A stretch of DNA of 24,215 nucleotides. Source: a virus. Below, in pieces: positions 1 to 24,215 of this stretch. The notes beneath the pieces are model-generated. The model saw nothing but the letters and a program-made list of their open reading frames with translations. It did not search any database and was not told the origin of the DNA. The stretch covers positions 1-24,215 of the IMG/VR virus record IMGVR_UViG_3300027833_000215; one strand, given 5' to 3'. The translations under genes and the position numbers were made by a program. The first letter of the stretch is position 1, and each line of letters begins with the position of its first letter.

Positions 1-283
1 CGCCGTCCCAATGTAATTCTTTAACTACGTGAGATGCATTCTTTAATGATACTACTGCAGATTCTGGATGATCTAATTCACCAAAAGCGTTTCCGTTATT
101 AACGAATTCATCAACATACTTCTTAGCTTCTCTCATTAAGAGCTCTTTCTCGTATATCCTGCCGTTTTGATTCTTAGCTCCAGCCCTTTGCATTACTCCT
201 TCAACTTCGAATACTCCGGGTCTTTCCTTGGATTCTCGAAGGATGGATTTAAATGGTGTAACATTTATTAATACATTTGACAT
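1..283 (-). CDS. 21: Prohead (capsid maturation) protease, gp21 family, 3'-partial
   Basis: The reading frame opens with ATG at 283-281 and runs off the left edge, giving the first 94 residues. It carries the N-terminal signature of the T4 gp21 prohead serine protease family: G29-V-M-Q-R-A-G-A-K-N-Q-N-G-R-I-Y44, then G68-E-L-D-H-P73, then S84-H-V-V and L-H-W-D-G. By alignment from memory, H72 matches the catalytic His85 of T4 gp21 (GELNHP in T4); the catalytic Ser lies beyond the window. The enzyme cuts scaffold, core and capsid proteins inside the prohead after (I/L)-x-E. A site of that kind, L15-R-E17|S18, lies at its own N-terminus and could be used for self-processing. The ATG follows the stop of the 773-residue gene by two bases, so the two are probably translationally coupled. 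The order portal, core proteins, protease matches T4-like phages. Confidence 0.88.
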   Translation of the reverse strand, partial: MSNVLINVTPFKSILRESKERPGVFEVEGVMQRAGAKNQNGRIYEKELLMREAKKYVDEFVNNGNAFGELDHPESAVVSLKNASHVVKELHWDG

Positions 284-285
284 AT

Positions 286-2607
286 CTATCTCTTTTTAGT
301 ATATTTATACTTTTTTCCTTCTGCAGCTATCTTATCTGTAGTTTTGACTTTATCTGTTCCATACCTACCACTGTCTGCTTCTTCTGCTCTAAAGTAAGTT
401 ATAGTAGCTAAACCATTCATTCCACCAATGTTACTTCTGTAGATATCTCCAGTATTTACGTTACGAATGTTTTTGACTACCCATCCCGCATCTTTATCTG
501 GTCCATATTGTCCTTCTGGTGTTGAGAAGTATTTTGCAACTTTTTCTAACTCTTCTCCTTTTTCTCTTTGAACTGATACTTCAAGGAATTCATACCCGTC
601 AGGGTATCTTTTGTATGCAATACCTGCTAATTTTGGGTTAGCTTTAATTTTCTTTTGAGCTTCTGGTGGAACCATTCCCTGTCCTTTAAATAACCCTGTT
701 TGAAATCCTGCAGTTTTTAATCTCTTCATTAAATCAGGTCCAAACTTAATAAGCTCTTTATTTAATGCCTCATTAATAGGAGTAAAAACTGTTTCCTTCT
801 CATCCAATTCTTCTTCTGCTATACCGTCTGTTTCTAACATTTTTACTTTAGGCATTTCTAACCCTCTAGTAAACCCTTTTTCTGTTACAGGTATTAAGTC
901 TTTCTTAAATGCTGATTCTATAGCTGGTGCTAACATAGCACCTACTGCTAATCCTTCCACGTTCTTTATGTCTTTAAAGCTATCGTATACTTTCTGTATT
1001 TTTTCTTTAGTCTTTGCGTAAAATGACTCAACTTCTGTTACTACATTTTCTAAACTGTTAACAGCTGTTTGCATTCCTTCGAAATCATCGTAAGAAGTAG
1101 CTACTCTAGATAAGTTACCTGTTGCTGCTTCTGAGATCATTTCTTCTTGAAGTACCTTAGTTATAATAGCTTTGAAAGCTTCTTTTAATTCTTGATGCTC
1201 CTCTATAACATCTTCTGCTAAGCTATCTGTTGCTACGAATCCATAGTCTTCTCTTTCTGATGCTTTCTCTATTGCAGTGTGGCGTGGAAGTTCTTTATAT
1301 ACTATATTACCCTTTCCATCAATAACATTGTAGGCTCTATGTGAAGGTTTATAATCTTCTTCTAAGTTCTCAACCATAAATTGAGTCTCTAAGTAATTAA
1401 GTACGTCTTTTTTAGCAAATTCTACCATTCCTGGCTCTGTCATTGGACCCATCTTCCATTCTTCCCAAGCTTTAATTAGGAAATTGACACCTTTATCAAA
1501 TAGGGGTCCCATACTTTCTACATATCCACCTGTTTCGTAATCATTTTCTGTTACGACTTTACCGCCTTTCGTTTTTCTACGTCTACCTTCATTTATTTCT
1601 TGAACAGGTTGCATATCCTTAGTAAATACCTCATCTTCTCGTCCTTCTGCATTTTTAACTATAGCAACTCCAGATGGATCCATAGCAATTATTGTTGCTT
1701 CTTCCGGTCCATCGGCTTTAGTACCTCTCATAGTTACAGAGATTTTATCTCCTTCTTTAAAGCTATTCTCTTCTTCCTTATTAGGAGTTAAATGGTCAAA
1801 GTTTCCACTTGACATTCTAGGGTCATGAAACATTCCTACTTCTTTTACTCCTTTAATAGCTTTATCTTTAGCAGCTAAATAATCGTCTGAGTCGATGTCT
1901 CCATCTCCGTCATGATCCTTACCTTTCTTTTCGTCTACATAATCATTATTAACTGATATGTATTGTTCGAATTCATCTACGATTGCTGCATCATCAGGAG
2001 CATTTAATATGTCTTCCATATGAGTGCTGATAAAGCCTTTAAGTTCTTCTCTGCTTGCTCCTTTTTCTCTTACTAATAGAGCCATTACTTGTTTAAGTAT
2101 CTCACCTCTATCTTCATAAGGATCTAATCTAGCATCTACTTCTTCTCTAAGTTGTGCTTTTTTCAATCCGTTAAAAGTATCTACATGGTTACCTTTCTTA
2201 ACCGGTATCATCTGATCATGTTTATCTACTTTTTTAGAATCTCCTGATAAGAGGTGTAGGTAGTGGTTAGGATCTTTTTTAAGATTCTTTTCAGCTTTTT
2301 TCTTAGCTTTTCCATAATCTTCTTCTGAGACTGTCTCATTTGACATTAGTCCCATTGCTTCTAGTTCGTAATCCACTCCTCTCTCTATAGTCTCGATAGA
2401 GTATCCAGGTTCTGGTTTATCGTATTGTGGTACTTCCTTTTTAACTTCGTATATGATACCTTTGTTTTTAAGTATAGACACTGTATCATCATATCCATTA
2501 AATGGAGATAAAAATTGAGATAATTCTCTTTTTGCGTCTTTAACAAATTGAGATTTAGAGAAGTTCCCTTCTGCGATTGCGTTATATTTTTCTTGTATTG
2601 TTCTCAT
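286..2607 (-). CDS. Large modular prohead/core-like protein with multiple putative prohead-protease sites
   Basis: This 773-residue protein lies between the portal region and the prohead protease, the slot of the T4 prohead core proteins. I recognise no single family across it. Its start (MRTIQEKYNAIAEG) resembles the T4 capsid-targeting sequence, with a site at I11-A-E13|G14. Further (I/L)-x-E|(A/G) sites occur at I338-N-E340|G341, I491-S-E493|A494 and I611-N-E613|A614. Residues 231-242 form an EF-hand-like calcium loop (D at 231, 233, 235, 237, 239 and 242). The segment before residue 493 (about 474-490) is a predicted amphipathic helix. The C-terminus is basic (KKYKYTKKR). The protein is rich in Glu and Lys, with no signal peptide or membrane segment. 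I infer a structural or core polyprotein cut by the protease encoded just downstream. It overlaps the preceding 88-residue gene by 26 bases. Confidence 0.7.
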   Translation of the reverse strand: MRTIQEKYNAIAEGNFSKSQFVKDAKRELSQFLSPFNGYDDTVSILKNKGIIYEVKKEVPQYDKPEPGYSIETIERGVDYELEAMGLMSNETVSEEDYGKAKKKAEKNLKKDPNHYLHLLSGDSKKVDKHDQMIPVKKGNHVDTFNGLKKAQLREEVDARLDPYEDRGEILKQVMALLVREKGASREELKGFISTHMEDILNAPDDAAIVDEFEQYISVNNDYVDEKKGKDHDGDGDIDSDDYLAAKDKAIKGVKEVGMFHDPRMSSGNFDHLTPNKEEENSFKEGDKISVTMRGTKADGPEEATIIAMDPSGVAIVKNAEGREDEVFTKDMQPVQEINEGRRRKTKGGKVVTENDYETGGYVESMGPLFDKGVNFLIKAWEEWKMGPMTEPGMVEFAKKDVLNYLETQFMVENLEEDYKPSHRAYNVIDGKGNIVYKELPRHTAIEKASEREDYGFVATDSLAEDVIEEHQELKEAFKAIITKVLQEEMISEAATGNLSRVATSYDDFEGMQTAVNSLENVVTEVESFYAKTKEKIQKVYDSFKDIKNVEGLAVGAMLAPAIESAFKKDLIPVTEKGFTRGLEMPKVKMLETDGIAEEELDEKETVFTPINEALNKELIKFGPDLMKRLKTAGFQTGLFKGQGMVPPEAQKKIKANPKLAGIAYKRYPDGYEFLEVSVQREKGEELEKVAKYFSTPEGQYGPDKDAGWVVKNIRNVNTGDIYRSNIGGMNGLATITYFRAEEADSGRYGTDKVKTTDKIAAEGKKYKYTKKR
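302..309 (-). promoter_or_regulatory. Candidate T4-type late promoter (TATAAATA)
   Basis: Read on the minus strand this is TATAAATA, an exact match to the T4 late -10 element, 18 bases before the ATG of the prohead protease. It lies in the last codons of the preceding gene (Lys-Tyr-Lys-Tyr), so the match may be coding coincidence in AT-rich DNA. I found no other exact minus-strand copy upstream of a gene here. Confidence 0.25.
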
Positions 2608-2848
2608 CTAGATAGTCAAACATTTTAGTGTTATGTGGTCTTTTTTTTGTCTTAGCTACTTTGTATCCTAATTTTTCTGCATACTTAGTTGCACTGTTCT
2701 TTTTTCCGTTCTTATAAAAAGCATTAGGAGTCGCATACTGCGCTCCTTTTCCTGGAGTAAATGATGCACCGCCAGCGTTGGTAGAGCTCTGTTCATTTAC
2801 TTCTTGCATTACTTCTCTAATTAGTTCTCTTAATTGGCTTATTTTCAT
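2582..2848 (-). CDS. Small basic phage protein with tag-like N-terminus, possible prohead core protein
   Basis: This 88-residue protein begins MKISQLRELIREVMQEV, a predicted amphipathic helix shared in style with other proteins in the window; I10-R-E12|V13 is only a weak fit to a protease site. The rest is basic: G-A-S-F-T-P-G-K-G around 27-35, Q-Y-A-T-P at 37-41, then K-rich segments and a conserved-looking T74-K-M-F-D-Y-L80. I recall similar FTPG..YATP..F and TKMFDYL motifs in marine phage proteins of unknown function. Its position between portal and prohead protease and its size resemble T4 gp67 (about 80 residues, prohead core), but I see no sequence similarity to it. The start overlaps the end of the 284-residue gene by four bases (ATGA) and its end overlaps the 773-residue gene, so coupled translation is likely. 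Confidence 0.7.
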   Translation of the reverse strand: MKISQLRELIREVMQEVNEQSSTNAGGASFTPGKGAQYATPNAFYKNGKKNSATKYAEKLGYKVAKTKKRPHNTKMFDYLDENNTRKI

Positions 2849-3699
2849 ATTCCCTTAAGTTCCTGGACTAGTTCGTAATATTGCATTATATTAACTAGAT
2901 GGTCATCAGTTACTCTTTTTGTTTTTGCTACTGGCTTTATTACTTTCGTAATTTCCTGTAACTTTATAGCAACAATCTCATCTTCGACAGTCCCTTTTAA
3001 TTCATTCAGAATAGCTCTTAACTTTTTTAGTTCTTCATTAACTACATTTCGTAATCTAGCAGAAGAATCGACTGAAGTAATAAATTCTTTAAGTATATTT
3101 TTCTGCTCTGGAAGAAGTGATCCGTATTTATTGTTGAATTTTTCTAATAATATCTTAAACGTAAGTAGTTTTAAATCTTTATCGTACTTAGAGTACTCTT
3201 CTATTAACGTATCTCTTACTTGCTTTTTATCCTGACCTACCTTAGTTAGGTGTTCCAGAATAGTGGTCTTATTATCTACTAGAAAGTTAGGATCAATAAC
3301 ATCTGATACTTTATGTGCTTCCATTAAACAGTATAACGCTGCTAAGGGTTTATAGTCTTTAACGCCTATTGAGAAAAATTCAGCTATATTATAGTTATCT
3401 TTTATCTCTTTAATGAGGTTATACTTCTGTTTCTTTAGTACATCTTTATCTATACTCCGTGCTACTTCTATAATAGTCGATACAATCGATTCTGCTTTTG
3501 ACTGTGATATGGACTTATTCTTCAGAATAAATTCATACAATTTAAATTCACGAACTAGAGCTGTCTTACCGGTAAAGTTCCTCTTAAGGATATTAACTGC
3601 TGCAGAGTCTCTCTTACCGAGAGTATCTGATGCAATTTGCTTTACTAACAATTCAAATATTAGTCCTGTATTTTTATACTTACTATGTTTAATGCGCAT
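2845..3699 (-). CDS. Conserved phage protein downstream of portal, function unknown
   Basis: This is a 284-residue, Lys-rich, almost wholly helical-looking protein with no Cys-rich site, signal peptide or membrane segment. It starts MRIKHSKYKNTGLIFELLVKQ; I recall the KYKNTGLIFELL pattern from other marine myovirus proteins next to the portal, but I know no function. The middle (about residues 85-240) is a run of charged amphipathic helices, which could pack as a helical bundle or coiled coil. The C-terminal part (about 265-280) ends in a helix reading NIMQYYELVQELKG. It does not carry the tag seen on other proteins here. Lying directly after the portal and before the prohead protease, it may take part in head assembly, for example as a core or portal-associated chaperone; that is inference from position only. 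Confidence 0.72.
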   Translation of the reverse strand: MRIKHSKYKNTGLIFELLVKQIASDTLGKRDSAAVNILKRNFTGKTALVREFKLYEFILKNKSISQSKAESIVSTIIEVARSIDKDVLKKQKYNLIKEIKDNYNIAEFFSIGVKDYKPLAALYCLMEAHKVSDVIDPNFLVDNKTTILEHLTKVGQDKKQVRDTLIEEYSKYDKDLKLLTFKILLEKFNNKYGSLLPEQKNILKEFITSVDSSARLRNVVNEELKKLRAILNELKGTVEDEIVAIKLQEITKVIKPVAKTKRVTDDHLVNIMQYYELVQELKGI

Positions 3700-3715
3700 T
3701 GTTTAGTTGTTTTGT

Positions 3716-3730
3716 TGTACACACAGTACA
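3716..3730 (-). other. Small inverted repeat between portal and 284-residue gene
   Basis: The arms TGTAC and GTACA flank a five-base loop (minus strand TGTAC-TGTGT-GTACA). It sits in the leader of the 284-residue gene, downstream of the candidate promoter motif at 3737-3747. There is no T-run, so it does not look like an intrinsic terminator; it could be an operator or a leader hairpin. The stem is short and may be chance. Confidence 0.25.
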
Positions 3731-3736
3731 CCTTAC

Positions 3737-3747
3737 CTTTATAAATA
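3737..3747 (-). promoter_or_regulatory. Candidate promoter motif TATTTATAAAG
   Basis: The minus-strand reading is TATTTATAAAG, 37 bases before the ATG of the 284-residue gene, in one of the few real gaps of the window. Nearly the same string precedes the portal gene (5686-5696) and the zeta-like kinase gene (17210-17220). Recurrence ahead of genes in AT-rich DNA suggests, but does not prove, a phage promoter element. Confidence 0.35.
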
Positions 3748-3751
3748 GTGA

Positions 3752-5674
3752 TTAATTATCTAAATCCTTAATTTGAGATTCATCAAGTAATTTATCATCT
3801 TCTTTTTCCTTACTTTCAAAGATTATTTGCTTTTTATCAGAAAATAAATCTTTGTTTTGGTAGTATAGTGATTTAGCAAGTGTGTTAAGAACTTTAGGTT
3901 TATTCTCCTGCTCATTAACGTTGTCATTGTCTGAGTCGAATCCTCCTTTCATACCGTGTACTCCTAGTGGATCTCTTCCTCCTAAGCCGTCATTAGTACC
4001 GTAATGTGATGCATTAGTTCTCGGTCTTCCTCCTTCTGGTCCAATTTCTCCTATGCCAGGCGTCTCGTCTTCGTAGCCAGGAGGTACTTTTCCAAATGGC
4101 ATACCTTTCTGATCTCCTTGTCTTCTTCCATAAAGTGTTGCTAAGTCGTGTGGAGTACCGTAGGACTTTCCTGATTTAGCTGGATCGTTTCCTTCGTTCT
4201 CTATCTGTGTAATTCTAAACAATCTCTTTTTATCTTCAGCAACTAGGTCTCTCATTTCCATATACTGATCTTCAGATAATTTAAAGATCTTATCATAGAT
4301 GTAGTCTGTAGAGAATAACTTAGTGTCCATCATTTGTCCTGCTAAGTCTACTTTTTCTTTAAGTAGTGCTACTTTTTCTTGTTCAAATATAATAGAAGGA
4401 TTAGTAAGATTTATTTCAAAGTTGGTAAGAGACTCACCTTTAAATCCTTGAGTATATAAATGTACTAATGCTATCTTAGTTAGTTCAGATTCTAAGATTC
4501 TTTGAAGTCTCTCTACTGTTCTTGCAAACCTAATATCTTCTGCTGCTAAAGTAGCTTTTCCGTTTAAGTCTCCTTCGTATCCAAAGTATGCTTTTGGTAT
4601 TTTTAATGCTGCAAACATTTTATCTCTAAGGTACTCTATATCGTTGGTACCATCGTATTCTAATCCTTTAGTAGTCTCTATTTTTGTTGATGTATCTCCT
4701 CCTCTTACCGGAAGGTAAAAGTCTTCCATCATGTTCATCATATTAAAACGTAAATTGTAATCTCCTGTAGCAGGATCAACGTACGGTGTCTTTTTCATTG
4801 TGTTGATAGTCTTTTGCATAAACTGTTCAACTTCATTAGGAGGAATCTGTCCTACGTTAACATAGAACGTTCTCTTTTCAGGTGCTCTCATAATACGGTG
4901 TATCAACATCGCATCTTCCATTAGAGTTAATTGCTTATATATCTTTCTTGCTGGCTCAACAAAAGATCTTCCGTACGGTAGGTAGTTAGTATCGGATATT
5001 AATCTAAAATGTGCTATTTCGTAATTATCAAATTCAACTACCTTTTTATTACTCTTAGGCAAATAGTTTGGATCTTGAGATGAAGCTAATCCATCTGGGT
5101 CTAATTGAAATGTTACTCTACCTGGATTTTCTGGGTCAAGTCCTTCTTGTCTTGACATATGGTAAACAGTATATGGAAGTACATTATATACTCCAAACTC
5201 TTCAGCGATCTCTAATTTTAGGAAGAAATCACCATATTTACACATATTCCTAGTCCATGACCATAAATTAAATTCTATATTTAATACGTCGTAGAATAGG
5301 TTGTAAAGTACTTTTTGAATATTTTCATCTGAGGACTTAATGGAAAGTACTTCTCCCATATCGTTTTTCAATGTACATTCATCTGCTAATATATCTAATG
5401 TAGATGCAATTAGTGGGTCAGTATCCATTGCTTCGTAGTCAGAATATAACTGTATACGTAGTGTCTGATAATTCAGATTTGGGTTAAATATATTCTTGTT
5501 ATTATATATATAGAGTCTTGAGAATCTATCTACTAAAGAATTAGTTTGATACTTACCTGTTGTTTGTATCTGGTTTACGTCGGCAATCTTGAGTTGGTCC
5601 CCTCCGATGTTTCTTATTACTACATCGGAAGAAAAAAGTCTACCTAGTCTTTTAAATAGTGAAGTATCTGCCAT
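3752..5674 (-). CDS. 20: Portal vertex protein, T4 gp20 family
   Basis: This 640-residue protein forms the dodecameric ring at the capsid vertex through which DNA is packed and to which the tail attaches. I recognise the T4-like portal by the N-terminal Y-S-D-Y-E-A-M-D-T-D-P-L-I-A-S-T-L-D region (about 78-95), the W-N-M-C-K-Y-G-D-F-F-L-K-type core region (about 140-153), the R-I-M-R-A-P-E-K-R-T-F-Y segment (about 260-271), and the D-K-M-F-A-A-L-K-I-P-K-A-Y-F-G-Y segment (about 350-365). It is longer than T4 gp20 (524 residues). The excess is a C-terminal, Gly/Pro/Asp-rich, probably disordered tail from about residue 500, ending in a charged helix. It follows the terminase gene by 26 bases, so packaging motor and portal are adjacent. 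The ATG at 5674 is the first in-frame Met and has no clear Shine-Dalgarno sequence. Confidence 0.92.
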   Translation of the reverse strand: MADTSLFKRLGRLFSSDVVIRNIGGDQLKIADVNQIQTTGKYQTNSLVDRFSRLYIYNNKNIFNPNLNYQTLRIQLYSDYEAMDTDPLIASTLDILADECTLKNDMGEVLSIKSSDENIQKVLYNLFYDVLNIEFNLWSWTRNMCKYGDFFLKLEIAEEFGVYNVLPYTVYHMSRQEGLDPENPGRVTFQLDPDGLASSQDPNYLPKSNKKVVEFDNYEIAHFRLISDTNYLPYGRSFVEPARKIYKQLTLMEDAMLIHRIMRAPEKRTFYVNVGQIPPNEVEQFMQKTINTMKKTPYVDPATGDYNLRFNMMNMMEDFYLPVRGGDTSTKIETTKGLEYDGTNDIEYLRDKMFAALKIPKAYFGYEGDLNGKATLAAEDIRFARTVERLQRILESELTKIALVHLYTQGFKGESLTNFEINLTNPSIIFEQEKVALLKEKVDLAGQMMDTKLFSTDYIYDKIFKLSEDQYMEMRDLVAEDKKRLFRITQIENEGNDPAKSGKSYGTPHDLATLYGRRQGDQKGMPFGKVPPGYEDETPGIGEIGPEGGRPRTNASHYGTNDGLGGRDPLGVHGMKGGFDSDNDNVNEQENKPKVLNTLAKSLYYQNKDLFSDKKQIIFESKEKEDDKLLDESQIKDLDN

Positions 5675-5685
5675 TTATACAGTTT

Positions 5686-5696
5686 GTTTATAAATA
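5686..5696 (-). promoter_or_regulatory. Candidate promoter motif TATTTATAAAC
   Basis: The minus-strand reading is TATTTATAAAC in the 26-base gap between terminase and portal, ending 11 bases before the portal ATG. It matches the element at 17210-17220 exactly. The short distance to the ATG would give a nearly leaderless transcript if it is a -10-like element, so a role in ribosome binding (AT-rich leader, as in Bacteroidetes) is an alternative. Confidence 0.33.
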
Positions 5697-5700
5697 TCTA

Positions 5701-7275
5701 TTAACTAATTAACCAAGAGATATCTTCTTGGCCGTGTTGTGTTTTAACAATATACGGATTATTTCCTTGGGAAGCAACTGTTGATATAACAGCTTGGTTT
5801 TTAGCATTAAGGTTAGTAAATGATGATAATTGTGCTCTAGCTAGGTCTAATCCCTGTTGTCTTAGCTTTAATGCAGTGTCCCTAACATATAGAGCTGTTG
5901 CTAGTGCTATAAGTAAGTCATCGTTGTATCCTGTCTGTGCCTGTGGTTTTCCGTTCTTCCATACGAATACTCTCATCTCTCCTAAAGTACGTTTAGACTG
6001 TATTGTTACAGCTTTTTCCCGTACGTACTCCATTGCTTTAGCTATAACCAATGGCCTTGTTCTAACCGACATTGTGAAGCCTGGTACAAGTTGATCTCTT
6101 TCGTACTTAGTCATATATGATTCTACTGTATCCATCTGGCTCTTAGCACTGTAGTATAGATTACGGTATTCTCTTTCTAAAATCTGTTCTATTGTAGCCC
6201 AGCCTATATTTGCGTTCTCTACTACTAATAGAGCGTCATTATACTCAGCTGAGATTGCTACTAGTACGTTTCCGTAATCCTTAGGGGATAATTTTCCTTT
6301 ATATTCTCCTACTTGTACACAGGTTTCTATGTCAAATACATGAAATGCAGAGTAATCTTTAGAGTCTCCTCTAGCGACATCTGCTACGACCATATACGAT
6401 TTAGAGTAGTCAGGTTGTTCCCAAATCCATAAATTCCCGTCTATACCTCTTTTCTCTACAGGTTCTTTTAAGTATGTTTGTTCGTAAAAACTTAAATCTT
6501 CTGGTTCAAATACTGTATCACCGGATGCTAAGAAATCACAATCACATTCCTGTCCTGCCATTCTAGGTCCTAGGTCCCTGTCTTGTTGTACTCTCCATTC
6601 TTCGTTTCTTTCTGGATGGACTGTCCAAGGTAGTCTTATAGGTAAAAATGAATTATCGCCAGCTTCAGCTTTATCCCATGTCTGATGAAACCAGTTACCA
6701 ATTCCGTTAGGAGTTGATAGTGCCATACATTGTCCACCGGTAGCTAGTGTTTGCTGTGCTGCAGTAAATGTTTCTGCAATATTATCTATAAACGCTGCTT
6801 CATCTATTAATAGCAACGATACTGCTTCAGATCTTGCAGCATCTGCATTAGATGATTTAGCTGTTATTTTTGAACCGTTTTTAAGTCTAAGTGATAATTT
6901 ATTCTTTTCTACCGCTGGAAGTTTTAACCATTTAGGTAACTCATCGTACATAAACATTGTCTTTGTAACAAGGTTTCTTGCAGTTGCTTGTGTAGTTGCT
7001 AAAGCTAGTACGTTTTTATCTTTCTGGAATAACATCAACCATAAGCTGTAAGCTGCTGCTAAAGTTGAAATACCTAACTGTCTAGATTTTAAAGTAATGA
7101 TGTACTGTTGGTCTCTAAATAAGTGTAGTACTTCTGATTGGAAGGGGTATAAATTGAAAAGTATCCTACCTCTAGTAGGGTGTTGAATATGACAGTACTT
7201 CTTCATGAAGTACGCCGGATCTTTAGCGCACTTGATATATTCCTGTGCGATTATTTTTTTTATGTCTTGTGCCAT
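5701..7275 (-). CDS. 17: Terminase large subunit, T4 gp17 family (ATPase and nuclease)
   Basis: This 524-residue packaging motor translocates and cuts concatemeric phage DNA. The N-terminal ATPase has a Walker A-like loop S64-R-Q-L-G-I-S-T71, a hydrophobic Walker B with L155-L-I-D-E-A (Asp158-Glu159) and a coupling motif S187-T-P-N-G191. The C-terminal RNase H-like nuclease shows D299 in V-V-A-D-V-A-R-G-D, E353 in L-V-V-E-N, and the D452-D453 pair in G-Y-N-D-D-L-L-I-A. This is the full motif set of the T4-like TerL, in a protein somewhat shorter than T4 gp17 (610 residues). No small terminase is recognisable upstream; the neighbour there is a PD-(D/E)XK-like protein. The gene is 12 bases after that neighbour and 26 bases before the portal gene. 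Confidence 0.95.
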   Translation of the reverse strand: MAQDIKKIIAQEYIKCAKDPAYFMKKYCHIQHPTRGRILFNLYPFQSEVLHLFRDQQYIITLKSRQLGISTLAAAYSLWLMLFQKDKNVLALATTQATARNLVTKTMFMYDELPKWLKLPAVEKNKLSLRLKNGSKITAKSSNADAARSEAVSLLLIDEAAFIDNIAETFTAAQQTLATGGQCMALSTPNGIGNWFHQTWDKAEAGDNSFLPIRLPWTVHPERNEEWRVQQDRDLGPRMAGQECDCDFLASGDTVFEPEDLSFYEQTYLKEPVEKRGIDGNLWIWEQPDYSKSYMVVADVARGDSKDYSAFHVFDIETCVQVGEYKGKLSPKDYGNVLVAISAEYNDALLVVENANIGWATIEQILEREYRNLYYSAKSQMDTVESYMTKYERDQLVPGFTMSVRTRPLVIAKAMEYVREKAVTIQSKRTLGEMRVFVWKNGKPQAQTGYNDDLLIALATALYVRDTALKLRQQGLDLARAQLSSFTNLNAKNQAVISTVASQGNNPYIVKTQHGQEDISWLIS

Positions 7276-7287
7276 AACTTATTTAAT

Positions 7288-8232
7288 TTACCCAAATAGG
7301 GCCATATAGTCAACCTTTACCTCTCCTGCAGATATACTTACATGGTCTAGTAGGTTTACATCTAATGCTTCTTCAGTTACGTGAAAAAAGTGAATGTCTC
7401 CATTTTTTAAAGTAGATGCTATATAGTTACCGAACCCTGGTTTTACTTTAAATTTTTCTTTTGCTATCCTTCCTAACGTCTTAGAAGCAGCTTCTTCAGG
7501 TGATTTAGGATTCTGTAACACCCTGTCAACCATATCAATTTTCTCTTTTAAAGATCTAATAAAATCAAATTGTGATGCAGCAGCTAAAAAGCCTGGTGCG
7601 TTTTTAACTTTAAAATAAAATTCAAAAGCTCTAATTAACTCATCTTTAGTGAAGCTTGTAGGTCTAACTACTTTAGCTTCTGACTCCATATTTAAAACTG
7701 AGCTGAGAGCTTGTATTCCGAATACTACTGTTAGTAGTACTAAGTTTGTTTTTTGACTACCGAATTTACCTAATGTTATTTTTCCGTTATGTGACTTATA
7801 GGCTTTTACTTCCGCCTTTACAGACCCTATTGTTAGGTCTGGTTCAGAACCGCCTCTGTTATCAGAACAGTTAATAGGATTCTTCTGATACTGGTATAGC
7901 CAGTATAGTGCTAATTCCCCTGGACCGACTGTCTGGTCGCCAGCATTCATAGGAAACATCTTCTGGTAAGTAGCTAAATCATCAGAATGTACTTTCATAT
8001 CTCCTGAACCTTGAGGCTGTGAGTATTTACCTTTAGCTTGAGGTATAACAGGAAAGCCGTTATCCATTAGGTAGCTATCATACTGTGGTGCAACTTCTGT
8101 TAATACTCCAGGTACTGATAGTTCTGATATTAGTCTATCTAATATGGCTTTATCTTTAGGATCTTTCATATTAGGAGTACCTGATTCGGTTCTCCAAGCC
8201 CATTCTGTATATAGTTTATCTATAGCGCTCAT
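7288..8232 (-). CDS. PD-(D/E)XK nuclease-like protein upstream of terminase
   Basis: This 314-residue protein has two visible parts. Residues 7-40 (L-Y-T-E-W-A-W-R-T-E-S-G-T-P-N, ending in a D-R-L-I-S-E-L helix) match a short module I recall at the N-terminus of many unrelated marine phage proteins. The second part carries a plausible PD-(D/E)XK nuclease core: E106 in helix G-E-L-A-L-Y-W-L-Y, then P131-D132, then E141-V-K143, followed by a hydrophobic strand L-V-L-L-T-V-V. The spacing of D132 and the E-x-K motif fits this fold. The gene lies directly before the large terminase, where a small terminase would be expected, so a role in packaging or end-cutting is possible; degradation of host DNA is another. 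No (I/L)xE tag is seen at the N-terminus. Fold assignment is by motif only. Confidence 0.6.
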   Translation of the reverse strand: MSAIDKLYTEWAWRTESGTPNMKDPKDKAILDRLISELSVPGVLTEVAPQYDSYLMDNGFPVIPQAKGKYSQPQGSGDMKVHSDDLATYQKMFPMNAGDQTVGPGELALYWLYQYQKNPINCSDNRGGSEPDLTIGSVKAEVKAYKSHNGKITLGKFGSQKTNLVLLTVVFGIQALSSVLNMESEAKVVRPTSFTKDELIRAFEFYFKVKNAPGFLAAASQFDFIRSLKEKIDMVDRVLQNPKSPEEAASKTLGRIAKEKFKVKPGFGNYIASTLKNGDIHFFHVTEEALDVNLLDHVSISAGEVKVDYMALFG

Positions 8233-8242
8233 ATAATTTATA

Positions 8243-8938
8243 TTATGCTTCTGGTTCTTCTCCTGCTTCGAAATCTACTTCTGCATCTCCAAGATCTTCT
8301 CCTCCTGCATCTGCTCCTCCATCATCAAAGCCAGCTTCACCGCCTGCTTCTCCTCCGCCTTCTTCTCCGGGGAAGTCCCCTCCACCGCCTCCGCCGAAGT
8401 CTGCTTCTCCTGCTTCTCCTCCTTCGCCTTCTTCACCTGCTCCCTTAAGTGGTGCTTCTTGGTAGAGTCTAGCTAATTTATCTAAAGCTTGTTGGAATTC
8501 ACTTATGTTACCTAACATATACTTCTTACCTAAAATCTGTGCTTGAAAGTTCTTTCCTAACCATTTTAATGTAAAGTCTTGTCCGTTTACTAAATTTACT
8601 CTAAATGTTGTTGGCTTAGGAGACACCCAGTCAACTGTATCTACAAATTGTTTAAAGTCCTTTGTCATTAATTTAACTAAAGTTAATTTTAACGTAGGAA
8701 ATTTCTCAAGCATTGTATCAGTAGCGTCTTCTAACACTGTTTCTTCTGATGCTTTTTCATCACCTATCGGATCTTCTGGGGTTGGTTCTTCTGCCTCTCC
8801 TAAAGGACGTCCATCGTCATCGTAAGCTACTCCATGTTCTTCTTCATCATCTTTTTGCATTTGATCAGGATCGTAACCTTCTCTAAGAACTTGTACGTAT
8901 GCTTCTTCGATTAACTTTCTTAAGTCTTTTACTTTCAT
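8243..8938 (-). CDS. Tagged acidic protein with Gly/Glu-rich low-complexity tail
   Basis: This 231-residue protein starts MKVKDLRKLIEEAYVQVLREG. It is a predicted amphipathic helix with a putative prohead-protease site I10-E-E12|A13 and a second E|G at about residue 20-21. Residues 22-80 are very acidic. A small compact domain follows at about 85-160, with T-T-F-R-V-N-L-V-N-G-Q-D-F-T-L-K-W and K-K-Y-M-L-G-N-I-S-E-F-Q; I recall this domain from other marine phage proteins without a function. From about residue 165 to the end it is almost only Gly, Glu, Ala and Asp, and the DNA there is locally GC-rich and repetitive. A strongly acidic tail is common in scaffolds and DNA mimics. The location between the 918-residue protein and the packaging genes suggests a virion or core role. 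Function is unknown. Confidence 0.7.
   Translation of the reverse strand: MKVKDLRKLIEEAYVQVLREGYDPDQMQKDDEEEHGVAYDDDGRPLGEAEEPTPEDPIGDEKASEETVLEDATDTMLEKFPTLKLTLVKLMTKDFKQFVDTVDWVSPKPTTFRVNLVNGQDFTLKWLGKNFQAQILGKKYMLGNISEFQQALDKLARLYQEAPLKGAGEEGEGGEAGEADFGGGGGGDFPGEEGGGEAGGEAGFDDGGADAGGEDLGDAEVDFEAGEEPEA
8246..8446 (-). repeat. Low-complexity Gly/Glu/Ala-coding tract
   Basis: The minus strand encodes runs such as GEEGEGGEAGEADFGGGGGG, and the plus strand reads as CTTCTCCTC-like imperfect repeats. The tract is clearly more GC-rich than its surroundings. Such tracts vary in length by slippage. A Leu-rich open frame on the opposite strand is a by-product. Confidence 0.7.
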
Positions 8939-8944
8939 AGTTTC

Positions 8945-11701
8945 TTATTTAGTTCTGCAATGAGATTTACCTTTTAAGAAAGGCCTCTTACAGTTACCTT
9001 TAATATGTACTCTGCCGCATTTACCGCAGCATGTTGCTTCTTCGTTAACTGTTGATTCATCCATAGCATCTAAGCCGTATGTAATTCTAAGTATGTGAAT
9101 AATCTCTTCAGCTGCTTCTTCAACAGTAGTTCCATCTTCTGCTGCCATATCTTCAACCACTCTCATGATTGTCTCTAAATCTCCTCTACCTTCATTAACT
9201 GCTGTTTCACTAACTCTCTTACCTAATCCAGGTAAAGCATTTAAGTCCTGTACGTACTGGTCTGTCTTAACAATTATAGTACCTAACTTTTTTGACTCTT
9301 CACTATCTCGTCTATCTGCTGCTTTTTTTGTGATATGAAATATTGTTACTTCACTTACTGCAGGATTAAAGTCTGGGTCTTTATCTTTAAAGTTACTGTT
9401 ATAGTACTGTTTTTGATGTATTCTGTAATTCTCACCTTCATGCTCTAAGTTATGATACTGTAGGTGTACAAACATTGGTGCATATCGGCCCATTCTATCT
9501 TTGATAGGACTCTTATCGTGAGCTTTTAAAGCTTCTACTGCATCGTTTTCACTAGCTACACCTTTTGGTAATAGGTCTGCAAAGATCTGCTTTCCGAACA
9601 TATCCGGTGCATTCTTATTAGCCGTATCAATTACTTCTGAGCCTATAAATGATTGATCTGTATATTCTTTTAGAAGTGCTTTACTTTTTTTGCTTTCAAG
9701 TCTCATATCTAAATAACCTGTGTTAGATAGTACTTGATATATAAGGTGTACAGCATCCATCTCACCGTAGTCGTATTTCTGAGCTACTCCTTTTATAAAT
9801 CTTTTTACGTATTTTTCTGCTTCTGGGTTGATATTAGCTTCGCTTATTAGTTCATCTTCATGCTCTTCTCTATATTCATTCCAGTCAACTTGATCTTTAG
9901 GATGTTTTTTATTCCACTCTCTCCATTTATCTTTTAATTCTGCTTCTGTCTGCTTTCCTTCGTTCATATCATAGTCTGCAATTTGTTTTTGCATTCTATA
10001 TAACTTCTCTTCAGCTTTATTTAATAGATTACCGTACATATCTGCCATTGGTCCTCCTTCTGGCTCAGCCTCCTGTTCCATATCTCTATGTATCTGAGCT
10101 ATTTCGTCTTTAAGGTCTGCTACTGCTCCTCTCAAATACAGAATGTCATTGAAATCTAAATTACCCCTACCTGGTGGTAAAGCATCAAACTGATCAAATA
10201 CGCCTTCCTGAAGTGCTAAAGCATCAATCATAGGTTGTTTTTCTTCAGCATCTAAGTAATGTTGTGCTGATGAGATATACTGTCTAGCTAATGTTACTTT
10301 CTTTTGCCACCAGTGTGGAAAGTCTACCTCTCCTTCCATTTTATCGTACTTATCAAGCTGTTTATACAACTTAGCTGCATAAATTGCAATATCGTATACA
10401 TCTTTTTTAAGCATACTTGGTTCATCATCTTGATGTCCTACATCTAGATCTCCACCTTGATCATGACCACCTTCAGGGTGTTCTGCTCCTTCTTTAGTAT
10501 ATGCATCATACCTATCTTCATCACTCTGTGCTGCATTTAACAGGTCATTTAAATCGTGGTCGTCTCTAAATTCTCCTCTAGGGAAAGTAATAGCATTAGG
10601 TAAATCATCTCCTCTACCAATATGGAGTACGAAATCTTCTTCTTCTTTATACTTAGATAGTAAATGATCTATTACATCTTGTATAGCATTTAAATCGTAA
10701 CCAAAAGTGACTTTATCTCCTTCCGCTATTTGTTTATTTTCTGCAAATAAGTCTAAGTTTGTATCTGATACTACTACATCGTTAGCAGAAAAATCCATCA
10801 TAGCATCGTATGCAGTGGTTTGATCGTTAAAGTAGTATGTATCTGAACCGCTGAATGTTACTTCTTTTCTGTATCTATCATCTAGTATCTCAATAGCTTT
10901 CCTAGCATCCCTGATATCTACTTTTAAATAGAAAAGTCCTTCTGGTGCTTCGGATAACTGTAATTTAATTCCTATTTGCTTTGCAGCTTTTTCTAATCTA
11001 GGTCTAAGTTCGTCTCGATCTATTCTAGAAGCTCTTTTGTACATATCTAACATACGTAGATACTTCTGACTTTCTGTTTCTTCTTCGTTAACTACATATT
11101 CATTCAAGGATTTAAAATGCTTTGTTAATTCATTTGAAAGTACATCTATATTAATAATAGCTTCCCCTGATGGCTTTACTCCAACATCTACTAATTCCTT
11201 AGAAAAAGAAAAGTCTACAAGTACTAATTTATCATTAGTAATATGAAAAGAAAACTCATCTTCAAAATCGCTTTTATACTTAACAGATATTTCAAAACTA
11301 TTAGTTTCAAAAGAATGAGCTTTTATTTTTTCTAATTCATCTCCTGCTTGTCTTAAAGCGTTAATAAGTGCTTTTCCTACATCCTTAGCTACTACCTTAA
11401 TTTGATCTGCTGGAAATTCTACTTGTTCGCTTTCCGCTGTAAGTTTTACTTTAACTCCTTTGTTAGCTAAATCCTCTGCAGCTCCTTGATCATCTGTAGA
11501 AACATATCCGTCATCTCCCATTTCCTCTTCTTCTTTAATTATGCTTAGCTGCTTGTTTAGAGATTCTTTCAAGACCTCCAATGTTTTTACTGTTTTATTT
11601 AAGTCAGCAGGAATAGTACTGCCGTATGTTCCGTTCTTGATTTTAGATAATGCTAATTCGCATTTAGATAAACGGTTTGATATTTCTTGATAAGTCATCA
11701 T
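8945..11701 (-). CDS. Large modular phage protein with repeated putative protease sites and C-terminal Cys cluster
   Basis: This 918-residue protein is not a single known family. The start MMTYQEISNRLSKCELALSKI is followed by a helical domain of about 55 residues. I see a chain of small domains separated by sites that fit a T4-type prohead protease: L249-S-E251|A252, I325-A-E327|G328, L497-Q-E499|G500, M579-N-E581|G582, I619-S-E621|A622 and V835-N-E837|G838. Several sites fall where the sequence changes character; for example, residues 401-428 are a Gly/His/Asp-rich linker and 582-621 are very polar. The C-terminus holds a Cys cluster (C891, C892, C895, C904 and C915) that could bind zinc. 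The protein is acidic, without signal peptide or membrane segment. I infer a head-packaged polyprotein or a large structural protein. An AT-rich promoter-like stretch precedes it. Confidence 0.65.
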   Translation of the reverse strand: MMTYQEISNRLSKCELALSKIKNGTYGSTIPADLNKTVKTLEVLKESLNKQLSIIKEEEEMGDDGYVSTDDQGAAEDLANKGVKVKLTAESEQVEFPADQIKVVAKDVGKALINALRQAGDELEKIKAHSFETNSFEISVKYKSDFEDEFSFHITNDKLVLVDFSFSKELVDVGVKPSGEAIINIDVLSNELTKHFKSLNEYVVNEEETESQKYLRMLDMYKRASRIDRDELRPRLEKAAKQIGIKLQLSEAPEGLFYLKVDIRDARKAIEILDDRYRKEVTFSGSDTYYFNDQTTAYDAMMDFSANDVVVSDTNLDLFAENKQIAEGDKVTFGYDLNAIQDVIDHLLSKYKEEEDFVLHIGRGDDLPNAITFPRGEFRDDHDLNDLLNAAQSDEDRYDAYTKEGAEHPEGGHDQGGDLDVGHQDDEPSMLKKDVYDIAIYAAKLYKQLDKYDKMEGEVDFPHWWQKKVTLARQYISSAQHYLDAEEKQPMIDALALQEGVFDQFDALPPGRGNLDFNDILYLRGAVADLKDEIAQIHRDMEQEAEPEGGPMADMYGNLLNKAEEKLYRMQKQIADYDMNEGKQTEAELKDKWREWNKKHPKDQVDWNEYREEHEDELISEANINPEAEKYVKRFIKGVAQKYDYGEMDAVHLIYQVLSNTGYLDMRLESKKSKALLKEYTDQSFIGSEVIDTANKNAPDMFGKQIFADLLPKGVASENDAVEALKAHDKSPIKDRMGRYAPMFVHLQYHNLEHEGENYRIHQKQYYNSNFKDKDPDFNPAVSEVTIFHITKKAADRRDSEESKKLGTIIVKTDQYVQDLNALPGLGKRVSETAVNEGRGDLETIMRVVEDMAAEDGTTVEEAAEEIIHILRITYGLDAMDESTVNEEATCCGKCGRVHIKGNCKRPFLKGKSHCRTK

Positions 11702-11718
11702 ATGTATATGTTATGTAG

Positions 11719-11735
11719 CTATATAAATAAATAGA
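11719..11735 (-). promoter_or_regulatory. AT-rich promoter-like element before the 918-residue gene
   Basis: The minus strand reads CTATTTATTTATATAGC, a longer variant of the TATTTATAAA element found at 3737, 5686 and 17210. It occupies the 34-base gap ahead of the 918-residue gene, 17 bases before its ATG. The match is loose. Confidence 0.25.
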
Positions 11736-12368
11736 TTAATCTTCCCAAATAACGTTTTTAAACTTTTCTGGGGATAATCCGAAGTAATCCGTTCTCCATT
11801 GTGTTTGTTTGAAAAAATCCAAATTATACCATTCATCTTTCTTTTTCCATAATTTATCAGCTGCATCATCCCAATCTAAATTAAGAACAAATTGTTCAAT
11901 TTCCAACTTTTTCTCAAGTAATGTATCGTAATCAAATGAATCCCATTCGTAATGAAAGACTTCAAATACAGCATCTTCAGAAACATAATCAATAGATATA
12001 TCTATACCCCATTTAGGTTTCATTTTAACTAGCTTATGTAACATTGGATTAGTCTGTGCTATAGCTAATAGTTGCTCCTTAGCGTGATCGTTATACCCCT
12101 TTCTTTCAAATAAGTCTGAATGATTGATATGTGCTCCGGCTCTCTTACCACAAACTAGCCAAGGAGATCTTAAACAATCTTCATGTCTTCTTTCTACAGG
12201 ACTGTATCCATTAAATGGTAAAAAAGTCTGTTCCGCTTTAGTTAAGTGGTATCCGTTCTGATCGAATAAGTCTACGCAGTTTCTGTCTTTAAGTATATTA
12301 ACGTCCTCTGTAGCATTAACAAAATAAGCGTCTCTATTAAGTGTACTTTCCGTTAATATCATTGGCAT
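11736..12368 (-). CDS. Unknown 210-residue phage protein
   Basis: I do not recognise this protein. It is rich in Trp, Asp, Lys and Phe, with an H-E-D-C-L-R-S-P-W-L-V-C segment (about 62-73), a D-I-S-I-D-Y-V strand (about 123-129), and a D-D-A-A-D-K-L-W-K-K-K-D-E-W helix (about 165-178). No signal peptide or membrane segment is visible. The N-terminus MPMILTESTLN has a site-like L5-T-E7|S8, but lacks the basic tag style of its neighbours. An alternative start two codons later (ATG at 12362-12360) would form the ATGA overlap with the upstream stop that is frequent in this window, and may be the true start. Two Cys (C66, C73) could form a disulphide or metal site; this is speculative. Confidence 0.6.
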   Translation of the reverse strand: MPMILTESTLNRDAYFVNATEDVNILKDRNCVDLFDQNGYHLTKAEQTFLPFNGYSPVERRHEDCLRSPWLVCGKRAGAHINHSDLFERKGYNDHAKEQLLAIAQTNPMLHKLVKMKPKWGIDISIDYVSEDAVFEVFHYEWDSFDYDTLLEKKLEIEQFVLNLDWDDAADKLWKKKDEWYNLDFFKQTQWRTDYFGLSPEKFKNVIWED

Positions 12369-12997
12369 TGGTAATTAAGGTAGCGTTGGAGAGCTTTAGC
12401 GTATGTTGTACCCTTATCTTTTAGTTTTCCTTTTGCTGTCTTTACTTTACTGCAAGATAGCTTACCTAATCTTTTTTTTAAAATACCGGGATTCATTGGT
12501 TCATGATCTCCTTCATTAGTTGAAAATACTGTTGGATCTGCTACTAGTTCCCCTACTTTAAATTGTAGTTCTGATTCTATTCCTAGAACTCCTAATGGTC
12601 CACCAATTTTCTCTACCTTATCTTTTTCCCCTTTTAGTCTAGAGTTATAGTACTCTACATAATCTAAAGCTTCTTTTTTCGTTACTCTTTTAGTATCTTC
12701 GTATTCACCTTCTTCATTAGTATATATGTAGAATGTTCCAACAGTATCGTTAAATATGCTACGTAGTTGATCGCTATCTAAATTTCTTTTCCCGTCTATA
12801 ACACTTAGTAGTGTAATATTGTCCGAAGTGGTAATAGTTTCGTTTTTAGATTTCTCTAATTTATCACCTGCTTTCTTTGCTGCTTTAAATGCTTTTGAAT
12901 TGCCGTGTGATGCTTTTTCACCTCTTTTTTTCTTAGCATTTATATTAGCCCATAAGCTTTCTTTTATAATCTCTCTTAGTAGGTTTGATAGTTTCAT
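12359..12997 (-). CDS. Tagged basic protein of unknown function
   Basis: This 212-residue protein begins MKLSNLLREIIKESLW, one of the clearest copies of the shared N-terminal tag, with a site I11-K-E13|S14. Immediately after comes a very basic W-A-N-I-N-A-K-K-K-R-G-E-K stretch (16-28), then S-K-A-F-K-A-A-K-K-A-G (34-44), a type of sequence I recall in several marine phage proteins. A middle domain (about 58-165) contains T-F-Y-I-Y-T-N-E-E-G-E-Y. The C-terminal segment (about 172-212) has K-K-R-L-G-K-L-S-C and K-A-L-Q-R-Y-L-N-Y-Q-C, with two Cys, and I recall it as a recurring phage C-terminal module. Basic and tagged, it could be a head-packaged, DNA-associated protein like the T4 internal proteins. 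That is inference; no enzymatic motif is visible. Confidence 0.65.
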   Translation of the reverse strand: MKLSNLLREIIKESLWANINAKKKRGEKASHGNSKAFKAAKKAGDKLEKSKNETITTSDNITLLSVIDGKRNLDSDQLRSIFNDTVGTFYIYTNEEGEYEDTKRVTKKEALDYVEYYNSRLKGEKDKVEKIGGPLGVLGIESELQFKVGELVADPTVFSTNEGDHEPMNPGILKKRLGKLSCSKVKTAKGKLKDKGTTYAKALQRYLNYQCQ

Positions 12998-13011
12998 AGG
13001 CTTTCTGTCTT

Positions 13012-13368
13012 TTATCCATTCTTTACCATTTCGGAGAACATCTTAATGATAACTCCTGCTAAACCGGTAAAAAGAATCCAAAGAGCTTTTGTAACTCCTT
13101 CTTTCCATCTCTTAAGCTCTTGTAACTCTAGAAGCTTTAACTGGAAATCCTTATCTCCTGCTTGCATTATAGCTCGAAACTCCGTATTTTTATTTGTATT
13201 TACTATAACTCCATTGTCTGGGTTAAGTAAAGTGAATTTAAGATCTGATATGTTATCTTTTACTTCTTCCATATCCTTTTGCATCTGCTTGAGTTCGCCG
13301 TTAGGCATTCCTTTCTTTATAGTGGATAGCTCAATTAGTACAGTTTCTAAAAGCTGTTTTTGTGTCAT
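13012..13368 (-). CDS. Coiled-coil protein with C-terminal membrane anchor (XhlA-like shape)
   Basis: This protein has 118 residues. Residues 3-48 form a charged helix (likely coiled coil), followed by a short N-P-D-N-G-V-I-V turn (49-56). A second helix at about 75-92 leads into a single hydrophobic segment, A95-L-W-I-L-F-T-G-L-A-G-V-I-I108, that is likely to cross the membrane, with a short basic end. This layout (soluble coiled coil then one C-terminal membrane segment) resembles XhlA-type holin accessory proteins and membrane-anchored phage spacer proteins. No lysin is seen nearby in this window, so a lysis role is only a possibility; an inner-membrane role at DNA entry is another. The gap of 30 bases upstream holds an AT-rich element. 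Confidence 0.6.
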   Translation of the reverse strand: MTQKQLLETVLIELSTIKKGMPNGELKQMQKDMEEVKDNISDLKFTLLNPDNGVIVNTNKNTEFRAIMQAGDKDFQLKLLELQELKRWKEGVTKALWILFTGLAGVIIKMFSEMVKNG

Positions 13369-13380
13369 TGGGTATTCTAT

Positions 13381-13398
13381 GTTTATATATAAATATAC
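13381..13398 (-). promoter_or_regulatory. AT-rich promoter-like element before the coiled-coil/membrane gene
   Basis: The minus strand reads GTATATTTATATATAAAC, again a TATTTA...TAAAC arrangement, filling the 30-base gap and ending 12 bases before the ATG at 13368. It is similar to, but not identical with, the element before portal and zeta-like kinase. Confidence 0.27.
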
Positions 13399-13977
13399 CT
13401 ACTTTATGTGTTCTGACAGATGTGTTATATATTGACGTACATTTTTTAAAATATCCTTTTCTTTAGCTTTGTTTGATTGCCAATCCTCTATGTCTCCTGC
13501 TTCTGTAACAAAGCTGTCCTTACCGTTTACCAGGTCTATTGCCCAATTTTCTACATCGTGTGCAAATGCTTTCATATTGCCTTGCATCATACGCTTTTCA
13601 TATTGTTCGTACAATCCTGCTTTTCTTAAATTAGCCTCCATTTCTACGGTACAAGGGTCAAAACAGAACCCATGTATCTTATACATTTTTTTTGCTAAGT
13701 GATGTTTCATCGGTCCTCCGCAGGTAGGACACCTAAGGGGTATCCTTAAAGCTTTTTTTGCTTCATCTAATTTAGTAATATTCTGCTTAACCCCATTGCG
13801 AATAGTCCACTGCCTTCCTTCGTCTTCCCAAATATCTCCTTCAGAGTACTTTTTAAGAACTTTCTTATATCCGGATTGTTGTTTAGTACCGGAAGTAAAG
13901 TCTTTATTAACTAAATTACGTACTCTTTCAACGTCTGATTTCTTAAACTCTTTTTTAAGGAGTGATTCATTACTCAT
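13399..13977 (-). CDS. Conserved zinc-finger phage protein
   Basis: This is a 192-residue protein with a four-Cys zinc site: C83-P-T-C86 and C105-x3-C109, with H92, H93 and H102 between. The N-terminal half has S-D-V-E-R-V-R-N-L-V (14-23) and G-D-I-W-E-D-E-G-R-Q-W-T-I-R-N-G-V-K-Q-N (47-66), a pattern I recall in other T4-like and marine phage proteins of unknown function. The C-terminal half is helical and charged, and A155-G-D-I-E-D-W is followed by a long helix. It could bind nucleic acid or act as an adaptor; nothing shows catalysis. The start overlaps the end of the HAD phosphatase gene by eight bases, so the two are in one transcript. Confidence 0.7.
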   Translation of the reverse strand: MSNESLLKKEFKKSDVERVRNLVNKDFTSGTKQQSGYKKVLKKYSEGDIWEDEGRQWTIRNGVKQNITKLDEAKKALRIPLRCPTCGGPMKHHLAKKMYKIHGFCFDPCTVEMEANLRKAGLYEQYEKRMMQGNMKAFAHDVENWAIDLVNGKDSFVTEAGDIEDWQSNKAKEKDILKNVRQYITHLSEHIK

Positions 13978-14506
13978 ATCCTAGCTCTTTTAACTTATTT
14001 ATAACTGATGCTGAATCTCCGTCTTTACACCTGATTGCTATTCCACCACTAGCAGTCCATTCTGCAATATTAGATGGTTTATCGTCTATAAGAATACTAT
14101 TTTCGTTTGCATACCTTTGTTTATCTTTTGAGTAAGCAAAAATTACTTTTGGCTGTGGGTTTAAGTTTCCTTTTGCCCACATATTTTTGCCTAGACGTGA
14201 ATTATTATCTCTTGATGGAGATGTTAACAAGTCAGGGGAATATGGACTAATAAAGTTCCAAAGTGCTTTTCCTTGCGGCATAAAGTCCATATCGGACCAA
14301 AATACTATTCCTACCTCGACATCGATTAAGTTCCAAAAAGCTTTTATACCATGCTTGTTTTCATATTCTTTCGGGGACATTCCTGAGTAGTGTTCAAAAC
14401 GTGATTCAAAGTCTGTTAGTACTCCGTCCATATCGCAATAAATCTTGTACTGAGGGATTTCTTTTACCGGGTGTGCTTCTAATAAGTCTACTATGCTATT
14501 CTTCAT
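13970..14506 (-). CDS. HAD-superfamily phosphatase / 5'-nucleotidase-like, tagged
   Basis: This 178-residue protein has the HAD phosphohydrolase motifs: motif I Y-C-D25-M-D27-G-V-L (nucleophile D25, acid/base D27), motif II T95-S in L-L-T-S-P, a likely lysine in the 107-120 region, and motif IV I-L-I-D141-D142-K-P-S-N. These are the hallmarks of small 5'(3')-deoxyribonucleotidase-like or phosphate-monoester hydrolases. The substrate cannot be told from sequence; nucleotides or nucleic-acid ends are likely in a phage. Before the domain is a 20-residue leader, MKNSIVDLLEAH, with a prohead-protease-like site L8-L-E10|A11 at exactly the position used in T4 internal proteins. That suggests the enzyme may be packaged and injected. 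It overlaps the upstream metalloprotease gene by 11 bases and the downstream zinc-finger gene by eight. Confidence 0.82.
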   Translation of the reverse strand: MKNSIVDLLEAHPVKEIPQYKIYCDMDGVLTDFESRFEHYSGMSPKEYENKHGIKAFWNLIDVEVGIVFWSDMDFMPQGKALWNFISPYSPDLLTSPSRDNNSRLGKNMWAKGNLNPQPKVIFAYSKDKQRYANENSILIDDKPSNIAEWTASGGIAIRCKDGDSASVINKLKELGYE

Positions 14507-14888
14507 ATCTTTTCCAATTTATTTCTTCTGCAGTTGCTGCTAATTCGTATGGGTGGCTACAGTATGTATGTCCCATATTATAGTACCTAGTCATCCAACT
14601 AGGAGATTGTAAGTAGTGTTGGTATTCGTGAATCAGAGTTTCTATTATCTGTTTCCTGCTTGTCATTTGAGGATAGTATATAATAATGGAATTTATAATT
14701 CTATCATACTCAGCATCTGGACATTCTTCTCCTAATGTTCCATCATCGTCTTCTCCTGCTAATCTTGAATATATACTTTTTTCGTAATCAACATAAGGGC
14801 TACAGTCCAAAAACTTACTATACCCGTAATCTAATTCTATCTTAGGAAAGACTTCTTCTACTATTTTTTTTATTTTATCTAATTTCAT
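14496..14888 (-). CDS. Small HExxH zinc metalloprotease-like protein
   Basis: This 130-residue protein has a clear metallopeptidase motif, T84-L-I-H87-E88-Y-Q-H91, in which the two His bind zinc and Glu is the base. A downstream H112-P-Y-E115-L-A-A-T-A-E-E supplies a likely third Glu ligand, as in gluzincins. The size is minimal for the fold. The N-terminus MKLDKIKKIVEEV resembles the shared tag of other proteins here, but V10-E-E12|V13 is a poor cleavage site. Possible targets are host proteins early in infection or peptide cross-links during lysis; there is no evidence to choose. No signal peptide is seen, so it should act in the cytoplasm or be carried in the virion. It overlaps the HAD gene and is preceded by a 45-base AT-rich gap. 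Confidence 0.75.
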   Translation of the reverse strand: MKLDKIKKIVEEVFPKIELDYGYSKFLDCSPYVDYEKSIYSRLAGEDDDGTLGEECPDAEYDRIINSIIIYYPQMTSRKQIIETLIHEYQHYLQSPSWMTRYYNMGHTYCSHPYELAATAEEINWKRYEE

Positions 14889-14894
14889 AACCTT

Positions 14895-14908
14895 TATTTA
14901 ATTAAATA
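14895..14908. promoter_or_regulatory. Perfect 14-bp AT palindrome TATTTAATTAAATA
   Basis: A perfect palindrome lies in the 45-base gap before the metalloprotease gene, within the leader. Wider arms CTTTATT (14892-14898) and AATAAAG (14924-14930) are also complementary. It may be a promoter or operator; in AT-rich DNA it may also be chance. It resembles the other TATTTA...TAAA elements of the window. Confidence 0.3.
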
Positions 14909-14933
14909 TAAGAAAAATACTTCAATAAAGCAA

Positions 14934-16244
14934 CTAATTCTTAATATTATCTTCCCAGTTTCTGAAAGTTATATTGCCTTCTAAGTATGCTTCTTTTTCT
15001 AATTCTAGTAAATTACTGTCTTCGTTTGTATTGGTAGTTCCTACTCCCCCTAACCTGCCTTCTAAGTTCTGTTTATGGTGAATCATTTCATGTGCAAATG
15101 ATCTCATTACATCTTTCGGATGTCTTCCCTGTACATAAAGTACAACTTCTTTTTTAGTTGGGTCATAGTAAGCTGTTTTACCAAAGAAATTTGAAGATTC
15201 AGCTATGTCTTTCTTAATCTTTACTTCCGGTAAAGGTGTTATGTTCATTCCTTCGTCTATCATGTATTCGAGTATTGAACCCATGAAAGGAGTATAATCA
15301 AACCCAATCCTCTGGTCTTCATCTTTATTTTTTATAATAATATGATCATGATTATAATTTATGTCGTAGTATTGATCTCCAATAACGTTCCTTAACCTAT
15401 TATATAAAGTAACAAGTTTTACTCTATCTGCTGATTTCATTACTCCTTGAGGAGCTATAGCAGTGCCAGAAGAACCTTCTTCTAAAGCTCTATTTGCTGG
15501 TTCGTTATTGTGTCCACATTTATGACACATATATAAATCATCGCCTCCGCTTGAGATATCCCAGCTCCAATCGCAATTTTCACATTCGATTTTATCTTCT
15601 ACGTTAAACATTCCATTTAGCTTTTTTTCAAGATCTTCTTGCATTATTTCAGCTATTATACTCGCTTTTAACATATTCATTATTTTTAAAATCTCATCTC
15701 TAGATAAGGCTTCTGGGAAGAAATCTAATACTTCGTCTAAATTTCCTGATAATATTGCATTTCTAAAATCTGTTGCTCTAACATTAGAGTTTGTACCTGC
15801 TGGTATTACCAATCCTTGTACGTTTTCTCTATTTTTAAATGTAGTAACTCTTTTTAAATCTGGTAAATCCTCTTCCGCCCTAATTCCTGTTATAGCATAG
15901 AACTTATCACTTTCATTAGCTTTAGCATAGTCTTTAGCTGCAAACATCGGGTTTTTTTCACCGTCCATTACTACAAGTCCTGGAAGGTATTTAGCATATA
16001 TGTTCCATACGGCTATCGACTCTTCTTTAGTAATTCCATTTCTAGAACCTCCTCCAATGAATACTAGCACCTTCTCTATCTTATCTAGTTGGTCTCCAGT
16101 ACCTTGTAGCACACTCGTACCTGCTTCTGCATAAGAATCTATATCGTATACCTTACCTCCATGATTTCCGTTTAGTAATCTTTTTACTACTTCAAAATGT
16201 CCTCTGTGGGGAGGTTTAAATGCTCCTGGATATAATGCTATCAT
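14934..16244 (-). CDS. Nucleotidyltransferase - zinc ribbon - HExxH metalloprotease fusion
   Basis: Three parts are visible in 436 residues. Residues 1-185 are a cytidylyltransferase/adenylyltransferase-like domain: A3-L-Y-P-G-A-F-K-P-P-H13-R-G-H16 (HxGH motif), V60-L-V-F-I-G-G-G, and S153-N-V-R-A-T-D-F-R as the ISxxR-like end. Residues 215-250 form a zinc ribbon with C221, C224, C240 and C243 (pattern CENCDWSW...MCHKCGHN). Residues 345-436 hold a metallopeptidase motif, S382-F-A-H384/E/M/I/H-type HEMIHH (about 384-389), followed by E-L-E-K-E-A-Y (414-420) as a likely third ligand. A putative prohead-protease site, L254-E-E256|G257, lies just after the ribbon and would free the protease. NMN adenylyltransferase, sugar or lipid nucleotide activation are all possible for domain one. 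It overlaps the kinase gene upstream by four bases. Confidence 0.8.
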   Translation of the reverse strand: MIALYPGAFKPPHRGHFEVVKRLLNGNHGGKVYDIDSYAEAGTSVLQGTGDQLDKIEKVLVFIGGGSRNGITKEESIAVWNIYAKYLPGLVVMDGEKNPMFAAKDYAKANESDKFYAITGIRAEEDLPDLKRVTTFKNRENVQGLVIPAGTNSNVRATDFRNAILSGNLDEVLDFFPEALSRDEILKIMNMLKASIIAEIMQEDLEKKLNGMFNVEDKIECENCDWSWDISSGGDDLYMCHKCGHNNEPANRALEEGSSGTAIAPQGVMKSADRVKLVTLYNRLRNVIGDQYYDINYNHDHIIIKNKDEDQRIGFDYTPFMGSILEYMIDEGMNITPLPEVKIKKDIAESSNFFGKTAYYDPTKKEVVLYVQGRHPKDVMRSFAHEMIHHKQNLEGRLGGVGTTNTNEDSNLLELEKEAYLEGNITFRNWEDNIKN

Positions 16245-17182
16245 TTCAAAAATTTCTGTACTTTTACTTCAATTTCTCTTTCTGATGAGTGTTTCAATTG
16301 TTGTTGAAACTCTGAGTTTGTTAACATATCTGCTATATTAACTAATACTTCTTTCTCTCTTTCTTTATTCCTGATATATCCTCTTTCGATTGTATCTACC
16401 TTCTTCTTCATTTTATCATCACCAGGACCGGTACCGTTCTTTTCGTAAAATTTAAACCAATACTTCTTTAATTCTTTATGCATAGATTCGTTTTCTCTAT
16501 CAAATTCAATATTTCTATTTTCCTCTTCAAAAGCTGTTTTTGCATCTTCGCTTGGCAGGTCATAAGCTTTTCTAAAAGTTGAACCGTATGCTTCTTTTCC
16601 TCCTGTCTTTTCGATATAAGATTCAAGGTAATCTGCTACACCGGAAGCACCTCTTTCTGCTGCTTTGTTAAACTCTTCTATTTCTTTTCCAAATTTATCT
16701 TGTCTAAGGTTAACAAATAGTGAAAAGTTATCACCTAGTAGGTCTGTATATCTACCTATTAGTTGGTACACATTCCTCCAAGTAGAGAATACTGCGGTTT
16801 TTGGGACTCTTCTTTCTCTAGAAAAGTTGTTAATAAAAGCTACCATAGGGTGTGTGTACACCATTACCATATACACATCATACCCTTTGTCAATAAGGTT
16901 CTGTATCTTAGCTGGGTTAGATGCTGTAGTGTCCCATACAAGGGATTTACCTGTCTCCGCCGCCGCTTGGACGTCTTTGTCTACTTGTCCGCTGGCTGCG
17001 GATAGGTTGTTGTGGTACGGGTGTTGTGGGTCTTCTACGTATTTGTCTGGGTTGAACATTGGTAGGCTTATTAATCCTAATTTGTCTATTAGGTACGATT
17101 TGCCTGCTCCTGCTCCCCCTGCCATTACTACTGCTTTCGGTCGTTGTGACGCTTCGAAGATTAGGTTTGCTAGTTTTATCAT
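16241..17182 (-). CDS. Zeta-toxin-like P-loop kinase, tagged
   Basis: This 313-residue protein has a Walker A loop G22-G-A-G-A-G-K-S29, then F43-N-P-D46-K, then V83-W-D-T-T-A-S-N, and an Arg-rich S121-R-E-R-R-V-P lid segment. The layout fits the zeta toxin / AAA_33 kinase group, whose members phosphorylate UDP-N-acetylglucosamine or nucleic-acid and nucleoside substrates; the substrate here is not known. The rest (190-313) is charged and helical. The start MIKLANLIFEAS carries a site I8-F-E10|A11, at the same residue as in T4 internal proteins. The first 236 bases overlap the end of the lipoprotein gene in another frame, and a promoter-like motif lies 27 bases before the ATG inside that gene. 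The end overlaps the nucleotidyltransferase fusion by four bases. No antitoxin partner is recognised. Confidence 0.8.
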   Translation of the reverse strand: MIKLANLIFEASQRPKAVVMAGGAGAGKSYLIDKLGLISLPMFNPDKYVEDPQHPYHNNLSAASGQVDKDVQAAAETGKSLVWDTTASNPAKIQNLIDKGYDVYMVMVYTHPMVAFINNFSRERRVPKTAVFSTWRNVYQLIGRYTDLLGDNFSLFVNLRQDKFGKEIEEFNKAAERGASGVADYLESYIEKTGGKEAYGSTFRKAYDLPSEDAKTAFEEENRNIEFDRENESMHKELKKYWFKFYEKNGTGPGDDKMKKKVDTIERGYIRNKEREKEVLVNIADMLTNSEFQQQLKHSSEREIEVKVQKFLK

Positions 17183-17756
17183 TTGTTACTGTATTGTTTA
17201 TTACTCTACGTTTATAAATAGTTGCTGTTCTACCTCTTACACTGCTGTTATTAACTCTAATACCTCTATACCGGTTATTCCAGCCGTAATTATTTCTTCC
17301 CTGTCTCCATCCCCAATTATTTTGGGAGTTATTCCAACCATATCCCCATCCATGGTTATTCCAACCATAGTGTATGTTGTATCCCCATCTATCATATCCG
17401 AATACTGACCAGCGATGAGGTTGACCCCATGAATTCCATCCAGTATATCCCCATACCCAGTCATTCCACATCTGTGTTCTACTATAGTAGGGATTGTAGA
17501 AGCTATACCTATTACCTAGTATTCTATTATTCCAATCAAATGATCTAGGTTGACTTATTGCATACTGAGCAAAATCGTATCTAAAGGTAAAGTCTGTTCT
17601 AAGTAATCGTTGAAGTTCAAACTCATTATTAATTACGGTAATTTCAGCATCTGAGCCTTCAATGGAGTATATTGGATCATGATTTAAAGTGCTTACTTGA
17701 AAGGAAGCACATCCTGTTAGCAATAAGACTAGTAGTAAAAATAATGATCTGTTCAT
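16947..17756 (-). CDS. Phage-encoded lipoprotein, Trp/Asn/Gly-rich, with overprinted basic tail
   Basis: This 269-residue protein has a textbook lipoprotein signal: MNRS, a Leu-rich hydrophobic core (5-13) and a lipobox L13-T-G-C16. After lipidation at Cys16 it should sit in the cell envelope. Residues 20-75 look folded; 86-163 are rich in Trp, Asn, Gly and Tyr (repeated G-W-N-N and G-Y-G-W units), a style common in Bacteroidetes lipoproteins. From about residue 192 to the end the protein is Arg/Gln/Pro/Ser-rich and probably disordered. That tail is encoded by the 236 bases that also encode the start of the zeta-like kinase, and it contains no codon beginning with T before its TAA stop. Phage lipoproteins often block superinfection, but nothing here proves that. 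The gene starts three bases after the nuclease gene. Confidence 0.8.
   Translation of the reverse strand: MNRSLFLLLVLLLTGCASFQVSTLNHDPIYSIEGSDAEITVINNEFELQRLLRTDFTFRYDFAQYAISQPRSFDWNNRILGNRYSFYNPYYSRTQMWNDWVWGYTGWNSWGQPHRWSVFGYDRWGYNIHYGWNNHGWGYGWNNSQNNWGWRQGRNNYGWNNRYRGIRVNNSSVRGRTATIYKRRVINNTVTNDKTSKPNLRSVTTTESSSNGRGSRSRQIVPNRQIRINKPTNVQPRQIRRRPTTPVPQQPIRSQRTSRQRRPSGGGDR
17210..17220 (-). promoter_or_regulatory. Candidate promoter motif TATTTATAAAC inside the lipoprotein gene
   Basis: The minus strand reads TATTTATAAAC, identical to the element before portal, 27 bases before the ATG of the zeta-like kinase and inside the lipoprotein coding sequence (around residues 179-183). It could let the kinase gene be expressed apart from the lipoprotein. 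Confidence 0.35.
17274..17471 (-). repeat. Degenerate GWNN-type repeat tract in the lipoprotein
   Basis: The tract encodes irregular repeats of Gly-Trp-Asn-Asn and Gly-Tyr-Gly-Trp (protein residues about 96-161). On the plus strand it appears as recurring TTATTCCA and CATCC-like words. It is an amino-acid repeat of low complexity rather than an exact DNA repeat. Confidence 0.55.
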
Positions 17757-17759
17757 ATG

Positions 17760-18542
17760 TTATAGTTTTATAGTTGTAGGGTAACTATTATAAATAGGTT
17801 CTGTATTAGGGTTCTCTAAAGAGTATAACTTGTAAATCATTTTAAATAATTCAAAGTTCTCTTCTATTTCATCTATCTGTAAGACTTTCCACCCTTTACC
17901 TTGTATTACGTTCTTTTGTTTTGAAGGTCCTCTAGATTGTGCTTTTAACCAGATTATACCTGTACGCTGTATTTTTATACCTTTCGACTCTTCTAAAGCT
18001 TTGGCATAAGATGCAAGCTGTAAATCAAATGATTTATGTACACTGTTTGACGTTTTAATATCCAGTAACCATATTTCTCCGTTCATCTTAACGACTAAAT
18101 CAGCTGTTCCTGCATACTTGTGTTCATCTGACCAAACGAAATCTTCTGCTGATATTAATTCTGGCTTATGGGTACGCCAAAAGTCTGCAAATTTTAATAT
18201 CATTTCCCATACTATCTGAGAGTACTTAGCATTACCGTAATCATCCATCCAGGTAACTTCCTCTCCTAGCACCAGCTTTTCTGCTGCTTCATGAACTTGT
18301 GTACCCTGTTTACCTGCTCTTCGCATAATAAGATCGGCGTTATGCCCGACGTCTTTCATCCAAGATTCAAAAAACTTGTTTTTGGGCATATACTGGAGTA
18401 TTGTAGTTACGGATGGGTAAAATACTCCTTCACCTCTCTTATAAACTCTCCTATCTAAAAAGTTAATCTGCTTCAATTGCGGATTAAAATTTAACCGTTT
18501 CTTTTCATTCTGTTCAAGAATATTCATTCCTTGTTTTATCAT
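17760..18542 (-). CDS. PD-(D/E)XK nuclease, RecB-like exonuclease
   Basis: This 260-residue protein has the ordered motifs of the RecB/Cas4-like nuclease family: H84 in G-T-Q-V-H-E-A-A-E, D148 in Y-A-G-T-A-D-L-V-V, D161-I-K163 in W-L-L-D-I-K-T, and the Q175-L-A-S-Y179 motif. These residues bind the metal and position DNA for exonucleolytic cutting. No Cys cluster like that of Cas4 is present. It lies immediately after the primase gene, overlapping it by four bases, so a role in phage replication or recombination (end resection) or in recycling host DNA is likely. A possible alternative start is Met6. It shares no tag or cleavage site with the effector-like genes, consistent with an intracellular enzyme made after infection. 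Confidence 0.85.
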   Translation of the reverse strand: MIKQGMNILEQNEKKRLNFNPQLKQINFLDRRVYKRGEGVFYPSVTTILQYMPKNKFFESWMKDVGHNADLIMRRAGKQGTQVHEAAEKLVLGEEVTWMDDYGNAKYSQIVWEMILKFADFWRTHKPELISAEDFVWSDEHKYAGTADLVVKMNGEIWLLDIKTSNSVHKSFDLQLASYAKALEESKGIKIQRTGIIWLKAQSRGPSKQKNVIQGKGWKVLQIDEIEENFELFKMIYKLYSLENPNTEPIYNSYPTTIKL

Positions 18543-19462
18543 AAATCTAATTTATACAACATTATTTTAGAAAAGTCCAATTCTGTTGCGTTCTGTACTA
18601 ACTTAGTAAACTCTTTAAAACCCATATCTGATGGATCTTTGCCAAGTAGTTCTATTAAAAATACTCTAAATCCTGCAGCGATTAATTTTTCTGCTATCTC
18701 TAAAGCTTGCTTTTGTGCATCTGTATCTAATGCAATGTATATATCTGTTAATGTTCCTGTGAGTAATCTTTTCCATAATGCCGGTGATAGGCTTTTCCCT
18801 AGAATAGGTATTGCGTTTCTACGTATTGACATGGCATCAAATGCGCCTTCACATAGTATTACTGGCTTATTCCAGTTTATATGATTTTCAAAAAATACTA
18901 TGTCTTTAGAAGCTTCTGGATTTTTGTATTTAAAATAAGCTCCTTCGTAAGTTCTTCCAACAAAATAGTTGAGCCTATTGGACTCAGAATAGCTTGGGAT
19001 AATAATTCGTCCTCCATAGTCTCCAGTAGTTGTGTATCCAATATTATGTTTAACAAAATCATTGTGGGTAAGTCCTCGTTCATTTAGGTATTTTCTAATT
19101 TTATTAGCTATAATAGATGTATTAGAAGCAGTTACTAATGATTGGAATTCTTTAGGTAGCTCTACTACATCTTCACTTTTATATTCGTACTTAATCCCCT
19201 TCTTAACGTATTTTAGAACTTCTTGTGCTTCGCTTTTTGGTAAGTTTAATTGCTTTACTAATGAATATATAGATTGACCTCTTGATTTACATACCCAACA
19301 TTCCCAGAAGTTCTTACCTTCTTCGTTAGTAACCATACTAATTTCAAGCTTAGGTTTGCGGTGATTACAAAAAGGACAGTGAAAAGCGTAGTTATCTCTA
19401 GCTCTTTTTTGACTCTTTCCTAATATATTCTCTATTGACCCTAATAAAAAAGTATAATCCAT
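18539..19462 (-). CDS. 61: DNA primase, zinc finger and TOPRIM (DnaG / T4 gp61-like)
   Basis: This 307-residue protein makes RNA primers for lagging-strand synthesis. The N-terminal zinc finger has H28-C29-P-F-C32 and C55-W-V-C58. The TOPRIM catalytic core shows E205 in V-I-L-C-E-G-A-F-D-A-M-S, and D246-T-D248 in I-Y-I-A-L-D-T-D, the acidic residues that bind magnesium. A typical G-R-I-I-I-P segment (151-156) of the primase core precedes them, and K275-D-P-S-D-M-G matches the conserved region that follows. The length is close to T4 gp61 (342 residues), shorter than bacterial DnaG because no helicase-binding domain is visible. In T4 the partner helicase is gp41; it is not in this window. The gene is preceded by 47 AT-rich bases and followed, with a four-base overlap, by the RecB-like nuclease. 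Confidence 0.92.
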   Translation of the reverse strand: MDYTFLLGSIENILGKSQKRARDNYAFHCPFCNHRKPKLEISMVTNEEGKNFWECWVCKSRGQSIYSLVKQLNLPKSEAQEVLKYVKKGIKYEYKSEDVVELPKEFQSLVTASNTSIIANKIRKYLNERGLTHNDFVKHNIGYTTTGDYGGRIIIPSYSESNRLNYFVGRTYEGAYFKYKNPEASKDIVFFENHINWNKPVILCEGAFDAMSIRRNAIPILGKSLSPALWKRLLTGTLTDIYIALDTDAQKQALEIAEKLIAAGFRVFLIELLGKDPSDMGFKEFTKLVQNATELDFSKIMLYKLDL

Positions 19463-19509
19463 ATATATAGCTTATATATAAAGATAAGAAAAAAATCTCT
19501 ATATACCAA

Positions 19510-19941
19510 CTATACGTCGATCATTTTAAGTTTTGAGGATTTTGGGTGAATCATAATGTTATCTCCCACAAAGTCTAGTTCGTCTGATGGAATTCCAAGT
19601 CTTGTTGCTTCTTTTTCTGTTGCAAGGACAAACTCTTCAGGAACTTCTCCTTTAAATTTACCTAGAACTTCCATTTCTATAACTGCTAATTTTTTATCTA
19701 TAACTTCTACATCGTATATGTAGACGAAGTTGTTTGTCTTCTTACCTTTTATTATTAAAGCATGTTCTATTTCAACTTCATCTGTTGTTACCTTTACTGC
19801 TTTACCATTTAAAAGAAAAACTGAACCATAGTCTCCGGAACCTATATAAGTTGCTCCTTGATCCTTTAGCTTTTCTACTTGCTTTTCAAAACCTGGATCG
19901 TATTCTAAGGGTCCTTCTAATATAATTTTTGAAAGTTTCAT
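19510..19941 (-). CDS. Minimal protein kinase-like protein with capsid-targeting-like tag
   Basis: This is a 143-residue protein with a compressed kinase fold: glycine loop Y32-I-G-S-G-D-Y-G-S-V-F42, ATP-binding lysine K50 in A-V-K-V, a helix-C glutamate (E56, E58 or E59), hinge-like I88-E-M-E-V-L, and a catalytic-loop match L122-D123-F-V-G-D-N128-I-M-I with the D-to-N spacing of eukaryotic-type kinases. The DFG-equivalent Asp is D142 in M-I-D-V, and the protein stops one residue later, so the activation segment and C-lobe are missing. It starts MKLSKIILEG, with a site I7-L-E9|G10, almost identical to the neighbour's MKLSNIILNEQ. Possible roles are phosphorylation of host proteins at DNA entry (compare T7 gp0.7) or a pseudokinase. 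The gene ends 47 bases before the primase gene. Confidence 0.72.
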   Translation of the reverse strand: MKLSKIILEGPLEYDPGFEKQVEKLKDQGATYIGSGDYGSVFLLNGKAVKVTTDEVEIEHALIIKGKKTNNFVYIYDVEVIDKKLAVIEMEVLGKFKGEVPEEFVLATEKEATRLGIPSDELDFVGDNIMIHPKSSKLKMIDV

Positions 19942-19943
19942 TT

Positions 19944-20294
19944 TTATACTTTAGGTACGTCTAAATTAAAGTTAAATTTAATTTTCGGAAAATAATCTCT
20001 CTCTCCCGGTTCGTTTTCATAGTAATTAGTAGATTGCTCTTCATCTACTTCATATCCTTTGCTACTTACTGATGCGATTGCTTTACTAAATTCGTTTTCT
20101 GGTAATTCGTCTTTATGTAAAAACGTTATTGAGCCATATCCTTTGTTTTTAAGCGGATCACTGTCGGGTCTAGGTTGATGATATGCACCCATTGATACAT
20201 ACGGTCTGTATTCTTGATTTAATTCTCTCTCTAGTGTCTCTATTTGAGATTTAAATTCATTCTGTTCGTTTAGAATTATATTTGATAATTTCAT
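19944..20294 (-). CDS. Small tagged protein of unknown function
   Basis: This 116-residue protein begins MKLSNIILNEQNEFK, sharing its first eight residues almost exactly with the kinase-like protein two bases downstream; the putative cleavage would be L8-N-E10|Q11. After the tag come a charged helix (12-29) and a small domain with G-Y-G-S-I-T-F-L-H-K-D-E-L-P (53-66), then an F-S-K-A-I-A-S-V-S-S-K-G-Y-E-V (69-83) helix-strand unit, and a final strand K-I-K-F-N-F-N-L-D-V. I do not recognise a family. The pairing with the kinase-like gene and the shared tag suggest a common fate, possibly both packaged in the head. The start overlaps the cupin-like gene by four bases (ATGA). Confidence 0.65.
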   Translation of the reverse strand: MKLSNIILNEQNEFKSQIETLERELNQEYRPYVSMGAYHQPRPDSDPLKNKGYGSITFLHKDELPENEFSKAIASVSSKGYEVDEEQSTNYYENEPGERDYFPKIKFNFNLDVPKV

Positions 20295-20545
20295 TTTCTT
20301 ATAATTTTGAGAGACAAATCTCCTGTTCCTTTAATTAGTCGGTGATATACTCCCTTTGGTATAAATAGTAGCCGTGTTATCTTTCTTGGTAATTCGTTGT
20401 CAAATTGGAACATCCAATCTGTTTCTTTTACCGGATCTATAAGCCTATCTTCTCTATCTTTATGCCAAACGAATTCATCTTCTGGTGTATTCTGATTGAA
20501 GATTCTTATATCCTTGTTTTCTATATATGGTCTACCAGTATCCAC
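20291..20545 (-). CDS. Small cupin-like phage protein
   Basis: This 84-residue protein has a conserved-looking F25-V-W-H28-K-D-R-E-D-R34 segment, then W44-M-F-Q-F-D-N50-E-L-P, I62-P-K-G-V-Y-H68-R-L-I-K-G, and a final strand L-S-L-K-I-I-R-K. This pattern of short beta strands with two His-containing motifs fits a small cupin fold, and I recall close relatives in T4-like marine phages annotated only as hypothetical. H28, D30 and H68 could bind a metal. Function is unknown. It lies between the 183-residue protein (14-base overlap) and the tagged 116-residue protein (four-base overlap). It carries no N-terminal tag. Confidence 0.7.
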   Translation of the reverse strand: MDTGRPYIENKDIRIFNQNTPEDEFVWHKDREDRLIDPVKETDWMFQFDNELPRKITRLLFIPKGVYHRLIKGTGDLSLKIIRK

Positions 20546-21083
20546 TAAAGTTTTTTGATCCTCCTAATGACTTCCAGTAGCGGCCGATATTACACGCCCA
20601 GTAGCCTGGTTTTGTTTTATCTTTCTTTGTAGCGCATTTATGCCTAGCAGCAAAAGATGATCTTGCACCTGGTTCATCTATTTTAACATTCAACCCTGTT
20701 GTACCTCCGAAGGATACTTTCTGTACATTCCCTTTTTTATTTTTAACATAAACGTAGAACTTTTTAGATCCTCCTCGTTTAGGTTTATTAAGCGGTACTT
20801 CCTTACCTTGGTACTCTGCTTCATTAACCGACTCCATTGGTAGGTCTAAAGGAACTTTTTTTCCTTCGTATTGACCATATATTCCAATATCTGTATCTTC
20901 TAACAGATTAGCATCTGCTTCGTTAAGTTGAATATACCCGTCTCTCCAAGAGTCTCTTGCTTCGCTAAATAGTTGTATAAACTTATCGCTAGAGTAGCGG
21001 TAGACATTCTCATGTAATGAGAGGTCATTGTCTAAGTGGTACTGTAGTGTAGGAAGTCCTACTAGATCTTTAATTTTTATCAT
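20532..21083 (-). CDS. Modular small phage protein with duplicated motif, several putative protease sites and Cys-containing C-terminal domain
   Basis: This protein has 183 residues. The N-terminal part (1-60) has helices and ends in sites that fit prohead protease cleavage: F39-S-E41|A42, L53-N-E55|A56 and V86-N-E88|A89. Between residues 70-81 and 90-101 a short motif is repeated (QYEGKKVPLDLP and EYQGKEVPLNKP). The C-terminal domain (107-183) has K-K-F-Y-V-Y-V-K-N-K-K-G-N-V-Q-K-V-S-F-G-G, then A145-A-R-H-K-C150 and P159-G-Y-W-A-C164, and ends in G-Y-W. I recall this C-terminal domain in many marine phage proteins, function unknown. The layout suggests a linker-rich protein trimmed to release the C-terminal domain, perhaps inside the head. 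It overlaps the GIY-YIG gene by 14 bases. Confidence 0.68.
   Translation of the reverse strand: MIKIKDLVGLPTLQYHLDNDLSLHENVYRYSSDKFIQLFSEARDSWRDGYIQLNEADANLLEDTDIGIYGQYEGKKVPLDLPMESVNEAEYQGKEVPLNKPKRGGSKKFYVYVKNKKGNVQKVSFGGTTGLNVKIDEPGARSSFAARHKCATKKDKTKPGYWACNIGRYWKSLGGSKNFSGYW
20781..20876 (-). repeat. Two-copy internal repeat encoding Y-x-G-K-x-V-P-L
   Basis: Two degenerate copies of a 12-residue unit (protein residues 70-81 and 90-101) lie in tandem, separated by a putative protease site (V86-N-E88|A89). This looks like an old duplication within the gene. Confidence 0.5.
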
Positions 21084-21555
21084 CTGAGAAATCTTTTCTA
21101 TAAAATTTACCGAGAATATTATCGTTTATATAGTTATTACGGGTTTCTAATACCTCTTTAATAAATAGGTGTTTTGTTTCAAAGTAAGTTAACTGCTTCT
21201 TATTCGGTACGTACCTTAGAATCTCTCTTTTAAAATCATTCCGTTCTCCTTTCTTAACTAATTCTATAATTTCCTTTTGAGAACCGTAATAGGTTTGCCA
21301 GTCTGACTCTGTAATAACTTTCTTTTTTGCTGGGATTCTTCCTCCTATCCCTTTAGCTCTTCTCTCTTCTCTTAAGGCAGCAGATTCTCTTTTGCCTAGT
21401 CTTTTATTTCTTTCAAAATACAGGACTTTTTTTCCTATGTACTTCTTTCCTGTTGGTATATGTGTAACTTCGTATACGAACCCATAAGTTCCTTCAGGCA
21501 TATTTGCTATACCTAGAATAGGCAGTCCTTTATAATTCCAAGTTGGATTGGTCAT
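21070..21555 (-). CDS. GIY-YIG endonuclease-like protein
   Basis: This 161-residue protein has the GIY-YIG nuclease layout: G25-F-V-Y-E-V30 as the first strand, K37-K-Y-I-G-K-K43 as the YIG strand, R49 and the R-E-S-A-A-L-R-E-E-R-R helix, then D85-W-Q-T-Y-Y-G-S in the middle, a catalytic Glu at E126 in Y-F-E-T-K-H-L-F, and a terminal N140-N-Y-I-N-D-N. T4-like phages carry several such enzymes, some as mobile seg-type homing endonucleases. A homing role is possible here because it is free-standing next to fibre genes, but no target site can be shown. The other option is a repair or host-DNA nuclease. The 90 bases before it (21556-21645), between the fibre gene's end and this ATG, are AT-rich and hold no further gene. 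Confidence 0.8.
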   Translation of the reverse strand: MTNPTWNYKGLPILGIANMPEGTYGFVYEVTHIPTGKKYIGKKVLYFERNKRLGKRESAALREERRAKGIGGRIPAKKKVITESDWQTYYGSQKEIIELVKKGERNDFKREILRYVPNKKQLTYFETKHLFIKEVLETRNNYINDNILGKFYRKDFSDDKN

Positions 21556-21645
21556 TTGTTATACAGTTTAATTAAAATTAAATACTATACTAATAGTTTA
21601 ATATAAGAGAAAAATTAATGTGCTACAACTATTTTACCGAGAATC

Positions 21646-23223
21646 TTACGGAGTAAATGAACTCATAGCTGTATCAGAAACTACACGCCATGCAGTTCCG
21701 TTATATACACAGAGTTTATTAAATGATGTATTATAGAGTGTAAGTCCTGTTGCAGGTGTACTTAGTGCTAAGATTTGTGTGGTTGTTAGTCTGGGTATTA
21801 ATACACCGTCTGTTGTGCTTGATATATCTAATATAGCTTGAGGGCTAGCTGTTCCAATTCCTACACTACCTGTGTTAATGTACATGGCTTGGTTACCGTA
21901 GTCGTAAATATTGTCTTGAACATCCACGCGTGCAATTTTATGGCCTGCTGTAGATTCTAAGGAAGCCATATCAAAGTCGGTTCCGTTGATTAGTACTTTA
22001 TCTTTAGCTACTATTTTTCCTTGTACATCCAATTTTTGAGCTGGAGTAGTTGTACCTATGCCTACATCACCTGCTGCATTTATTAGGAATTTAGTTGAAC
22101 CTTGCCACTTATATTGTAAGCCACCTGAACTACTTCCTGTTCTTTTATTAGCTTCTAATATTATTGATCTAGAGCCAGCTGTATAATATATTTGTCCGTC
22201 TATATGTGTACCGTTTTTAACTCTAATACCTCCAGATCCGTAGTCGTTTGAATTTCCTACAATATCTATAAATCCTCCACCGCCGTATGGATTTGAATTT
22301 GTGTTTTCAAAAGTTGCTACAGTATCAAAAGATGCAGAGACTGTTCTTTTAACATACAAGTTACCTTGTGCTGTGGTTGGGGTTGTTGCTGGATATCCGC
22401 CTACTGATAGTCGTCCGCCTTTTATTAAAGCTGTTTGTGCGTCCATTACTGCACTACTAAGTGTCATATAGTCACTAGTAGTTCCGTAAGGTGTTCTACC
22501 TTGGAATAAGAAAGAACCCATATTATTACCTCCACTTCCTCTTGCTTGAAGAAGAGATGTATTAGGGCTATTACCATCTTGAGTTATTCTTAATGCACCA
22601 CTTCCAGATGTACTTACTTGTATTGATTGAGAGACAAACAATGTTTCTCCACCATACTTTAAGTTACTGGTTGCTCCAGTAGTTCCACTACTATTCAGTT
22701 GTACTTCTGTATTAGCTCCTGCTGGTGCTGCTGTTAATCCTGATAGTCCTGTTCCATCTCCTACAAATGAACCGGAGAATGTTGATCCTGATATAACGGT
22801 AGCTTTTGAAAAGTCTACTAACGAACTAGATACAGTAAGTGACCCTGTAACTTTAGCGTCTCCGTAATAAGGGAAAGCTGCTAAACCTGTTAATGCTGAC
22901 CCGTTACCTGAAAAGCTTCCTGAGAGGTTAACTCCTGTACCGGTAGCATTATTTATGTTTAGGTTAGTTAGGCCTGTTCCATCTCCTTTAAAAGAACCTG
23001 TGAAAGATCCTGTTGCTCCTGCTGTATTGGTAAAATCTACAATTGATGTAGAGCTAGATACAATTAGTGATCCTGTTATTGCAGCTGGTCCTACTAATTT
23101 TCCATCCCAAACTGTAACGGATGTAACTCCTGTAAGTTGTGAACCGTCTCCTACAAATCCTGTAGATGATTCTATACTCCCGGTAACTATTACTCCGCTT
23201 TTAAAAATATGTTCGTTAGCCAT
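21646..23223 (-). CDS. Tail-fibre-like structural protein with Gly/Ser-rich repeats
   Basis: This is a 525-residue, low-charge, Gly/Ser/Thr-rich protein typical of phage fibres. The N-terminal third repeats a G-S-F-x-G-D-G-S-x-L-T-G-L unit at about residues 23-33, 77-88, 104-114 and 153-163, separated by I-T-G-S-L-I-V-S-S-S-type strands. Residues about 390-402 read D-V-G-I-G-T-T-T-P-A-Q-K-L, and a second V-G-I-G-T-A-S-P follows near 455. The end has L-I-P-R-L-T-T-T-Q and Y-N-G-T-A-W-R. These modules are frequent in Bacteroidetes surface proteins and in phage fibres. I see no intramolecular chaperone (peptidase S74) at the C-terminus. It should bind the host surface as a trimeric fibre, which is inferred from composition. 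It starts 12 bases after the preceding fibre gene. Confidence 0.82.
   Translation of the reverse strand: MANEHIFKSGVIVTGSIESSTGFVGDGSQLTGVTSVTVWDGKLVGPAAITGSLIVSSSTSIVDFTNTAGATGSFTGSFKGDGTGLTNLNINNATGTGVNLSGSFSGNGSALTGLAAFPYYGDAKVTGSLTVSSSLVDFSKATVISGSTFSGSFVGDGTGLSGLTAAPAGANTEVQLNSSGTTGATSNLKYGGETLFVSQSIQVSTSGSGALRITQDGNSPNTSLLQARGSGGNNMGSFLFQGRTPYGTTSDYMTLSSAVMDAQTALIKGGRLSVGGYPATTPTTAQGNLYVKRTVSASFDTVATFENTNSNPYGGGGFIDIVGNSNDYGSGGIRVKNGTHIDGQIYYTAGSRSIILEANKRTGSSSGGLQYKWQGSTKFLINAAGDVGIGTTTPAQKLDVQGKIVAKDKVLINGTDFDMASLESTAGHKIARVDVQDNIYDYGNQAMYINTGSVGIGTASPQAILDISSTTDGVLIPRLTTTQILALSTPATGLTLYNTSFNKLCVYNGTAWRVVSDTAMSSFTP
22735..23157 (-). repeat. Fibre repeat array, copies in the 525-residue fibre
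   Basis: About four copies of a unit encoding GSFxGDGSxLTGL lie here (near protein residues 23-33, 77-88, 104-114 and 153-163). Related copies are at 23599-23889 in the adjacent fibre gene. DNA identity is partial. Confidence 0.6.
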
Positions 23224-23235
23224 GTTTTACTTTAT

Positions 23236-24215
23236 TTACACTTGTTTTTTAAATGCCGTTATTAATGTGTTTAGAGAGAGGGTACTAAATAAGCTACTGA
23301 CTAGTATTAAAGTAACCAGGTTACCTGACTTAGTTAAGGTAAATGTTGCAGTGTTTGCTGTTCCTATGGAATTAGTATGCCTATCGGTTATTTGTGTAGT
23401 ACTGCTTGTATCCCAAGAACCTAGAAGGAAACCTGTTCTACTTTCACTTATAGTACTATTTACTAATGAATAATCAGCTTTAAATCCTGTATACCCACCT
23501 GGATGTGATGCATCAAATGTTATAATAGTTGTATTAGTGCCTGATGCTGTTTTACTTACGTGTATTAACTCAACTCCGGCTCCTCCTGGATACCCTGTTG
23601 ATGATATCGTTACTGTATCTGCTACATCTAGAGCTCCTGATACTATTAGTGATCCTGTTATAGATGCATTACCGTTATGTGATCCATCCCATTCAGATGC
23701 TACTCCTGTTAAGTTGCTTCCATCTCCTGCAAAACTTCCAGAGAAATTAGATCCAGAAATAGCTAACGTATCTGTCATATCTACTACTGCAGTTGATCCA
23801 GATACTGTGAAAGAGCCGGTAATTTCTGCACTCCCACTATGTGATCCATCCCATTCTAATCCTGATAGGTTTGATCCATCGCCGTAGTATGTACCTAGAA
23901 ATTTAGAAGCAGATACTTCAGAATGTATAGTGACACTTCCTTTATTAAAATCTCCTAGAATTAGCGGAGTATTTGATTGACTGTTATTAATATACAGTTT
24001 ATTATTAGTAGCTACAGGACCGGTTCCTGCTGGGCCTGCATTTGCTCCGATTATAACATTACTATTTCCTTCAACAAGTAGTCCTGCATTAACTCCTATT
24101 GCTGTGTTTTCGTAGTGTTTAAAGTTTATGTTATACAGTGCTCGGCCACCTATAGCAGTATTACGATGTCCGTCTTGCATGCTGTATAAGGCTTGGTACC
24201 CTACAACTGTATTTA
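23236..24215 (-). CDS. Tail-fibre-like protein, 5'-partial
   Basis: The reading frame is open to the right edge: before the in-frame Met at 24180 it continues upstream as N-T-V-V-G-Y-Q-A-L-Y-S, part of a repeat of the N-T-A-I-G-x-x-A-L-Y type that goes on in N-T-A-I-G-G-R-A-L-Y-N. The true start therefore lies beyond the window, and Met24180 is internal. The visible 325 residues contain NTAIG-type repeats, then two units of G-D-G-S-N-L-S/T-G-L/V...E-W-D-G-S-H-x-G-x-A-x-I-T-G-S, then a beta-rich C-terminal domain with F-D-A-S-H-P-G-G-Y-T-G-F-K. The NTAIG repeats are common in trimeric fibres and adhesin-like heads. The same repeat units continue in the next gene, so the two fibres are probably paralogues or parts of one fibre complex. 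Confidence 0.8.
   Translation of the reverse strand, partial: NTVVGYQALYSMQDGHRNTAIGGRALYNINFKHYENTAIGVNAGLLVEGNSNVIIGANAGPAGTGPVATNNKLYINNSQSNTPLILGDFNKGSVTIHSEVSASKFLGTYYGDGSNLSGLEWDGSHSGSAEITGSFTVSGSTAVVDMTDTLAISGSNFSGSFAGDGSNLTGVASEWDGSHNGNASITGSLIVSGALDVADTVTISSTGYPGGAGVELIHVSKTASGTNTTIITFDASHPGGYTGFKADYSLVNSTISESRTGFLLGSWDTSSTTQITDRHTNSIGTANTATFTLTKSGNLVTLILVSSLFSTLSLNTLITAFKKQV
23599..23889 (-). repeat. Fibre repeat array, two copies of a ~50-residue unit
   Basis: Two tandem units, each encoding GDGSNL(S/T)G followed by WDGSHxGxAxITGSxxVSG, lie in the 5'-partial fibre gene. The adjacent fibre gene has the same W-D-G-K...A-A-I-T-G-S-L-I-V-S pattern near 23090-23115, so the unit spans both genes. 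Confidence 0.6.

Follow-up and report, generated by a model that had tools for sequence, protein, structure and literature searches.

Our comparison of related sequences indicates that a lipoprotein gene and a P-loop kinase gene of a phage form, very probably, a genuine long same-strand overlap, in which a basic, hydrophilic and probably disordered lipoprotein tail is written in the other frame of the kinase, with loss of a stop codon as its probable origin. The window, i.e., the whole stretch of DNA analyzed, is a virus record of 24,215 bases. Both genes lie on its minus strand: the lipoprotein (269 amino acids; delimited by its ORF, 42 related loci, their alignment, and structure prediction) at 16947-17756, and the zeta/PNK-like kinase (313 amino acids; assigned by Pfam, PHROG, a structure model, and Foldseek) at 16241-17182. 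As the first-pass annotation had described, they share 236 bases on the same strand (16947-17182, minus strand) in different frames, the first codon position of the lipoprotein being the third position of the kinase. We show that the second frame is held open, and that synonymous kinase codons are chosen against those that would place stops, cysteine, or most aromatic and large hydrophobic residues in the lipoprotein.

The terminase encoded in the window shares 76% identity with its counterpart in Flavobacterium phage immuto, and the window carries portal and terminase genes of T4 type; its source is therefore a T4-like phage, with a Bacteroidota bacterium as the probable host. Among 50,697 phage records, no named-phage relative matched the lipoprotein or the kinase, and a single kinase-profile scan of genome contigs gave 0 confirmed relatives. 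For comparison, viral contigs were scanned using the kinase and the lipoprotein of the window, the kinase of a related locus (L057), and a kinase profile; the profile scan reported 335 relatives, of which 80 were kept. Removal of near-duplicates left 69 kinases on the tree, which was built exclusively from residues past the overlap.

In the window, the third bases of kinase codons 1-77 comprise 42 A, 23 C, 12 G, and 0 T. The only T-ending kinase codon in the overlap is codon 78 (GGT), whose T opens the lipoprotein stop codon TAA (16947-16949, minus strand), exactly as the first-pass annotation had read it. Past the overlap T-ending codons are frequent again (69/235, 29%, close to the third reported from a shorter count). 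At the kinase gene's own T rate, such a T-free run has a probability of ~2e-12; in the 24 other window genes tested, T-free runs reach 21 codons at most. The rise in GC content noted earlier is likewise real: C occupies 29% of kinase third positions in the overlap versus 13% outside, and two-fold pyrimidine codons end in C in 18/18 cases in the overlap versus 23/59 in the rest of the kinase.

The overlap recurs in relatives, uncultured phages of a widespread group. Among the 69 non-redundant kinases, 57 overlap the lipoprotein by 206-254 bases, always in the same frame, and 12 do not. The first 78 kinase codons include on average 7.5 T-ending codons (range 1-15) with the overlap versus 25.2 (range 13-33) without it, whereas the downstream T fraction is 37% in both groups. 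The overlap label switches seven times on the kinase tree; of the seven independent contrasts, six agree with T depletion in the overlap, one shows no difference, and none opposes it (sign test, p = 0.03). T depletion thus tracks the presence of the overlap in homologous kinases, which supports selection on both frames. The complete loss of T-ending codons reported by the first-pass annotation is true of the window, but relatives sharing the overlap retain 1-15 of them among the first 78; across relatives the loss is quantitative, and the window is an extreme case.

Both frames are open and conserved across diverged relatives, and this bears on two alternatives. The first is that the overlap is a misannotation, with a wrong lipoprotein end, a wrong kinase start, or a frameshift error. 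The precedent is strong, since a survey of prokaryotic co-directional overlaps longer than 60 bases judged all 715 cases examined to be misannotations (PMC2478687). Here, however, the same overlap is found in 57 non-redundant kinases on many contigs, kinase residues 1-10 are conserved, the P-loop codons, well past the start, also fall within the overlap, and codon choice bears the mark of selection on both frames; we regard this explanation as refuted by the comparative data and highly improbable. The second is that an antisense or other-frame gene drives the bias, such as the plus-strand ORF at 16665-17408, which is indeed open in the window. The antisense frames, though, hold stops in most relatives, and of the alternative frames, that of the lipoprotein alone lacks stops in every representative (27/27). 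Such stops refute both the antisense and the +1 frames as the cause, leaving this possibility practically negligible. One relative (L036, 3001-4563) carries the lipoprotein and the kinase in a single frame; this is probably an indel error, as its close relative L046 does not, and we set it aside.

To separate stop avoidance from selection on residues, synonymous kinase codons were redrawn according to the codon usage that each gene shows outside the overlap (4000 draws). Redrawn kinases carry 6-11 stops in the lipoprotein frame, and no more than 3 of the 4000 draws leave it open. Even when the draws are conditioned on an open frame, 15-22 T are expected across genes versus 0-15 observed, and 10-17 F/W/Y/C/L/M residues versus 0-8 observed. 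For the window, if the kinase protein is kept unchanged and the second frame has to stay open, 19 T are expected and 0 observed, and 14 F/W/Y/C/L/M residues are expected and 1 observed. Stop avoidance alone is insufficient to explain the loss of T.

We then pooled the 27 representatives, restricted the count to codons in which a final T leaves the kinase residue unchanged, and classified these codons by the lipoprotein residue that T would create. The T fraction in the overlap versus the rest of the kinase is 0/477 versus 63% where T makes a stop, 0/248 versus 48% for Cys, 6% versus 44% for Phe, 6% versus 47% for Leu, 9% (15/161) versus 35% for Trp, 15% versus 65% for Tyr, and 31% versus 52% for Ser. 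Consistently, cysteine is absent from all 4394 overlapped lipoprotein codons of the 57 genomes. T use depends on the residue created, and selection therefore acts at the amino-acid level of the lipoprotein and maintains a basic, hydrophilic tail. The earlier suggestion that the lipoprotein frame avoids all TNN codons, stops included, holds in the window; across the representatives it holds for stops and Cys, avoidance of the other residues is graded, and T that makes Ser or Trp is partly tolerated. These figures also bear on a cause at the nucleotide level, whereby mRNA structure, access to the start site, or local base composition would disfavor T, the open frame being a by-product. The gain of third-position C and the GC rise fit such a cause, as do the first 32 kinase codons of L057, which are T-free without an overlap. 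Against it, the T that makes Trp (TGG) is tolerated while the T that makes Cys (TGC/TGT) is not, which excludes a dinucleotide effect such as TpG avoidance, Ser is tolerated, and homologous non-overlapped kinases show no depletion. We consider avoidance of T or TpG as such largely refuted, and a nucleotide-level cause very unlikely.

The first-pass annotation had also proposed a synonymous-constraint scan. It gave a modest excess in the overlap, and we replaced it with the residue-class test; the generic scan is weak because the signal lies in changed codon usage, not in site identity. Since site-by-site conservation of the tail, over and above what the kinase imposes, is modest (synonymous identity ratio 1.17 in the overlap versus 1.06 in the rest), the constraint looks mainly compositional, and the bulk properties of the tail appear more constrained than its exact sequence. 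We also noted raised synonymous conservation (ratio 1.37) at the 3' end of the kinase, codons 300-313 (approximately 16241-16285), which adjoins the start of a downstream gene (14934-16244, minus strand) with a weak N-terminal match to nucleotidyltransferases. A homologue of this gene comes after the kinase in relatives as well, e.g., L057 and L064.

The relatives without the overlap are equally informative. Ten relatives lacking the long overlap carry 7-15 stops in the old lipoprotein frame, and T use is normal in L109, L114, L145-L152, and L155-L165 (L153 excepted), none of which has a long overlap. In four of these (L114, L145, L147, and L150), no lipoprotein was found at the kinase-adjacent place; others have a lipoprotein whose tail is self-encoded. 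The first-pass annotation had counted two observations against its own reading: stops in the tail frame beside an intact kinase, and normal use of T-ending codons in the same kinase region. Relatives of the former kind do exist, but their T-ending codons are at normal levels, and this supports the idea of dual-frame selection, as do the 57 overlapped kinases and the residue-specific tolerance of T. L057, nested on the tree beside the overlap-bearing L020, has its lipoprotein stop 8 bases upstream of the kinase, with seven old-frame stops within the first 78 kinase codons and 13 T in codons 33-78. Its T-free codons 1-32 (3942-4037) may be a relic of the overlap, mark a recombination boundary, or result from a separate constraint; some of the signal thus persists once the overlap is gone, or it comes from elsewhere.

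The lipoprotein consists of a signal peptide with the lipobox LTGC, a helical segment, a segment rich in Trp, Asn, Tyr, and Gly, and the basic tail. The signal peptide and lipobox, up to Cys16, lie at 17709-17756 (minus strand; MNRSLFLLLVLLLTGC). Cys16 is invariant in 32 sequences, and by the lipobox criterion the product is predicted to be a lipoprotein of bacterial type. It has no match in Pfam, PHROGs, NCBIfam, or PADLOC, weak PADLOC matches to Cas8 having been set aside. The structure model predicts a helix at approximately residues 45-102 and has low pLDDT from residue 117 on, suggesting that the tail is probably disordered; most of the model is of low confidence. The hydrophilic tail has a median length of 130 residues, 78 of them encoded inside the kinase, with ~20% R+K and ~4% D+E, and could serve as a long, positively charged anchor or linker on the outer side of the inner membrane. 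In L045, L052, L056, and L060, the lipoprotein homologue sits elsewhere, 5' of an unrelated gene starting MDNF or MSDF; in the records of L045, L056, and L060, the sole kinase is a distant one at another place. Judging from this gene order, the lipoprotein has shifted position relative to the kinase.

Tails that do not depend on the kinase allow us to ask what is being maintained. The self-encoded tails of L045, L052, L056, L057, L109, L158, and L016 are similarly long and rich in R/K/N/S/T/P, and most self-encoded tails match the overlapped ones in length and charge; those of L155 and L156 are short, and a long tail is thus not universal. A C-terminal RRKN common to overlapped and self-encoded tails was dropped as a candidate motif, being frequent, far from universal, and partly forced by kinase Glu and Lys codons. 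A further reading, which we would place slightly short of even, is that the tail is selected for composition, not sequence: cationic, Cys-free, and disordered, it would be supplied either by the kinase frame or by low-complexity DNA, with several switches between the two. If this is true, the tail is a replicated natural experiment on how a useful disordered segment arises in an overlapped frame and leaves it again. A serious rival, concerning the persistence of the overlap and not dual coding itself, is a constructive-neutral ratchet, in which a functionless tail appeared by accidental stop loss, harmful residues (Cys, aromatics, hydrophobics) were purged, and reversal became hard. The mostly compositional constraint would fit, L155 and L156 manage without a long tail, and simulations form long phase-1 overlaps without selection for them (PMC3887535). 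However, the kinase-free tails keep their length and composition, and losses of the overlap occur, so that return is not blocked; we regard the ratchet as possible but rather doubtful.

The junctions in relatives point to a simple origin for the overlap. The first-pass annotation had raised the question of whether homologous lipoproteins end before the kinase start, and several do end near it: the overlap is 4 bases in L155, 1 base in L158-L165, and 14-17 bases in L015/L016. In L156 and L157, the lipoprotein ends in AAT GAT TAA, and the stop takes its T from the third position of kinase Ile2 (ATG ATT AAA; junction ATGATTAA). Sequence comparison thus provides relatives whose upstream gene stops on the kinase start or just past it, as expected from 3' extension by stop loss. 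Overlap-bearing kinases with Ile2 use ATA or ATC instead, giving NDK or NDQ in the lipoprotein. In the window, the corresponding lipoprotein codon is AAA (the K of NDK; 17175-17177, minus strand), formed by the third base of kinase Ile2 and the following AA, where L156 and L157 have the TAA stop. The change from ATT to ATA or ATC is silent in the kinase, and the stop could therefore be removed without altering the kinase.

We thus propose that loss of a stop, and then the purging of T, probably gave rise to the overlap. In the ancestor, the lipoprotein stop would have lain on the kinase start (ATGATTAA), and a kinase-silent change of Ile2 from ATT to ATA or ATC would have abolished it. Further T-ending codons would then have been purged stepwise, each loss lengthening the tail or discarding a harmful residue; the next stops would have come within a few codons, so that the present length implies, we infer, a stepwise loss of T. 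Several lineages probably abandoned the overlap, and either acquired a new self-encoded tail or gave up the lipoprotein. On a tree rooted with L015, an outgroup of our choice, the short lipoprotein forms are basal, but long branches meet there and make the rooting uncertain; the non-overlapped state is likely ancestral rather than proven to be so. The first-pass view of the tail as the newer, overprinted part is favored, because the P-loop, unlike the overlap, is conserved everywhere, and because in deep relatives the lipoprotein stops where the kinase begins.

The kinase itself was called zeta-like from the sequence, and this was borne out by a match to Pfam Zeta_toxin (PF06414; E 3.4e-10; 40.1 bits versus a family cut-off of 22.3). 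It also matches the PHROG 2071 ATPase and, weakly, a PezT profile (E 0.0014); its structure model has a pLDDT of 86, with Foldseek matches to bacterial polynucleotide kinase and zeta/PezT. Taken together, the Zeta_toxin, PezT, and Foldseek matches place the protein, by profile and predicted structure, in the P-loop kinase group. It has the P-loop kinase fold in common with zeta toxin/PezT and bacterial polynucleotide kinase, and differs from them in an additional C-terminal helical half. The P-loop, GGAGAGKS (residues 22-29; 17096-17119, minus strand), lies within the overlap, and its G22, G25, G27, and K28 are invariant in 31 sequences.

The kinase starts with the decapeptide MIKLANLIFE (17153-17182, minus strand; low model confidence), which resembles the T4 capsid-targeting sequence (CTS). 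In internal proteins of T4, the key residues of this sequence are 4, 7, 8, and 10, with an (L/I)-X-E end (PMC9026906); the kinase N-terminus is likewise ten residues long, with the same key positions and end. Across 53 kinases in the MI/MM/MV register, E10 is present in 53/53, L4 in 52/53, L or I at position 7 in 53/53, and I8 in 50/53. Of 26 window proteins, 7 start with a hydrophobic M[KI] motif that ends in xE, versus 0.35 expected from shuffled N-termini. The seven genes, all on the minus strand, are 2582-2848, 8243-8938, 12359-12997, 14496-14888, 16241-17182 (the kinase), 19510-19941, and 19944-20294. By analogy with T4, this suggests a set of packaged head proteins, and the kinase may be a packaged, injected protein. 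As an internal protein of T4 type, it would be cleaved by the prohead protease and present in the virion.

Long same-strand prokaryotic overlaps are usually discounted as annotation errors; the lipoprotein/kinase case recurs, and a change of a single base offers a plausible origin for it. Pipelines that trim overlaps during annotation would likely shorten the lipoprotein or shift the kinase start. Because the overlap was lost in some lineages, one gene allows constrained codon use to be set beside unconstrained use, making it a testable question whether overprinting selects an exact sequence or overall properties, e.g., charge, disorder, and the absence of cysteine. Among known systems, the spanins of phage lambda offer a parallel: the Rz1 lipoprotein is nested in Rz in a different frame, both being lysis proteins. 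There, as here, a phage lipoprotein shares DNA with a gene in another frame; in our case only the tail is overlapped, and the partner is a P-loop kinase. Same-strand terminal overlaps are known to arise by loss of the upstream stop, 3' elongation being the commoner route in a model (PMC3887535, PMC2268670). In these, too, the upstream gene is lengthened into the downstream gene in another frame; the lipoprotein/kinase overlap differs in exceeding 200 bases, in spanning a diverse phage group, in its measurable amino-acid-level selection, and in its natural losses. Overprinted viral overlaps are enriched in Arg, Ser, Pro, C, and CG, depleted in T, and encode disorder-prone products (PMC6195259). 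The lipoprotein tail follows the same compositional trend, but it extends an existing lipoprotein instead of forming a new gene, excludes Cys almost absolutely, and has comparable self-encoded counterparts. Stop-loss overlaps and Arg/Ser/Pro-rich, disorder-prone overprinted products are thus known kinds; what stands out here is the length of the overlap, its breadth, the amino-acid-level signal, and its repeated losses.

What the first reader, a model, noticed from the sequence alone, without database searches (positions are those of the whole stretch)
19510..19941. Kinase of only 143 residues that stops right after the DFG-equivalent Asp and bears the tag
Glycine loop, ATP lysine (K50), catalytic-loop Asp and Asn (D123, N128) and metal Asp (D142) are all present, yet the chain ends one residue later with no activation segment or C-lobe helices. 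It would be among the smallest kinase-fold proteins, and with the tag MKLSKIILEG it is a candidate injected kinase. The neighbour gene has almost the same tag (MKLSNIILNEQ).
Basis: partly seen in the sequence, partly recalled or inferred. Interest (0 to 1): 0.62.

Follow-up and report, generated by a model that had tools for sequence, protein, structure and literature searches.

The report
Tiny half-kinase with capsid tag
A phage of marine bacteria carries a natural, conserved protein kinase cut down to its ATP-binding half, carrying a short tag like the one that puts proteins inside phage heads; it may be one of the smallest kinases known and may be injected into the host.

Summary
The minus-strand ORF at 19510-19941 encodes 143 residues with a glycine loop, K50, D123, N128 and D142, and stops one residue after D142. 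It is not a truncation: in IMG/VR, 73 of 73 distinct full-length relatives end exactly one residue after the last Asp. AlphaFold gives a confident kinase fold (pLDDT 88.5) that maps onto CDK2 residues 1-146 and stops at DFG. A blind profile search of 296 Bacteroidota genomes hit 9, all canonical Ser/Thr kinases, each match ending at the DFG Asp. No C-lobe gene lies beside it: the next gene is the primase in 25 of 26 contexts. The first 9-10 residues fit the T4 gp21 cleavage motif L/I-x-E, and the window encodes a gp21-type protease, so packaging and injection are plausible but unshown. Loss of the C-lobe has a precedent, Kinase-PolyVal (PMC5512222), but this family does not match it: a new variant of a known kind. 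One clade, with the only isolate, lacks the catalytic Asp (0 of 19), so catalysis is unsettled.

The parts
19510..19941 (-). CDS of the 143-residue C-lobe-less kinase-like protein (stop TAG 19510-19512)
   Evidence: 74-sequence alignment; AF2 pLDDT 88.5
19912..19941 (-). N-terminal tag, residues 1-10 (MKLSKIILEG), candidate capsid targeting sequence; disordered in the model
   Evidence: residues 1-11 pLDDT under 50; L/I-x-E with Glu in residues 4-22 in 68 of 73 relatives
19915..19923 (-). I7-L8-E9, candidate cleavage site of the gp21-type prohead protease (cut after E9)
   Evidence: T4 gp21 motif L/I-X-E in PMC9026906 passages; conserved in position
19825..19842 (-). Glycine-rich loop G34-S-G36-D-Y-G39
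   Evidence: G36 and G39 invariant 74 of 74
19792..19794 (-). K50, ATP lysine of strand beta3
   Evidence: invariant 74 of 74; aligned to the VAIK-type Lys of Ser/Thr kinases
19771..19773 (-). E57, candidate alpha-C glutamate
   Evidence: invariant 74 of 74; lies in predicted helix 55-64; distance to K50 not measurable here
19558..19575 (-). Catalytic loop D123-F-V-G-D-N128
   Evidence: D123 55 of 55 in main and L046 clades, 0 of 19 in immuto clade; N128 74 of 74
19513..19518 (-). D142-V143, DFG-equivalent Asp and the C-terminal residue
   Evidence: D142 74 of 74; 73 of 73 relatives end one residue after it
19944..20294 (-). Upstream neighbour, 116 aa, tag MKLSNIILNEQ, function unknown
   Evidence: cluster c6, 15 of 16 distinct members tagged
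18539..19462 (-). Downstream neighbour, DnaG-type primase; leaves a gap of 47 bases, no room for a C-lobe
   Evidence: phrog_47 E 1.7e-50; gap 47
2..283 (-). gp21-type prohead core protease (Peptidase_S77), cut by the contig end
   Evidence: Pfam E 9.2e-13

Best explanation
A small protein kinase that has lost everything after the DFG Asp and is packed into the phage head. Steps and status: (1) it descends from Hanks-type Ser/Thr kinases and keeps the N-lobe, one C-lobe helix, the catalytic loop and the metal Asp (shown by sequence profile and predicted fold); (2) the stop at DFG+1 is the native end, kept across the family (shown); (3) it binds ATP-Mg through the glycine loop, K50, E57, N128 and D142 (inferred from invariance); (4) residues 1-9 or 1-10 act as a capsid targeting sequence, are cut after the Glu by the gp21-type protease, and leave a mature protein of about 134 residues in the head (inferred from motif and T4 precedent); (5) it is injected with the DNA into a flavobacterial host and phosphorylates a host protein early in infection, as an analogue of T4 Alt in delivery and of T7 gp0.7 in chemistry (inferred, weakest step). 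Docking of the substrate, or a second copy, would have to stand in for the missing helices.
For: Blind profile search of 296 Bacteroidota genomes: 9 hits, 9 of 9 canonical HRD...DFG kinases, all aligned to profile position 142; profile-profile 97.6% probability over the whole core (targets chosen). Fold; independent clade model pLDDT 95.7. Native end: 73 of 73, the only one of 12 gene clusters with no variation at the C-terminus (24 of 24; the others 4 of 20 to 22 of 25). Catalytic set conserved, purifying selection. Tag: 68 of 73; head block of phage immuto 20 of 28 proteins against 7.1 expected, early genes 29 of 148 against 31.5; S77 protease in the window; T4 CTS facts from PMC9026906 passages.
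Against: No biochemistry and no virion proteome. The 19 distinct sequences of the immuto clade have S, L or R in place of D123, yet stay under purifying selection (dN/dS 0.21), so at least there the role may not need classical phosphotransfer. The 5 sequences of the L046 clade have no tag although their neighbours c7 and c8 do. L/I-x-E is a loose motif: the exonuclease also shows it in 22 of 25. No canonical kinase is known to me that works without alpha-F and the activation segment (recalled).
Confidence: 0.42

Rival explanations
1. A packaged or free pseudokinase: it binds ATP but does not transfer phosphate. It acts as a decoy or blocking partner, for instance by pairing with host Ser/Thr kinases or kinase-based defence proteins of which it is a half-copy.
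For: Total lack of the activation segment and alpha-F to alpha-I; loss of D123 in a whole clade with the ATP-binding residues kept; closest cellular profile matches are large Ser/Thr kinases of Bacteroidota.
Against: D123 kept in 55 of 55 sequences of two other clades that lie on both sides of the immuto clade in a midpoint-drawn tree (root unknown); a pure decoy would not need it.
Confidence: 0.3
2. An enzyme with other chemistry, for example a small-molecule kinase or a nucleotidyl transferase, with the metal site but not the usual base.
For: Kinase folds with other chemistry exist (SidJ and SelO as recalled; SidJ is named in PMC9950578 passages). The immuto clade lacks the base and has a four-residue insert at the catalytic loop.
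Against: Nearest sequence relatives found are protein kinases; no ligand evidence.
Confidence: 0.12
3. The tag is not a capsid address; the protein stays in the producing cell, for example acting on head assembly or on replication (primase and exonuclease are next door).
For: Fixed position next to primase in 25 of 26 contexts; tagless clade L046; tag-like motif also on the exonuclease.
Against: The same motif at residues 9-10 sits on unrelated neighbours (HAD enzyme 15 of 16, zeta-like kinase 15 of 15, c6 15 of 16) and on none of 26 primases, 27 tail-fibre-type proteins or 8 c13 proteins; enrichment only in the head block.
Confidence: 0.25
4. A local truncation, frameshift or split gene whose C-lobe lies elsewhere.
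For: The chain ends where a kinase would go on.
Against: 73 of 73 relatives end at the same residue; gap to the next gene is -1 to 186 bases in 26 contexts, 47 in the window; no relative with a C-lobe found.
Confidence: 0.02

Closest known systems
Kinase-PolyVal (PF18762; Iyer et al. 2017, PMC5512222, section read)
   Same: Kinase domain with the C-terminal subdomain lost and the active site kept; in (pro)phages and mobile elements of Bacteroidetes; stand-alone versions; role in phage-host conflict proposed.
   Different: Family does not match the profile (0 of 24 members at E up to 1; of 25 only L173, E 0.31) or a five-sequence PolyVal alignment (3.6% and 1.6%). No Gln in the last N-lobe strand, no His plus insert before the Asp. 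PolyVal members read here run 7 or more residues past the Asp. This family has a head-targeting-type tag, which the paper's section does not mention.
Hanks-type Ser/Thr protein kinases of Bacteroidota
   Same: Glycine loop, VAxK lysine, D-x4-N, metal Asp in order; matched end to end up to DFG.
   Different: No DFG Gly, activation segment, APE or helices F to I; HRD His and Arg replaced.
T7 gp0.7 kinase (phrog_15752)
   Same: Phage kinase; weak profile match of 18 of 24 members, best E 0.00017, over the glycine-loop region.
   Different: gp0.7 is longer (260-position profile) and, as recalled, is made early in the cell, not injected.
T4 internal head proteins and Alt
   Same: Short N-terminal propeptide ending L/I-x-E, gp21-type protease in the same genome, T4-like head genes; Alt is an injected protein-modifying enzyme (PMC9026906 passages).
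   Different: Cargo is a kinase fold; virion presence and cleavage not shown.
HopBF1, a minimal effector kinase (PMC9950578 passages)
   Same: Described as a minimal and atypical kinase fold, injected into a target cell.
   Different: Type III effector of plant pathogens acting on eukaryotic HSP90; no homology tested.

Membership tests
Hanks-type protein kinase | Glycine-rich loop and beta3 lysine | tested here: met
   G36, G39, K50 invariant 74 of 74
Hanks-type protein kinase | alpha-C glutamate in ion pair with the lysine | tested here: inconclusive
   E57 invariant 74 of 74 and in a predicted helix; no coordinates to measure the pair
Hanks-type protein kinase | Catalytic loop H-R-D-x4-N | tested here: inconclusive
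   D and N met in 55 of 74; N without D in 19 of 74; His and Arg absent
Hanks-type protein kinase | DFG, activation segment, APE, helices F to I | tested here: not met
   Only D plus one hydrophobic residue, then stop, 73 of 73
Protein kinase-like fold | Fold of N-lobe and catalytic core | tested here: met
   VIA Z up to 10.6, 120 aligned, rmsd 3.7, model 16-143 to kinase residues ending at DFG; 999 of 999 chains Z 2 or more
Kinase-PolyVal (PF18762) | Loss of the C-terminal subdomain with active site kept | tested here: met
   (active site complete in main and L046 clades only)
Kinase-PolyVal (PF18762) | Match to the family profile | tested here: not met
   0 of 24 at E up to 1; 1 of 25 at E 0.31; none in the window record
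Kinase-PolyVal (PF18762) | Glutamate N-terminal to strand 2 | tested here: not met
   Main clade has S, A or Q there; Glu only in most of the immuto clade rows shown
Kinase-PolyVal (PF18762) | Gln in the last N-lobe strand, and insert between His and Asp | tested here: not met
   M90 invariant in the main clade, no conserved Gln, no His before D123
T4-type capsid-targeted internal protein | N-terminal propeptide of about 7-19 residues ending L/I-x-E | tested here: met
   window E9; 68 of 73 relatives
T4-type capsid-targeted internal protein | Cognate prohead protease in the same genome | tested here: met
   Peptidase_S77 E 9.2e-13 at 2-283
T4-type capsid-targeted internal protein | Present and cleaved in the virion, ejected with DNA | not testable with these tools
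   no proteome; no primary paper on phage immuto in the library (search listing only)
T7 gp0.7 kinase | Profile match over the kinase domain | tested here: inconclusive
   18 of 24 match phrog_15752, best E 0.00017; for the window only residues 20-55

The most novel reading that the evidence does not exclude
A lineage of catalytically competent protein kinases of about 134 mature residues that end at DFG+1, lost the C-lobe separately from Kinase-PolyVal, are carried inside T4-like phage heads by a targeting tag, and phosphorylate host proteins on injection: the smallest protein kinases and the first known virion-delivered ones. In the immuto clade the same scaffold has given up the catalytic Asp and does something else.
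Probability: 0.28. Interest if true: 0.85.

Novelty: new variant of a known kind. Interest (0 to 1): 0.58.

Why it matters
Textbook accounts need helix F and the activation segment to hold the kinase active site together (recalled). A conserved family that stops at DFG would test the least protein that can hold ATP-Mg and transfer phosphate. If it is also packaged, it adds a kinase to the injected enzymes of T4-like phages, beside the ADP-ribosyltransferase Alt. The isolate phage immuto on Flavobacterium sp. LMO8 makes packaging testable at once, and the natural loss of D123 in its clade gives a built-in comparison.

Tried and rejected
Sequence searches that gave nothing: Pfam on the window protein, 0 families at E up to 1; NCBIfam 0; PDB by sequence, only designed proteins at E 0.2 and worse; genome contigs with A1, 591 stretches, none a relative; T4-like late promoter TATAAATA, 9 against 5.4 expected and 13 of 100 shuffles as high, so dropped. 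Frameshift and split gene: rejected. Membership of Kinase-PolyVal: rejected on profile and features. 'The fixed C-terminus alone proves function': softened, since the exonuclease also ends alike in 22 of 25. Profile hits to PDB kinases by sequence are weak (best 0.013 for SteC; 55 of the 56 listed are kinases, one a haemoglobin; with A2 several non-kinases come in), so I rest instead. E-value is conditional, as its targets were picked. Rows dropped: of 78 distinct C-terminal strings 5 were left out, two cut by the end of the DNA held (L043, L047), one half (L128), two with interrupted frames (L156, L160). Of the 151 relatives only the best 80 were returned. In the pattern scan (38 stretches), 3 were chance frames (L184, L187, L194); one gave the distant homologue L173. 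Papers: no primary paper on phage immuto in the library (listing); searches for C-lobe-less or virion kinases in phages listed nothing of use (listings); the term Kinase-PolyVal is in one paper (listing).

Full report
What is there. The window is a 24,215-base virus fragment with T4-like head genes: portal, terminase large subunit and a Peptidase_S77 prohead protease. All main genes run on the minus strand. The gene of the finding lies at 19510-19941, minus, 143 codons and a TAG stop. The named residues are all there and the chain ends at V143, one past D142.

A family, not a fragment. A scan of IMG/VR with the single protein gave 47 relatives out of 51 candidate stretches, a scan with the alignment 151 of 222 with the best 80 returned, and scans with two distant members 7 of 18 and 32 of 50. 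The one isolate group is Flavobacterium phage immuto, 45.8% identical over 88% of the query, in 4 records. After removal of duplicates there were 78 distinct C-terminal strings, of which 73 were full length; 73 of 73 end exactly one residue after the last Asp, that residue being V in 61, I in 7 and Y in 5. In a set of 12 neighbouring gene clusters the kinase was the only one with no variation at the C-terminus (24 of 24), though the exonuclease came close with 22 of 25. A pattern scan found one far relative, L173, of 197 residues, beside the terminase gene of another T4-like contig; it ends ...LKLVDF and matches the family profile at 97%.

Kinase identity. AlphaFold on 24 family sequences gave mean pLDDT 88.5 and pTM 0.80, with residues 1-11 disordered. 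A separate run led by the most divergent clade gave pLDDT 95.7. Foldseek and VIA-align match kinases throughout; the aligned range stops at DFG, for example CDK2 1-146 against model 22-143. Sequence evidence independent of the fold: a profile of 25 members searched against 296 Bacteroidota genomes hit 9, with best E 5.4e-5, and 9 of 9 lie in large Ser/Thr kinases with HRD and DFG, each match ending at profile position 142. The profile-profile comparison with those nine gives 97.6% over the whole core, with K50, D123, N128 and D142 on the expected partners. The targets were chosen by the search, so this E-value is conditional.

Active site across the family. In 74 sequences G36, G39, K50, E57, N128 and D142 never vary. 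D123 is present in 50 of 50 of the main clade and 5 of 5 of the L046 clade but in 0 of 19 of the immuto clade, which has S, L or R there and a four-residue insert. Both small clades are single groups with full support, on a tree with few columns and no true root. Selection is purifying in both (median dN/dS 0.15 and 0.21). I read this as ATP-Mg binding throughout, and phosphotransfer likely in the window's clade but not shown.

No C-lobe in trans next door. In 26 contexts with a following gene the gap is -1 to 186 bases, and the next gene is the primase in 25; the exception, immuto, has a 182-residue tagged protein in between. Of the genes before it, the GIY-YIG (c1), c4 and c6 clusters recur.

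The tag. PMC9026906 passages give the T4 facts: gp21 cuts after L/I-X-E, propeptides of internal proteins are 10-19 residues (7 for Alt), and ten residues of IPIII suffice for packaging. In this family 68 of 73 carry L/I-x-E near the N-terminus, mostly with Glu at residue 9 or 10; the 5 without are the L046 clade. In phage immuto, L/I-x-E with Glu at 4-22 occurs in 20 of 28 proteins of the 101-128 kb block against 7.1 in shuffles, but in 29 of 148 early proteins against 31.5 and 5 of 44 others against 7.2; in the window in 14 of 26 against 5.5. Per cluster it is on the HAD enzyme 15 of 16, the zeta-like kinase 15 of 15 and c6 15 of 16, and on 0 of 26 primases; it is also on 22 of 25 exonucleases, so the motif is not proof. 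The L046 phages keep the tag on c7 and c8 while their kinase has none, so the tag is separable from the kinase.

Known or new. Iyer et al. [quoted passage not shown] That is the same kind of thing. I fetched members from 10 of 296 Bacteroidota genomes; those read run seven or more residues past the Asp. The window family fails the profile, the profile-profile test (3.6% and 1.6%) and three distinguishing features. PolyVal itself links to the Ser/Thr kinases at only 7.1% in the same test, with just five sequences. So this is a second lineage that cannot be joined to PolyVal by these tests; whether the C-lobe was lost once or twice is open. Phage Presley holds a further short kinase-like protein, found by fold, that ends 17 residues after its LLD.

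Verdict. A real, conserved, natural half-kinase, probably one of the smallest with a full catalytic set (main clade), and a fair candidate for delivery in the virion. Kinase descent and native end are shown by computation; nucleotide binding is inferred; activity, packaging and target are untested.

Noticed in passing
16241-17182 (-), 13970-14506 (-), 14496-14888 (-), 12359-12997 (-): Other enzymes and unknowns of the head block carry the same kind of tag: zeta-toxin-like kinase (Pfam E 3.4e-10; MIKLANLIFEA), HAD/5'-nucleotidase-like (MKNSIVDLLEA), a possible metallopeptidase with HEYQH (MKLDKIKKIVEE), and an unknown (MKLSNLLREIIKES). They look like a set of packaged enzymes.
   Followed up: partly
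L049 (phage immuto) genes at record 103806, 117631, 118632: A second repeated N-terminal motif, FDLKKFLVENKLT-like, on three proteins of the head block; possibly another targeting tag.
   Followed up: no
immuto clade, e.g. L129:6001-6438: Whole clade replaced the catalytic Asp and gained EGPGG-type insert while keeping the ATP-Mg residues.
   Followed up: partly
L173:626-1216: Single distant homologue of 197 residues beside the terminase gene, also ending at DF; no further relative found in IMG/VR.
   Followed up: partly
BFVD hits: Many unannotated phage proteins of 159-217 residues match the half-kinase fold (Serratia phage Yaphecito 168, Cellulophaga phage phi19:3 175, Pectobacterium phage CBB 194); short phage kinases may be common and overlooked.
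   Followed up: no
20532-21083 (-): 183-aa protein of an unknown family (phrog_7595, E 1e-12) with a conserved Cys- and Trp-bearing C-terminal part, always near the kinase (cluster c4).
   Followed up: no
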